DNA from: Spiribacter vilamensis
GTDB taxonomy: Bacteria > Pseudomonadota > Gammaproteobacteria > Nitrococcales > Nitrococcaceae
Direction: 5' to 3'
Assembly (NCBI RefSeq): GCF_004217415.1
Contig: NZ_SHLI01000001.1
Coordinates: 1,054,001-1,118,000 of the forward strand
DNA: 64,000 bases
Below are positions 1-64,000 of the stretch, in pieces. The notes under the pieces are model-generated. The model made no database searches. It was not told the origin of the DNA and saw only the letters and a list, made by a program, of their open reading frames with translations. The translations under genes and the position numbers were made by a program. Each line of letters opens with the position of its first letter. The stretch's first letter is position 1.

Positions 1-1316
1 TCACTGGTGAATTGCCGGGCGGCGTCGCCATCGCGGGTAAAAATGGCCGTGCCGTTGCCGAATTCGTTCTCATTGACCAACGCCACTGCCGACTCATAGT
101 CCGGCACACGGACGACACATAGCACTGGCCCGAAAATTTCGTCCGTGTAAATACGCATATCCGTTTTGACGTGATCGAAGAGCGTACCGCCCAGGAAGTA
201 GCCATCTTCCCCCCGGAATTCCCGCTGACGGCCATCCACCACCATGGTCGCGCCCTCTTGCTCGCCGAGATCCACGTAGCGATGCACGTTGTCCCGATGC
301 TCGCGGGTCACGAGTGGCCCCATCTCCAGACCCTTCTCGGCCAGACCATCGCCGATCTTCAAGGTCTGGACGCGCGGTTTGAGATGATCCACCAGGCGGT
401 CGCCGATCGCGTCGCCGACCACCACGGCGACGGAGATCGCCATGCAGCGCTCGCCTGCAGAACCATAGGCAGCGCCCAGAAGGGCCTCCACGGCTCCTTC
501 CAGATCGGCATCGGGCATGATGACCATATGATTCTTGGCGCCGCCCAGCGCCTGCACGCGCTTGCCGTGGGCGCTCCCCGTCGAGTAGACGTGCTCGGCA
601 ATCGGCGTGGAGCCCACAAAACTGATTGCCGAGACATCCGGATCCGTCAGCAGGGTATCAACGGCTTCCTTGTCCCCGTTAACGACGTTCAGCACGCCGT
701 TCGGCGCACCGGCTTCCGTCATGAGCTCCGCGAGGTACATGGGCACCGACGGATCCTTTTCGGAGGGCTTGAGCACGAACGTGTTGCCGCACACCAGAGC
801 CACCGGGAACATCCACATGGGGACCATGGCCGGGAAGTTGAACGGAGTAATGCCGGCACATACCCCGACGGGCTGCATCATGCTGTAACTGTCGACGCCG
901 TTACCCACGTTGAGCGAATGCTCACCCTTGAGCAGGTGCGGCGCGCCGCAGGCGAACTCGACAATCTCGAGACCACGAGTGAGCTCGCCGCGTGCGTCCT
1001 CGATCACCTTGCCGTGCTCCCGGGTGATCAGCTGGGCGATCTCCTCGAAATGCGCCTCGATGAGCGCCTTGTAGCGGAACATGACCCGGGCACGATTGAG
1101 CGGTGTCATCGCGGACCACGTTGGCAGGGCTTCGCTGGCTGCCTGGATTGCCCGCCGGGTCATCGCGGTGTCAGCCAGAGCCAGGTGCGCGCTAACTGCG
1201 CCCTTCGCCGGATCATGAACCGCCAGGCTGCGACCGCCATCCTGCTGCAGGGTGGTGCCATTGATGTAATGATGGATTTGCGGCACGGATTCTGTCGCAG
1301 TACGAACTTCGGACAT
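1..1316 (-). CDS. mmsA: CoA-acylating methylmalonate-semialdehyde dehydrogenase (3' end off window)
   Basis: NAD-dependent aldehyde dehydrogenase that oxidises methylmalonate semialdehyde or malonate semialdehyde to propionyl- or acetyl-CoA, in valine, beta-alanine or inositol breakdown. About 439 residues are visible and the C-terminus lies beyond base 1. The minus-strand translation gives MSEVRTATESVPQIHHYING at the start and the catalytic-cysteine stretch GSAGERCMAIS, with Cys near residue 291. The GERCMAIS context is typical of the MmsA subfamily rather than generic aldehyde dehydrogenases. A GGAGGAG ribosome site lies just upstream of the ATG at 1316. It is divergent from tpx, so the 219-base gap carries both promoters. 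Family call is firm; substrate is inferred. Confidence 0.9.
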   Translation of the reverse strand, partial: MSEVRTATESVPQIHHYINGTTLQQDGGRSLAVHDPAKGAVSAHLALADTAMTRRAIQAASEALPTWSAMTPLNRARVMFRYKALIEAHFEEIAQLITREHGKVIEDARGELTRGLEIVEFACGAPHLLKGEHSLNVGNGVDSYSMMQPVGVCAGITPFNFPAMVPMWMFPVALVCGNTFVLKPSEKDPSVPMYLAELMTEAGAPNGVLNVVNGDKEAVDTLLTDPDVSAISFVGSTPIAEHVYSTGSAHGKRVQALGGAKNHMVIMPDADLEGAVEALLGAAYGSAGERCMAISVAVVVGDAIGDRLVDHLKPRVQTLKIGDGLAEKGLEMGPLVTREHRDNVHRYVDLGEQEGATMVVDGRQREFRGEDGYFLGGTLFDHVKTDMRIYTDEIFGPVLCVVRVPDYESAVALVNENEFGNGTAIFTRDGDAARQFTS

Positions 1317-1367
1317 GGTTTTCTCCTCCTGCCGGGCAGTGACAGTGGTTGTCATTCCTGCTCGGCT

Positions 1368-1381
1368 CAATAACTTTATTG
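1368..1381. promoter_or_regulatory. AT-rich palindrome between mmsA and tpx (possible operator)
   Basis: CAATAA-CT-TTATTG is a perfect 14-base inverted repeat about 52 bases upstream of the mmsA start. It stands out as AT-rich in a GC-rich region. It could be an operator or part of a promoter for mmsA. No regulator gene lies next to it, so this is a weak inference. Confidence 0.3.
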
Positions 1382-1535
1382 TTAGGCGGTAGTGTATCCG
1401 GCACCGACGTGTATGTGGCGAGGCAGGACGATATGGGCTGCCGCTTATGACTCTTCCCGGTTATTATTGACCCCATCCCGACACTGCCTAGAGCTTGCAG
1501 CCTTACTCACCACATTGAAGAACCGGGAGGGAGCC

Positions 1536-2045
1536 ATGACGACCGTCACGCGCCTCGGCGAAACCATTCACCTGAGCGGCGAACTCCCGCGTATCGGTAC
1601 GATCGCCCCGGATTTCTGCCTCACTCGCACGGATCTCAGCGATGCGACGCTCGCCGATTACGCAGGCAAACGCAAGGTGCTCAGCATCGTACCCAGTCTC
1701 GATACCCCGACCTGCGCCATGTCCGCCCGGCAGTTCAATGTTCGCGCCGCGGCCCTCGCAGATACCGTCGTCCTCAACATCTCGGCGGATCTGCCGTTCG
1801 CCGCCGCCCGGTTTTGCGAGACCGAGGGTATCGAGGGTGTCGAGGCGCTTTCCATGATGCGCGACCACCGTTTTGCCACCGATTACGGAGTGCTCCAGCT
1901 CGACGGTCCCATGGCGGGGCTGGCCGCTCGTGCCGTGCTGGTGCTGGACCGGAACAACCTTGTAATCCACACCGAGCTGGTCCCGGAGATTCGCCAGGAA
2001 GCGGATTATACGGCCGCCCTGGCGGCCCTCGAGACAATCGAGTAG
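1536..2045 (+). CDS. tpx: thiol peroxidase (Tpx, atypical 2-Cys peroxiredoxin)
   Basis: Reduces hydrogen and alkyl peroxides using thioredoxin. The 169-residue product has the usual Tpx length. The peroxidatic cysteine is Cys60 in SLDTPTCAMSARQFN and the resolving cysteine is Cys94 in SADLPFAAARFC, matching E. coli Tpx Cys61 and Cys95. The ATG at 1536 was chosen because GGGAGG lies just upstream and the protein then aligns with the family N-terminus; the frame stays open to 1392 but that extension has no family match. It is a single gene, divergent from mmsA and convergent with the TRAP operon. Confidence 0.95.
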   Translation: MTTVTRLGETIHLSGELPRIGTIAPDFCLTRTDLSDATLADYAGKRKVLSIVPSLDTPTCAMSARQFNVRAAALADTVVLNISADLPFAAARFCETEGIEGVEALSMMRDHRFATDYGVLQLDGPMAGLAARAVLVLDRNNLVIHTELVPEIRQEADYTAALAALETIE

Positions 2046-2046
2046 C

Positions 2047-2062
2047 AGCCGGCCATCCGGCT
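2047..2062 (+). terminator. short hairpin after tpx
   Basis: AGCCGG-CCAT-CCGGCT follows the tpx stop by one base and is followed by ACTTTCTC. The stem is only 6 bp and the T-run is weak. It overlaps the end of the convergent small ORF, so it may serve both directions. Confidence 0.4.
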
Positions 2063-2225
2063 ACTTTCTCTGCGAGGCGAGATTTCGCCAGACATCATAG
2101 CTTGCAAGCAGCGCACAGCCGGTCACCACGATAATGAGCTCGATGTGCGGAACAAAAATCGGCACCACGACAAGAAAGGCGAAGAGCATAAGCAGGCTGA
2201 TAATGGCCATGACCCGATCAATCAT
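2061..2225 (-). CDS. small two-helix membrane protein at the end of the TRAP operon
   Basis: A 54-residue hydrophobic protein that starts MIDRVMAIISLLMLFAFLVV. Two probable membrane helices (about residues 5-22 and 27-43) are followed by a basic tail ending NLASQRK. Its ATG overlaps the amidase TGA by 4 bases (ATGA), which implies translational coupling and supports it as a real gene. I do not recognise a family. Position suggests a helper of the TRAP transporter or amidase, but no function can be assigned. Confidence 0.6.
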   Translation of the reverse strand: MIDRVMAIISLLMLFAFLVVVPIFVPHIELIIVVTGCALLASYDVWRNLASQRK

Positions 2226-3574
2226 CCCGACTCCTCCACTTTGGAAGCGCACAGGCGCGTCAGCCAGCGCGCGGTTCGCAGAAGCTTCGCATCCTGCCCG
2301 TATGGACCGATCAGCTGAACGCCGATAGGTAGTCCGTTCTCTCCCGCCAGCAGGGGAAGCGTCACCGCGGGTAGTCCGCAAAAGGTCCACAGCGTCGAGA
2401 AAATCGGGTCTCCGGTAGAGTTGAGATCACGCGGCGCCTCGCCAGGTGCGGCCGGAGTCAGAATAGCGTCAAAGCGCTCGAAAAGCGGTTCGAGCGAGTC
2501 GCGCATGATCGCCTGCATATCCCGGGCCGCCAGATAATCCACCGCATGAATCGACCGGCCCTGCTCGACAAGGGCCTGGAAGGCGGCGCTGACGGGATCG
2601 GCATCGGCATAGTGACCGAGATTGCGTGCCATCTCCGCGGCCATCACCGTCGCCAGCCAGCCTGCCCCCCGGCCGAACACCTCCGGCAGTTCGGCGGCTG
2701 TGCCATGCACACCCAGGACCTCGAGCAGCTCGGCAAAGCCATCCCGGGTATCCGCATCAGTGCGATCCCAGAAAGGCGTCTCGACCATGGCAAGGTCAGG
2801 CGCCAGCGGCGGCTCCGAGAGCGTCGTTGTGAGTAATGGCCCGGGGTTCAGGCGATAATCCGGGTCGCGATCATCCGGGCCCATCAACTCGCCAGCGAGG
2901 GCAACGTCTTCGACGCGGCGGGCAAAGAAACCAACCTGATCCAGACTCGGCGCCGCACGCAGAATCCCGGTCCGCGGCACCGTACCGTAGCTGGGTTTAT
3001 AGCCGACCACGCCGCAGAAAGACGCAGGCCGAATCACCGAGCCGTTGGTCTGCGTACCCACCGCGAACGGCACCATGCCGGCAGCCACCGCTGCCGCCGA
3101 GCCACTCGACGAGCCGCCCGGGGTGCGCTCGGGGTCATGCGGATTCCGGGTAGCCCCCGGATGGAAGTAGGCGAGCTCCGTGGTGACCGTCTTGCCGACG
3201 ATAACCGCACCGGCGTCGCGCAGGCGTCGGACGATGCTGGCATCTTCCGTCGGCCGGTTATCCGCGTCTCGGGGTATCCCGTTGCCGGTCGCGAACCCCT
3301 GGACATCGATAATGTCCTTTAACCCGACCGGTATGCCATGCATCGCCGACAATGGCAGCCCGTCAGCACGCCGTCGATCACGCGCACGAGCCTCGAAAAC
3401 GGCCCGACGCCGGTCGGTCTGGGCCCACGCATGGATTTGCGGATCGACCGCTTCGATCCGGTCAAGGCACGCCTCGGTAAGCGCCTGCGCAGAAAGCGCC
3501 CCCTCGCTCATCAATTCGAGCGCCTCACTGGCCGACAGATCGGCGGGTTCTCCCATCGCGATACGTTTAGCCAT
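2222..3574 (-). CDS. amidase-signature family amidase
   Basis: Amide hydrolase of the Ser-cisSer-Lys class, 450 residues from the ATG at 3574. Lys86 sits in GIPVGLKD, the glycine/serine stretch GGSSSGSAAA at 153-162 carries the cis-Ser, and Ser179 in QTNGSVIRPASFCG is the likely nucleophile. The start overlaps the dctM stop by 8 bases; an upstream in-frame start at 3601 is possible but would lie deep inside dctM. It is not GatA, because there is no gatB or gatC nearby. Position in the TRAP operon suggests it hydrolyses the imported compound or a derivative. Cytoplasmic: no signal peptide seen. Confidence 0.85.
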   Translation of the reverse strand: MAKRIAMGEPADLSASEALELMSEGALSAQALTEACLDRIEAVDPQIHAWAQTDRRRAVFEARARDRRRADGLPLSAMHGIPVGLKDIIDVQGFATGNGIPRDADNRPTEDASIVRRLRDAGAVIVGKTVTTELAYFHPGATRNPHDPERTPGGSSSGSAAAVAAGMVPFAVGTQTNGSVIRPASFCGVVGYKPSYGTVPRTGILRAAPSLDQVGFFARRVEDVALAGELMGPDDRDPDYRLNPGPLLTTTLSEPPLAPDLAMVETPFWDRTDADTRDGFAELLEVLGVHGTAAELPEVFGRGAGWLATVMAAEMARNLGHYADADPVSAAFQALVEQGRSIHAVDYLAARDMQAIMRDSLEPLFERFDAILTPAAPGEAPRDLNSTGDPIFSTLWTFCGLPAVTLPLLAGENGLPIGVQLIGPYGQDAKLLRTARWLTRLCASKVEESG

Positions 3575-4985
3575 AGATCGTATCCGGTAGCCAGTAGACA
3601 AGCTGCGGGAAGTTGTAGAGCAACACCATTGCCACCAGCACGAATAGCAGAAATGGCATACAGCCTTTAAATATCTGCACTAATTGCACCGATGGCGGTG
3701 CGATCCCCTTCAGATAATAGGCTGACATCGCCATTGGTGGCGTGAGGAACGACGTTTGGAGATTGAGCGCCACCAGGATGCCGAAAAACAGCGGATCAAC
3801 ACCGAAAATCTCCAGCAGCGGCAGAAAGATAGGCACGAAGATGATAATGATCTCCGACCACTCCAACGGCCAGCCGAGCAGGAAGATGATGAGCTGCGCC
3901 AGGATCAGGAAGGTTAGCGTGTTCAGATTAAGCCCGGTGACGAACTCGGTGATCAGCTGCTCGCCACCGAGATACGAGAACACCGAGGAGAACGTCCACG
4001 AGCCAACGAAAAGCCAGCACACCATGGCGGTGGTCTTGAGCGTGAGATAGACCGACTCGCGCAGCCTCTCCCAGGTCAGTGCACGGTACACGGCAGCTAG
4101 CAGCAGGCCTCCAAGAGCGCCGATCGAGGCCGCCTCGGTCGGCGTTGCCAAGCCAAACAGAATCGACCCCAGCACCGCCAGGATCAGTACCGCGAGCGGC
4201 ACGAACGAGGTCACGATCATGACCAGCAGCTTGCCCAGAGGAACGTCGCCGACCTCGTCATTGGTTGGTTTAGGCGCCGCCGAAGGCTGCACGATGCTGC
4301 GTATGACGATATAGGCGATATACAGTCCCGCTAGCAGCAACCCCGGCAAGAGCGCGCCGGCATAGAGTCGAACGATGGACGTCCCGGTCGCCGCTGCGTA
4401 GACAATCAGCATGATCGAGGGCGGAATCAGGATGCCCAGCGTGCCGCCGGCGCAGATTACGCCCGAGGCGAATGACTGGTCGTAGCGTGCATTGAGCATT
4501 GCCGGCAGGGCCAGCAGTCCCATCAGCGTGACCACTGCACCGACGATACCGGTCGCGGTGGCGAAGAGCGTACAGGTGATCAGCGCAGCTACGCCCATTG
4601 CCCCCGGAACACGGCGCGCAGCGATATAGAGCGTCGAGAACAGCCGCTCGACAATATTCGAGCGCTCAACGATATAGCCCATGAACAGGAAGAGCGGTAC
4701 CGCGGTCAGGACCTCGTTGGCCATGACCGAGTAGGTCTGGTTCACGAACAAATCGAAGATACGGTTATTCACGAACCCTTCGATGTAGGCCTGCCAGACC
4801 TGCCAGCCCTGCTCGCCCTGCTCCACCAGACGTTCATAGCCGCGCCACATGCGACCTGCGTCGAAATAGGCGAAATACCCAAAGCCGATGCCCAGCGCCA
4901 TCAGCGTGAAGGCGATCGGGAAGCCCAGGAAGATGCAGAGGATGAAAACCGCCAGCATCATAATCCCGATTTGGGGATCGGTCAT
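3567..4985 (-). CDS. dctM: TRAP transporter large permease (DctM)
   Basis: The 472-residue, 12-helix-type membrane subunit that couples sodium entry to organic-acid uptake. It opens with MTDPQIGIMMLAVFILCIFL and has the conserved PIAFTLMALGIG and LFLFMGYIVERS segments. It is longer than the shortest DctM proteins (about 425) because of a hydrophilic stretch around residues 40-75, as seen in the TakP-type group. It overlaps dctQ by 4 bases and the amidase by 8 bases, so the whole set is one transcript. Confidence 0.93.
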   Translation of the reverse strand: MTDPQIGIMMLAVFILCIFLGFPIAFTLMALGIGFGYFAYFDAGRMWRGYERLVEQGEQGWQVWQAYIEGFVNNRIFDLFVNQTYSVMANEVLTAVPLFLFMGYIVERSNIVERLFSTLYIAARRVPGAMGVAALITCTLFATATGIVGAVVTLMGLLALPAMLNARYDQSFASGVICAGGTLGILIPPSIMLIVYAAATGTSIVRLYAGALLPGLLLAGLYIAYIVIRSIVQPSAAPKPTNDEVGDVPLGKLLVMIVTSFVPLAVLILAVLGSILFGLATPTEAASIGALGGLLLAAVYRALTWERLRESVYLTLKTTAMVCWLFVGSWTFSSVFSYLGGEQLITEFVTGLNLNTLTFLILAQLIIFLLGWPLEWSEIIIIFVPIFLPLLEIFGVDPLFFGILVALNLQTSFLTPPMAMSAYYLKGIAPPSVQLVQIFKGCMPFLLFVLVAMVLLYNFPQLVYWLPDTIYG

Positions 4986-5599
4986 CGCTCAGTCCTCCCC
5001 AGGCTCAACGGGCTCGCCGGTGACTCGTCCACGTAGTCCTTGCCACCACTCTCAAGCAGCTGATCCTCGAGCTCGGCGACATCGCGCACATCGGCCGGCC
5101 ACTCACCCGAACGAAGGCAGACAAGACAGCGGCAGACCTGCGCGACCCCTTGAATGAGCAATAGCACGCCGCCGACGACCAATATCGTCTTGAAGTGGAA
5201 AATGGGCACACCGGCCGGTGAGAAATTACTCGTCTCCATGTAGCGCCACGAGCGCCCGGCATACTTCCAGCCGGCGAACACCAGAGCGAGCACTCCGGGA
5301 AGGAAAAAGATGAAATACAGTACGAGCTCGACCGTCGCCTGTATCCGCGGTCTCCAGAGACGATAGAGAAAGTCTCCGCGCACATGGGCGTTACGGGAGA
5401 GCGTGTAGGCACCGCCCATCATGAACAGCGTGCCGTAGAGGATGTAGGACATGTCATAGGCCCAGGCCGTCGGCGCGCTGAACACGTAGCGCGCCACCAC
5501 CTCGTAGCCCATGCCGAAGGCCATTAGCAGAATGAGCCAGGCGAAACTGCGCCCGACCCACGTCGTGAACCGATCGATCGTGTGGATGACCTGAAGCAT
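4982..5599 (-). CDS. dctQ: TRAP transporter small permease (DctQ)
   Basis: A 205-residue inner-membrane subunit with four predicted helices that pairs with DctM. The segment WLILLMAFGMGYEVVARYVF is a typical first DctQ helix and LSRNAHVRGDFLY is the conserved loop. A charged tail of about 40 residues follows the last helix. The stop overlaps the dctM start by 4 bases. An 81-base gap with a hairpin separates it from dctP, which may allow more binding protein than permease. Confidence 0.92.
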   Translation of the reverse strand: MLQVIHTIDRFTTWVGRSFAWLILLMAFGMGYEVVARYVFSAPTAWAYDMSYILYGTLFMMGGAYTLSRNAHVRGDFLYRLWRPRIQATVELVLYFIFFLPGVLALVFAGWKYAGRSWRYMETSNFSPAGVPIFHFKTILVVGGVLLLIQGVAQVCRCLVCLRSGEWPADVRDVAELEDQLLESGGKDYVDESPASPLSLGRTER

Positions 5600-5632
5600 G
5601 GATCACTCTCAATCCCGGCGATAGAAACAGAA

Positions 5633-5658
5633 CTGCCCCGGCCCCTCGACCGAGGCAG
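5633..5658 (-). other. intercistronic hairpin between dctP and dctQ
   Basis: Read on either strand, CTGCCCCGG and CCGAGGCAG pair as 8 bp with one mismatch around an 8-base loop. It sits in the only sizeable gap inside the TRAP operon. Such stem-loops after a binding-protein gene often protect the upstream mRNA or partly terminate, giving excess binding protein. That role is inferred. Confidence 0.5.
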
Positions 5659-5680
5659 TCCGCCTGGCGAACTGGCCGCC

Positions 5681-6853
5681 TTACATGTTGAGCCGACCGG
5701 GGAAGAAGTGCTCGTAGGCGAGCTGCAGATCCGGCTGGTTCATGAGCTCGTAGAACACGGTACGCTCCACCCACTCTTTCTGGCTCTCCATCACGCGGCG
5801 CATGAAGCTGTCCTCTTCCAGCGTTGGAATCAGGGCGTCCCAGGCCTCGAGCTGAGCCGAGAGGATTTCATCAGAGGTCCGGTGCACGGTGACACCCGAC
5901 TCGTCCTGCAGCGACTGGAGGTCGGACGAATAACGATCGAGTGCTGTCGCCGTATTTATCGTCGAGGTGGCCTCCACTGCGTGCAGGAGGATCGACTGCA
6001 GGTCGCTGTCGATGCTCTCGAGCATGTCGCGGTTGAATAACCACTCGAACGACTCGCTGGCCTGATGGTACGAGCCGAGGTAGTAGTTCTTGGCCACGTC
6101 CTGAGCGCCGAAGTCCTTATCGGAGGACGGATTATTGAACTCGAAGGCGTCAATGACACCGCGCTCCATGGCCGGGACGATTTCACCGCCGGGGAGCTGC
6201 GCGACCGACATACCCATTTCCTGGAGCAGATCCGCAGCAAGACCGACCGTGCGGTATTTGAGGCCCTGGATATCCGAGACGGCGGTAACGTCACTGTTCT
6301 TGAACCAGCCAAAGGGCTGCGACGGCATGGGGAAGCCGAAGTAGCCGACGACATTCAGGCCCATAATGTCCTGTGTCAGCTCGCGGTAGAGCTCACGGCC
6401 ACCACCGGCGTACCACCAGGCCATCATGTTAGTGGCATCACCGCCCCAGACCGGACCGGTGCCGAACAGGGATGCCGCTTTGTTCTTGCCATACCAGTAC
6501 ACCGGCACGTCATGGCCGATATCGATAATGCCATCACTGACCGCATCGATCACCTGGAAAGCCTTTACAATGGCACCGGCGGGCAAAAGATCGATCTGGA
6601 TGCGCCCTCCCGACATACTCTCGACCCGATCGACGTACTGACGGGCGAAATCATTCCAGATATTGCCGCCGCCCCAGGCTGTCTGCATCTTGAGGACAAG
6701 GGGTGCCTGCGCGTTGACATACGGCGCACCGAGCAGCGTTGTGCCGGCAGCGACACCACCGGCCGCGGCAAGACCGCCCTTCAGAAGTTTGCGCCGGGAA
6801 CCGTCAGGCTGCTCAGAATCCCGCTTTGCGTTATTAACCGTGGAATCGGTCAT
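5681..6853 (-). CDS. dctP: TRAP transporter periplasmic binding protein (DctP family, TakP-like)
   Basis: Periplasmic solute receptor of the TRAP system, 390 residues. A Tat signal is visible: twin arginines at 20-21 in RRKLLKGG, then a hydrophobic alanine/glycine stretch ending AYVNAQA-type cleavage near residue 50. Tat export fits binding proteins of the TakP/2-oxo-acid group. FEFNNPSSDKDFG resembles the dimer/ligand region of that group. It is first in the operon with a GGAGGAG ribosome site. The ligand is likely an organic acid, but the sequence alone does not fix it. Confidence 0.9.
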   Translation of the reverse strand: MTDSTVNNAKRDSEQPDGSRRKLLKGGLAAAGGVAAGTTLLGAPYVNAQAPLVLKMQTAWGGGNIWNDFARQYVDRVESMSGGRIQIDLLPAGAIVKAFQVIDAVSDGIIDIGHDVPVYWYGKNKAASLFGTGPVWGGDATNMMAWWYAGGGRELYRELTQDIMGLNVVGYFGFPMPSQPFGWFKNSDVTAVSDIQGLKYRTVGLAADLLQEMGMSVAQLPGGEIVPAMERGVIDAFEFNNPSSDKDFGAQDVAKNYYLGSYHQASESFEWLFNRDMLESIDSDLQSILLHAVEATSTINTATALDRYSSDLQSLQDESGVTVHRTSDEILSAQLEAWDALIPTLEEDSFMRRVMESQKEWVERTVFYELMNQPDLQLAYEHFFPGRLNM

Positions 6854-6958
6854 CGGTTCTCTCCTCCGCTATTTTGACTTATGCGTCTCTCGGTGCACTC
6901 CCCGGCCTCGCTATTCGGAGGCGTACGTCGAGCACTGTTTTTTTCGTTCTGTTTTCAC

Positions 6959-6974
6959 GTGATCGGTTTATCAC
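6959..6974. promoter_or_regulatory. inverted repeat upstream of the TRAP operon (possible operator)
   Basis: GTGAT-CGGTTT-ATCAC is a perfect 5-bp inverted repeat with a 6-base spacer, about 105 bases upstream of dctP. The arrangement is operator-like. It resembles a CRP site only in part, since the TGTGA/TCACA spacing is wrong. No regulator gene is adjacent. Confidence 0.35.
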
Positions 6975-7074
6975 AGGCTGTGCCAGGCCGGCAAACCATT
7001 TGTGTCGATGAGTACTAGATCGCCTTGAACTCTTTCTCACGAGTTTGACGACTCGTCCTGATTATCAAGAATGG

Positions 7075-8634
7075 TCAAGCCGTCTTTAGTGCGGCCTCGG
7101 CCTCGGAACGCAGCGCGTTGGTGCCCGCTGAATCAAGCATCCCGACGCGCATTCGCCGATAGAGGATATCGTCGACGTGGCACGCGCCCTCGTAATTGAC
7201 CGCCCAGCCCAGCTCGGCCTGGATGTACGGCAGGTTGGCGACGAGCCGATCGGTCGTTCCCTGCTGCAGCACCACGTGCGCGCGATCGCCGTAGGCCTCC
7301 CACAGGTGTGCGGCGATATCGTCGGGCAGTCCCTCGATCGCGCCCTTCGCGGCCTGCTTATCGCCGTTGGCGCCCGGCAGGCGCAGATCGTACGTGCCAC
7401 ACGCACCGGCGTTGAGCTCGGGATTCGCCGCCGCCAGCTGATCCATCAGGTCTTCGGCCATGCGCCGCCAGGTGGTCCACTTACCGCCCGTCAGCGTCAT
7501 CAGACCCTTTTCATTGAGAATGACGTGATCGCGACTGAGCTGCGACGTCGACTCGGCGCCGGGCTGACTCACCAGCGGCCTTAGCCCCGAGTAGGTGGCG
7601 CTGACCTCATCCCGGGTAAGCGATTCGTTAAGCCACCCGTTGACCTGCTCGATGATGTAATCGATTTCCTCGTCCGTGGCCGCCGGATCGTCGGTGAGCT
7701 CTGCCTTTTGATCCGTGGTGCCGACAATGGTCTTGCCGAGCCAGGGCAGGATGAAGAGCACGCGACCGTCGTCGGTCTCCGGCACCAGGATGCCGTGCCC
7801 CTCGGGCAGCATTTCCTTGTCGAAGGCCACATGGACGCCGCTGGATACGCTCATCAGGGACTCGGCATCGGGATCGGCCATGTGCCGGAGATGATCCGTC
7901 CACGGGCCGGTGCAATTGACCACGACCTTGGCGTTGATCGTCAGCGCCTCGCCGCCGATATGATCGGTACACCGGGCACCGCACACCCGGCCCTCGTCAT
8001 CCTTCATGAGCTCGTCGACGCTGGTGTGATTGAGCACGCTGGCGCCCTGCTCGATGGCGGAGCGAACCATGGATATGCCGAAACGGGCGTCATCGAACTG
8101 GCCGTCCATGTAGCTGACACCACCCTTGAGCTGATCGAGCTTCAACGTGGGGCAGGCTCGCTGGATGGCCGCCTTGCTCTCGATGCCCGCCTTCCCCAGA
8201 CGCTCGGAGCCGGAAAGCCGCTCGTAGAGCCATAGCCCGGCGTAGTAGTAGGGGATGCCCAGCCAACCCTTGACGGGCGTAATCAGCGTTAGCGGCCAGG
8301 CGAGGTGCGGCGCCATGTTGAGCATGCGTTTGCGCTCGGCCAGGGCTTCCTTGACGAGCTGATATTTGCCGATATCGAGCCCCTTGAACGCCTGCTCCAG
8401 ATAGCGCACGCCGCCGTGGATCAACTTCGTCGAGCGGCTGGAGCTTCCAGCCATGAAATCCTGCCGATCCACCAGCGCGACCGTCAGGCCGCGGCTGAGT
8501 GCATCAAGGGCAACGCCCACACCACTCGCGCCGCCGCCGACAATCAGGACGTCGACATCCGCGGATTGCAAATTGGCGACGTGGGTCTGACGATCCCACG
8601 GCTCGAGGTAATCGGTAGTATCAGATTGTGTCAA
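7075..8634 (-). CDS. glpD: FAD-dependent glycerol-3-phosphate dehydrogenase
   Basis: Membrane-associated flavoenzyme that oxidises sn-glycerol-3-phosphate to dihydroxyacetone phosphate and passes electrons to quinone. The FAD-binding motif DVLIVGGGASGVG is near the N-terminus, followed by SSSRSTKLIHGGVRYLE, a GlpD hallmark, and a C-terminal DAO_C domain. About 519 residues from a TTG start at 8634 that has AAGGA at good spacing. An ATG at 8715 is also open but overlaps the upstream gene and adds residues that do not match the family. No glpK, glpF or glpR is seen nearby. Confidence 0.92.
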   Translation of the reverse strand: MTQSDTTDYLEPWDRQTHVANLQSADVDVLIVGGGASGVGVALDALSRGLTVALVDRQDFMAGSSSRSTKLIHGGVRYLEQAFKGLDIGKYQLVKEALAERKRMLNMAPHLAWPLTLITPVKGWLGIPYYYAGLWLYERLSGSERLGKAGIESKAAIQRACPTLKLDQLKGGVSYMDGQFDDARFGISMVRSAIEQGASVLNHTSVDELMKDDEGRVCGARCTDHIGGEALTINAKVVVNCTGPWTDHLRHMADPDAESLMSVSSGVHVAFDKEMLPEGHGILVPETDDGRVLFILPWLGKTIVGTTDQKAELTDDPAATDEEIDYIIEQVNGWLNESLTRDEVSATYSGLRPLVSQPGAESTSQLSRDHVILNEKGLMTLTGGKWTTWRRMAEDLMDQLAAANPELNAGACGTYDLRLPGANGDKQAAKGAIEGLPDDIAAHLWEAYGDRAHVVLQQGTTDRLVANLPYIQAELGWAVNYEGACHVDDILYRRMRVGMLDSAGTNALRSEAEAALKTA

Positions 8635-8699
8635 AACGGAGATTCCTTCGCTTTTGTTATGGTCCAGGGCCGCATTGAATATGCGCAGTGATGAACAGC

Positions 8700-9269
8700 C
8701 TACGGCACCACCCACTGCCCGTTCCAGTCATCCACACGGCTGAACTGCGCGCGACGATGTCGGTGACCCAGATGCAGCACATCCATGCGCTGAATCACTA
8801 GTTCCAGTATCGCGAATGAACCGGAGTCGGGCTGGACGTCGTACGCAAGCGCCTCGGACACCGACTGCCCGGACGTTGGCGAGAAGCCGTAGCACTTCCT
8901 CGCATGCTCCGAGAGCTGCGCCCAGGTTGGCTCAATGGCGTTGCCGGTGTGGATCACGACTTCCCCCATCAGCCGCAGCTGCAAGTGAGCCGTGTTGTCC
9001 CAGACATGCACCGCCGCGTAAGGATGGGCACTGACCTCATCGACCTTATCCGCATAGCGATCCGTATAGACGCTTAAACTGGCCCGGTCCCGATCCGCGG
9101 CCCGCAACACCACCGTCCGCGCCTGTGGCATGCCCTCGCGGTCGACGGTCGCCAGCGTCGGGTGCCGTGCCGGTGCCCGGCGATCGGCAACACCCCGACC
9201 CAGGCGCTTCCAGGCCTGCTCCTGTAGCGTGTCAAGCGATCGGGCCCACTCGTGCAATTCGTCGGTCAT
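8700..9269 (-). CDS. pyridoxamine 5'-phosphate oxidase-like flavin-binding protein
   Basis: A 189-residue FMN split-barrel protein. RHPTLATVDREGMPQARTVV and the ending WNGQWVVP fit the PNPOx-like fold. True PdxH proteins end with a WRVQRLAP-type motif, and here the C-terminus reads RRAQFSRVDDWNG, so this is more likely a general flavin-dependent oxidoreductase of the PNPOx-like group than PdxH. The start overlaps the stop of the TIGR03643-type gene by 4 bases, so they are co-translated. Confidence 0.75.
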   Translation of the reverse strand: MTDELHEWARSLDTLQEQAWKRLGRGVADRRAPARHPTLATVDREGMPQARTVVLRAADRDRASLSVYTDRYADKVDEVSAHPYAAVHVWDNTAHLQLRLMGEVVIHTGNAIEPTWAQLSEHARKCYGFSPTSGQSVSEALAYDVQPDSGSFAILELVIQRMDVLHLGHRHRRAQFSRVDDWNGQWVVP

Positions 9270-9508
9270 TTATACGTCTCTCTGCGGTCGGTAAAGCGGC
9301 GCACCCGCCGGCGCCAGGCGCGGTAGCTGCCGGGCTTGAGTTCCTTTTTCATCAGCGCCTTGACCTCGTCGGGCCCCAGGCCGTGTAGCCACCGGATACT
9401 CTCGAACCGACAGTCGTCACTGAGTGCCATTTCAATGACCTCATGGGTCGTCGTATCGTCCAGTGGCTTTGCACGCATCGGAATCTTTCCCCGCTCCGGT
9501 CGTGTCAT
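9266..9508 (-). CDS. TIGR03643/DUF2805 family small protein
   Basis: A small basic protein of about 80 residues. HEVIEMALSDDCRFESIRWL, then LMKKELKPGSYRAWRRRV, matches the TIGR03643 pattern, which looks like a small helix-turn-helix. Function is unknown for the family. The start is uncertain: a GTG at 9529 and an ATG at about 9478 are also in frame. It overlaps the downstream flavoprotein by 4 bases and is divergent from the membrane methyltransferase. Confidence 0.75.
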   Translation of the reverse strand: MTRPERGKIPMRAKPLDDTTTHEVIEMALSDDCRFESIRWLHGLGPDEVKALMKKELKPGSYRAWRRRVRRFTDRRETYK

Positions 9509-9543
9509 AGGTTTGATTCTAATTGTCACTGTGGAGTGATTGC

Positions 9544-10365
9544 ATGCTCTCGGACCCGCGTGTCGCCGGAATGTTGCAGCTGATCAAGGCAGCCCTGCGC
9601 CCACCCGCCGGGGCCGGTCGCATCTCGCTGGCGCTAAGCATCGGTGCAGTGACCCACCTGCTATTTGCCGCCGGCGTCCTCGCGATGATCATCGCCATGT
9701 TCCACGGCATGAGCGTGAGCTTCGGCCAGGTCCCGCAGCCGTGGGCCTGGGCGGTGAACCTGCTGCTGATCATCCAGTTCCCGCTGGGCCACTCCCTGCT
9801 GCTGTCGCGGCGCGGCGGGCGATGGTTGTCGCGACTGGTGCCGGGGCCGCACGGCGGCCGGCTGGCCAGTACGACCTTCGCATTGATCGCCTCGATCCAG
9901 CTGCTGATCCTTTTCACGCTGTGGACGCCCTCCGGCATTATCTGGTGGCAGGCGGAAGGGACGATCTTCTGGGCAGTCTGCGGCGCCTACGCGCTGTCGT
10001 GGTTACTGCTCATGAAGGCGACCTTCGACGCCGGCCTCGAGGTCCAGTCCGGGGCACTGGGGTGGATGTCGCTACTGGCAAAGATCACGCCGCGCTTTCC
10101 GGACATGCCCACGCGGGGACTCTTCCGGCTCATCCGGCAGCCGATCTACGTCGCCTTCGCCCTGACGCTGTGGACAGTACCCGTCTGGACCCCCGATCAG
10201 TTGCTGCTGGCGGTCAGTTATACGGCATACTGCCTGCTGGCACCGCGCCTCAAGGAACGGCGTTTCAGCAGGCGCTACGGTGAGCGCTTTGCCCGCTACC
10301 GGGCCGCGGTTCCCTACGCCATCCCCGGAATTCGATCCGGTTCGGGAGACACGCATGCGGAATAA
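9544..10365 (+). CDS. membrane methyltransferase of the ICMT/NnrU-like (MddA-type) family
   Basis: A 273-residue integral membrane protein with about six helices. The C-terminal half holds RLIRQPIYVAFALTLW and, near the end, LKERRFSRRYGERFARYR, the SAM-binding signature seen in ICMT, PEMT and the methanethiol methyltransferase MddA. Likely reaction: methyl transfer from SAM to a small thiol, a lipid or a prenylated acceptor. It overlaps the next methyltransferase by 11 bases, so both may act on one pathway. Which acceptor cannot be told from sequence. The ATG at 9544 has GGAG upstream. Confidence 0.75.
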   Translation: MLSDPRVAGMLQLIKAALRPPAGAGRISLALSIGAVTHLLFAAGVLAMIIAMFHGMSVSFGQVPQPWAWAVNLLLIIQFPLGHSLLLSRRGGRWLSRLVPGPHGGRLASTTFALIASIQLLILFTLWTPSGIIWWQAEGTIFWAVCGAYALSWLLLMKATFDAGLEVQSGALGWMSLLAKITPRFPDMPTRGLFRLIRQPIYVAFALTLWTVPVWTPDQLLLAVSYTAYCLLAPRLKERRFSRRYGERFARYRAAVPYAIPGIRSGSGDTHAE

Positions 10366-11056
10366 TCTGGACATTTACGACGCGGTTGCCGATCGGTGGT
10401 GGTCGGACGACATCCGCTGGGTTCGAACGCTTAAAAACCTGGTCCCCGGGCGGCTCTCGTGGATGGATCGACAGTTCGACTGGGCCGATCAAACGGTGCT
10501 CGACCTCGGCTGTGCCGGTGGCTTCATGGCCGAAGCACTGGCCGACCGTGGCGCCCGTGTCACCGGCATCGATCCGGCCACCGAGGCGATCGAGGCGGCC
10601 CGGGCGCATGCCCGCGAAAACAACCGTTCGATCGATTACGATGTGGGCGTCGGCGAGTCACTGCCCTACTCTGACGGCCGTTACGACGCCGTGGTCTGCG
10701 TCGATGTGCTCGAGCATGTGCAGGATCTCGGGCAGGTGCTCGCGGAGGTATATCGGGTGTTGAAGCCGGGCGGCCGTTTCCTGTTCGACACCATCAATCG
10801 CAACGCCCTGGCACGGCTCGCGACCATCACGGTTGCCGAGGACATCCTGCGTCTGCTGCCGCGGGGGACACACGATCCGGCGCTTTTCATCCGGCCCGAC
10901 GAGCTGCGGACGGCACTCGATAACGCCGGCCTGGTTGCAGGGCCCTTTACCGGCCTGGGTCCCCGCGGGATCAACCGCCGCGGGGACCTGACCTTTGGTC
11001 GCCTGCCGCTGACCGCCATCCTCTACATGGGCACGGCGGACAAGCCGGGCGACTAG
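10355..11056 (+). CDS. UbiG-like class I SAM-dependent methyltransferase
   Basis: A 233-residue methyltransferase. The SAM motif is VLDLGCAGGFMAEALADRG, followed by the acidic strand end GIDPAT and the UbiG-type stretch FDTINRN. THDPALFIRPDEL matches the UbiG THDxxKFIxPxEL region. It is not the normal ubiG, which sits at 35585 next to gph, so this is a paralogue. It starts inside the membrane methyltransferase gene (ATG at 10355, GGGAG upstream). An O-methyltransferase role on a quinone-like or other ring acceptor is inferred only. Confidence 0.8.
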   Translation: MRNNLDIYDAVADRWWSDDIRWVRTLKNLVPGRLSWMDRQFDWADQTVLDLGCAGGFMAEALADRGARVTGIDPATEAIEAARAHARENNRSIDYDVGVGESLPYSDGRYDAVVCVDVLEHVQDLGQVLAEVYRVLKPGGRFLFDTINRNALARLATITVAEDILRLLPRGTHDPALFIRPDELRTALDNAGLVAGPFTGLGPRGINRRGDLTFGRLPLTAILYMGTADKPGD

Positions 11057-11062
11057 ACGGCG

Positions 11063-12136
11063 CTAGCGCGCCTCCACCTCGCGCCAGATCTGCTGGAGGA
11101 ACTGCAGGTCGTCGCCCTCGAGGCTGGGCGTGAAGGTCAGCCGGTCCATTTCCTCATCGGTGGGCGTGACCGGCGGCTCCTGGAGCACCGCATCCAGCAT
11201 GGGCAGAGAGGCGGCATTGGGGCTCGAGTAGTAGTTCCAGTTGGAGAGCTGCGCACCGATCTCCGCCTCGAGGATGTAGTTGATGAACGCATGCGCCAGC
11301 TCGGGGTTGGGGGCGTTGGCCGGGATCATCATGTTGTCCACCCACAGCTCGGCGCCCTCCTCGGGGATGACGTACTCGATGTCCTCGAAGCCCTCGGGGT
11401 CCTCGGTCTTGAAGAAGATGTAGTCACCGTTGAAGGTCATCCCGGCATCCACGGACCCGCGCACCAGCTGCTGCAGGATCGGCGTGCCCTGGATGAAGCC
11501 GGCGAAGTTGTCGCGCTGTTTCGCATCGAGGACCTGGCGGGCGGCGGACTCCAGCTCGTCACGACCGGTGCAGTCATAGCCGTGACCGAGATAGGCGCAG
11601 GCCGCACCGAGGCTGACCTGGGCATCCTCCGGCACCGCGAACGGCGCATCCGGATTGACCGCCGGGTCGAACAGCACCGACCAGCTGGTGGGGGCATCGC
11701 CGAGCGCCGACTGGTCGTAGACCAGACCGGTGGTCCCCCACTGGTAGGCGACGGAGTACTCGTTACCCGGATCGAAGGACGGGTCGAGGAAGGTGTCCAT
11801 CAGGTTGTCGAGGTTGGGCAGCTGTTCGTGGTCCAGGGGCTGGACCAGCCCGCTGTTGATCAGCCGCGGGACGTAGTAGTTGGAGGGGACAATAACGTCG
11901 TACTGGCTGTCGCCGCCGGCCTGCAGCTTGGTGAACAGCTCACCGTTGGAGTTGAAGTAGTTGCGGACCACGTCCACGTCATGGCGGTCCTCGAACTGCT
12001 CGATAATGGCCGGATCCATGTACTGCGACCAGTTGAAAAGATAGAGGGTCTCGCCCTCGAACTGCGCGGCGGCCGGAGCCGCCGCACCGGCCAGGGTGAG
12101 GGCAAGCAGGCCCTTTCCGAGGTTGCGATGGGTCAT
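11063..12136 (-). CDS. polyamine ABC transporter substrate-binding protein (PotD/PotF family)
   Basis: Periplasmic binding protein of 357 residues with a Sec signal ending AAAPAAAQ near residue 25. LYLFNWSQYMDPAIIEQFE is the typical PotD/PotF opening, and YDVIVPSNYYVPRLI is conserved. It binds putrescine or spermidine in this family. It is the last gene of a four-gene transporter operon and overlaps the upstream permease by 4 bases. Last-position binding protein matches the potABCD layout of E. coli. Confidence 0.9.
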   Translation of the reverse strand: MTHRNLGKGLLALTLAGAAAPAAAQFEGETLYLFNWSQYMDPAIIEQFEDRHDVDVVRNYFNSNGELFTKLQAGGDSQYDVIVPSNYYVPRLINSGLVQPLDHEQLPNLDNLMDTFLDPSFDPGNEYSVAYQWGTTGLVYDQSALGDAPTSWSVLFDPAVNPDAPFAVPEDAQVSLGAACAYLGHGYDCTGRDELESAARQVLDAKQRDNFAGFIQGTPILQQLVRGSVDAGMTFNGDYIFFKTEDPEGFEDIEYVIPEEGAELWVDNMMIPANAPNPELAHAFINYILEAEIGAQLSNWNYYSSPNAASLPMLDAVLQEPPVTPTDEEMDRLTFTPSLEGDDLQFLQQIWREVEAR

Positions 12137-12933
12137 GGTTGCGTACTCCCTTTGCGAGCGAAAAGACTGATAAGTGCGAAGATGAACACGCTGCCGATCA
12201 TGAGCGTCGCGATGGCGTTCACCTCGGGGGTGACGCCCTTTTTGATGGCGCTCCAGATATAGATCGGCAGTGTCGTACTCTCGGGACCGGCGGTGAAAAA
12301 GCTGATCACGAAATCATCGATGGACAGCGTCAGCGCCAGCAGGAAGCTCGAGCCGATCGCCGGCCCGAGCACGGGCAGCAGGAAAAACCGCGCCCGCTGC
12401 CACGGCGAGGCGTAGAGATCCTGCGCCGCCTCGAACAGCTGCGGGTCGAGGGCGAGCAATCGCGCATTCACCAGCAGTGCGACGAACGGCACCTGGAAGG
12501 TGACATGCGCGATCACCATGGTCCCCAGCCCCGGCGCCAGGATGCCCAGGGTGCGATCGATGGCGATAAAGAAGATCATCTCGGCAATCCCGAAGATGAT
12601 ATCCGGCATGACCATGGGCAGATAAATCAGCCAGATCAACCAGCTGAGCCGCCGCAGGCGGTACCGGTAGAAACCGTAACCCAGCATCCCGCCGATGACG
12701 ATGGCGATCAGCGACGAGGTGAGCGCAAGCACGACGGTGTTGAGCAGGGCATCGACGATCTCGTCGTTGCTGAACAGCTGTTCGTACCAGGTCAGCGAGA
12801 AGCCGGCGAAGCGCGCCGAGGAGTTGATGGCGTTGAACGAGAAGAACACCACCACAGCCAGTGGCGCGTAGAGGAAAACCAGCAACAGGTACCAGAACAC
12901 GCGGAGCCCGTTGTTCAGTGCACCTCGCCTCAC
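12133..12933 (-). CDS. potC: polyamine ABC transporter permease (PotC/PotI type)
   Basis: A 266-residue inner-membrane permease with six helices. The EAAxxxG-type cytoplasmic loop that contacts the ATPase is seen as EAAQDLYASPWQRARFFLLP. LTLSIDDFVISFFTAGP is characteristic of PotC and PotI. It overlaps both neighbours by 4 bases. Works with PotB, PotA and the binding protein in polyamine import. Confidence 0.9.
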   Translation of the reverse strand: MRRGALNNGLRVFWYLLLVFLYAPLAVVVFFSFNAINSSARFAGFSLTWYEQLFSNDEIVDALLNTVVLALTSSLIAIVIGGMLGYGFYRYRLRRLSWLIWLIYLPMVMPDIIFGIAEMIFFIAIDRTLGILAPGLGTMVIAHVTFQVPFVALLVNARLLALDPQLFEAAQDLYASPWQRARFFLLPVLGPAIGSSFLLALTLSIDDFVISFFTAGPESTTLPIYIWSAIKKGVTPEVNAIATLMIGSVFIFALISLFARKGSTQP

Positions 12934-13820
12934 AGCAGCACCTCGCGGTCACCACCCAGCCGCCGGCCCAGATCGCGCAGCACTTTGAGCCCGAGGAGCG
13001 TGACGATGATCATGATGATCGCCCCGGCCGCCCCCAGCGGCCAGTTGCTCGCCTGAACGAACTGTCGCGCCACCAGGTTGCCGATCATGCTCGCCTTGCC
13101 ACCCCCCAGCAGCTCGGTGACCACGTACATGCCGAATGCCGGGATCGCCACCAGCACGGTCCCGGCCATGAGCCCGGGCAGCGTCTGCGGGAAAACGGCA
13201 TGCCGGAACACCCCCACCGGCGAGGCGAACAGATCGCGAGCGGCCTCCACCTGTTCGGTGTCGAGGCGCTCGAACGCGGCGTACAGCGGCAGCACCATGA
13301 ACGGCAGGAAGTTGTAGACCAGGCCCACGATGACCGCGAACTGGGACGGGAACAGCCCCATCTGCGGCTCGGTGAGGCCAACCCAGACCGCGACGTCCGA
13401 GACCGGCGTGCCGGGCGCGAGGATATTCATCCACCCCACCGAGCGGATGACCTGGTTGGTCCACGACGGCACGACGATGGCGAGCAGCATCAGCGGACGC
13501 CAGCGCGCCGGTTGCCGGCTGATGATATACGCCGCCGGATAGGCGATCAGGATGACGATCGCGGTCGCCAGCAGGCTCTGCCAGACCGAGCGGATCAGGG
13601 TGTAGAGATTACCGGGGCTCCAGCCCAGAAAGCCGAACCCGGCGAGCTCGCGAAACGCCTGGAGGCTGACGGGCGGTGTTGGCAGGCCGTAGGGACCGTT
13701 ACTGAGGAATGCCATCCCGACCAGGTAGGCACTGGGGAGGACCAGGAAGACGACGATGAAAAACACCCCGGGGGCGGTGGTGGCGAGCAGATAGCGAGTG
13801 TCGCGACGCAGGCTGGACAA
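12930..13820 (-). CDS. potB: polyamine ABC transporter permease (PotB/PotH type)
   Basis: A 296-residue permease partner of PotC. The ATPase-contact loop reads EAARDLFASPVGVFRHAVFP and the membrane segment VYNFLPFMVLPLYAAFE is typical of PotB/PotH. An extended hydrophilic stretch follows the first helix, as in the family. It begins 11 bases after the potA stop. Confidence 0.9.
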   Translation of the reverse strand: MSSLRRDTRYLLATTAPGVFFIVVFLVLPSAYLVGMAFLSNGPYGLPTPPVSLQAFRELAGFGFLGWSPGNLYTLIRSVWQSLLATAIVILIAYPAAYIISRQPARWRPLMLLAIVVPSWTNQVIRSVGWMNILAPGTPVSDVAVWVGLTEPQMGLFPSQFAVIVGLVYNFLPFMVLPLYAAFERLDTEQVEAARDLFASPVGVFRHAVFPQTLPGLMAGTVLVAIPAFGMYVVTELLGGGKASMIGNLVARQFVQASNWPLGAAGAIIMIIVTLLGLKVLRDLGRRLGGDREVLL

Positions 13821-13831
13821 TCCGGTCGACC

Positions 13832-14902
13832 TCAGTCCGAAACGGTGGCCGTGCCGCGCGGCGACACCCCGATGCGGATGCTGTCACCCACCCCGTGCGC
13901 CGGCTGGCCGCGATTGACGCAGGTGACGAGCAGCCGCAGCCCCCTGCAGGCGAGGCGATACTCGGTGGTCTCGCCGCGGTAGAGGCGCTCCTCCACCGTT
14001 GCCTCGAACCGGTTCGCGGCCGTCTCGGCCTCGTCATCGAGCCGAATCGTCTCGGGGCGCAGGAGCAGGTGATCGCCGTCGCCGAACGTCCCCTCCAGCC
14101 GACCCAGCGCGGTATCCACCCCCGCCGCGTCGCGCCCGTGAATGGGAACGAAATTCTCGTGGCCCATGAAGCGGGCCACAAAGAGCCCTGCCGGGGCCTC
14201 GTAGATGGCATCCGGCGTGCCGACCTGGGCGATGCGCCCGGCGTTGAGCACCGCCATCCGATCGCTCATCACCATCGCCTCCTCCTGGTCATGGGTAACG
14301 AACACGAAGGTCATCCCCAGTTGCCGCTGGAGGCGTTTGAGCTCGAGCTGCAGTCGTCCGCGCAGATCGGCGTCCAGTGCCGACAGGGGCTCGTCGAGCA
14401 GGAGGACATCGGGCTCGTTGATCAACGCCCGCGCCAGGGCCACCCGCTGGCGCTGTCCGCCGGAGAGCTGGGCCACTTCGCGATCGAGCAGCGCGTCGAT
14501 GCCGATCAGCTCGGCGATGCGGTGAATACGACGGGTGATATCGGCCGGATCGACACCCTGCATCTCGAGGCCAAAGCCGATATTGCGGCGCACATTGCGG
14601 TGCGGGAAGAGCGCGTACGACTGGAAGACGGTATTGACGCTGCGGCGATGCGGCGGCACTCCGTCCATGACCTGGCCGCCGATGGTGATCCGGCCGCTGT
14701 CGGGTTGCTCGAGCCCGGCGAGCAGGCGCAGCAGCGTGGTCTTCCCGCACCCGGAGGGTCCGAGCAGGGTAAAGAACTCTCCGGCTCCGACGTCGAGATC
14801 CACGGCATCAATAGCCCTGACATCGCGCTCGAATGACTTCGTCGCGGCATCAACGCGGATCGCGGACTCGGTTCGCGGTGAACCGTCGACATGATCGGCC
14901 AT
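13832..14902 (-). CDS. potA: polyamine ABC transporter ATP-binding protein
   Basis: A 356-residue cytoplasmic ATPase. Walker A is GPSGCGKTT, the signature is QLSGGQRQRVALARAL and Walker B is VLLLDEPLSALD, followed by a TOBE domain of about 100 residues at the C-terminus. SVNTVFQSYALFPHRNV is typical of the PotA/PotG group. The ATG at 14902 has GAGGGA upstream; a start at 14944 lacks support. It leads the operon potA-potB-potC-binding protein. Confidence 0.92.
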   Translation of the reverse strand: MADHVDGSPRTESAIRVDAATKSFERDVRAIDAVDLDVGAGEFFTLLGPSGCGKTTLLRLLAGLEQPDSGRITIGGQVMDGVPPHRRSVNTVFQSYALFPHRNVRRNIGFGLEMQGVDPADITRRIHRIAELIGIDALLDREVAQLSGGQRQRVALARALINEPDVLLLDEPLSALDADLRGRLQLELKRLQRQLGMTFVFVTHDQEEAMVMSDRMAVLNAGRIAQVGTPDAIYEAPAGLFVARFMGHENFVPIHGRDAAGVDTALGRLEGTFGDGDHLLLRPETIRLDDEAETAANRFEATVEERLYRGETTEYRLACRGLRLLVTCVNRGQPAHGVGDSIRIGVSPRGTATVSD

Positions 14903-14973
14903 GCGCAACGTCCCTCGGCGGCTGCATTGCGTAGAACCCACCATTATACCGCAATTCGCGGCGATGTAACGGA

Positions 14974-15309
14974 TCAGCGCGTTGGCAGACTCGCCTGCTC
15001 CCGGGCGAGGCGCTCGTGGGCACCGCTACAGACGATGTCGCAGAGCTCGAAAATGAACGGCGCGGTGATCTCGAAATAGGCCCGGTTACCCGCCTGTCGG
15101 CGCCCTACCAGGCCACTCGAGCGCAGCGTTGCGAGGTGCTTGGAAACGTTGGATGGACTCGCCCCCGTCATCGCCGCGATCTGCCCCACCGTCCGCTCGC
15201 CGGACTGCAGGCAGTGGAGGATGCCCAGACGCTGCGCATCGCCGAGGAGACGAAAGTAATGGGCGATCGATTCCATCGATTCGGGTTGCCCGGAGTCGGT
15301 GTCCGCCAT
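14974..15309 (-). CDS. ArsR/SmtB family winged-helix repressor
   Basis: A 111-residue transcription repressor. The recognition helix reads SPSNVSKHLATLRSSGLV. Three cysteines are present: Cys33 in ILHCLQSG and Cys90 and Cys94 in ELCDIVC. Cys33 sits where thiol-sensing ArsR proteins (YgaV, BigR, SqrR) carry a sensing cysteine, so a thiol, sulfide or metal signal is possible. The classical arsenic motif ELCVCDL is absent. It is divergent from the RND operon with a strong palindrome between them, so it very likely represses that operon and itself. Confidence 0.88.
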   Translation of the reverse strand: MADTDSGQPESMESIAHYFRLLGDAQRLGILHCLQSGERTVGQIAAMTGASPSNVSKHLATLRSSGLVGRRQAGNRAYFEITAPFIFELCDIVCSGAHERLAREQASLPTR

Positions 15310-15376
15310 CGAAGCGCTCCTGCGTTGCCGTGTTCTGAACCTTGAATCCATACCCTAACGGAATCCCGAGATGTTT

Positions 15377-15402
15377 ACTATATGAGTGTATGAGCATATA
15401 GT
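15377..15402. promoter_or_regulatory. operator palindrome between the ArsR gene and the RND operon
   Basis: A perfect inverted repeat, ACTATATG and CATATAGT, with a 10-base spacer. It lies 30 bases upstream of the RND start and about 68 bases upstream of the ArsR start. It is AT-rich and dyad-symmetric, as ArsR-family operators are, and contains TACTATAT, which could be the -10 element. Binding here would block both divergent promoters. Confidence 0.7.
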
Positions 15403-15431
15403 TTCGCAACACTCACCCAACAGGAGCGGAC

Positions 15432-17993
15432 ATGGGCCGTCGGATCGCCAGCCTCGCCATGAACCACCCGCGCGCGGTCTTCCTTGCTACCCTGCTGCTG
15501 ACGCTGGCGGGAACGGCGCTGATCCCGCTCATCCAGATCGATACCGATCCGGAGAACATGCTGCCGGTGGACCAGGAGGACCGGGTCCGCCACAACGCGA
15601 TCAAGGAGCAGTTCAACCTCCACGACATGATCGTGGTCGGCGTGGTCAACGAGCGCGCCGGCTCCGGGGTATTCAACCCGCGGTCCCTGTCCGCCATTCA
15701 TGCCCTCAGCAATGAGATCGCCGAAATCGACGGCGTGATCCGCCGTGATCTGCTCTCGCTGGCGACGGTGGACAACATCGAGCAGGACGGCCCGGGTACC
15801 ATCCGCTTCGAGTGGATGATGAACAGCCCGCCGGAGACGCAGGCACAGGCCGACCGGATCCGCGAGGCGACACTCGACCTGCCCCTGTTCCGCGACACGC
15901 TGATCTCCAGCGATGGCGAGGCGACCGCGCTTTACGTCCCCATCGAGGCCAAGGACCAGAGCCATCGCATTGCCGGCGAGATCCGCACGGCGATCGACGC
16001 GCTCGACACCGACGACACCTTCCACATCACCGGTCTGCCGGTGGCCGAGGACACCTTCGGCGTCGAGATGTTTATCCAGATGGCCATCTCCGCACCGCTC
16101 GCCGCGCTGGTGATCTTTGCGCTGATGTGGTTTTTCTTCCGCTCGGTCACGCTGGTGGTCGCGCCCATGCTGATGGCCTTCGCCGTGGTGTTGACCACCA
16201 TGGGGGCGCTGATCGGGATGGGCTTTACGGTCCATATCATGAGCTCGATGATCCCCATCTTCCTCATGCCCATCGCGGTGGTGGACTCGGTGCACATCAT
16301 CTCCGAGTTCGCCGATCGCTATCGCCCCGAGCGCGGCGCCCGCGAGACCATGCAGGAGGTCATGGGGCATCTGTTCACGCCCATGCTCTATACCTCGATC
16401 ACCTCGAGTATCGGCTTTGCATCGCTCGCGTTCACGCCGATTCCGCCGGTGCAGGTATTCGGTCTGTTCGTGGCCGCCGGGATCCTGCTCGCGTTCGTCC
16501 TCACGGTGATCTTTATCCCCGCCTACGCGGTGTTCCTGAAGCCCGAGCGGCTGCAGGCGATACAGGCATCCGGACGGGGCAGTGCACCGGCGCATACGCT
16601 CCTCGCCCGGGGACTGCAGGCGATCGGTGGATTCGCGGTCAACCAGGCCAAGCTGGTAGTGAGCGTGTTCGCCATCGCCATGGTCATCGGCTTCTATGGC
16701 ATCAGCCAGATCACCGTCAATGACAATCCGATCCGCTGGTTCCAGTCCGATCACCCCATCCGGGTCGCCGACCGCGTGCTCAATGAGCATTTCGCCGGGA
16801 CCTACAGCGCCTATCTGCGCCTTGAATCCGATGTCGCCGAGGATGCGCCGGCGCGGTATCGCGGGCAGGTCGAAGAACTGCTCGCCGAGGCCGATCGTAA
16901 CGGCGTCGCCATCGCGGGCGACTGGGAGCAGATCCGGGAGGAGGCCTACGCGGAGACCGAGCGCTTCGACGCCGAGCTCGAGGCGCTGGGCTCAGCGGTC
17001 TCCGATCATCTGTTCGACGCCAGCGATGCAAGCCTGCCCTACTGGGAAGAGCTGCTCACGGTGATCGATCAGACCCGGGGTGACCTCAACTACTTCCAGC
17101 GCCCGGCGGTGCTCGACTATATGGCCGATTTCGAGGCCGCGCTCGTCGAGTCGGCGGAAGTCGGCAAGGTCAACAGTCTCACCGACCTGGTGCAGACCGT
17201 TCACCGCGAGCTGCGCAGCGGCGAGGACGCGGACTATCGCATCCCGGAATCCCGGCGGGCAGTGGCACAGACCATTCTGAGTTTCCAGGGCTCGCATCGA
17301 CCGCATGATCTCTGGCGCATGGTCACGCCCGATTACCAGGCGGCGAACCTCTGGGTTCAGCTCACCAGTGGCGACAATCAGGACATGCAGGCGGTGGTCG
17401 AGCAGGCGCAGGCCTATGTCGACGCCAACCCGCTACCTGAAGGGGTGAGCATGAGCTGGGGCGGGCTCAACTACATCAACGTCGTCTGGCAGGACGCCAT
17501 GGTCAAGGGTATGGCCCAGAGCCTGGCCATCGCCTGGGTGATGGTGGCGGCAATGATGCTGGTGCTGTTCCGCTCGCTGCGCTTCGGTCTGCTGGCAATG
17601 GTGCCGCTCACGGTCACGATCACCGTCATCTACGGCGTAATCGGACTGATCGGCAAGGCCTACGACATGCCCATTGCGGTCCTGTCGTCGCTCACGCTGG
17701 GCCTGTCGGTGGACTTCGCCATCCACTTCATCGAGCGCAGTCGCGAGTACTACCGGCAGACCGGCGACTTCGCGCAGAGCATGCGGCACATGTTCGGCGA
17801 GCCGGCACGGGCGATCAGCCGCAACGCCATCGTCATCGCCATCGGCTTTCTGCCGCTACTGGCGGCACCGCTGGTGCCCTACAACACCGTCGGTATTTTC
17901 CTCGCGAGCATCATGGCGGCCTCGGCACTGGCCTCGATCATCCTGCTGCCCGCGCTCATGAAACTCGGCCACACAACGGAGAACGCCTCATGA
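15432..17993 (+). CDS. RND superfamily exporter (HAE3/MMPL-like)
   Basis: An 853-residue inner-membrane protein with two halves, each with one helix, a large periplasmic loop and a group of five helices. Intramembrane acidic residues expected for proton coupling are visible: Asp285 in PIAVVDSVHII and Asp761 in LGLSVDFAIHFIER. It is shorter than AcrB-type pumps (about 1,040) and has no MFP partner, which fits the HAE3 group that moves lipids or hopanoids. It overlaps the LolA-like gene by 4 bases. The substrate is not known. Confidence 0.88.
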   Translation: MGRRIASLAMNHPRAVFLATLLLTLAGTALIPLIQIDTDPENMLPVDQEDRVRHNAIKEQFNLHDMIVVGVVNERAGSGVFNPRSLSAIHALSNEIAEIDGVIRRDLLSLATVDNIEQDGPGTIRFEWMMNSPPETQAQADRIREATLDLPLFRDTLISSDGEATALYVPIEAKDQSHRIAGEIRTAIDALDTDDTFHITGLPVAEDTFGVEMFIQMAISAPLAALVIFALMWFFFRSVTLVVAPMLMAFAVVLTTMGALIGMGFTVHIMSSMIPIFLMPIAVVDSVHIISEFADRYRPERGARETMQEVMGHLFTPMLYTSITSSIGFASLAFTPIPPVQVFGLFVAAGILLAFVLTVIFIPAYAVFLKPERLQAIQASGRGSAPAHTLLARGLQAIGGFAVNQAKLVVSVFAIAMVIGFYGISQITVNDNPIRWFQSDHPIRVADRVLNEHFAGTYSAYLRLESDVAEDAPARYRGQVEELLAEADRNGVAIAGDWEQIREEAYAETERFDAELEALGSAVSDHLFDASDASLPYWEELLTVIDQTRGDLNYFQRPAVLDYMADFEAALVESAEVGKVNSLTDLVQTVHRELRSGEDADYRIPESRRAVAQTILSFQGSHRPHDLWRMVTPDYQAANLWVQLTSGDNQDMQAVVEQAQAYVDANPLPEGVSMSWGGLNYINVVWQDAMVKGMAQSLAIAWVMVAAMMLVLFRSLRFGLLAMVPLTVTITVIYGVIGLIGKAYDMPIAVLSSLTLGLSVDFAIHFIERSREYYRQTGDFAQSMRHMFGEPARAISRNAIVIAIGFLPLLAAPLVPYNTVGIFLASIMAASALASIILLPALMKLGHTTENAS

Positions 17994-18787
17994 AAAACAC
18001 ACTCGGACTCACGCTATTGCTGACCGCAGGGCTTGCCGCCGGCGCGGCTTCGGCGCAGATGACCGATGCCACGGAGATCGTGGAAGCGGCCAACAAGGCC
18101 TCCTACTACGCCGGCGAAGACGGACGCTCGGCGGCACGCATGACCATCGTCCAGGGCGACGGCAGCCGTCAGCGTCGCCAGTTCACCCTGCTGCGGCAGG
18201 ATGTCGCCGACGGCGGCGACCAGCGCTACCTGGTGGTCTTCAGCCGGCCGGCGGATATCCGCGGCACCGTCTTCCGCGTGGAAAAGCACGTTGGCGACTC
18301 GGATGATCGCTGGCTCTATCTGCCGGCCCTGGACCTGGTCAAGCGGATCGCCGCCGGTGACAAGCGCACCAGCTTCGTCGGCTCGCATTTCTACTACGAG
18401 GATATCTCCGGACGCGGCACCGAGGAGGATCGGCACACGCTGATCGAGACCACCGAGGACTACTACGTCATCGAGAGCACGCCGAAGGATCCGGATAACG
18501 TCGCCTTCGCCCGCTATCACACCCGGATCGACCGCGAGACCCTGCTGCCGATGCGTACCGAGTATCAGCGCGAGGACGGCGAGGTCTATCGGCGGATGAC
18601 GGTCACCGAGGTGGAGACGATTGACGGTTACCCCACCGGCACAGAGGCGCGTATGGAGGATCTGGATAGCGGTGGCCACACCGTGACGCAGTTCCGTTTC
18701 TCCGAATACGACGTCGGTCTGCCGAGCCGGATCTTCAGCGAGCGTTCGCTGCGCAATCCGCCGCGTGACTGGCTGCGGCGGGAGTAA
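17990..18787 (+). CDS. LolA-like periplasmic outer-membrane lipoprotein-sorting protein
   Basis: A 265-residue secreted protein with a signal peptide ending AGAASAQ near residue 23. QRYLVVFSRPADIRGTVFRV and RWLYLPALDLVKRI match the COG2834 family, which has the LolA fold but is distinct from LolA itself. Such proteins often sit next to HAE3-type RND exporters and may carry a hydrophobic cargo across the periplasm. It overlaps the RND gene by 4 bases and is followed after 5 bases by a barrel gene. Confidence 0.85.
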   Translation: MKNTLGLTLLLTAGLAAGAASAQMTDATEIVEAANKASYYAGEDGRSAARMTIVQGDGSRQRRQFTLLRQDVADGGDQRYLVVFSRPADIRGTVFRVEKHVGDSDDRWLYLPALDLVKRIAAGDKRTSFVGSHFYYEDISGRGTEEDRHTLIETTEDYYVIESTPKDPDNVAFARYHTRIDRETLLPMRTEYQREDGEVYRRMTVTEVETIDGYPTGTEARMEDLDSGGHTVTQFRFSEYDVGLPSRIFSERSLRNPPRDWLRRE

Positions 18788-18792
18788 ACGCG

Positions 18793-20088
18793 ATGCGCTG
18801 GACCAGCATAGCCCTGACCCTTGCCATTGCCGGCATGCCCCTGGCGTCGGCGGTTGGCCAGTCGAGCGGTGACGACTGGGGCGACGATCCCTGGGCGCAG
18901 GAGCAGACCGGCTGGCAGTGGTACGGGTTTATCGAGGGAGCGGTCGCGCCGCGTCTGCAGAATGACCCGGCCGTGGACAACGACTACACCCTGGGCGAGA
19001 CGAGGCTGCAGATCGAGGGTGAGCGCCAGTTCGGCGATTACACCGCGACGCTCAAAGCCGATGCCTGGCTGGATGGCGTTGAAGAAGGCGGTCGCGGCGA
19101 TCTGCGCGAGGCAAACCTTGCCGGCCGCCTGACGCCGCAGACCGATATCCGTTTCGGCCGGCAGATCATCACCTGGGGAACCGGCGACCTGGTCTTCCTC
19201 AACGATCTCTTCCCGAAGGATTATGTCGCGTTTTTCAGTGGCCGCGGCGATGACTACCTGAAAGCACCCACCGATGCGGTGAAGCTCTCGTGGTTCGGCG
19301 ACGTGAACGTTGATTTCGTCTGGATGCCACGCGCCACGCCCAACCGGTTCATCACCGGCGAGCGGCTCTCCTACTTCAGTCCGCAGGCGGGCCGGCGCGT
19401 GGCCGCACCGCCCGAGATCGATCCGCGAGACCGTGACCAGGTCGGCGAGGACAGCGAATTCGCGCTCCGCCTCTACCAGACGATTGATGGCGTCGAGTAC
19501 GCCGGCTATGCCTATCACGGTTATGACAAGCAGCCGAGTGCGTTTGACAGGGACGCGGACGAGGCCTATTTCCCGCGGCTGTCATCGCTGGGAGCGAGTG
19601 TCCGCAGGCCATTGCTCGGAGGGATTGCCAACCTGGAGACGGCCTATTACCACGGCGAGGACGGCAACGGCCGGGATCCCGACCTCCCCAACGACCAGTG
19701 GCGCTGGCTGGGGGGCTACGAGCACGAGCCGTTTTCGGATATCACCCTGGGCTGGCAGTACTCGCTGGACTGGACGCAGGATCACGATGCCCTGATCGAT
19801 GCCCTGCCGAATGGCCAGCGCCGCTACGCCCCGGACGAGTACCGGCATCTGCTGACGAACCGCGTCACCTGGCAGGGCCAGCGCCAGGACCTGACGCTGT
19901 CGCTGTTCACGTTCTATTCGCCCTCGGATGAAGACTACTATTTCCGGCCGCGGGCTACCTACCGGTTCGGTGACCGGCTGACCGGCACGGCCGGCGCCAA
20001 CCTCTTCGGCGGGGAGGACGACTGGACGTTCCACACCCAGCTGGAAGACAACAGCAACGCGTATTTTCGACTTCGATACAGCTTCTAG
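18793..20088 (+). CDS. outer-membrane beta-barrel protein (DUF1302/porin-like)
   Basis: A 431-residue secreted protein with a signal peptide ending ASAVGQS near residue 25. Alternating polar/hydrophobic strands run through the length, and the protein ends FRLRYSF with a terminal Phe, the BAM recognition mark of outer-membrane barrels. LREANLAGRLTPQTDIRFGR followed by ITWGTGDLVFLND is typical of the DUF1302-like group. With the RND exporter and LolA-like protein it would complete an inner-membrane to outer-membrane path. Confidence 0.8.
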   Translation: MRWTSIALTLAIAGMPLASAVGQSSGDDWGDDPWAQEQTGWQWYGFIEGAVAPRLQNDPAVDNDYTLGETRLQIEGERQFGDYTATLKADAWLDGVEEGGRGDLREANLAGRLTPQTDIRFGRQIITWGTGDLVFLNDLFPKDYVAFFSGRGDDYLKAPTDAVKLSWFGDVNVDFVWMPRATPNRFITGERLSYFSPQAGRRVAAPPEIDPRDRDQVGEDSEFALRLYQTIDGVEYAGYAYHGYDKQPSAFDRDADEAYFPRLSSLGASVRRPLLGGIANLETAYYHGEDGNGRDPDLPNDQWRWLGGYEHEPFSDITLGWQYSLDWTQDHDALIDALPNGQRRYAPDEYRHLLTNRVTWQGQRQDLTLSLFTFYSPSDEDYYFRPRATYRFGDRLTGTAGANLFGGEDDWTFHTQLEDNSNAYFRLRYSF

Positions 20089-20100
20089 GAGGATAGACCC

Positions 20101-20316
20101 ATGACGGTAAACGAAGGCCTGCGGGCAATGGCCGGATTCTTCATCCTGCTGAGCGTTGCGCTCGGCAACTGGGTGCACCCGGCCTGGTATCTATTCACGG
20201 CGTTCGTCGGCGCAAACCTGCTGCAGTCCGCCTTCACCCGATGGTGCCCGGCAATGGCAATCCTCAGGCGGATCGGCCTGCGCGAGGAGGCGCCCCGGGA
20301 GAGCACCTCACACTGA
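20101..20316 (+). CDS. DUF2892 family small membrane protein
   Basis: A 71-residue protein with two helices. MTVNEGLRAMAGFFILLSVA, and later FTAFVGANLLQSAFTRWCP, match DUF2892, the membrane part also found in the rhodanese YgaP. The conserved WCP is present. AGGAGG lies 10 bases upstream. It is last in the ArsR-linked operon. In other bacteria DUF2892 proteins are associated with sulfur handling under ArsR-type thiol sensors (inference for this case). Confidence 0.85.
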   Translation: MTVNEGLRAMAGFFILLSVALGNWVHPAWYLFTAFVGANLLQSAFTRWCPAMAILRRIGLREEAPRESTSH

Positions 20317-20330
20317 ATGGTCCCCGAGTC

Positions 20331-21209
20331 TCAGGCGTTGCGTTTGTCGAGGTAGTCGGCGAACGCATCGCCGAAGTCCGGGTGCTTGACCCCGTACTCC
20401 ACGGTCGCCTGCAGGTAGCCCAGCTTGTCGCCACAGTCATAGCGGGTGCCTTCGAATTCGTAGGCGAGTACGGGTTCATCCGCCATCAGTGCACCAATCG
20501 CGTCCGTCAGCTGGATCTCGCCGCCGGCGCCGGGTGTCGTCTGCCGGAGCTTTGCGAAGATACTGCCGTTGAGGATATAGCGGCCGACCACACCGAGGTT
20601 GGAAGGCGCTTCATCGGGGTGGGGCTTCTCGACAATACTGTTGAGCCGTCCCAGGCGGGGCGTGATCGCCTCGGTATCCACCACACCGTAGCGGTCGGTG
20701 CGCTCGGGCGGTACCCGCTCCACGCCGAGGATGCTCGCCACCTGCTCGTCATAGCGGGCGACCATCTGCGCAAGGCAGCCGCCTTTTTCCTCGTCATCGA
20801 TCAGATCGTCGGCAAGGATCACCGCAAACGGTTCATCGCCGACCACCGGTTCGGCGCAGAGCACCGCGTGGCCGAGGCCCAGCGCCTCGGATTGGCGGAT
20901 GTAGATGCAGGCCACCTCCGGCGGCACGATATTCCGGACGGCCTCGAGGCGATCAAGCTTGCCGGACTGCTTCAGCTCGGTCTCGAGCTCGTAGGCCTTG
21001 TCGAAATGATCGGGGATGCTGCGCTTGTTACGCCCGTTGACGAAGATGAGGGTCTCGATGCCGGCCTTCACCGCCTCCTCGGCGGCATACTGGATGAGCG
21101 GTTTGTCCACCACCGGCAGCATTTCCTTGGGGTTGGCCTTGGTGGCCGGCAGGAACCGGGTCCCCAGACCCGCTACCGGGAACACCGCTTTGCGGATTTT
21201 TCTTGCCAT
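20331..21209 (-). CDS. galU: UTP--glucose-1-phosphate uridylyltransferase
   Basis: Makes UDP-glucose from UTP and glucose-1-phosphate for polysaccharide, LPS or osmolyte synthesis. The 292-residue protein starts with the nucleotide-binding motif [19 protein letters not shown] and has [15 protein letters not shown] and YGVVDTEAI, all hallmarks of GalU. It stands alone on the minus strand, convergent with the DUF2892 gene and separated from comEA-like by a hairpin. Confidence 0.95.
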
Positions 21210-21262
21210 CGGCCGTTACTCTCCCTGTTCAGCAATCATTATTCTTGCCGCAAGCGTAAACG

Positions 21263-21295
21263 AAGCCGGCGCACCTGTCAGGGGCGTGCCGGCTT
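21263..21295 (-). terminator. hairpin between the comEA-like gene and galU
   Basis: AAGCCGGC and GCCGGCTT form a perfect 8-bp stem with a 17-base loop, 33 bases past the comEA-like stop. There is no clear T-run on the minus strand. It may be a weak terminator or mRNA 3' end. Confidence 0.4.
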
Positions 21296-21327
21296 GCGCG
21301 GGGTGAATCGTGAAGGGAGACGCGGTG

Positions 21328-21594
21328 CTATTCGATCGCGATCGTCTCGCGCATCCCATCCAGTGTCACCTCGCCGATACCATCGACGCGCGTCATCGCA
21401 TCGATACGCTCGAACGGGCCGTTCCGTTCGCGATCCTCGATGATCGCCCTGGCCGTCGCGGGGCCAATGCCGTTGATCTGCTGGAGACGATCAACGCTCG
21501 CCTCGTTGACATTGATGGGGGCCTCGCTGGCAACCGCTGCACCGGCGACGAGACTGGTGGCCAGCAGGGTTCCGAGTTGGCGGGTAAAGGTCAT
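21328..21594 (-). CDS. secreted helix-hairpin-helix protein (ComEA-like)
   Basis: An 88-residue protein with a signal peptide ending AGAAVASEA near residue 25. Two helix-hairpin-helix motifs follow, seen as INGIGPATARAIIEDRERNG and VDGIGEVTLDGM. The domain is that of ComEA, a periplasmic DNA-binding protein used in DNA uptake; the short, single-domain form is common in gammaproteobacteria. It lies just downstream of pyrF. Role in competence is possible but not shown here. Confidence 0.85.
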   Translation of the reverse strand: MTFTRQLGTLLATSLVAGAAVASEAPINVNEASVDRLQQINGIGPATARAIIEDRERNGPFERIDAMTRVDGIGEVTLDGMRETIAIE

Positions 21595-21631
21595 GACACG
21601 CTCCTGTGCTTTGCAAATGACGTGTCAGAGC

Positions 21632-22357
21632 CTAGCGATCGGCAGCGGCCTGCATTGTGACGGCCATCTCATTCGCGATGGATTCGACCGCCCGGGCGGG
21701 ATCGGCGGCGTTGGTAATCGGTCGGCCCACCACGAGATCCGTCGCCCCCGCACGCATGGCATCCGTCGGAGTCAGGATCCGACGCTGATCATCCGCCGCC
21801 GACCCTCGCGGACGAACCCCCGGGGTAACACGTCGGAACGCCTCGCCGGTTTGCGCACGCACCCGCGCCGCTTCCTGCCCCGAGCAGACCACACCATCCA
21901 GGCCCGCCGCGACCGCCAGGCCGGTCAGCCGCGTCACGGCCTCCGCCGGCGTCCCTTGCAGGCCGACGGCGTCGAGGCTTGCCTGGTCATGGCTGGTCAG
22001 CACCGTGACTGCGGTGAGCAGCGGGCGATGTGCTCCGCCCTCGTCAATCGCCGCCCGGGCGGCTGCGAGCATTGCGGGACCGCCAAGCGCGTGGACATTG
22101 ACCATCCAGACCCCCAGGTCCGCGGCCGCCCGGCAGGCGCCGGCGACCGTATTGGGGATGTCGTGGAATTTGAGATCAAGGAAGACATCCCAGCCATCAC
22201 GCACCCACCCCTCAACCAACGTGGGGCCCGCCCGCGTAAACAGCGCCTTGCCCACCTTGAGGCGGCAACTCCCGGGTTCGAGCGTATCCACCAGTCTTCG
22301 GGCGGCATCAGCGCTGTCGAAATCCAGCGCCACGATCAGATCAGGCGTCGAGTTCAT
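21632..22357 (-). CDS. pyrF: orotidine 5'-phosphate decarboxylase
   Basis: Last step of UMP synthesis. The 241-residue protein starts [20 protein letters not shown]. The catalytic Asp-x-Lys-x-x-Asp motif is [13 protein letters not shown], and the phosphate-binding end is [14 protein letters not shown]. The ATG at 22357 overlaps the lapB stop by 4 bases, which decides the start; the frame is open further upstream inside lapB. The lapA-lapB-pyrF order is the same as in E. coli and relatives. Confidence 0.95.
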
Positions 22358-23523
22358 TCCCCCTCCGGGCCGCGGCGCGGCTTGATGCTGGCCCAGGAGC
22401 GGCAACCTGGGCACTGCCAGTGGAGCTGGCGCCCCTCGAATCCGCATTCCACACAGCGATACGGCAATCGGTTCGCAAGCAGCGCCTGTAGAAGCTCGCG
22501 CAAAACCTGGAGGTCACGCTGTCGCCGTTGATCGGCATCACCGGCGTCGATATTCAGCTCGACCAGGCGATTGAGTCCGCGAACCGACGGTCGCGCCCGC
22601 AGCTGCGTGGCGAGGAATTCCACGGCGGACGACCGCCCCTCATCCGCTTCGATCAGTTCACTGAGTTTGATGATGACCGAGACGGCAGGCTGCCTCTCGA
22701 ACAGGCGGTTGAGTTCCTGGCGAAACACCCGCCGCTCGTCGAGGGCCTGGTAGCCGGCCTCGAGGCGCGGGAGCATTTCCGGGACATAATCCGGATCCTG
22801 CACGCTGACCTGCTGGCATGCCTTGATGGCGGCTCGCCAGCGTCCCTCTTCCTGCTCCAGGTCGGATATGAGCAGCGACGCCCGCACGCAGTTACGATCG
22901 AAACCCATTGCCCGGCGCAGAACCTGTCGGATCTCCATCGGATCGGCATGCTGACGCCGCAACCGCTCGGCCTGCTCGCAGGCGAACTGCGCCATTTCCG
23001 TCTGCAGGTTACGGCCATCCGTTCGCTGCAGGCGCTGGGCGATATCGATCGCCGACTCCCATTCATTCTCCTGCTGATAGATATCGAGCAGGCACTGGAG
23101 TGCCGTCACACGGAAATCGGGAAATTCCACCGCCTCCAGGAACAGGGTCTCGGCACGATCGAGCAACCCGGCGGCCAGGTAGTCCCGCCCCAGCTCGAGA
23201 AGGGCGCCGGCCCGCTGGTCCGGGGCCAGCGAGGGGCGGGCAATGAGGTTTTGATGTATACGTACGGCGCGGTCGGCTTCACCACGGCGACGGAAAAGGT
23301 TGCCGAGGGTCAGATGGGTCTCGACGGTTTCGCTATCGACCTCGACCAATCGGGTAAAGACCTCGATCGCTCGGTCCGGCTGCTCGTTGAGGAGGTAATT
23401 GAGTCCCTGGAAATAATCGGCCGGCAGGCTCGGGGGGCTGGGACGAGAGGCTGTCGACTTCCGGCCGATCCACCAGCCGGAGAGGGCTGCCAGCGGAAGC
23501 AGCAGCCAGAGCAGTTGCCACAT
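22354..23523 (-). CDS. lapB: lipopolysaccharide assembly protein B
   Basis: Inner-membrane-anchored TPR protein that controls LPS synthesis through FtsH and LpxC. 389 residues: one N-terminal helix, a row of TPR repeats (for example [20 protein letters not shown]), and a C-terminal rubredoxin-like metal site with CVEC and CPGC pairs near residues 355-375. This order is the LapB/YciM signature. It follows lapA by 2 bases and overlaps pyrF by 4. Confidence 0.95.
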
Positions 23524-23525
23524 GA

Positions 23526-23819
23526 TCAGCTATTGGTCCGGATCGGCAACTTTCTGAGTTCGGAGACTTCCTCGCGGGAGGACGCCGCTTCCCGCCGCAG
23601 GCGTTTGAGCTGCCAGCGCTGACGCGCGAGGATGCCGAGTGCGGAGGCGAGCCCCAGCAACACCCCGAGGGCAAGCGCGAGAACCAGCCAGAGTGAGATC
23701 GGCAGTGACAACTCGCCGATGTAGAAATCGAGGGTGATGGGGGCGGAATTCAGCATTGCGAAGCTGAGGCCAATGGCCACGACAACCAGTGCCAGTAACA
23801 GCACAATCAACCGCTTCAT
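23526..23819 (-). CDS. lapA: lipopolysaccharide assembly protein A (DUF1049)
   Basis: A 97-residue inner-membrane protein with two helices. [20 protein letters not shown] is the conserved LapA loop between them, and a basic coiled tail with [10 protein letters not shown] follows. It partners LapB. The ATG overlaps the ihfB stop by 4 bases. Confidence 0.93.
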
Positions 23820-24124
23820 GAGCCCTCCGAAACCGCACTGCGGCCTTTTTCGTCGACCCGTTCGCGCATCTCCTTGCCCGGCTTGAAATGCGGGACGTAT
23901 TTGCCAGGTAGGGATACCGGCTCGCCAGTCCGCGGATTTCTGCCGATACGGGGTGGCCGGTGGTGCAGCGCAAAGCTGCCAAACCCGCGAATCTCGATAC
24001 GCTCGCCACCGGCAAGTGACTCGCTCATCTGCTCCAGCAGTGTCTTGACGGCGAGCTCCACGTCACGCTGCGCCAGCTGCTGCTGATTCGTCGCCATCCG
24101 GTCGATCAATTCCGATTTGGTCAT
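23816..24124 (-). CDS. ihfB: integration host factor beta subunit
   Basis: A 102-residue DNA-bending protein of the HU/IHF family. [17 protein letters not shown] opens the protein, and [20 protein letters not shown] is the DNA-contact arm with its conserved [20 protein letters not shown] is typical of the beta subunit. It forms IHF with the alpha subunit, not in this window. Located between rpsA and lapA as in other gammaproteobacteria. Confidence 0.96.
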
Positions 24125-24150
24125 GGGGTTTCAACCATCGCTACAGCCCT

Positions 24151-24182
24151 CGCGGGCCGGACGTCGATGCGCCCGGCCCGCG
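24151..24182 (-). terminator. GC hairpin between rpsA and ihfB
   Basis: CGCGGGCCGG and CCGGCCCGCG form a perfect 10-bp stem with a 12-base loop, 17 bases past the rpsA stop. No T-run follows on the minus strand, so it may attenuate or stabilise rather than fully terminate. It could separate the very strong rpsA expression from ihfB. Confidence 0.5.
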
Positions 24183-24198
24183 ATCCTGAACAAAGGCC

Positions 24199-25881
24199 TC
24201 AGTTGTCGTCACCGCGATCGCCCATCTGCTCCTTGAGCAGATCGCCGAGCGTGGTCGTGCCGGCCGTACCGGTACTCCCGAAGCCCTCGAGCGCCTCGCG
24301 CTCGTCCGCCTGATCCTTGGCGCGGACCGACAGGCTGATCATGCGATTGCGCCGGTCGACCGCCATGACCTTGGCCTCGACCTCGTCGCCAACCGCGACC
24401 AGCGACCGCGCATCGTCGGTACGATCCCGGGCCAGATCGGCGGCGCGGACATAACCCTGCACCTCTTCGGCGAGATCCACGACCACGCCCTTGGCATCGA
24501 CCTCGCTGGCCGTTCCGGTCACCACGGTGCCCTTCGGATGATTGGCCACCCACTCGGAGACCGGATCCTGCGCCAGCTGCTTGACGCCGAGACTGATGCG
24601 CTCGCGTTCCGGGTCGACGGACAGAACCACCGCCTCGACCTCTTCGCCCTTCTGGAAGTCGCGGATCGCCTCTTCGCCGGTGTCGCTCCAGGACAGATCC
24701 GACAAGTGCACCAGGCCGTCAATGCCGCCCTCGAGACCGACGAAGATCCCGAAGTCGGTGATCGACTTGATTGTCCCGGTCACCCGATCACCCTTGTTGC
24801 GGGTTGCAGCGAACTCATCCCACGGATTGGGCTGGCACTGCTTCATGCCCAGCGAGATGCGACGGCGTTCCTCGTCGATGTCGAGAATCATCACCTCGAC
24901 CTCGTCGCCGACCGACACCACCTTCGCGGGATTGACGTTCTTGTTGGTCCAGTCCATCTCGGAGACGTGGACCAGTCCCTCGACGCCCTCCTCGATTTCG
25001 ACGAAAGAGCCGTAATCGGTGATGTTCGTGACCTTGCCGACCACGCGGCTGCCTTCCGGGTAACGCCGGGCGATGGCCTCCCACGGATCTTCACCCAGCT
25101 GCTTGAGGCCGAGCGACACGCGGTTGCGCTCGCGATCGAACTTGAGAACCTTGACCTCGATCTCCTGGCCGACGTCGACCACCTCGGACGGGTGCTTGAC
25201 GCGGCGCCAGGCCATATCGGTGATATGGAGCAGGCCATCGATACCACCCAGATCGACGAACGCGCCGTAATCGGTGAGGTTCTTGACGATGCCCTTGATC
25301 GACTGTCCTTCCTGCAGCTTCTCGAGCAGGGCCTCGCGCTCGGCGCTGTACTCCTCCTCGACCACGGCACGGCGCGACACCACCACGTTGTTGCGGCGGG
25401 CATCGAGCTTGATCACCTTGAACTCGAGATCCTTGCCCTCGAGGTAGGTCGTATCCCGGACCGGCCGGATATCCACGAGCGAGCCCGGCAGGAACGCACG
25501 GATATGGCCGAGATCGACCGTAAAGCCGCCCTTGACCTTGCCGCTGATCTGGCCGTTGACGGTCTCGCTGCCCTCGTAGGCGGTTTCGAGGACACGCCAG
25601 GCGCGGGCCCGCTTCGCCTTCTCGCGCGACAGTTTGGTCTCGCCACCACCGTCTTCGACCGCGTCGAGTGCGACTTCCACCTCGTCGCCGACGTTAACCT
25701 CGACGTCGCCATTGTCGTTGGTGAACTGGCGCAGCGGAATGACCGCCTCGGATTTCAGCCCGGCATTGACGACGACGTCTTCGCCATCGATCGCGACGAC
25801 CTGGGCGGTGACAATGGAGCCCGGCCGCATGTCGGTCTGTACAAGGCTCTCTTCAAAAAGTTCTGCAAAGCTTTCGCTCAT
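24199..25881 (-). CDS. rpsA: 30S ribosomal protein S1
   Basis: The 560-residue mRNA-binding ribosomal protein needed for initiation on most mRNAs. Six S1 domains follow each other (for example [17 protein letters not shown] in the first and [20 protein letters not shown] in the third). Length matches E. coli S1 (557). The ATG at 25881 begins [13 protein letters not shown], the family N-terminus; an in-frame ATG at 25917 adds residues that do not match. It lies downstream of cmk with a 76-base leader. Confidence 0.97.
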
Positions 25882-25957
25882 GGGATGATTTGATCCGGGA
25901 TCGACAGGCCGATCCATTTGGTTGCTTTAAAAAACAGCGCCGCGCCTGCGGCACTCC

Positions 25958-26638
25958 CTAGCGGAGACAGGCGTTAACCTGCTCCATGACTGTTCCGATC
26001 ACCGCCTCGATCGACTGCTCCGTCGTATCGATAGTGATCGCATCCCCTGCCGGTTTCAGCGGCGCGGTCTCGCGGCGTGAATCACGCTCGTCCCGTGCCC
26101 GCAATTCCTGCAGGAGGGAATCGAGGTTAGCAGTCACACCCTGCTCCATCAACTGCTTATGACGACGCCGGGCGCGTTCCTCGGCGCTGGCGGTGAGGAA
26201 AATCTTCACCGGTGCATCCGGGAATATCACGGTCCCCATGTCACGTCCGTCCGCGACCAGGCCCGGCGGCTGACGAAACGCCTGCTGCCGGGCTTTCAGC
26301 GCCTCACGGACGGCGGGATCGGCAGCGAGCACGGACGCGCGCTCGCCACAGGCCTCGTCGCGGATGGCCTTCGCCACCACTTCGCCCTCGAGCAGGGCCG
26401 CTCCGGCGTTATCGCCCTCGACCACGAAGTCGATATCCAGCAACCCGGCGCGCTCGGCAAGCCGCGCCGAATCCCCGGGATCGATCCCTTCCCGCAGCGA
26501 AGCCAGCGCCAGCAGCCGGTAAATCGCCCCGCTATCGAGCAGATGCCAGCCAAGCACCCGCGCCACCTCGCGCGCGATGGTCCCCTTGCCGGCACCGCCC
26601 GGCCCATCAATCGTCATCACCGCCGACTGCTCGCTCAT
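25958..26638 (-). CDS. cmk: cytidylate kinase
   Basis: Phosphorylates CMP and dCMP. 226 residues. The P-loop is [17 protein letters not shown] and the CMP-binding region has [34 protein letters not shown] is conserved. The ATG overlaps the aroA stop by 4 bases (26638), which sets the start. aroA-cmk-rpsA order is common in gammaproteobacteria. Confidence 0.95.
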
Positions 26639-27954
26639 CCCGCCTGCTCCTCGCTGCAAATCGCCAATCCAGCGCCATGCGCGAGCTCGACAAACCCCGG
26701 GAAGGAGGTGTCGACCTCGGCACAGCCATCGATCGTAATCGGGCCATCGGCTGCCAGTCCGGCCATGGCGAATGCCATGGCAATGCGATGATCTCCGTGG
26801 GCCGCCACCCTGCCGCCGCGAATCGGACCGCCGACAATGCGGATCCCGTCCGGCTGTGGCTCGGCCTGGATGCCGAGCGCCGCCAGGCCGTCGGCCATGA
26901 CCGCGATACGATCGCTTTCCTTGACCCGCAGTTCCTCGGCGCCGCGCAACCTCGTCTCGCCCGTCGCGCAGGCCGCGGCGATGAACACCGCCGGAAACTC
27001 GTCAATGGCGAGGGGCACGAGCTCGGGCGGAATATCGATCCCGCGCAGCGCCGCCGGCTCCACACTGACTGTCCCGACCGGTTCGCCGGCGTCGGTCTCC
27101 TCCGCCTCGACATGGATCCGTGCCCCCATGCGCCGGAGGATGTCGATCACCCCGGTGCGCGTTGGATTGAGCCCGACATTGGTCAGGGTGACCGAACCGC
27201 CGCTGGCAATGGAGGCACCGACCAGGAAAAAGGCCGCCGAGGAGATATCACCGGGTACGACCACCGAGCCGCCGCGCATCGGCGCGTCACCCGACACGCT
27301 CACATGCGGCCCGTCGACCACGACATCGGCGCCGAACGCCCTGAGCATGCGCTCGGTGTGATCGCGGCTGACCGCGGGCTCGGTTACCCGGGTCCGGCCC
27401 TCGGCATAGAGCCCCGCGATCAAAAGCGCCGATTTGACCTGGGCGCTCGCCACCGGCATCACGTAATCGATACCCCGCAGCGCGGTCGACGGCTCGATCG
27501 ACAGCGGCGCCGTCCCGTCGGGACCGGTGTGGATTGTCGCGCCCATCCGGCCGAGTGGATCGGTGACGCGGCGCATTGGCCGACGCATCAGTGAGGCATC
27601 TCCCACCAACCGGCTCCCAAACCATTGTCCTGCCAGCAGACCGCTGAAAAGCCGCATGGAGGTTCCGGAATTGCCGAGGTCGAGCGCCAATGGCGCGGGC
27701 CTGAGCCCGTAACGTCCCACCCCGTCAATGCTCAGGCGCCCGGCCTGCGGCCCCTCGATGGACACCCCCAGGGCCCGCATGGCGGCAAGGGTCGCCATGG
27801 CGTCATCGCCTTCGAGAAATCCACTGACCTCGGTCCGCCCCTCGGCAATGGACCCCAGCATCACCGCGCGATGCGAGATCGATTTGTCGCCCGGGACCCG
27901 GAGCGTGCCATTGAGGGTCCCCCCGGGCTCGATAATGAACCGCCGCTTATGCAT
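26635..27954 (-). CDS. aroA: 3-phosphoshikimate 1-carboxyvinyltransferase (EPSP synthase)
   Basis: Sixth step of the shikimate pathway, joining shikimate-3-phosphate and PEP. 439 residues. [19 protein letters not shown] is the N-terminal signature, [19 protein letters not shown] holds the PEP-contacting NSGT, and [16 protein letters not shown] is the second conserved site. The ATG at 27954 shares one base with the tyrA stop; the frame continues open upstream to 28341 but that part is antisense-like noise within tyrA. Confidence 0.96.
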
Positions 27955-28838
27955 CAGCGCTCGAATCCGTGTTTGTGGGCGTCCCGGGTCTGCTTGGCGC
28001 TGCGGAACACCGCCTCCAGACCGGTGCCATCGGAGGCCTCGACCTTTTCCGCGAGCTGTTCCAGATCGCGGCGGTATAGACTCAGCGCCTCGAGTACGGC
28101 CTCGCGATTCCCGAGGCAGATATCCCGCCACATCACCGGGTCGCTGGAGGCGATTCGGGTGAAATCGCGGAACCCGCCGGCGGCGTAACCGAGGATCTCT
28201 TCGTGATCGGGGTCCCGGGCGAGCATATCGACCAGCCCGAAGGCGAGTAGATGCGGCAGATGGGAGGTGATCGCCAGCATCCGGTCGTGATGGGCCACGG
28301 ACATGGTCGTAACCTCGGCGCCGGCCTGCCGCCAGAGCCACTCCACCGCTTCCGTCGCCTCGACGCGGCCCGAGGCCAGCGGCGTGAGGATCACCCGGCG
28401 GCCGTCGAAGAGAGAGGGAAAGGCGGCCTCCACGCCGCTATGCTCGGTCCCGGCGATCGGATGCCCCGGAACGAAGCCGGGCGGTGCCGCGCCGAGGGCG
28501 GTTTCGACATCGTCGACGACACAGCGCTTGGCGCTGCCCACGTCGGTGATGACGAGATCGTCATGCAGGTGGGGGCGCAGGTCGCGCATCACACCGGCCG
28601 TGGCCCCCAGCGGGACGCCGAGGACGACAAGATCCGCGTCCTCGATGGCCTCGCCGGGATCGGTGGTGTAGCGATCGATTGCCCCCAGCGCCTGTGCGCG
28701 GGCCAAACGGTCGAGACCGCGTCCCAGACCGGTGATCGTCTCCACCGCCTCGGCGCGCTTGAGTGCCAGCCCCAGGGAGCCAGCGATCAGGCCGACTCCT
28801 ACCAGGCAGATCCGTCGTGGCCGTGTATTCAAGCGCAC
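27954..28838 (-). CDS. tyrA: prephenate dehydrogenase
   Basis: Makes 4-hydroxyphenylpyruvate, the precursor of tyrosine. 294 residues, without a chorismate mutase or AroA fusion. The NAD-binding motif is CLVGVGLIAGSLGLALKR and the catalytic-domain stretch GHPIAGTEHSGVEAA has the conserved His. It starts three bases after pheA ends. The first-gene/second-gene order pheA-tyrA-aroA resembles Pseudomonas, but hisC is absent here. Confidence 0.93.
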   Translation of the reverse strand: MRLNTRPRRICLVGVGLIAGSLGLALKRAEAVETITGLGRGLDRLARAQALGAIDRYTTDPGEAIEDADLVVLGVPLGATAGVMRDLRPHLHDDLVITDVGSAKRCVVDDVETALGAAPPGFVPGHPIAGTEHSGVEAAFPSLFDGRRVILTPLASGRVEATEAVEWLWRQAGAEVTTMSVAHHDRMLAITSHLPHLLAFGLVDMLARDPDHEEILGYAAGGFRDFTRIASSDPVMWRDICLGNREAVLEALSLYRRDLEQLAEKVEASDGTGLEAVFRSAKQTRDAHKHGFER

Positions 28839-28841
28839 GGC

Positions 28842-29924
28842 CTAGGCGATGGAACGGGGATAGGAACCCAGCACTTTGAGCAGACTGGCGAGTTTCTGCA
28901 TTTCGCCGAGGGCGCGCTTGAGGTCCGGATCCTCGGCGTGTCCAAGGAGATCGACGAAGAAGACGTACTCCCACATCCCCTCCGGCGACGGGCGCGACTC
29001 CAGCCGCGTCATGTTCAGGCCGTAGCGCGCCAGTGGCGCGAGTAGCCCGGCCAGGCCGCCGGGGCGGTTTTCCCGTGCGATCACCAGCGAGGTCTTGTCC
29101 TCGCCGGTGGGCTCCGGGCTCTCGTGACCGAGCACAAGGAAACGGGTGGCATTGCGGGAACCGTCCTGCATTCCCGCCTGCATGACGGGTAGATCGTAGC
29201 GCTCGGCGGCGGCCTCGGAGGCGATCGCCGCGGCGGTCTCGTCGAGACTCGCGAGCCGCGCCGCCTCGGCGGTGCTGGCCACCGGGATCCGCTCGACACC
29301 GGGCAGGTGGTGGTCCACCCACGCCCGGCACTGCGCGAGCCCCTGGCTGTGTGAGTAGATCCGACGAATCGACGCAATCTCCGCCGCCCGGGTCGCAAGG
29401 CTGTGGACGACCGGCATCTCCACCTCGCCGACAATCTGCAAGGGCGAGGACAGCAGTCGGTCGAGCGTATGCGTGACCATCCCCTCGGTGGAATTCTCCA
29501 CCGGCACAACGCCGTAGGCCGCCTCGCCCGATTCCACCTCGCGGAACACCGCATCGATGTTGTCGAGCGGACTGCTCTCGATCGCATGACCGAAATGCTT
29601 GAGCGCGGCCTCCTGCGTGAACGTCCCCTCGGGACCGAGGAACGCCACCGTCAATGGCCGCTGCAATGCCAGGCAGGCCGACATGATCTCGCGGAACAGC
29701 CGGGTCGCATCCGCGTCGCTGAGCGGCCCCGCGTTGACGTCACGAATCCGTCGCAGCACCTCGGCCTCGCGGGCCGGGCGGTAGTAATCGGTTGACTCGC
29801 CCGCCGCCTGCTTGGCGTGGGCGACCTCGGCCGCGGCGGACGCCCGTTCGTTGATCAGCGCAAGGATCTGGTCATCGATCCCGTCGATGCGCGCACGGAT
29901 GCTTTTCAGGCTCTCGTCGTTCAC
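28842..29924 (-). CDS. pheA: bifunctional chorismate mutase/prephenate dehydratase
   Basis: Converts chorismate to prephenate and then phenylpyruvate, the phenylalanine precursor. 360 residues: an N-terminal AroQ mutase of about 90 residues (IRARIDGIDDQILALINERA), then the dehydratase (VAFLGPEGTFTQEAALKHFG, with VPVENSTEGMV), and a C-terminal ACT domain. The ESRPSPEGMWEY motif in the ACT domain is the phenylalanine-feedback site. Confidence 0.96.
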   Translation of the reverse strand: MNDESLKSIRARIDGIDDQILALINERASAAAEVAHAKQAAGESTDYYRPAREAEVLRRIRDVNAGPLSDADATRLFREIMSACLALQRPLTVAFLGPEGTFTQEAALKHFGHAIESSPLDNIDAVFREVESGEAAYGVVPVENSTEGMVTHTLDRLLSSPLQIVGEVEMPVVHSLATRAAEIASIRRIYSHSQGLAQCRAWVDHHLPGVERIPVASTAEAARLASLDETAAAIASEAAAERYDLPVMQAGMQDGSRNATRFLVLGHESPEPTGEDKTSLVIARENRPGGLAGLLAPLARYGLNMTRLESRPSPEGMWEYVFFVDLLGHAEDPDLKRALGEMQKLASLLKVLGSYPRSIA

Positions 29925-29945
29925 GCCTGCCCCCCTTGTCTGTCG

Positions 29946-31112
29946 CTAGATAACCCGGACTTTGAGGACGCCTTCGATGCCCTCGAGCCGCTCGACCACC
30001 GCCGGCGGAATCGTGCCGTCCACGTCCGCCACGCTGTAGGCGAGCTCACCCCGCGACTTGTTGTACATGTCGTCGATATTCAATCCGGCCTCGGCGAGGG
30101 CGGAGGAGATCTGACCGAGCATGTTGGGCACGTTGGCGTTGACCACGGTGAGCCGGTCGCCGTCGGTATTCCGGGGCAGGATGAGCTCGGGGAAGTTGAC
30201 CGAGTTGGTGACATTGCCCGTCTCGAGGAAATCACGGATCTCGTCGGCGGCCATGATCGCGCAGTTCTCCTGCGCCTCGTTGGTCGATGCACCGATATGC
30301 GGGAGCGCCACGACCTTACTGTTGCCTTTCAGCGCCGCCGCCGGGAAATCGCAGATATAGCTGCTGAGACGGCCCTCGTCGAGTGCCTTGATAATCGCGT
30401 CGTCATCGACCACGCCGGCACGGGCGAAGTTGAGCAGGACCTGCCCTTCGCGGGCGGCCGCCAGACGCGCGCCATTGATCATGCCGCGCGTCTCCTCGAT
30501 CTCGGGCACATGCAGAGTAACCATGTCGGAGGCGGCCATGACCTCGTCAACCGTCTGCGCACGGGTAACGTTCGACTCCAGGTTCCAGGCGTTGCGCACC
30601 GTGATCTTCGGGTCATAGCCAATGACCTTCATACCCAGCCCCGCCGCGGCGTTGGCGATATTGACGCCGACGGCGCCGAGCCCGATAACCCCCAGCGTGC
30701 GGCCCGGCAGCTCGAAGCCGGTGAACTGCTTTTTGCCGGCCTCGGCTTCCTTGTTCATCGCCGCGTCATCACCCTCGAGCGACTCCGCAAACGCCCAGGC
30801 GGCGCAGACGTTCCGCGCGGCGAGGAACATACCGGCGAGGACCAGCTCCTTGACGGCGTTGGCATTCGCGCCGGGTGCGTTGAACACCGGGATACCGCGC
30901 GCGCTCATCGCGTCCACGGGCACGTTGTTGACCCCTGCGCCGGCACGCCCCACGGCCTTCAGCGTATCGGGCACGTCCCACTCATGGAGCTTGGCGGAGC
31001 GCAGCAGCACCGCATCAGGGTGCTGGATTTCCGAGGAGACCTCGAAGCGCTCACGCGGTAGCCGATCCAGGCCGCGGGAGGAAATATTGTCGAACGTCAG
31101 TACCTTGTACAT
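29946..31112 (-). CDS. serA: D-3-phosphoglycerate dehydrogenase with ACT domain
   Basis: First step of serine synthesis, oxidising 3-phosphoglycerate. 388 residues from MYKVLTFDNISSRGLDRLP. The NAD motif is GRTLGVIGLGAVGVNIANAA, the catalytic region has LLNFARAGVVDDDA (Arg) and LPHIGASTNEAQEN (His), and the last 70 residues form an ACT domain. The ATG at 31112 is 10 bases past serC; an earlier in-frame ATG at 31142 lies inside serC. Co-transcribed with serC. Confidence 0.94.
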   Translation of the reverse strand: MYKVLTFDNISSRGLDRLPRERFEVSSEIQHPDAVLLRSAKLHEWDVPDTLKAVGRAGAGVNNVPVDAMSARGIPVFNAPGANANAVKELVLAGMFLAARNVCAAWAFAESLEGDDAAMNKEAEAGKKQFTGFELPGRTLGVIGLGAVGVNIANAAAGLGMKVIGYDPKITVRNAWNLESNVTRAQTVDEVMAASDMVTLHVPEIEETRGMINGARLAAAREGQVLLNFARAGVVDDDAIIKALDEGRLSSYICDFPAAALKGNSKVVALPHIGASTNEAQENCAIMAADEIRDFLETGNVTNSVNFPELILPRNTDGDRLTVVNANVPNMLGQISSALAEAGLNIDDMYNKSRGELAYSVADVDGTIPPAVVERLEGIEGVLKVRVI

Positions 31113-31122
31113 TTTATCTCGA

Positions 31123-32205
31123 TTATCCGTTGCGTCGTTCAAAATCGGCCATGAAGTCGATCAGTGCGTCGACACCGGCCTCCGGCATGGCATTGTAGAT
31201 GCTCGCGCGCATCCCGCCCACCGAGCGATGGCCCTTGAGCGTATCCAGGCCGGCGGCGCTGGCCTCGCTGAGGAAGGTCGCATCGAGCGAATCATCGGCG
31301 AGCACGAACGGCACATTCATCATGGATCGCGCGTCGGGTGCCACCGGATTGCGGTAGAACGCGGATTCGTCAATCGCCCGGTAGAGCTTGTCCGCCTTGC
31401 GGCGATTGATCTCGGCCATGGCCTCGAGGCCGCCCTCGTCCTTCAGCCACTGGAACACCAGGCCGGCGATATAGAGGCTGTAGGTCGCCGGTGTATTGAG
31501 CATGGAGTCGGCTTCGGCCTGGCGACGATAATCCCAGATCGCCGGCACCTGTGCACTCGCCTGGTTGAGCAGATCGTCGCGGACGATGACCACGGTCAAA
31601 CCGGCGGGGCCGAAGTTCTTCTGCGCACCGGCGTAGATCACGCCGAAGCGGGAGACATCGAGCGGTCGCGACAGGAACATCGACGACATGTCGCTGACCA
31701 GCGGAACGTCACCGACATCCGGGATGTTCGGGAATTCAACGCCGGTAATCGTCTCGTTGGCGCAGTAATGCAGGTAGGCGGCGTTGGGATCGCACTGCCA
31801 CTCCGACTGCGCCGGAATCGACATCGGGTCACCGCCACCGCCTTCCGCGACGACATTGACCGCGGTGTACTTGCGGGCCTCGGCGATGGCCTTTTTCGAC
31901 CAGCTGCCGGTGTTCACGTAGTCGACGCTCGACGCATCGCCGATGAGGTTGAGCGGGACCGCCGAGAACTGCGCGGTCGCCCCGCCCTGCAGGAAAAGCA
32001 CTCGGTAGTTGTCCGGCACGGCGAGGAGTTCGCGGAGGTCCGCCTCGGCCTTCTCGGCGATGGAGATGAATGACTTGCCACGATGGCTCATCTCCATGAC
32101 CGACATGCCGGTGCCGTGCCAGTCGAGCATCTCCTCGGCGGCCTGGCGCAGGACGGGCTCCGGGAGGATCGCCGGCCCGGCACTGAAATTGTATACACGC
32201 TTCAT
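31123..32205 (-). CDS. serC: phosphoserine aminotransferase
   Basis: Second step of serine synthesis, also used in vitamin B6 synthesis. 360 residues, opening MKRVYNFSAGPAILPEPVLR, the family signature. The PLP lysine is in VIYAGAQKNFGPAGLTVVIV. It lies between gyrA and serA, so serine and aromatic amino-acid genes form one continuous run. Confidence 0.96.
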   Translation of the reverse strand: MKRVYNFSAGPAILPEPVLRQAAEEMLDWHGTGMSVMEMSHRGKSFISIAEKAEADLRELLAVPDNYRVLFLQGGATAQFSAVPLNLIGDASSVDYVNTGSWSKKAIAEARKYTAVNVVAEGGGGDPMSIPAQSEWQCDPNAAYLHYCANETITGVEFPNIPDVGDVPLVSDMSSMFLSRPLDVSRFGVIYAGAQKNFGPAGLTVVIVRDDLLNQASAQVPAIWDYRRQAEADSMLNTPATYSLYIAGLVFQWLKDEGGLEAMAEINRRKADKLYRAIDESAFYRNPVAPDARSMMNVPFVLADDSLDATFLSEASAAGLDTLKGHRSVGGMRASIYNAMPEAGVDALIDFMADFERRNG

Positions 32206-32248
32206 GATGCGCTCCTGATGGTTGATTGTTTGCGAAAGACCGGGCGGG

Positions 32249-34810
32249 TCAGTCGTCAGCAGCCTCGGCGTCGTCCGCCGACTCGCCCAGCGCCTCGACC
32301 TTGGCCAGGCCGACCAGTGTTTCGTCCTCGGACAGGGCGATCAGCTTGACCCCCTGGGTGTTCCGACTCAGTACTGACACCTCCGCCGCGCGGGTCCGTA
32401 CCAGGGTGCCGCCATTGGTAATCAGCATGATCTCGTCATCCTGGCTGACCTGCAGCGCACCAACGACGGCCCCGTTACGCGCCGAGGTCTGGATGCCGAT
32501 CACGCCCATGCCACCACGGCCCCGCAATGGATAATCCGCGACCGGCGTCAGCTTCCCGTAGCCATTCTCGGTAACGGTCAGTACGTCTCCGTCCTCGAGA
32601 ATCAGTGACTGGATAACGACCTGATCGGTTCCCAGGCGCACGCCGCGCACGCCGGTCGCCGTGCGGCCCATTGCCCGCACCTCGGATTCCTTGAAGCGGA
32701 TCGCCTTACCGGTATTGGTCAGCAGCATGACCTCGCAGTTGCCATCGGTCACACCGACGTTGACCAGCGTGTCGTCGTCGCCCAGGTTGACCGCGATAAT
32801 GCCGTTGGCACGAGGCCGCGAGTAATCCACCAGCGGCGTCTTTTTGACCGTCCCCTGGCGAGTCGCCATGAACACGAAGCGGTCGGCATCGAATTCGCTG
32901 ATCGGCAGGACGGCATTGATACGCTCGTCCGGCTCGAGCGGCAGGAGGTTGACGATGGGCTTGCCGCGGGCGCCACGACTACCATGCGGCAGCTCGTAGA
33001 CTTTGAGCCAGTAGCATTTGCCCCGGCTCGAGAAACACAGCAGCGTGTCGTGGGTGTTCGCCACCCAGAGCTTGTCGACGAAATCCTCGCCGCGCATCTG
33101 CGTGGCCGCTTTGCCCTTACCCCCGCGGCGTTGTGCCTGGTAGGTGTCGAGCGGCTGCGACTTGGCATAGCCGTTGTGCGACAGCGTTACCACCACGTCC
33201 TGCGGCGGGATCAGATCCTCCATGGACAGATCCAGGCGGGTCTCGAGGATCTCGCTTCGGCGGTCATCGCCGTAACGCTCGCGAATGGTCTCCAGCTCCT
33301 CGCGGATTACCTGCATGAGCCGCTCGCTGCTGGCGAGGATGTCGAGCAGATCGGCGATGGCCTCGAGGATCTGGCGGTACTCGTCGACGATCTTGTCCTG
33401 CTCGAGGCCGGTCAGCCGATGCAGTCGCAGATCAAGGATCGCCTGGGCCTGCGCCTCGGTGAGGCGATAGCCGTTATTCACCCAGCCGACGTCGGCGCCG
33501 AGTGATTCGGGCCGCGACGCCGCGGCGCCCGCCCGCGACAGCATCTCGCTGACAATGCCCGGCGCCCAGTCGCGGGCGACAAGGGCGGCACGCGCATCGG
33601 CGGAGGTGGTCGAGGCCTTGATCAGGGCGATGACCTCGTCGATGTTGGCCAGCGCCACGGCGAGGCCTTCGAGCACATGAGCCCGGTCACGCGCCTTGCG
33701 CAGCTCGTAGACGGTTCGGCGGGTGACGACCTCGCGGCGGTGGCTGATGAACGCATCGAGCACGTCGCGAAGGTTGTGTTGTTTCGGCTGCCCCTCGAAA
33801 AGCGCCACCATGTTGATGCCGAATACCGTTTCGAGCTGGGTGTGCTGGTAGAGGTTGTTCAGCACCACCTCCGGGACCTCGCCGCGGCGGAGCTCGATCA
33901 CCATCCGGATGCCGTCCTTGTCGGATTCGTCGCGCAGCTCGGTAATCCCCTCAATGCGCTTTTCCTTGACCAGCTCCGCGATCTTCTCGAGCAGCCGCGC
34001 CTTGTTCACCTGGTAGGGCAGCTCCTCGACGATGATCGACGCCTTGCCGTTGCTACTGTCGTGCTCGAAACGGCAGCGTGCCCGCATCACCATCCGGCCG
34101 CGTCCGGTGCGGTAGGCCTCGCGGATCCCCTCGACGCCATTGATGATGCCGCGCGTGGGCAGATCGGGGCCGGGGATGAACGTCATCAGCGCCTCGACAT
34201 CGAGGCTGTCGTCATCGATCAGCGCAATGCAGGCGTCCACCACCTCGCGCAGATTGTGTGGCGGGACATTCGTCGCCATTCCCACGGCGATCCCCGAGCC
34301 GCCGTTCACCAGGAAATTGGGCACCCGGGTGGGCAACACCTCGGGCTCCTGCTCGGAACCGTCGTAGTTGTCACCGAAGTCCACGGTTTCCTTGTCGATA
34401 TCGGCGAGCAATTCATGCGCCATGCGCGCCATACGTACCTCGGTGTAGCGCATGGCGGCGGCATTGTCGCCGTCGATGGAACCGAAGTTGCCCTGGCCGT
34501 CGACCAGCAGATAACGCATGGAGAAATCCTGCGCCATGCGAACGATGGTGTCGTAGACGGCCGTATCACCGTGGGGGTGGTACTTACCGATAACGTCGCC
34601 AACCACGCGGGCCGACTTCTTGTAGGGGCGGTTCCAGTCGTTACCGAGTTCGCGCATCGCGTAGAGCACGCGACGGTGAACGGGTTTGAGCCCGTCGCGC
34701 ACATCGGGTAGTGCACGGCCGACGATGACGCTCATGGCGTAATCGAGGTAAGACTGGCGCATCTCGTCTTCGAGATTGACCGGGAGGATTTCCTTGGCAA
34801 CGCTGGACAT
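32249..34810 (-). CDS. gyrA: DNA gyrase subunit A
   Basis: ATP-dependent topoisomerase II subunit that cuts and rejoins DNA. 853 residues from the ATG at 34810; an ATG 18 bases upstream (34828) is also possible. [20 protein letters not shown] is the N-terminal signature, the catalytic Tyr is in [10 protein letters not shown], and the GyrA box in the C-terminal domain is QRRGGKGK. At the quinolone-determining position the sequence is [11 protein letters not shown], with Thr where E. coli has Ser83; Thr occurs naturally, for example in Pseudomonas. Confidence 0.97.
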
Positions 34811-34903
34811 GGAGGGGGTCTCGACCATCGTGAAGTTGGCTTGTTTAAAGCCGTAATTCTAACATGCGCGGGCCGCCGCGGCACGGCGACCCCGGGCTGG
34901 CGG

Positions 34904-35467
34904 TCAGTCGCTGTCGACGCGGCGTGCGGCCTCCACGACGACCGGTTCCACCGGCACGTCGGCCATGCCATTGCGACGGCCGGTCTCGCCGCCGGCGATC
35001 CGGTCAACCACGTCCATGCCCTCCACAACGCGGGCAAATACCGCGTAACCGAAATCGCGCTCACCGTGGTCGAGGACATTATTGTCGGAGAGGTTCACGA
35101 AAAACTGTGACGTGGCGCTGTCCCGATCGCGGGTGCGGGCCATCGACAGGGTGCCGCGCTTGTTCCGGCGCCCGTTATCGGCCTCGTTGACGATCGGGGC
35201 GCGGGTCTCCTTACGCTCGAAACCGGCGCTGAACCCACCGCCCTGGATCACAAAACCGGGGATGACACGGTGGAAGATCGTGCCGCCGTAGAAGCCATCG
35301 TCGACATAGGCGAGAAAGTTCTCGACGGTGACCGGCGCCGCCTCGCTGAAGAGCTCGATACGGATGTCGCCGGCGGTTGTCTCGAAAACGACCCGCGGGT
35401 TCTCGGCACTCGCCGCACCGGCGCCCACCGCAGCCGCCAGGGCAAGGCTCAGAGAAAGGGATTTCAT
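34904..35467 (-). CDS. periplasmic cyclophilin-type peptidyl-prolyl isomerase
   Basis: A 187-residue prolyl isomerase. A signal peptide ending GAGAASAEN near residue 22 sends it to the periplasm, as for Ppi[19 protein letters not shown] is the active-site stretch and [14 protein letters not shown] is the second cyclophilin motif. The ATG at 35467 gives the signal peptide directly. It is divergent from ubiG. Confidence 0.93.
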
Positions 35468-35584
35468 GGCGATAACTCCTGTTGTTTTAGTTGGTCGGCG
35501 GATTGTCCCACATCCCCTGTCGGTTGATGCCAGCGTGCTATCCTCTAGGTCAATCGGAATTGCAGACAGCCGGCCAGGAGACCC

Positions 35585-36301
35585 ATGCGCGAGCAGAACG
35601 CGGATCCGGATGAAATCGCCAGGTTTGATCGGGATGCGAACGACTGGTGGGATCCGCAGGGACCGTTCGCTCCCCTCCACGCCATCAATCCACTGCGCCT
35701 CGACTACATCGAGCAATGCGGCGGGCCGATCCGCGGCCGGCGAATCGTCGACGTGGGCTGCGGCGGCGGCCTGCTGGCCGAGGGCCTGGCGGAACGCGGC
35801 GCCGCCCGGGTAGACGGGATCGACCTGGCGCCCGAGACCATCGAAGTCGCCCGCCAGCATGCGCGCGACCGATACCCGGCCATCGATTACCAGGCGGTTT
35901 CGGCGGAGTCGTTCGCCGCTTCCCACGCCGGGATGTTCGATACGGTGACCTGTCTCGAGCTCCTTGAGCATGTCCCCGATCCGGCCTCGGTCATACAGGC
36001 CTGCGCCACCCTGGTGCGCCCCGGCGGATCGGTCTTTTTCTCGACCATCAATCGCAACACCCGCGCCTGGCTGTTCGCCGTTGTCGCCGCCGAGCAGGTC
36101 CTCGGCCTGCTGCCAAAGGGCACGCACAACGCAAAGGCGTTTATCCAGCCGGCCGAGCTGGGTCGCTGGGCACGGCAGGCCGGACTGGATCTGCAGGATC
36201 TGACCGGCCTCCATTACCACCCGGTGACCCGGCATTACACGCTGGGCGGCAACACCCGGGTCAACTACCTTGCCCACTGCCGACGACCGGAGGCCGCGTG
36301 A
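35585..36301 (+). CDS. ubiG: ubiquinone biosynthesis O-methyltransferase
   Basis: Catalyses both O-methylations in ubiquinone synthesis. 238 residues. [20 protein letters not shown] is the UbiG N-terminal motif, [18 protein letters not shown] binds SAM, and [18 protein letters not shown] is the conserved C-terminal stretch. ubiG-gph-yciK order is shared with many gammaproteobacteria. Its stop overlaps the gph GTG start. Confidence 0.95.
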
Positions 36302-37005
36302 CCACGGTGGACAACGACCGCGCCCACGGCGTGCTGCTCGACCTCGACGGCACGTTGCTGGACACCGCACCCGATCTTATCGACAGCCTCAACCTGCTGC
36401 GCGAGGAGCACGGAATGGCTGCCCTGCCGGATACCGAGTTCCTGCACGCGGTCGGCCACGGCAGCGTTCCGATGATTGCCCGCGGCTTCAACCTGCATCC
36501 CGGCGATCACGGATTCGATCAGCTCCGCGAGCGTTTCCTCGCGGTCTACGCCGGCCGCGTCAGCCACCGAACCCGCAGCTACGAGGGCGTCGACGAGACG
36601 CTCGCCGCGCTGGAGGCGGCCGGCATCCCGTGGGGCATCGTCACCAACAAGCCGGGCTGGCTGACCACCCCACTGCTGGCAGATCTCGGCTATGCCGGGC
36701 GGCCGGCCTGCGTGGTGAGCGGGGACAATCCGGCACGACGCAAGCCGCACCCCTACCAGATCATCGAGGCGGCACGGCAGCTCGAACTGCCACCGTCGGC
36801 CTGCCTGGTCGTGGGTGACACCGAGCGTGATATCCGGGCCGGTCGACAGGCCGGCACGCTGACGCTGGTCGCGCTCTACGGCTACCTCTCGGGCGACGAT
36901 CACGTCGAACACTGGGGGGCCGACGGCCTGATCGGCGAGCCCGCCGAACTCCTGCGCTGGGTCGCCGATCCCTCGATGCCCCATCGCCAGCCGATCGCGG
37001 TCTGA
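36298..37005 (+). CDS. gph: phosphoglycolate phosphatase (HAD family)
   Basis: Removes phosphate from 2-phosphoglycolate formed from damaged DNA ends. 235 residues, GTG start at 36298 overlapping the ubiG stop by 4 bases. HAD motif I is [15 protein letters not shown] with the Asp nucleophile, motif II/III residues are in [10 protein letters not shown], and motif IV is [11 protein letters not shown]. The neighbouring genes fit Gph rather than another HAD phosphatase. Confidence 0.92.
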
Positions 37006-37008
37006 ACC

Positions 37009-37878
37009 ATGGAACCGATGGAATACTGCCGGCGCAAGGTCGCGCCGGATGGATCGAGCCTTTATTACGCCCTGCTGTTTGCACCGGCCTCGACGCGCGA
37101 CGGACTGACCGCCCTCGCCGCCTACCGTGCCGAGGTGCTGGAGATCCCCCGCGAGGTCAGCGACCCGGGGGTCGGGGCGGTCAAGCTCAACTGGTGGCAG
37201 GAGGAGCTCGAGCGCCTGGCCGCCGAGACGCCCCGGCACCCGATCACCCAGGCACTGCTACCCACCCTCCAGCACCATCAGCTGGCGCTGGAGGGTCTGA
37301 ACGAGGTGGTCGAGGCGAGCCGTATGGACCTTGAGTACGGCCGCTACCCGACGCTTCGCGAGCTGACGCTCTATTGCCACCGAGCGGGGGGCGCCGTCGC
37401 CGACCTCGCCTGGCGGATCGGCGGCTCGACGGGCATGGATGCCGCCCCGTTCGCGCATGATCTGGCCATGGGCCTGGAGCTCACGCGGATGCTGCGGCAC
37501 CTGCGCCGCGATGTCCGGGCCGGCCGGCTGTATATCCCCGAGGACGAGCTGACGATGAGCGGGCTTGGCAGCGACGATCTGCTGGCCGCCGACCGGAGCG
37601 AGGACGTCCGTGCCCTGCTGGGTCGCCAGGCCGATCGGGCCCGACGCTTTCTCGACAGCGCCATCGGTCAGCTCCCCGACAACGCGCGTCCGGAGCAGAC
37701 CTACGGGCTGATCCTCGCTGTCCTGCATCGCCAGCTCCTCGAGAGCATTGGTCGCGATGGCTATGCCGTTACCGACCGGCAAGTCCACCTGACGCCGCTA
37801 CGCAAGCTCTGGCTAGCGTGGCGTACCGCGCGACGGCCACATAAAGTCCACCCCCGCCCGGAGTCGTCATCGACATGA
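37009..37878 (+). CDS. squalene/phytoene synthase-like protein with altered Asp motifs
   Basis: A 289-residue all-helical protein of the squalene/phytoene synthase fold (COG1562). The first Asp-rich motif is lost: the region reads AAYRAEVLEIPREV (residues 37-50) with no DDxxD. The second reads LTRMLRHLRRDVRAGRLYIP (158-177), with His164 and Arg167 where an Asp and Glu are usual; only Asp168 remains. VKLNWWQEELERL resembles the non-catalytic NDUFAF6-like branch. It may be a complex-assembly or regulatory protein instead of an enzyme. Three bases separate it from gph, and its stop overlaps the SDR start by 4. Confidence 0.8.
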   Translation: MEPMEYCRRKVAPDGSSLYYALLFAPASTRDGLTALAAYRAEVLEIPREVSDPGVGAVKLNWWQEELERLAAETPRHPITQALLPTLQHHQLALEGLNEVVEASRMDLEYGRYPTLRELTLYCHRAGGAVADLAWRIGGSTGMDAAPFAHDLAMGLELTRMLRHLRRDVRAGRLYIPEDELTMSGLGSDDLLAADRSEDVRALLGRQADRARRFLDSAIGQLPDNARPEQTYGLILAVLHRQLLESIGRDGYAVTDRQVHLTPLRKLWLAWRTARRPHKVHPRPESSST

Positions 37879-38636
37879 TCGAGCCGCTTACCGCCACCCG
37901 CGAGACGCCCCCCACCCCCGGCCGGCTCGCCGGCCAGCGCATCCTGATTACCGGCGCCGCCGGGGAACTGGGATGCGCCCTCGCCGAACGGGTCGTTGCC
38001 GAGGGCGCCGACGCCATCCTGCTCGACAAGTCCCTCGAGGGGCTCGAGTCGCTCCATGACCGGATCGAGGCGGCCGGTCACGGGCAACCCGCGTTGTATC
38101 CGCTGGATATGATGGGCGCGGGGCCAGATGACTATGCCGAACTCGCCGGGCGACTCGACGAATCCCTCGGCGGTGTCGACGCCGTTGTGCATGCGGCCGC
38201 CGATGCCGGCGAACCCGCGCCACTGGGACTCTACGATCCGCAGGCCTGGCTGAAATGCCTGCACGTCAATATCAACGCGGCGTTCCTGCTCACCCAGGCC
38301 CTCTTGCCCATGCTGCGAACCCACCGGGGTCGGGTGATTTTCGTCACGGATGAGGCGGGCCGGACGGGCCGAGCGGCGACGGGGGCCTATGGCGTGAGCA
38401 AGTGGGCCGTCGAGGGGATCGCCGCCACCCTCGCCGCGGAGTACTCCGAGGCCCATCCGGTAATCAGCTGCAGTGTCGACCCGGGGGCATTGCAGTCGCG
38501 ACTGAGGCGACAACTTTTTACCGGCGAAACGGTCGACGAGGTACCGACGGCGGACGCCGCGGCCGTAGCGCTCGCGGGGCTGCTCGACCCCGCGGGGCCC
38601 CCCGTCAACGGGACCATGTACCGCGTGGTCCTCTGA
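37875..38636 (+). CDS. YciK-like SDR with replaced catalytic serine
   Basis: A 253-residue Rossmann-fold protein. The nucleotide motif is LITGAAGELG (25-33) and the active Tyr172 and Lys176 are in YGVSK. The catalytic Ser, normally 13 residues before Tyr, is Asp159 in VTDEAGRTGRA. E. coli YciK has TSSS in that place. NVNxxF-like NINAAFLLTQALLPML is present. A dehydrogenase role is therefore doubtful. It overlaps the squalene-synthase-like gene by 4 bases. Confidence 0.82.
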   Translation: MIEPLTATRETPPTPGRLAGQRILITGAAGELGCALAERVVAEGADAILLDKSLEGLESLHDRIEAAGHGQPALYPLDMMGAGPDDYAELAGRLDESLGGVDAVVHAAADAGEPAPLGLYDPQAWLKCLHVNINAAFLLTQALLPMLRTHRGRVIFVTDEAGRTGRAATGAYGVSKWAVEGIAATLAAEYSEAHPVISCSVDPGALQSRLRRQLFTGETVDEVPTADAAAVALAGLLDPAGPPVNGTMYRVVL

Positions 38637-38644
38637 CAGAGATT

Positions 38645-38665
38645 GCAGGCTTGTGACAAGCCTGC
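38645..38665 (+). terminator. strong hairpin after the SDR gene
   Basis: GCAGGCTTGT and ACAAGCCTGC are perfect inverted repeats around a single G, so at least 9 pairs close in RNA. It lies 8 bases past the SDR stop, and ends the ubiG operon. No T-run follows, so termination may be partial. Confidence 0.55.
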
Positions 38666-38713
38666 GCGAAGTGCAAGCATGCGCAACATTTGAACACGAC
38701 TGGAGACAATTAC

Positions 38714-39187
38714 ATGGGATTTGCCCTATCGGCAATGCAGGCACGCAGTAACGCCTTTGGCCCCCAGCAGCCGATTCCGGTGCAGTACACCGGCGAGGGT
38801 AACGACGTCGCTCCACCGCTCCACTGGACCGGCGCGCCCGAGGGGACCGAGGGCTTCGCGGTGATCTGCCACGACCCCGATGCCCCCCTCATCAGCCCCG
38901 GCAGCTACGGCTTCGTACACTGGGTGTACTACAACATACCGCGGGATGTGACCGCCCTCGAGGAGGGTAGCGAGGCCTATACGCAGGGCGTCACCGACTT
39001 CGGCCGCCAGGCTTACGGAGGGCCGATGCCGCCGGAGGGACACGGCGTTCACAACTACTATTTCTGGGTGCTGGCGCTCGACCAGTCGCTGCAGCTGGAG
39101 CCCGGTCTGACGATGCGCCAGTTCCTCGAGCAGGTCGAGCCGCATGTCATCGGCATGAGCCGTGTCATCGGAACCTACGAGCGCTGA
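38714..39187 (+). CDS. YbhB/YbcL family Raf-kinase-inhibitor-like protein
   Basis: A 157-residue phosphatidylethanolamine-binding-protein (PEBP) fold protein. ICHDPDAPLISPGSYGFVHW carries the conserved DPDAP ligand motif, and PPEGHGVHNYYFWVLALD is the second conserved site. Function in bacteria is not settled. No signal peptide is seen, so cytoplasmic. The ATG at 38714 has GGAG upstream. It overlaps the convergent glycosylase by 13 bases. Confidence 0.9.
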   Translation: MGFALSAMQARSNAFGPQQPIPVQYTGEGNDVAPPLHWTGAPEGTEGFAVICHDPDAPLISPGSYGFVHWVYYNIPRDVTALEEGSEAYTQGVTDFGRQAYGGPMPPEGHGVHNYYFWVLALDQSLQLEPGLTMRQFLEQVEPHVIGMSRVIGTYER

Positions 39188-39849
39188 ACACCCGCCCCGC
39201 CGTAAGCACACGCCGGCTGCAGGGGACACCACTCGCAGTGCGGCGAACGCGGCCGGCAGTAGTCCTTGCCCAGCGCGACGATCAGGGCATGGGCCTCGTT
39301 GAAGCGCCTCGCATCACGCGGTAGCGCGGCGTGAAAAGCCGACTGCAACGGCTCGTAACCGATATCGGGTGGCACCACGCCAACCCGCGAGAATATCCGC
39401 CGCGTATAGGCATCCACGACAAACACGGGCCGGTTGAAGCCGTAGAGCAGCACATCGTCCACGCTCTCCGGACCGAGGCCTTTCACCGCCAGCAGCGCCT
39501 CCCGGGCGGCTCCGGTTTCCATGGCTTGCAGCCCCGCCTCACCCCCGAGTTCGAGCCAGGTCTCGCAGGCGGCCGTCAGACGCTGCGCCTTGACGTTGTA
39601 GTAGCCGCTCGGGCGGATGCATTCGCGTAGCGCATCCGCCGGCGCGTTGACGATTGCCGTGGCCGAGAGCCAGTCGCGAGCGCGGAGCCGGGCGATGGCC
39701 TGCTCGACATTGCGCCAGGCGGCGTTCTGGGTCAGTACCGCGCCGACGAGCACCTCGAATGCGGTCTCGGCGGGCCACCAGTCCTGCGGGCCGAAGGCCT
39801 CGGAGAGCCGGTCCAGCAGCCCGGGCAGTTCTCCGTGTTCGATCGCCAT
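39175..39849 (-). CDS. endonuclease III-related DNA glycosylase (MagIII-like)
   Basis: A 224-residue HhH-GPD base-excision protein. The HhH is KGLGPESVDDVLLYG and the catalytic Asp is Asp146 in VVDAYTRR. The Lys used by endonuclease III as a lyase is replaced by Glu128, a pattern seen in MagIII 3-methyladenine glycosylases. Four cysteines (198, 205, 208, 214) with C-x6-C-x2-C-x5-C spacing hold a 4Fe-4S cluster. It is the last gene of the trpS-scpA-scpB-rluB run. Confidence 0.83.
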   Translation of the reverse strand: MAIEHGELPGLLDRLSEAFGPQDWWPAETAFEVLVGAVLTQNAAWRNVEQAIARLRARDWLSATAIVNAPADALRECIRPSGYYNVKAQRLTAACETWLELGGEAGLQAMETGAAREALLAVKGLGPESVDDVLLYGFNRPVFVVDAYTRRIFSRVGVVPPDIGYEPLQSAFHAALPRDARRFNEAHALIVALGKDYCRPRSPHCEWCPLQPACAYGGAGVQRS

Positions 39850-39855
39850 GGCCGG

Positions 39856-40677
39856 TCAGCGGCGCCGGCCGCGGGGCCCGCTACCGCGAGTGCCCGGCTT
39901 GCGAGTCCCGGCGGCGGACGTTTCCGGCGTTGCATCGGCCAGGCCCACCCGGTTGGCGAGATCGCGGATCTCGCCGGGTGTCAGTGACTGGTATTGCCCC
40001 TCGCGGAGTCGTGGCGGCATCTCGTAGGGACCGTACTGGACCCGGATCAGGCGACTCACCTGCACGCCCTGCGACTCCCAGAGCCGGCGTACCAGCCGAT
40101 TCTTGCCCTCGCGCACTCTGACCCGGTACCAGCGGTTGGCCTGCTCGCCGGGATCGAGGGCCTTGATCGATTCGAACGCCGCCTTGCCATCATCGAGCAT
40201 CACACCGTCGAGTAGCCGCTGATAAACGCCCTCCTCGACCGGGCCGTAGATCCGCACGGCGTAGTCCCGCGCCATCTCGTAGGAAGGATGCGCCAGTCGG
40301 TTGGCGAGATCGCCGTCGGTAGTGAGCAGCAGCAGGCCGGAGCTGTTGATATCGAGGCGGCCCACCGATAGCCAGCGGCCGGACTTCGGCCGTGGCAGCC
40401 GCGGAAAGATGGTCTTGCGCCCCTCGGGATCGTGACGGGTGACGAGCTCGCCGGTCGGCTTGTGGTAGGCGATCACCTCGCGCTCGCCGGGTGACCGGGC
40501 GGCCGCGCCCACAAGCCGGCCATCGACGCGGATGCGAGCCTGGTCATCCACCCGGTCACCCAGCGTCGCGCGGTGACCGTTCACCTCGACGCGGCCGTCA
40601 TCGATTTGCCGTTCCATCTCGCGGCGCGAGCCGATCCCGGCGCGGGCGAGGACTTTCTGCAGTTTCTCCGAGGTCAT
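39856..40677 (-). CDS. rluB: 23S rRNA pseudouridine synthase B
   Basis: Makes pseudouridine in 23S rRNA. 273 residues: an S4 RNA-binding domain (EKLQKVLARAGIGSRREMER) followed by the RsuA/RluB catalytic domain with the Asp in GRLDINSSGLLLLTTDGDLA. The basic glycine/arginine tail is common in RluB. It overlaps scpB by 4 bases, a common arrangement. Confidence 0.92.
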   Translation of the reverse strand: MTSEKLQKVLARAGIGSRREMERQIDDGRVEVNGHRATLGDRVDDQARIRVDGRLVGAAARSPGEREVIAYHKPTGELVTRHDPEGRKTIFPRLPRPKSGRWLSVGRLDINSSGLLLLTTDGDLANRLAHPSYEMARDYAVRIYGPVEEGVYQRLLDGVMLDDGKAAFESIKALDPGEQANRWYRVRVREGKNRLVRRLWESQGVQVSRLIRVQYGPYEMPPRLREGQYQSLTPGEIRDLANRVGLADATPETSAAGTRKPGTRGSGPRGRRR

Positions 40678-41207
40678 TCTTTCCCCTGTTCCGGGCTGTC
40701 CATCAGTGCGGGTAATTCGCTCAGGCTACTGAGATTGAAGTGATCGAGGAAGTCGCGCGTGGTGGCGAACACCGCCGGCCGCCCGGGACTGTCCCGATGC
40801 CCGGCCACCCGGATCCAGCCCCGGTCCTGCAGCGTGTTCATCACCGAGGTGCTGGGCGGTACCCCGCGAATCGCCTCGATCTCGGCGCGCGTCACCGGTT
40901 GCCGATAGGCGATAATCGCCAGCGTCTCGAGCACTGCGCGCGAGTAGCGCGCCGGTTTTTCCTCCCGGAGGCGCGCCACCCAGGGGGCGTAGCGCTCGGG
41001 GACCTGCAGGCGCCAGCCGTTCGCCACCCGCTGCAGCTCGACGCCACGATCGCTCAGTTGCCGATCGAGTCGCGCCAGCGCCGCCTCCAGGGTGGCCCGA
41101 TCCGGCGGCACATCGCCGAACAAGGCCTGCAGCTGGTGGATATCCAGCGGCGTCCCCGCGGCGAGCAGCGCCGCCTCGATAATGCGCTCGAGGCCGGGAT
41201 CATCCAT
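40674..41207 (-). CDS. scpB: segregation and condensation protein B
   Basis: A 177-residue winged-helix partner of ScpA in the SMC condensin complex. ARYSRAVLETLAIIAYRQPV followed by TRAEIEAIRGVPPSTSVMN is the ScpB hallmark. The ATG at 41207 lies 8 bases inside scpA; the open frame reaches 41297 but the extra residues do not match. The smc gene is in the same window. Confidence 0.94.
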   Translation of the reverse strand: MDDPGLERIIEAALLAAGTPLDIHQLQALFGDVPPDRATLEAALARLDRQLSDRGVELQRVANGWRLQVPERYAPWVARLREEKPARYSRAVLETLAIIAYRQPVTRAEIEAIRGVPPSTSVMNTLQDRGWIRVAGHRDSPGRPAVFATTRDFLDHFNLSSLSELPALMDSPEQGKE

Positions 41208-41979
41208 GCGGTTGGCGGGCACGCAGGTAGAGTGGCGCCAGCGGCTCGGACTGGACCAGCTCCAGCAGCCGGGCCTTGAGCAGCTCGAGAACGGCAAGAA
41301 AAGTTACCACCACGCCGGCGCGCCCCTCCCGGGCGTCGAGCAGATCCGTCAGCACCACGAACCGATCGCCGTCGACGAGCGCCAGCGTCTCGCTCATGCG
41401 CTCGCGCACCGAGAGCGCCTCGCGCCGGATCGCATGGTGACGGTTCAACGCCGCCCGCTCCATGACCGCGGCAAAGGCGTCGCGCAGCTCGTCCACTCCG
41501 ACCCGGGGCGCCGGTCCCGGCACCCGTTCCATCGATTCGGCGACGCGGGCGGGCGCCAGTTCGCGGCCCATCCGCGGCAACGCGTCCAGCCGCTCACCGG
41601 CATCACGGAACTGCTCGTACTCGCGCAGTCGGCGCACCAGCTCGGCGCGCGGATCGGGGTCGTCTTCTTCGTCACGGGCGGGCGTGCGGGGCATGAGCAT
41701 CCGCGACTTGATCTCGGCGAGCATTGCGGCCATGACGAGATAATCCGAGGCAAGTGCCAGGCGTTTCCCGGTCATCAGGTCGACGTAGTGCATGTACTGA
41801 TCGGTGATTCGGGCGATGGGGATATCGAGGATATCGAGGTTCTGGCGCCGAATCAGGTACAGGAGCAGATCGAGCGGGCCCTCGAAGGTCTCGAGAAACA
41901 CCTCGAGGGCATCCGGCGGGATAAACAGATCGCGGGGCAGCTCGTGGTAGGGCTCGCCCCGCACCGTGGCGATTGTCAT
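41200..41979 (-). CDS. scpA: segregation and condensation protein A
   Basis: The 259-residue kleisin that bridges the two SMC heads. FEGPLDLLLYLIRRQNLDIL is the N-terminal signature, and the C-terminal winged helix is shown by VVTFLAVLELLKARLLELVQ. It overlaps trpS by 4 bases and scpB by 8. Confidence 0.95.
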   Translation of the reverse strand: MTIATVRGEPYHELPRDLFIPPDALEVFLETFEGPLDLLLYLIRRQNLDILDIPIARITDQYMHYVDLMTGKRLALASDYLVMAAMLAEIKSRMLMPRTPARDEEDDPDPRAELVRRLREYEQFRDAGERLDALPRMGRELAPARVAESMERVPGPAPRVGVDELRDAFAAVMERAALNRHHAIRREALSVRERMSETLALVDGDRFVVLTDLLDAREGRAGVVVTFLAVLELLKARLLELVQSEPLAPLYLRARQPHG

Positions 41980-43199
41980 CGCTGTCGGTAGTCCAGCCCG
42001 ATGGCGGCACGCACCTCCGTCATGGTCTCGCGCGCCACGCCACGGGCCCGGTCACAGCCATCGCTGATGATCTGCTGGACATGGCCCGGATCGGCCTCCA
42101 GCGCGGCCGCCCGCTCCCGAATGGGTGCCACTTCGGCCTGCATGGCCTCGATAAGCGGCTTTTTGCAATCGAGACAGCCGATTCCCGCCGACCGGCAGCC
42201 GTTCTCGACCCACGCGCGGGTGGCATCGTCGGCGTAGACCTTGTGCAGATCGAACACCGGGCATTTCTCCGGCTCGCCCGGGTCGATCCGTCGAACCCGG
42301 GCCGGATCGGTGGGCATGGTGCGGATCTTGCGGTCGATATCGGCATCCGATTCGCGTAGCGACAGGGTGTTGCCGTACGACTTCGACATCTTGCGCCCGT
42401 CGAGGCCGGGCATCCGCGGGGAGTGGGTCAGCAGCGCCTCCGGCTCGCTGAGCACATTCCGCCCGCCGCCATCGAGATAGCCCACGAGGCGCGCGCGGTC
42501 GGCGATGGTGAGATTCTGCTGGCTCTCGAGAAGGGCCCTGCCCTCGCCGAGCGCATCCGTATCGCCCGCCTCCTGGTAGCGGCGGCGCAGCGAGCGATAG
42601 AGCCGGGCCTGCTTTTTGCCCATTTTGCTGATCGCCGACTCGGCCTTGTCCTCGAACCCGGGCTCGCGACCGAACAGGTGATTGAAGCGACGTGCCAGTT
42701 CACGGGTCAGCTCGACGTGCGAGACCTGGTCCTCGCCCACCGGAACGCCACTGGCGCCGTAGATGAGGATATCGGCGCTCTGCAAAACCGGGTAGCCGAG
42801 AAAGCCATAGGTCGCCAGGTCGCGATCGCGCAGTTCGGCGATCTGATCCTTGTAGGTCGGCACCCGCTCGAGCCAGCCCAGCGGCGCGATCATCGACAGC
42901 AGTAGATGCAACTCGGCGTGCTCCATCACCCGCGACTGGATGAACAGCGTCGCGAGGTTCGGATTGACGCCGGTTGCGAGCCAGTCGACCACCATGTCCC
43001 AGACGCTCTGCGAGATCACCTCGCGGTTTTCGTAGGCGGTCGTCAGTGCATGCCAGTCGGCCACGAAGAAAAAGCAGTCGTGCGAGGCCTGCAGGTCGAC
43101 CCAGTTGCGCAGCACGCCGTGATAATGGCCCAGATGAAGGCGCCCGGTGGGGCGCATGCCGGAGAGGATGCGATCGCGGCTGGCAGGGGATTGGCTCAA
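41976..43199 (-). CDS. trpS: tryptophanyl-tRNA synthetase
   Basis: Charges tRNA-Trp. 407 residues from a TTG start at 43199 with GGAGG six bases upstream. The HIGH-type motif is GRLHLGHYHG and the KMSKS motif is GRKMSKSYGNT. GMRPTGRLHLGHY follows closely after the start, as in the family. The frame is open upstream without stop to 43898 but that part is the antisense of yciO. About 60 residues longer than E. coli TrpS (334), owing to an extra stretch before KMSKS that some groups have. Confidence 0.93.
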   Translation of the reverse strand: MSQSPASRDRILSGMRPTGRLHLGHYHGVLRNWVDLQASHDCFFFVADWHALTTAYENREVISQSVWDMVVDWLATGVNPNLATLFIQSRVMEHAELHLLLSMIAPLGWLERVPTYKDQIAELRDRDLATYGFLGYPVLQSADILIYGASGVPVGEDQVSHVELTRELARRFNHLFGREPGFEDKAESAISKMGKKQARLYRSLRRRYQEAGDTDALGEGRALLESQQNLTIADRARLVGYLDGGGRNVLSEPEALLTHSPRMPGLDGRKMSKSYGNTLSLRESDADIDRKIRTMPTDPARVRRIDPGEPEKCPVFDLHKVYADDATRAWVENGCRSAGIGCLDCKKPLIEAMQAEVAPIRERAAALEADPGHVQQIISDGCDRARGVARETMTEVRAAIGLDYRQR

Positions 43200-43243
43200 G
43201 ATGACCTCCGCTTGGAATATTTGCCTGTGCGCATGATAGCGGA

Positions 43244-43867
43244 TCAGGTCTCGAAAACGTGGGCATCCCCCGCGCCGCGGCGGATGACCTCCGGATGCTC
43301 GCCACTGAGGTCCACCACGGTGCTCGGCTCGAGCCCGCCGGGACCGCCATCGATTACGGCATCGACCTGTTTGCCCAGCCGCTCGCGCATATCCACCGGA
43401 TCGGTCATGGGAACGGTCTCGCCCGGCAACAGCAGCGTGGTCGTGGTCAGCGGCTCGCCGAGCGCCTCGAGCAGCGCCTGGGCGACGGGATGATCGGGCA
43501 CCCGGATGCCGATGGTCTTGCGCCGGGTGTGCTGGACCCGGCGCGGGACTTCCGCCGTGGCCCGCAACACGAACGTATAGGGCCCCGGCACATGGGCCTT
43601 CAGCAAACGGAAGGCGTTGTTGTCGAGCCGGGTGTAACTGCCGATATCGGAGAGATCGCGACACGCGAGCGTGAAGTGGTGGCGCTCCTCGAGGCCACGG
43701 AGCTGGCGGATCCGGTCGATCGCGGATTTCTCGCCCATGGCGCAGCCGAGCGCATAGGTCGTCCCGGTCGGATAGATGACAACACCCCCCTGCCGGATTA
43801 TCTCCACGGCGCGGTGGACAAGCCGCGGCTGAGGCGTGTGGGGATGGATCTCGAAGTACTGGCTCAT
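43244..43867 (-). CDS. yciO: YciO/YrdC-like (Sua5 family) protein
   Basis: A 207-residue protein of the YrdC fold. [18 protein letters not shown] is the YrdC-family opening, and [19 protein letters not shown] matches YciO. The related TsaC forms threonylcarbamoyl-AMP for t6A; YciO is a close paralogue whose role is less clear. The ATG at 43867 has GAGGAG upstream. Divergent from yciI. Confidence 0.88.
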
Positions 43868-43936
43868 GGTGAGCTCCTCTGGTGTCGACACGACACAAGT
43901 ATGGTAGCGTTTTTGGATAGTAACGGACGGGATGCT

Positions 43937-44236
43937 ATGTACTACGCGATCATCAGTGAAGACGTCGACGACAGCGCGGAGCGCCGTGCCGGCGCACGCA
44001 ACGACCACATCGCGCGACTCGAACAGCTGCGCGACGAGGGGCGTTTGCTGGTCGCCGGGCCGACGCCGGCGATCGATGCCCCCGATCCCGGCGAGGCGGG
44101 CTTCAGCGGCAGCGTCGTGATCGCCGAGTTCGAATCGCTCGCCACCGCCCGCGCCTGGGCCGACGACGATCCGTATGTCGCCGCCGGCGTGTACCGGGAC
44201 GTGACCGTCAAACCCTTTCGCAAGGCCCTGCCATGA
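43937..44236 (+). CDS. yciI: YciI-like small protein
   Basis: A 99-residue alpha/beta protein of the YciI/DGPF family. [20 protein letters not shown] opens it, with [19 protein letters not shown]. The conserved His is present. The exact reaction is unknown. It overlaps bolA by 4 bases. Confidence 0.88.
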
Positions 44237-44547
44237 CCGATATCCCGCGCAGCGAGCGCCCGGCAATGATCCGCGAGCGCCTCCACCGGGCCCTGTCCAT
44301 CGAGTCGCTCGAGGTCGAGGACGACAGCCATCGCCACGCCGGGCACACCGGCGCACAGGCGGGTGGCGGCCATTACAACCTGCGCATTGTCAGTGACGAT
44401 TTCGCGGGGCAGCGCCGGTTGCAACGCCATCGGCAGGTCTACGATGCGATGGGTGATGCGATGCGCAACGACTGCATCCATGCCCTCAGCATCGAGGCGC
44501 TGACGCCGGGCGAGGCCCAGTCACAGCCACATCATCAAAGCGAGTAA
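44233..44547 (+). CDS. bolA: BolA family protein
   Basis: A 104-residue BolA-fold protein, with [20 protein letters not shown] followed by RHRQVYDAM, which holds the conserved FxGxxxxxRHRxVY-type signature. BolA proteins work with monothiol glutaredoxins in Fe-S handling, and BolA is also linked to envelope stress. Four bases overlap yciI; the parvulin starts 4 bases after it. Confidence 0.92.
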
Positions 44548-44551
44548 CTGC

Positions 44552-45394
44552 ATGCATTTCCCCCCGCTCAAAGCCTTCGGACTGACCATTCCGGCACTCG
44601 CCCTCACCCTCGGACTGGGCGTTGCCCAGGCGCAGGACGAGGTCGAGACCCGGGTCCTTGCCGAGATCAACGGCGAGACCATCACCGAGCGCGAACTCGA
44701 TCAGCTGGTCTCACAGCAGACCCAGGGCCAGTCCGAGATCCCGCCGACCCAGCGTCGTCAGTTCCTCGAGGAGATCATCAACCTGATGCTGCTCGCCCAG
44801 GCAGGCGATGAAGCCGATATCGACGAGTCGCCCGACGTGGCCGCGCAGCTGAACAACGACCGGCGTCGAACGCTGGCCCAGGCCTTCGTGCGCCAGCTAA
44901 CCGAGGACGAACCGGTGGAAGAATCGGTGCTGCGCGAGCGCTACGAGACGCAGTATGGCGGCGCGGCGCCGAAGGAGTACAAGGCGCGCCATATCCTCGT
45001 TTCCGACCGCGAACAGGCGGCGGCCATCATCGATCGGCTCGCCGACGGTGAGTCGTTTACCGAGCTGGCGGGCCAGTACTCGGAGGACGGCACCTCGCGC
45101 GACGGCGGCAACCTCGGCTGGTTCGCGCCGGGCGATATGGTCGGTCCGTTCTCGGAGGCGGTCACTGAGCTCGAGCCCGGCGCGGTGACCGACGAGCCGG
45201 TGCAGACGCGGTTCGGATTCCACGTCATCCGCCTCGACGACACCCGCGAGACCGAGGCGCCGGCCTTCTCCGATGTAGCCAGCGATCTGCGGATGAGCGT
45301 CATTAACGAGCGGATCCAGGCCGAGCTGCAGGCGCTCCGCGAGGATGCGGAGATCGACTACGAGGCCAACTGGGCGAAGCCGGACAACGGCTAG
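44552..45394 (+). CDS. periplasmic parvulin-type peptidyl-prolyl isomerase
   Basis: A 280-residue secreted folding helper. A signal peptide ends GVAQAQ near residue 27, then a SurA-like N-terminal helix region, and the parvulin domain with KEYKARHILVSDREQA and DGGNLGWFAPGDMVGPFSEA. It is smaller than SurA (about 430, two parvulin domains) and PpiD. Ends one base before the convergent ligA. Operon yciI-bolA-ppi. Confidence 0.92.
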   Translation: MHFPPLKAFGLTIPALALTLGLGVAQAQDEVETRVLAEINGETITERELDQLVSQQTQGQSEIPPTQRRQFLEEIINLMLLAQAGDEADIDESPDVAAQLNNDRRRTLAQAFVRQLTEDEPVEESVLRERYETQYGGAAPKEYKARHILVSDREQAAAIIDRLADGESFTELAGQYSEDGTSRDGGNLGWFAPGDMVGPFSEAVTELEPGAVTDEPVQTRFGFHVIRLDDTRETEAPAFSDVASDLRMSVINERIQAELQALREDAEIDYEANWAKPDNG

Positions 45395-45395
45395 C

Positions 45396-48196
<2,801 letters not shown>

Positions 48197-48250
48197 TCCA
48201 TGTCCCATTCCCGCTAACGGGTCTCAGGTTGCAACGCCGTCTGTCTCAAC

Positions 48251-51200
48251 TCAAGTATCGGCGTTGGTCATTTCCACCGCCGCGGCCACATCGACTGTCA
48301 CCAGTCGCGATACGCCGGGCTCCGCCATGGTTACACCGGCGAGGTGACTCGCCGCCTCCATGGTGATCCGGTTGTGGGTGATCACGATGAACTGGACGCG
48401 ATCGGACAGGGTTCGCAGCAGATCGCAGAAACGGCCGACATTGGCCTCGTCGAGGGGCGCATCGACCTCGTCGAGCATGCAGAACGGCGCCGGGTTGAGC
48501 TCGAAGATCGCGAACACCAGAGCCACGGCCGCCAGTGCCTTCTCGCCCCCGGACAGCAGATGGATATTGGTGATGCGCTTACCCGGCGGACGCGCCATCA
48601 GGGTCACCCCGGTCTCGAGAAGATCCGCCCCGGTCAGCTCCAGATAGGCCTCGCCGCCGCCGAAAAGCGTCGGGAAGAGTCGCTGCAGACCGGCACTGAC
48701 CTCGTCAAATGTCGCCTGGAAACGCTCACGGGTCTCGCGGTCGATGCGCTGGATGGCGTTCTCCAGCGTCTCCAGCGCGGCGTTCAGGTCGGTGTGCTGG
48801 GCATCGAGGTAGTCCTTGCGCTCGGCGAGTTCCGCCTGCTCGTCGATAGCCGCCAGGTTGATCGGCCCGAGTGCCTCGATCGCACCGGAAAGGCGCTCCA
48901 GCTCGGCGACATGATCGGATTCGCGGGCATCGCTGGACAGATCCCGCGCCACGGCATCGATCGTCACCGGCATCGACTCGAGCTCTTCGCGCCGGGTGGT
49001 GAGACGGGCCTCGATTTCGACACGGCGATGGCGGAGCGATTCGCAGGCCTCGCGGCGCTCACGCACCGCTTGTTCGGCCTCGAGTCGCTCGCGGTCGAGG
49101 CGGCGCAGCGCCTCCTCCCGATCATCCAGTGTCCGCCGCGCGTTCGCCAGTGCGGTTTCGCTCTCCGCGCGCTGCGCCAGCAGTGACTGGCGTTCCGCCT
49201 CGCGGGTTTGATCCGGATCGGCCAGCGCATCGATCGTTGTCTGTAACTCATCGACCCGCACCCGAAGGCGTTCATCCTGCTGCTCGAGTCGGGCAATCGC
49301 CTGTTCCCGGGACTGATGCGCGGTCCGGGCCCGCTCGAGCCGAAGCGCCACCGCCTGGCGCCGTTCGCGGGCCGTGGTGGCTGCCTCACGGGCGGCATCG
49401 AGGGCGGTCCGGGCCGATTGGCAATCATCGTCCACGGGGCGCCGACGCTGCGCGGCGGTATCCGCCTCGGCCCGGGCCTGGCGTTGCCTGCCCCGTGCGC
49501 CATCGAGCGCCGATGCACCCGCCGTCATCGCCTCGACCAGTTCCGCGCGCTCCGCCGACAGGCGCTCATGCTGCGCCCGGTCCGCGGCACGCCGCGTCTG
49601 TGCCGACTCGCGGCGGGCATGTGCCGCTGCCAGCTCCCGATCCAGCGCGTGCCGCCGGTCAAGCATTGCCTGGTGACGGGCATCGAGATCGTCGAGCCGG
49701 GTATCCACCACTCCCAGACGGGTCGCCGCGTCGTCGATTGCCGCCTGCGTCGACTCGATGCGATCGGTCACGACCTCGATCGCCCGGGCCCTGGCCACGA
49801 CACCGGCTTGCGGATCGTCGGGGGTTGCCCGCAGGCGCAGCCACCCCCGCCCGTACCAGTGCCCCTCGGGCGTGATGACCGACGCGCCGGGTGGCAGATC
49901 GGCAAGCCATTCCCGGGCCTGTTCGGCATCCGCGGCGCCATACACCCCGCGGAGTAGATCGATCGCGGCCTCGGGACCGGCCACCTGCGCGGCCAGCGAC
50001 CGCGGTGACGGAGCACTGTCGCGCGACGACATTGCCGACGGCGGGGCAAAAAGCATCACCTCGCCGCTCGTCGGCAGCGCCTGGCGGCCACCCGCCACCT
50101 CGGCATCCGTCGACTCGAGCGCCTGGAGCGCCCGCTCCAGCACCCACTCCACCGCCCGCTCCCAGCCCGGCGTGACATCGAGTTGATCGACCAGTCGCCG
50201 GCGGGCGTCAATGCCCCGATCGCTGAGCCAGCGGGCGATCGCCTGATCACTCCCCAGGGCCTCGTCCTGGAGTGTCTGCAGCGAGGTCAGCCGCGCCTGG
50301 TCACGCGTCAGTGCCGCGCGCTGCGCATCCAGCTCGGCCTGTATCGGATCGCGTTCCCCGCGTGTCTTCGCCAGGCTCTGGTCAATCATCGCCAGGCACT
50401 CGACCCGATCCGTCCGTTCCGATTCCAGCGCGTCGATTCGCTCACCGTCGTCGTCCGTGGTGTCCATCGCGGTGGTCTCGAGCGCCTGGCGTTCTGCATC
50501 GATGCGCTCGAGGCGCTGGTTCTGCTCCCGCTGGCGTGCCTCGATCTGCTCGATCCGCGTCTGCTCGAGCTCGTTCTGTCGCTCGGCATCGGCCTGCGCC
50601 CCGACCACGGCATCGCGCGCCTCCCGGGCCGCCTCGAGGCGGCGGGTGGCGGCCGTTACATCGGCGTCAGCCGCGCTCAGGACCCCGTCGGCCTCGGCAA
50701 GGCCCCGTGTCTCGGTGGCAATCGTCTGCGCCAGTGTCTGCGCCTCGCGACGGTCGTCGGCAAGGGCGGTGTCATTCTCCCGGATCGCCTCCCGGATCTG
50801 CTCGAGTTCGCGCTCACTGCGCGCCCGGGTATCGCGGTCATGCCGCAGCTGCTGCTCGAGCGCGGCGAGTGCCGAGCCCAATTCGTAATAACGGGCCTGG
50901 ACAGCGTTGAGGTGATCGCTGGATGCCGTCTGTTCGGCACGCAGCGACTCGGTATCACGCTCACTGCGTCGCTGCCCGGCCAGGCGCGCCTCGAGGGCGG
51001 TCTCCTCGGCGGCCAGCTCCGAGGCCAGCGTCGCGCTGTCCGCCTCGAGCCGACGGATACGCAACAATGTCAGTTCGACCTGGCGCTGACGCTCTTCGGC
51101 CTTGAGCGCCCGATAGCGCTCGGCGGTCCGGGCCTGGTCGTTGAGACGCTCGAGTCGCCGGGCAACCTCGCCGCGCATGTCCTCGAGGCGATCCAGATTC

Positions 51201-51766
51201 CCGCGCGTGTCCCGCATCCGGCGCTCGGTCTCCTGCCGCCGTTCCTTGTACAGGCTGATCCCGGCGGCCTCTTCGAGATAAGCGCGGAGTGTCTCGGGGC
51301 GGGCCTCGATCAGACGCGAGATGGTGCCCTGCTCGATAATGGAGTAGCTGCGGGACCCGAGCCCGGTGCCAAGGAAGACCTCCGTAATATCACGCCGCCG
51401 GCAGCGGCTGCCGTTGAGGAAATAGGCGGACTGGCCATCGCGGTTGACCTGGCGACGGATCGAGATCTCGGCAAAGCCGGCGTACTGCCCGCCGAGCGAC
51501 CCGTCGGCGTTGTCGAACACCAGCTCGATGCTGGCCTGCCCCACCGGCCTGCGGCTACCGGAACCGCTGAAGATAACGTCGGCCATGGAGCCACCGCGCA
51601 GATGCCTCGCAGAGCGCTCACCCATGACCCAGCGGACGGCATCGATAATGTTCGACTTGCCGCAGCCATTCGGACCGACAATGGCGGTAATGCCCGACCC
51701 GAGCACCACCGGAGTGGCATCGACGAAGGATTTGAAGCCGCTGAGACGGATTCGGTCGAGCCGCAT
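48251..51766 (-). CDS. smc: chromosome segregation SMC protein
   Basis: A 1171-residue condensin ATPase. Walker A is AIVGPNGCGKSNIIDAVRWV, the two long coiled coils flank a hinge (about residues 510-650), and the signature is NIHLLSGGEKALAAVALVFA near the C-terminus with Walker B PFCMLDEVDAPLD. It works with ScpA and ScpB, both in this window. Gammaproteobacteria of the E. coli type use MukB instead, so having SMC-ScpAB marks a more basal lineage. Starts 6 bases before the aminotransferase end. Confidence 0.97.
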   Translation of the reverse strand: MRLDRIRLSGFKSFVDATPVVLGSGITAIVGPNGCGKSNIIDAVRWVMGERSARHLRGGSMADVIFSGSGSRRPVGQASIELVFDNADGSLGGQYAGFAEISIRRQVNRDGQSAYFLNGSRCRRRDITEVFLGTGLGSRSYSIIEQGTISRLIEARPETLRAYLEEAAGISLYKERRQETERRMRDTRGNLDRLEDMRGEVARRLERLNDQARTAERYRALKAEERQRQVELTLLRIRRLEADSATLASELAAEETALEARLAGQRRSERDTESLRAEQTASSDHLNAVQARYYELGSALAALEQQLRHDRDTRARSERELEQIREAIRENDTALADDRREAQTLAQTIATETRGLAEADGVLSAADADVTAATRRLEAAREARDAVVGAQADAERQNELEQTRIEQIEARQREQNQRLERIDAERQALETTAMDTTDDDGERIDALESERTDRVECLAMIDQSLAKTRGERDPIQAELDAQRAALTRDQARLTSLQTLQDEALGSDQAIARWLSDRGIDARRRLVDQLDVTPGWERAVEWVLERALQALESTDAEVAGGRQALPTSGEVMLFAPPSAMSSRDSAPSPRSLAAQVAGPEAAIDLLRGVYGAADAEQAREWLADLPPGASVITPEGHWYGRGWLRLRATPDDPQAGVVARARAIEVVTDRIESTQAAIDDAATRLGVVDTRLDDLDARHQAMLDRRHALDRELAAAHARRESAQTRRAADRAQHERLSAERAELVEAMTAGASALDGARGRQRQARAEADTAAQRRRPVDDDCQSARTALDAAREAATTARERRQAVALRLERARTAHQSREQAIARLEQQDERLRVRVDELQTTIDALADPDQTREAERQSLLAQRAESETALANARRTLDDREEALRRLDRERLEAEQAVRERREACESLRHRRVEIEARLTTRREELESMPVTIDAVARDLSSDARESDHVAELERLSGAIEALGPINLAAIDEQAELAERKDYLDAQHTDLNAALETLENAIQRIDRETRERFQATFDEVSAGLQRLFPTLFGGGEAYLELTGADLLETGVTLMARPPGKRITNIHLLSGGEKALAAVALVFAIFELNPAPFCMLDEVDAPLDEANVGRFCDLLRTLSDRVQFIVITHNRITMEAASHLAGVTMAEPGVSRLVTVDVAAAVEMTNADT

Positions 51767-51771
51767 TGCGC

Positions 51772-52944
51772 TCAGCCGCCGGCCACCAGGTAACGCCGGA
51801 TGCGCTCGACCGCCTCCGCGAGACGATCGGTGTCGGTGGTATAGGCAAAGCGCAGGTGGCGCTCCGGAGCCGTGCGCTCGAAATCGAGGCCGGGTGTGAC
51901 CGCCACGCCGGCCTGCTCCAGCAGGTCCCGTGCGAGCGCGAAGCTGTCATCGCAGAGCGCCGAGACGTCGGCGTAGAGATAGAAGGCGCCGGCGGGATGG
52001 CCGGGGATATGGAAGCCGAGCTCGCGAAGCGCCGGCAGCAGGAAATCGCGTCGCTGTCGGAACGCCTCGCGACGCGACTCGAAAATCGCCAGCGAGCGCT
52101 CCGTAAAGCAGGCCAGCGCGGCATGCTGCGCGGGTGTCGAGGCACTGATGAACAGGTTCTGCATGATCTTCTCGGCCACCGGTACCCAGTCCGACGGCAC
52201 CACCATCCAGCCGAGCCGCCAGCCGGTCATGCCGAAGTACTTCGAGAAGCTGTTCACCACGACGGCATCCGGCGCATGGATCAGCGCCTGGGCCGGCATG
52301 CCGTCGTAGTCGAGCCCGTGATAGATCTCGTCCACCACCAGGCCGATTCCCCGCCGCTGGGCCAGGGCGCCGAGGCCAGCCAGATCGGCGGCCCGGGCGA
52401 GGGTTCCGGTCGGATTGCCGGGCGAGCCCACGAGCATCGCCGCCGTGGACTCGTCACAGGCGGCCTCAGCCAGTGCCGGAGTGAGCTGGTAGTCGGTCCC
52501 GGCATCGACTCGTACCGCCCGTGGAACGGCGTCCACCAGCTCCGCGAAGTTGCGGTTGCACGGATACCCCGGATCGGGCAGCAGGACATTACGCCCCGGA
52601 TCGGCGAGCATGGCCATTGCCACCACCAGTGCCCCGCTTGCCCCGGGCGTGACCAGGATGCGCCCGGGATCGACCTGCACCCCGTAGCGCGCGGCATAGT
52701 GCCCGGCAATCGCCTCGCGCAGTGCCGGCAGGCCCGCCGCCGGCAGATAGCCGGTATGGCCATCGGCGAGTGCGCGCGCGCCGGCATCGCGTACCGGTGC
52801 CGCAGTGGGGAAATCGGGCTCGCCGATCTCCATGTGGATGATGTCGCGACCGCCCGCCTCCAGCTCGCGGGCCCGTCCGAGCAGGGCCATGACGTGAAAC
52901 GGCTGGATACGATGGCTGCGGGCGGACAGGCTGGGAAGTGACAC
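51772..52944 (-). CDS. pyridoxal phosphate-dependent aminotransferase (class I/II)
   Basis: A 390-residue aminotransferase of the AspC/alanine type. The PLP Lys is in VVVNSFSKYFGMTGWRLGWM, and PGNPTGTLARA and DEIYHGLDYDG are conserved. The start is a GTG at 52944 with GAGG upstream, giving VSLPSLSARSHRIQPFHVMA. The frame is open to 53367, but that is antisense to gluQ. The amino-acid substrate is not fixed by sequence. Divergent from gluQ. Confidence 0.9.
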   Translation of the reverse strand: MSLPSLSARSHRIQPFHVMALLGRARELEAGGRDIIHMEIGEPDFPTAAPVRDAGARALADGHTGYLPAAGLPALREAIAGHYAARYGVQVDPGRILVTPGASGALVVAMAMLADPGRNVLLPDPGYPCNRNFAELVDAVPRAVRVDAGTDYQLTPALAEAACDESTAAMLVGSPGNPTGTLARAADLAGLGALAQRRGIGLVVDEIYHGLDYDGMPAQALIHAPDAVVVNSFSKYFGMTGWRLGWMVVPSDWVPVAEKIMQNLFISASTPAQHAALACFTERSLAIFESRREAFRQRRDFLLPALRELGFHIPGHPAGAFYLYADVSALCDDSFALARDLLEQAGVAVTPGLDFERTAPERHLRFAYTTDTDRLAEAVERIRRYLVAGG

Positions 52945-53028
52945 ATCGACCTCGGGCGGCGTTTTACCCCGGAGTGTAGCAATCGTTGCGGTGGCCGTGG
53001 CATGGACCGGGCGCGCTATGATGGGGAT

Positions 53029-53910
53029 ATGGAAGACACGCCTGTCATCGGCCGATTCGCGCCCAGCCCGACTGGGCCGCTGCACCAGGGCTCGCTCATC
53101 GCGGCGGTGGCCAGCTACCTCGATGCACGTTCCGCAGATGGGCAGTGGCGGCTGCGGATCGATGATGTCGATCGCGGTCGATCGCGGGCCGCGGCGGCGA
53201 GCGCCATCCTCACCACGCTGGAGGCGTTCGGGCTGGAATGGGATGGCCCGGTGCAGTACCAGGATGATCGCCGGGAGCGCTACCAGGCGGCACTCGAGCA
53301 CCTGGAGGCGGCGGGGCAGGCCTATCCCTGCGGCTGCAGCCGGCGCGAGATCGCCGCGGCCGCGCATTACGGACCGGCCGGCATGATCTACCCGGGGACC
53401 TGCCGATCCGGCATCCCGGCGGGCAAGACCGCGCGCAGCTGGCGATTCCGTGTCCCGACCGGGACACTCGCATTCACCGACCGGCTTGCCGGCGAACAGT
53501 CAATCGATCCCGCCGAGGCCATCGGCGATTTCGTTATTCGGCGTGGCGATGGCCTGCACGCCTATCACCTCGCCATGGTGCTGGATGATGCGGACCTGGG
53601 CGTTACGGATGTCGTCCGCGGGGGTGACCTGCTAACGGCCACCTTTCCGCAGATCCTGCTCCAGGACGCACTGGGGCTGCCCAGGCCGCGTTATCTGCAC
53701 CTGCCGGTGGCGCTGGACGAAGCCGGGAGCAAGCTCAGCAAGACCAACGGTGCGCCGCCGGTAAGGCCCGACGAGGCCAGCCGCTCACTCGGCGATGCAC
53801 TGACGTTTCTCGGCCACCCGCCGCCGACATTCCTGTCGGGCGCGCCGGTGGCCGGCCTGCTGGATTGGGCGGTGCAGCAATGGCGGCCTTCCGCGATCCC
53901 CGCACCGTAA
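53029..53910 (+). CDS. gluQ: glutamyl-Q tRNA(Asp) synthetase
   Basis: Adds glutamate to queuosine at position 34 of tRNA-Asp. 293 residues, without the tRNA anticodon-binding half of GltX. The HIGH motif is RFAPSPTGPLHQGSL, the KMSKS-like motif is SKLSKTNGAP, and a zinc site has CGCSRREI followed by YPGTC. The ATG at 53029 gives the family start MEDTPVIGRFAPS. Confidence 0.93.
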   Translation: MEDTPVIGRFAPSPTGPLHQGSLIAAVASYLDARSADGQWRLRIDDVDRGRSRAAAASAILTTLEAFGLEWDGPVQYQDDRRERYQAALEHLEAAGQAYPCGCSRREIAAAAHYGPAGMIYPGTCRSGIPAGKTARSWRFRVPTGTLAFTDRLAGEQSIDPAEAIGDFVIRRGDGLHAYHLAMVLDDADLGVTDVVRGGDLLTATFPQILLQDALGLPRPRYLHLPVALDEAGSKLSKTNGAPPVRPDEASRSLGDALTFLGHPPPTFLSGAPVAGLLDWAVQQWRPSAIPAP

Positions 53911-54036
53911 TGGAGCAATCGCGGCATCGGCGCGGGAATTTCGCCGGATGGCTTGGCATCAGGCCTTTCACACCCGCAGTATAAGGGTATAAGAAGAATC
54001 ACGATTGCAACCTGTCACTCAGGAGGAGAAAACGGC

Positions 54037-55974
<1,938 letters not shown>

Positions 55975-55980
55975 GCACGT

Positions 55981-56009
55981 CCCCCGGTGGCAGTTGATGC
56001 CGCCGGGGG
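55981..56009 (+). terminator. GC hairpin after acs
   Basis: CCCCCGGTGGCA pairs with TGCCGCCGGGGG across a 5-base loop, 12 pairs with one G-U. It lies 6 bases past the acs stop. No T-run follows, so it may be partial and let some transcript run into the symporter genes. Confidence 0.55.
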
Positions 56010-56153
56010 CACGGGCCCGACATAAGCCCAGGACACAGGCCGAGGGAGGAAGGACGCCAGCGAACGAGTATCCACACTACCGACACAGAAACAAAAAGCG
56101 GCAGGTCCGGTAGCGACACTGTCATTCGATAAGACCGCAGGAGGAGCGGAACA

Positions 56154-56420
56154 ATGGCTTCAGGCAAGGAACAGGCCGCGATGGCCTACTGGAAGGAGAA
56201 CGTCAGACTGTTGATCACGTTGCTGATCATCTGGTTTGCCGTATCCTTCGGACTCGGCATCTTACTCGCCCCGTTACTTAACAATATCGTTATTGCGGGT
56301 TATCCCCTCGGGTTCTGGTTCGCCCAGCAGGGTGCCATTTACGCATTCATCGTCATCATTTTCGTCTACGTGTTCCGGATGAACACGCTGGATCGGAAAT
56401 ACGATGTCGAAGAGCAGTAA
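56154..56420 (+). CDS. DUF4212 small subunit of a sodium/solute symporter
   Basis: An 88-residue membrane protein with two helices. YWKENVRLLITLLIIWFAVS is the DUF4212 opening and VYVFRMNTLDRKYDVEEQ is the tail that closes this family. It always pairs with a VC_2705-type SSS symporter, which follows after 14 bases. GGAGGAG lies just upstream. Confidence 0.93.
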   Translation: MASGKEQAAMAYWKENVRLLITLLIIWFAVSFGLGILLAPLLNNIVIAGYPLGFWFAQQGAIYAFIVIIFVYVFRMNTLDRKYDVEEQ

Positions 56421-56434
56421 CGAGGGGTAAAGAC

Positions 56435-58189
56435 ATGGATCTCGCACTCACGACTTACCTGATTGTCGGCGCCACCTTCGTGCTCTACATCGGCATCGCG
56501 ATCTGGGCCAAGGCCGGCAGCACCGGCGAATTCTACGTGGCCGGCAAGGGGATCAACCCCATTGCCAACGGCATGGCAACGGCGGCGGACTGGATGTCGG
56601 CCGCATCTTTTATCAGTATGGCCGGCCTCATCGCCTTTCTCGGCTATGACGCATCGGTCTATCTCATGGGCTGGACCGGCGGCTACGTGCTGCTCGCACT
56701 CCTGCTCGCTCCCTATCTGCGCAAGTTCGGCAAGTTCACGGTTCCCGAGTTCATCGGCGATCGGTTCTACTCCAAACCGGCGCGGGTGATCGCCGTCGTC
56801 GCCCTGATCGTGGCCTCGCTGACCTATGTCATCGGTCAGATGAAGGGCATCGGCGTCGCCTTCTCGCGCTTCATGGAGACGAGCTACGAGGTGGGTCTCT
56901 TCACGGGAATGGCGATCGTCTTTTTCTACGCCGTGATCGGCGGCATGAAGGGCATCACCTATACCCAGATCGCCCAGTACTGCGTCATGATCTTCGCCTA
57001 TACCATCCCGGCGATCTTCATCTCCCTGGCGATTACGGGTAATCCGCTGCCGCAGCTGGGCCTCGGTGGCACCGTGGCCGATGGTCAGTCCCTGCTCAAC
57101 ACCCTCGACAACATCCTTGTTGATCTCGGGTTCTCGCAGTACACGATCATGAAGGGCACGACGATGAACATGTTCTTCCTGACCATGTCGCTGATGATCG
57201 GTACGGCCGGCCTGCCCCACGTCATCGTGCGCTTCTTCACGGTTCCACGGGTGCGTGACGCACGCCTGTCGGCGGGCTGGGCACTGGTGTTCATCGCCAT
57301 TCTCTACACCACCGCCCCGGCCGTGGGTGCCATGTCGTTCTACAACCTGATCAATACCGTCCAGACGGGCGAGGTCGGGGCGGAGGAAGGCAACCTGGCC
57401 TACGAGAATGTCCCCGGCTGGTTCTCGCGCTGGGAGGAAACCGGGCTTCTTGGCTACGAAGACAAGAACGACGATGGCCGCATCCAGTACTACAACGACG
57501 ACAACGCGGAGTTTGAATCCACGGCGCAATCCTATGGCTGGGATGGCAACGAGCTGACGGTCGACCGCGACATCATGGTCATGGCCAACCCCGAGATCGC
57601 GGGGCTGCCCAACTGGGTGATTGCGCTGACGGTGGCCGGTGGTCTTGCCGCCGCCCTGTCGACGGCGGCAGGGCTGCTCATGGCCATCTCCTCGGCGATC
57701 TCGCACGACATGATCAAGGGCATCATCAACCCACGGATCAGCGAGAAGGGCGAGTTGCTGTCGGCACGCGTGGCAATGGGGGTCGCCATCCTCGTGGCCG
57801 GTTACCTGGGCCTGAATCCACCGGGATTCGCGGCGCAGGTGGTCGCCCTGGCGTTCGGACTGGCAGCGTCCTCGCTGTTCCCGGTATTGATGCTGGGGAT
57901 CTTCAGCCGTCGGATGAATAGCGCCGGTGCCATCGCCGGTATGCTCTCGGGTCTCAGCTTCACGCTGATCTACGTGTTCGTCTTCAAGGGCTGGTTCTTC
58001 ATCCCCGGGACGAACATGCTGCCGGATACCCCCGAGAACTGGTTGCTCGGCATCGGCCCGCAGTCCATCGGTGCAGTCGGCGCGATCATCAACGCCGTCG
58101 TCGCGACCCTGGTATCCCGGGCAACGGCACCGCCGCCGAAGGAAATCCAGGACCTGGTGGAAAGCATCCGGGTGCCCCGCGCCGCCTGA
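56435..58189 (+). CDS. sodium/solute symporter of the VC_2705 group (acetate permease-like)
   Basis: A 584-residue SSS-family transporter with about 13 helices. GEFYVAGKGINPIANGMATA is the SSS signature start and RFFTVPRVRDARLSAGWALV is conserved with ActP. A hydrophilic loop of about 90 residues carries the EF-hand-like DKNDDGRIQYYN (343-354). With acs upstream the likely substrate is acetate or another short organic acid. It is not the ActP-YjcH pair of E. coli, because the partner is DUF4212 instead of YjcH. Confidence 0.92.
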   Translation: MDLALTTYLIVGATFVLYIGIAIWAKAGSTGEFYVAGKGINPIANGMATAADWMSAASFISMAGLIAFLGYDASVYLMGWTGGYVLLALLLAPYLRKFGKFTVPEFIGDRFYSKPARVIAVVALIVASLTYVIGQMKGIGVAFSRFMETSYEVGLFTGMAIVFFYAVIGGMKGITYTQIAQYCVMIFAYTIPAIFISLAITGNPLPQLGLGGTVADGQSLLNTLDNILVDLGFSQYTIMKGTTMNMFFLTMSLMIGTAGLPHVIVRFFTVPRVRDARLSAGWALVFIAILYTTAPAVGAMSFYNLINTVQTGEVGAEEGNLAYENVPGWFSRWEETGLLGYEDKNDDGRIQYYNDDNAEFESTAQSYGWDGNELTVDRDIMVMANPEIAGLPNWVIALTVAGGLAAALSTAAGLLMAISSAISHDMIKGIINPRISEKGELLSARVAMGVAILVAGYLGLNPPGFAAQVVALAFGLAASSLFPVLMLGIFSRRMNSAGAIAGMLSGLSFTLIYVFVFKGWFFIPGTNMLPDTPENWLLGIGPQSIGAVGAIINAVVATLVSRATAPPPKEIQDLVESIRVPRAA

Positions 58190-58201
58190 GCGGCCAACGA
58201 A

Positions 58202-58228
58202 TCAGGGCGTCGATCGCCGACGCCCTGA
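58202..58228 (+). terminator. perfect hairpin after the symporter gene
   Basis: TCAGGGCGTCG and CGACGCCCTGA form a perfect 11-bp stem with a 5-base loop, 12 bases past the stop. There is no T-run. A second, stronger terminator follows at 58245. Confidence 0.6.
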
Positions 58229-58244
58229 TAATGCACCCAACCCC

Positions 58245-58275
58245 AACCCCGGTGGCCCCGCACCGGGGTTTTCTT
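58245..58275 (+). terminator. rho-independent terminator
   Basis: AACCCCGGTG and CACCGGGGTT pair as 10 bp around a 6-base loop, followed by TTCTTA. It ends the acs-symporter transcript. It touches the convergent minus-strand gene, whose stop is at 58274-58276. Confidence 0.75.
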
Positions 58276-60160
58276 ATAGCTGGAAGCGGACTTCGAGTTT
58301 CTTGTGCAGTCGCCGCGCCTCGCGGAAGGCCTCCTTGAGGATGCGACGGTCCATCGGGTTCACGCCCTCGGGATCGAGCCGGTTGCCCATGCGATCGCCA
58401 CTGGTCGACTGGTATTGATGCTCCCGCATCCGCAGCAGCTGTACGAAGGCAAAGGAGCGCTCGAAAGCGCCGGCGTCTTCCGGGGTCAGGACATCCGCTT
58501 TGGCGAGCTCCCGGAAACGCGTCTGCGTATGCGCATCGGCGATACCCGCCTGCAGCGCCAGCACACGCGCCGCATCGACGAACGGCGTCAGACCGCGGAC
58601 CTTGAGGTCGAGTCGGTGGACACCGTCATCATCCCGATCGGTCACGAAGTCGCGAAAGACCCCGAGCGGGGGTTTGATCGCCATACAGTTGCCCGCCAGC
58701 GTATGCAGGAATACCGAGTTGCCGGACGCGAGCTCAACGACCCGGCGCTGCAGCGCCTCGCCGGTAACGAGATCGCCCCAGACCGGACGGAAATCGAAGT
58801 AGATGGTCGAATGAAGGACATTCTCCGGCGTGGCACTGCCCACCAGCCGCCGGAACGTCGCCTCCCACTCCTCGAAGCTCAGGCACAGGCCGGGATTGCT
58901 GGCCATGACATTGCCCGTGCAGAGCGCGAAGCCGCAGGCGTCGAGGACCTCGTTGATGCGCCGGGCCAGGGGCAGGAGACGCTCGCGGACCGCCTCCGGC
59001 GTCTCCTCGCCCGGGTCGAAGAGGATGCCGTTATCCTGGTCCGTGACGCGGGTCTGTTCCCGGCGTCCCTCACTGCCGAAGGCAATCCACGTAAAGGGCA
59101 CACCGGGGTCGCCGCGCTCGGCGAGCACCAGCTCGATGGCACGGGTGACGGTGCGGTCATTGAGCAGGGTAATGATCCGTGTGATCTGCTCGACGCCGGC
59201 CCCGTGCGCCATCATGCTGTCGATTAGTGCGCCCACCTGGCCGCGGGCGAGCACCAGCGCATCGACGTCCTCGGCACCGGTAATCGAGCGGGTGAGATGG
59301 ACCAGGTTGATCCGCTGCAGGGCGAAAATATCGCGCTCGGAGATAACGCCGGCAAGGCGTCCGCCCTGATCGGTGACGATCATGTGCCGGATATGGTGCC
59401 GGGCCATCTCCACCACCGCCTCGAAGGCATAGGTCTTCACATCGAGGGTGATCGGCTCGCGGGTCATCACCGCCGCGAGCGACTCGTCGAGGTGGCTGCC
59501 ATCGGCCACCACCGAGCGCAGGTCATGGAGCGTAAAGATCCCCCGCGGGCGCTCCTCGAGGTCGGTGACCAGTACGCTGCCGACCTTGCGGGCGTGCATG
59601 GCCGCCACCGCGTCACGCACCGAGGTCTGCGCCTCGCAGGTGAGTGGCCGGGCGTTCATCAACTCCCCGAGGGGCGTATCCATCGTGGTATCACCGCCGA
59701 GATTGCCGGCGGCGCGGTGCTGGATGTCCTGCTGGACCTGATCGAGCAGGCCACTCACCCCGCGCAGACAGTAGTCGCGGAACATCGGGCTCTCGCTGAT
59801 CAAATGCTCGAACGCCGTCCGCGGGATGCGCAGGCACTGGGTCGGCGTCCCCGCCCGGTAGACGGTCCGCGTGGCTCGCTGACCGATCATGGCCGCCATC
59901 GGGAAGTTGTCGCCGGCACCCAGCTCGAAGCGCTCGCCTCCCGGGCGCTCGGCCCGGACCTGCCCCTCCACGATCAGGTAGAAATACGCCGCCGGTTCGG
60001 CCGTGGGCTCGAGGATGACCGTGCCGGCGGTGTAGTCGCGGACCTCGCAATGCTCCCGGAAATGCCGCTGCAGCGCGCGCGGCAGCCGGTCGAAGGGGGA
60101 ATGGGAATCGAGGAAAGCGCGGATCGCCGAGGCATCCGCGCTCGCGGTGGCATCCGTCAT
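58274..60160 (-). CDS. cNMP-binding/CBS/DUF294 nucleotidyltransferase-like protein
   Basis: A 628-residue cytoplasmic regulator. A cyclic-nucleotide-type domain (about 22-130) is followed by two CBS domains (about 165-285), then DUF294 with the GlnD-like motif AFGSEGRREQ (360-369) and Asp374/Asp376 in VTDQDNGIL, then the DUF294 C-terminal domain. The GS and DxD residues needed for a nucleotidyltransferase are intact. The ATG at 60160 has GGGAG upstream. In Pseudomonas and relatives such proteins lie beside the acetate permease. Substrate is unknown. Confidence 0.87.
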   Translation of the reverse strand: MTDATASADASAIRAFLDSHSPFDRLPRALQRHFREHCEVRDYTAGTVILEPTAEPAAYFYLIVEGQVRAERPGGERFELGAGDNFPMAAMIGQRATRTVYRAGTPTQCLRIPRTAFEHLISESPMFRDYCLRGVSGLLDQVQQDIQHRAAGNLGGDTTMDTPLGELMNARPLTCEAQTSVRDAVAAMHARKVGSVLVTDLEERPRGIFTLHDLRSVVADGSHLDESLAAVMTREPITLDVKTYAFEAVVEMARHHIRHMIVTDQGGRLAGVISERDIFALQRINLVHLTRSITGAEDVDALVLARGQVGALIDSMMAHGAGVEQITRIITLLNDRTVTRAIELVLAERGDPGVPFTWIAFGSEGRREQTRVTDQDNGILFDPGEETPEAVRERLLPLARRINEVLDACGFALCTGNVMASNPGLCLSFEEWEATFRRLVGSATPENVLHSTIYFDFRPVWGDLVTGEALQRRVVELASGNSVFLHTLAGNCMAIKPPLGVFRDFVTDRDDDGVHRLDLKVRGLTPFVDAARVLALQAGIADAHTQTRFRELAKADVLTPEDAGAFERSFAFVQLLRMREHQYQSTSGDRMGNRLDPEGVNPMDRRILKEAFREARRLHKKLEVRFQL

Positions 60161-60203
60161 GGGATTCTCCCGGGGCATTCGTTGACTTTGATGCCAGCGT
60201 ACA

Positions 60204-60234
60204 TGGACAAACGGCCGAGGGAGTAGCCTATACT
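60204..60234 (+). promoter_or_regulatory. probable sigma-70 promoter for the receiver gene
   Basis: TATACT at 60229-60234 is a near-consensus -10 element, with GGACAA (or TGGACA) 18-19 bases upstream. The transcript would start near 60241 and the GGAGGAGG ribosome site is at 60247-60254. The spacing is slightly long. Confidence 0.45.
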
Positions 60235-60263
60235 GGCAGAAAAAGAGGAGGAGGCAGCATCCA

Positions 60264-60656
60264 GTGGATGCTGAATGGCTTATGGTTAAAACGATTCTAA
60301 TTGTCGACCATGAATCCAATCTGACCAGTGCGCTCGGGTTCCTGCTCGAGCAGTCGGGGTTTCGCGTCGTACTCGCGAGTACCTGCGCCCAGGCGGAAGC
60401 CGCCATGAACGAGGCCTGTCCCGACATGGCCATGGTCAACACCACCCTGCCCGACCGCAGTGGTTATGACCTCTGCCAGCGTCTGCTCGCCGTTGCCGGT
60501 GCTGCCGGTCTACCCATCCTGATGCTGACTTCGCACAGCCTGCAGGTCGAGCGCGAGAAGGCGTTCTCGATGGGCGCGACCGACTTTATCGTCAAGCCCT
60601 TCGATCCGGCGACGATCCTCGGACGGGTGAGGGCCCTGGCCAGCGGAGCCGCCTGA
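60264..60656 (+). CDS. receiver-only response regulator lacking the phospho-acceptor Asp
   Basis: A 130-residue CheY-fold protein with no output domain. The phospho-acceptor position is Asn59 in MAMVNTTLPDRSGYDLC, and the acidic pair is Asp15-His16 (ILIVDHE), so the usual Asp-Asp pair is lost. Thr89 and Lys111 (IVKPF) remain. It therefore cannot be phosphorylated in the normal way. The GTG at 60264 sits 9 bases after GGAGGAGG; an ATG at 60282 is also possible. It ends 2 bases before the next gene, so they form one operon. Confidence 0.85.
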   Translation: MDAEWLMVKTILIVDHESNLTSALGFLLEQSGFRVVLASTCAQAEAAMNEACPDMAMVNTTLPDRSGYDLCQRLLAVAGAAGLPILMLTSHSLQVEREKAFSMGATDFIVKPFDPATILGRVRALASGAA

Positions 60657-60658
60657 GG

Positions 60659-62728
60659 GTGAGGGCGTTCCGGCTACCCCGGCTGCGCAAACGCCTCTGG
60701 GGATCGGTTGCCGTGATCGCCGCTCCGGCGGCGGTGGCGGCCCCGATGCTGAGCAGTGTCCACCCAGTGCTGGGAGGCGGCGCGGTGGGTCTCGCGTTTG
60801 CCGGCGTCGGGCTGGTGATCGACCGTCGCATCGGCCGACCGCTGAGCGCGACCGAACGCGGTGCGGGCATTATCGCCGCATCCAACCCGGGGCATCAGCT
60901 CGAGCTGAACGCTCGCCACTGGCTCGGCCGCCTGCCCGAAACCATCGAGCAGCTCGGGGGGACCGTCGCCCGCAGCCGGCGCGAGATGGAGGAAGCGGCG
61001 TCGGCCTGGACCACCCGCATCGAGGCTCGAAAGGCCCGGCTGGAAACGATCCTGCGCGAGATCCGTGAAGGGGTCGTGGTCTGCGGTACCGACGGCCGCA
61101 TCAATCTCTACAACCGCACCGCGCGTGTCCTGCTCGACGGCGAACCGGCGCTGGGGCTCGGCCGCAACATCAACGAGGTGCTCAATGACGGGCCACTGCG
61201 GCACGCGCTCGGCCTGATCGAGCCAGCGGCGAACGCCACTGGCAGTGCCGACACCGAACTGGTCTGTGCGACGACCAGCGGCGAGCGACTGTTGCGATGC
61301 CGGGTCGCGCGTTTGATCACCGACGACCCCGGCACCGACGGCTTCGTCATGACCCTGACCGATGTCTCGCGCCAGACCCGGGCGGCCCTGCGCCGGGAAC
61401 AGAGCCTCCGCGCGGCGGTCGAGTCACTCCGCGATCCGCTGACCAGCCTCTACACGGTCAGTGAAAGCCTGCGGCTCGCCCAGCAGGCCGATCTCGACGC
61501 CGATGCCGACCGGTTTGGTCGCATGGTCCGGGAGGAGACCCACCGCCTGACCGAGGCCTTCGCGCACCTCTCGGATGAAACCACATCGATGGTGACGGAT
61601 AACTGGCGACTCGAGGATCTGCACCTCGGCAGTCTCATCGCCGGCATCAAGAAAAACCGCCAGTCAACGGGCATGCCGCGGATCCAGTGCGGCGCGGATG
61701 TCTGGGTGTCTGCCGAGCCCTACCTGCTCAGCCAGGTGATCGAGGCGCTGCTGATCCGTCTGGCCGGCGCGCTGGGCGTCTCGGCCGTCGCCATCACCGG
61801 ACGGGAGCAGGGCAGCCTCGTCTATCTCGACATCAACTGGTCGGGCGATGTGATCGCCCCGGATCAGCTCGATGAATGGCTGGATGCCGGGCTGGATGAC
61901 GTCGGTGGCACCGTCTCCCTGCGCGAGGTGCTGCAGCGCCACGACACCACGGCGTGGAGCCAGGCGGATCTCTCCCGCCCGGGTCGGGCCGTGTTGCGGC
62001 TGCCGCTCCCGGGGGCACCGGCGAAAACCGAGAGCCCGAGCATCATCGCCCCTCGCCCCGAGTTCTATGACTTTGCCGCGGACGAGACCGATCCGGTCCT
62101 TGCCCTGGGCGATCAGGCGGACCGTCGACTGACCGAACTGGATTACGTCGTATTCGACTGCGAAACCACCGGCCTGGCGCCGGGTCAGGGTGACGAGATC
62201 GTCTCCATCGGTGCCGTGCGCATCCACGAGGGGCGCGTCATGCACGGCGAGACGTTCGAGTTGCTGGCGAACCCGGAGCGCTCGATTCCCGCGCTCGCCA
62301 CGAGCATCCACGGCATTCGCGACGAGGATGTCGCCGATGCCCCCCCGGTCGAAGAGGCGATCCGCCGTTTCCACGCCTTCGCCGGCGATGCCGTGCTGGT
62401 GGGATTCAATATCGCCTTCGACATGCGCTTTCTGCGGCTCAAGCAGCGTCGCTGCGGTGTACGTTTCGACAATCCCACGCTCGACGCCCTGCTGTTATCG
62501 ATCCTGCTCCACGACCACACCGGCGAGCATACGCTCGAGGGCGTGGCGCGGCGGCTGGGTGTGGGCGTTGGCGGTCGTCACACCGCCCTGGGCGACTCCC
62601 TCACCACCGCCGAGATCCTGATCCAGCTGTTCGGACTGTTACCCGATGCCGGGATTACACGCCTCAGCGAGGCCGTCAGCGCGCAGGAGAAAATGGTGGA
62701 ATTTCGCCGCCAGCAGCGCGCGTTCTAG
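60659..62728 (+). CDS. PAS/degenerate histidine-kinase-like protein fused to a DEDDh exonuclease
   Basis: A 689-residue protein with a GTG start. Two hydrophobic segments near residues 15-55, then a PAS-like domain (about 125-235; ILREIREGVVVCGTDGRI). A helical region where kinase His would be reads ESLRDPLTSL, with Glu255 in place of His. A weak ATPase-like part (about 355-450) lacks the glycine motifs. The C-terminal 3'-5' exonuclease (from about 492) is intact: Asp500, Glu502, Asp588, His641, Asp646. It resembles DnaQ-type exonucleases but is not DnaQ. Likely membrane-linked sensor with nuclease output. Confidence 0.85.
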   Translation: MRAFRLPRLRKRLWGSVAVIAAPAAVAAPMLSSVHPVLGGGAVGLAFAGVGLVIDRRIGRPLSATERGAGIIAASNPGHQLELNARHWLGRLPETIEQLGGTVARSRREMEEAASAWTTRIEARKARLETILREIREGVVVCGTDGRINLYNRTARVLLDGEPALGLGRNINEVLNDGPLRHALGLIEPAANATGSADTELVCATTSGERLLRCRVARLITDDPGTDGFVMTLTDVSRQTRAALRREQSLRAAVESLRDPLTSLYTVSESLRLAQQADLDADADRFGRMVREETHRLTEAFAHLSDETTSMVTDNWRLEDLHLGSLIAGIKKNRQSTGMPRIQCGADVWVSAEPYLLSQVIEALLIRLAGALGVSAVAITGREQGSLVYLDINWSGDVIAPDQLDEWLDAGLDDVGGTVSLREVLQRHDTTAWSQADLSRPGRAVLRLPLPGAPAKTESPSIIAPRPEFYDFAADETDPVLALGDQADRRLTELDYVVFDCETTGLAPGQGDEIVSIGAVRIHEGRVMHGETFELLANPERSIPALATSIHGIRDEDVADAPPVEEAIRRFHAFAGDAVLVGFNIAFDMRFLRLKQRRCGVRFDNPTLDALLLSILLHDHTGEHTLEGVARRLGVGVGGRHTALGDSLTTAEILIQLFGLLPDAGITRLSEAVSAQEKMVEFRRQQRAF

Positions 62729-62735
62729 CGCATAA

Positions 62736-62766
62736 AAAAACCCCGGGCTCGTGCCGCGGGGTTTTT
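62736..62766. terminator. bidirectional rho-independent terminator
   Basis: AAAAACCCCG and CGGGGTTTTT flank an 11-base loop, with A-runs and T-runs on both sides. It serves the exonuclease gene on the plus strand and pnp on the minus strand. Confidence 0.85.
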
Positions 62767-62801
62767 CGATCGCCGGGCGCATGCCTGGCTGGTGCCAGCA
62801 G

Positions 62802-64000
62802 CTAGCCCTCGGCGCCCTCTTCCTGCAGCGCCTTGATGCTGAGCCGAATGCGTCCCTGGCGGTCGACCTCGAGCACCTTCACCCGCAGGCTCTGCCCCTC
62901 GGCCAGCTCATCGGCGACACTCTCGACACGACGATCGGAGATCTGCGAGATGTGCACGAGCCCGTCACGCCCCGGGAGGATGTTCACGAAGGCACCGAAG
63001 TCCATCAGCTTGATGACCTTGCCCTCGTAGACCTGCCCGACCTCGACGTCGGCGGTCAGCAGCTCGATCCGACGCCGCGCCTCTTCACCGGCCGCCTTGT
63101 CGGTGGAACCAATGGTGACAACACCCTCGTCGGTGATGTCGATGGTCGTCCCGGTCTCTTCGGTCAGCTGACGGATCGTCGCACCGCCCTTGCCGATCAC
63201 GTCACGGATCTTGTCGGGATCGATCCGCAGCGTAATCAGACGCGGTGCGTAGGCCGACATCTCGTCGCGATGCTCGGCAATGACGTCGTTCATCTTGCCG
63301 AGGATGTGCAGCCGGCCGTCACGGGCCTGTGCAAGCGCCTGCTCCATCACCTCGCGGGTGATGCCGTCGATCTTGATGTCCATCTGCAGCGCGGTCACGC
63401 CGTTCTCGGTACCCGCCACCTTGAAGTCCATGTCGCCGAGGTGATCCTCGTCGCCGAGGATATCGGTGAGGACGGCGAAGTCATCGCCCTCCTTGATCAA
63501 CCCCATGGCGATACCGGCGACCGGTGCTTTGAGGGGCACGCCGGCGTCCATCAGCGAGAGACTGGTGCCGCAGACCGTTGCCATCGAACTGGAGCCGTTG
63601 GACTCGGTGATCTCGGAGACCACCCGGACCACGTAGGGACAGTCTTCCGGCTCCGGCATGACCGCCTGAACGCCCCGCTTGGCGAGCTTGCCGTGACCGA
63701 TCTCGCGACGCTTCGGCGTGCCCATGAAACCGGCCTCGCCCACACAGTAGGGCGGGAAGTTGTAATGGAGCATGAACGGCTCGCGCCGCTCGCCCTCGAT
63801 GCCGTCGATGATCTGCGCGTCGCGACCCGTGCCCAGCGTGCTGACCACGATCGCCTGCGTCTCGCCGCGCGTGAAGATCGCCGAGCCGTGCGTTCGCGGC
63901 AGGCTGCCGACCTCGATATCGATCGGGCGCACGCTGTAGTTGTCGCGCCCGTCAATACGCCGCTCGCCGGCAATGATGCGACCGCGAACGATGGACTTCT
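62802..64000 (-). CDS. pnp: polyribonucleotide nucleotidyltransferase (N-terminus off window)
   Basis: 3'-5' phosphorolytic RNase of the degradosome. The visible part is the C-terminal 399 residues: the second RNase PH domain ([19 protein letters not shown], then [20 protein letters not shown]), a KH domain with the [11 protein letters not shown] motif, and an S1 domain ([20 protein letters not shown]). The start lies beyond base 64000. The tail ends LQEEGAEG. Confidence 0.95.

Follow-up and report, generated by a model that had tools for sequence, protein, structure and literature searches.

A single-domain receiver (REC) and a predicted membrane-anchored PAS-pseudokinase-exonuclease, encoded side by side in Spiribacter vilamensis, are probably parts of a signalling chain that runs from a histidine kinase to the receiver, from the receiver to a docking surface on the pseudokinase, and from there to the exonuclease, in a manner resembling DivK-DivL; in the clade of this organism the chain would have a kinase-free, phosphate-independent form. 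In most relatives, (i) an adjacent SLC5-transporter histidine kinase would phosphorylate the receiver, (ii) the phosphorylated receiver would dock on the His-less DHp of the pseudokinase in the membrane-anchored exonuclease, and (iii) docking would alter nuclease activity. In a clade of four Spiribacter species, the receiver most likely serves instead as a constitutive exonuclease partner that does not depend on phosphate. The pair lies in a window of 64,000 nucleotides (the whole stretch of DNA that was analysed) from a 2.08 Mb genome of a salt-loving bacterium that groups with Spiribacter.

Domain architecture of the receiver and the exonuclease protein

The features of the pair and its neighbours are listed in Table 1. 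A first-pass annotation of this DNA had described an Asn in place of the receiver phospho-Asp, a Glu255 where the kinase His is expected together with a lack of ATP-binding glycines, a complete set of DEDDh residues, and a spacing of 2 bases between the genes. These are borne out by the receiver alignment, by the alignment with NtrY-type kinases and the lack of a HATPase_c match, by the presence of D500, E502, D588, H641 and D646, and by a receiver stop that ends at 60656 with the exonuclease gene beginning at 60659.

Table 1. Features of the receiver-exonuclease locus and its neighbours (window coordinates).
Feature	Position	Strand	Basis
acs, acetyl-CoA synthetase	53953..55974	+	cluster comparison
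actP-like cation/acetate symporter (presumed name)	56435..58189	+	similarity across cluster
Divergent neighbour: cNMP-binding + CBS + DUF294 + DUF294_C nucleotidyltransferase-like protein	58274..60160	-	Pfam
Single-domain receiver REC, 124 aa	60282..60656	+	Pfam Response_reg, homologue starts
His10 replacing second acidic-pocket Asp (Mg2+ ligand position)	60309..60311	+	altered in nearly all Spiribacter
Asn53 from ATG (Asn59 from GTG, earlier numbering) at phospho-Asp position	60438..60440	+	receiver alignment
Membrane-anchored PAS-pseudokinase-DEDDh exonuclease, 689 aa	60659..62728	+	profiles, hydropathy, model
Two N-terminal hydrophobic helices, predicted membrane hairpin	60680..60826	+	hydropathy; AlphaFold2 helices 8-31, 36-74
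PAS domain, residues 134-240	61058..61378	+	Pfam PAS_4/PAS
Pseudo-DHp helical hairpin, residues 237-313	61367..61597	+	AlphaFold2 helices, fold matches to DHp-CA kinases
Glu255 at phospho-His position	61421..61423	+	homologue alignment
Degenerate CA (ATPase-like) domain, residues 319-452	61613..62014	+	fold match, no HATPase_c match
DEDDh 3'-5' exonuclease domain, residues 497-654	62147..62620	+	RNase_T profile, fold, catalytic residues

The receiver fold is identified by a Pfam Response_reg match above the cut-off (E 7.1e-21). The open reading frame extends from a GTG alternative start (60264-60656); however, the ATG at 60282 is the more likely start, as homologues begin there. The phospho-acceptor Asp and the acidic pair, present in most relatives, are absent from the window receiver, so that Asn53 and His10 alter the pocket at two positions; Thr83 and Lys105 remain.

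The exonuclease protein begins with hydrophobic segments (approximately residues 13-35 and 36-55 by hydropathy) that were not part of the first-pass annotation. The PAS domain that follows is matched slightly under the Pfam PAS_4/PAS cut-off in the window protein (E ~1e-4) and over it in homologues. In the predicted structure, the kinase-like part consists of a DHp hairpin and a CA fold without the phospho-His or ATP motifs. A Pfam profile search finds no HATPase_c match (ATP-binding N/G boxes) in the protein even at an E of 1, while the modelled CA domain superposes on the ATPase domain of PrrB (Z ~13, rmsd 2.8 over 128 residues). The AlphaFold2 model of the full 689 residues is confident (mean pLDDT 86), with the kinase WalK as its best Foldseek match; the pseudokinase modelled in isolation (pLDDT 88) matches DHp-CA kinases (Foldseek E 1e-11), with DivL among them. 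The exonuclease domain is recognized by the Pfam RNase_T profile (E 1.8e-31) and aligns to the fold of PolC/DnaQ-type DEDDh 3'-5' exonucleases at Z 20-24, with each of their five catalytic residues present. Unlike these enzymes, the window protein is predicted to be anchored in the membrane and is fused to a PAS-pseudokinase.

Conservation of the two altered phospho-sites

Homologues are present in 17 of 23 genomes of the family, 43 of 54 of the order and 51 of 398 sampled from the phylum. Among approximately 149 distinct homologues, none has His in the column of Glu255, which is occupied by E in 97, R in 21, D in 12, Q in 7 and other residues in the rest. NtrY-type true kinases in the same profile alignment do carry His in this column; thus, it is the correct phospho-His position. 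The exonuclease residues (DEDHD) are all kept in 143 of the ~149. By contrast, the phospho-acceptor Asp is normal in 87 of the 94 receivers aligned. Asn occurs at this position in only four Spiribacter species (G000, G009, G012 and G021), and three other receivers without Asp (L140, L153 and L097) have E, G or A. Judged from these alignments, the two defects are different in kind: the loss of His is a trait of the family, whereas the loss of Asp is local.

Individual members of the family depart from this pattern. One homologue (L057:4914-6986) has DGIPD in place of DEDHD while its pseudokinase and receiver are still there, so some family members may be inactive as nucleases. In a sister species (G010, L075:5632-8069), an apparent frameshift splits the exonuclease gene into a pair of overlapping frames, one for residues 1-419 and one for 394-689, and the receiver is intact. 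Two genomes (G423:C47:25716-26384 and G803:C62:10200-10871) encode a second, more divergent pseudokinase-exonuclease paralogue.

The SLC5 histidine kinase and the gene neighbourhood

The commonest gene order, noted in gamma- and alphaproteobacteria, is DUF294 - REC - pseudokinase-exonuclease - SLC5 histidine kinase, and the SLC5 proteins that adjoin the pair in relatives carry HisKA and HATPase_c domains. With Asp usual in relatives and an intact SLC5 kinase beside most loci, the ancestral system looks phosphorylation-dependent. The same two observations count against the proposal of the first-pass annotation that the receiver and pseudokinase are by design two broken phospho-relay partners, and against its wider reading of a switch that is independent of phosphorylation throughout the family, with a receiver that senses something other than phosphate. 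The latter would account for the absence of the true His across the family and for the conservation of the Asn receiver in four species; it is quite unlikely given the 87 of 94 receivers with Asp and the usual neighbour with HisKA and HATPase domains.

The adjacent SLC5 kinase is also the apparent source of the pseudokinase. When the pseudokinase profile is run on four genomes, this kinase is the best match after the exonuclease proteins (E of 2e-18, 7e-16, 3e-13 and 5e-13), with other kinases far behind, and the DHp motifs correspond position by position (HELRTPLTSIRAFxEIL versus ESLRAPLANLRAAAESL). As the neighbouring kinase is the closest and the motifs correspond, the pseudokinase seems to have arisen by duplication of the DHp-CA of that kinase and to have been kept as a surface for receiver docking. 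In some Halorhodospira-like genomes (L029:3450-4490, L031:3462-4502 and L092:8868-9941), the exonuclease-adjacent kinase is without the SLC5 part, approximately 350 aa in length and apparently soluble.

The DUF294 protein is near the pair in many relatives. In the window, its longest frame (58274-60445) overlaps the receiver gene on the opposite strand, and a downstream ATG suggests that the true start is near 60160. The acetate context noted in the first-pass annotation is real, as acs and actP are in the same cluster, the actP name being assigned partly by similarity across the cluster. A scan of the acs cluster for sigma-54 promoters found no consistent site.

Kinase loss and the Asn receiver in Spiribacter

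The exonuclease-adjacent type of kinase is missing from all Spiribacter species, and D10 of the receiver is replaced in nearly all. An SLC5 kinase is, however, present in 10 of 10 Asp-bearing Spiribacter species; where the contig shows it (L198-L206), the interval from gluQ to acs contains a CbrA/CbrB-like SLC5 kinase and an NtrC-type (sigma-54) regulator, immediately upstream of acs. In the genomes of the four Asn species, gluQ and acs are directly adjacent, and this kinase and regulator are found neither there nor genome-wide; likewise, searches for an SLC5 histidine kinase gave no match in the window's genome or its three closest relatives, with matches in other relatives. The Asn species form a fully supported monophyletic group of four, whose sister group comprises two Asp species. 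Based on these sequence comparisons, the Asn arose later, in four species from which the nearby kinase/regulator pair has also been lost. The change of Asp to Asn and the loss of the acs-linked pair map to the same single branch; thus, their concordance within Spiribacter counts as n=1.

Across the wider family, all 68 loci with an adjacent kinase have an intact receiver pocket (scored at D/E9, D10, D53 and K105), whereas the pocket is broken at 15 of the 38 loci that have none (Fisher 2e-8, with no correction for phylogeny). On the tree, the broken pocket arose at least three times: in Spiribacter, in one other Ectothiorhodospiraceae genome, and in a Rhodospirillales pair. A fixed rule by which receivers without a kinase have no Asp is rejected, as 23 intact receivers are without an adjacent kinase and SLC5-type kinases are encoded elsewhere in the genomes that have the remaining Asp-less receivers (L140, L153 and L097).

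The Asn receiver keeps its reading frame and operon position, and its dN/dS within the Asn clade (0.04-0.12) is close to that of the exonuclease and lower than in most comparisons between Asp species. Thus, a receiver without phosphorylation chemistry is still maintained by selection, and a phosphorylation-independent role is likely in this clade, which is the part of the first-pass proposal that stands. Decay of the Asn receiver into a relic, with the exonuclease alone still of importance, would fit the loss of SLC5 kinases and the alteration of two pocket residues; this is quite improbable, however, for a gene whose dN/dS is no higher than among Asp species and whose frame and operon position are kept. 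The main role of the pseudokinase may instead be that of a phosphatase or phosphate sink acting on the phosphorylated receiver, with the exonuclease controlled by a ligand of its own PAS domain. DHp domains can dephosphorylate receivers, the PAS domain is conserved, and at some loci no receiver is detected beside the exonuclease protein; this explanation is nonetheless unlikely, as it leaves unaccounted for the strong purifying selection on a non-phosphorylatable receiver beside the exonuclease. With the SLC5 kinases and the phospho-acceptor gone and both genes under purifying selection, the receiver of this clade most likely persists as a constitutive partner of the exonuclease.

Covariation between receiver and pseudokinase

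The positions known to set specificity between histidine kinases and response regulators follow the numbering of RR468 for the receiver and that of HK853 with an offset of -5 for the pseudokinase. Receiver positions 13, 14, 17 and 21 and pseudokinase positions 262, 263, 266, 267 and 270 have the top mean covariation, ranking 1 of 388 slides over 121 pairs and, when both sides are slid, 50 of 42,680 over the same number of pairs. A slightly different set of positions, tried first, came 2nd among the 388 slides; later runs, with more sequences, used the canonical set. Unbiased inter-protein covariation was discarded, as clade markers prevailed among its highest-ranking pairs and only the pre-set specificity positions were usable. 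Most of the signal comes from a single coordinated change in Spiribacter (receiver I14/S17 to L/A, pseudokinase A266 to T); thus, the covariation, being mostly Spiribacter versus the rest, is supportive of docking and not proof.

A clade-driven signal of this kind would also suit a receiver and exonuclease that are merely co-transcribed, in which the receiver has another target and the pseudokinase is a dimerization scaffold. Such an arrangement is very unlikely for a pseudokinase that is closest to the neighbouring kinase, has a highly conserved DHp surface, and is linked to the receiver over the long term.

Comparison with known systems

DivL, a kinase that has no His, senses DivK~P by means of its DHp (PMC4211667). 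The window pair is similar to DivK-DivL of Caulobacter in that the DHp surface of a His-less PAS kinase would be the reader of a single-domain receiver (PMC4211667), and in the window protein the His is substituted and the DHp retained, as in DivL. In DivL, however, the H-region and the N, G1, F and G2 boxes are present except for the His, and DivL regulates another kinase (PMC4211667); in the window protein, the ATP site is degenerate and the pseudokinase is fused to a nuclease.

The CrbS/CrbR (= MxtR/ErdR) system shares an SLC5 kinase, an acs/actP regulon and a putative exonuclease, PP_0353 (PMC9927547). PP_0353 of P. putida is a putative exonuclease of the RNase_T family that is in an operon with PP_0354, is controlled by MxtR/ErdR, and when deleted impairs growth on pyruvate (PMC9927547). 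In that system, however, the control described is transcriptional, and neither a neighbouring receiver nor a fusion to a pseudokinase is reported (PMC9927547). A link of the window pair to acetate is suggested by the acs/actP cluster and by analogy with MxtR/ErdR-controlled PP_0353. CbrA/CbrB of Pseudomonas, an SLC5-type kinase with a sigma-54 NtrC-type regulator (PMC13022988), is like the pair that adjoins acs in Asp-bearing Spiribacter; no exonuclease partner is described for it, and such a pair is missing in the window's clade. An exonuclease-pseudokinase fusion was not found in the literature searched, although absence there is not proof. The single domains are ordinary; their arrangement is unusual, widespread and, as far as the literature was searched, undescribed.

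Biological significance

The outputs of two-component systems are mostly transcriptional. If the proposed chain is correct, a nuclease switched by a receiver via a pseudokinase would couple the sensing of nutrient transporters directly to RNA or DNA decay, and would be a candidate mechanism with which the still unexplained exonuclease of the MxtR/ErdR regulon could be compared. More tentatively, the family may be a widespread, undescribed branch of signalling in which transporter-coupled kinases control a membrane-bound DEDDh exonuclease by way of a receiver and of a pseudokinase that originated as a copy of the kinase, with some lineages free of phosphorylation yet still under receiver control. 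The Asn clade of Spiribacter, in which the kinases are lost, the Asp is replaced and the receiver is conserved, is a natural test of receiver function without phosphate.
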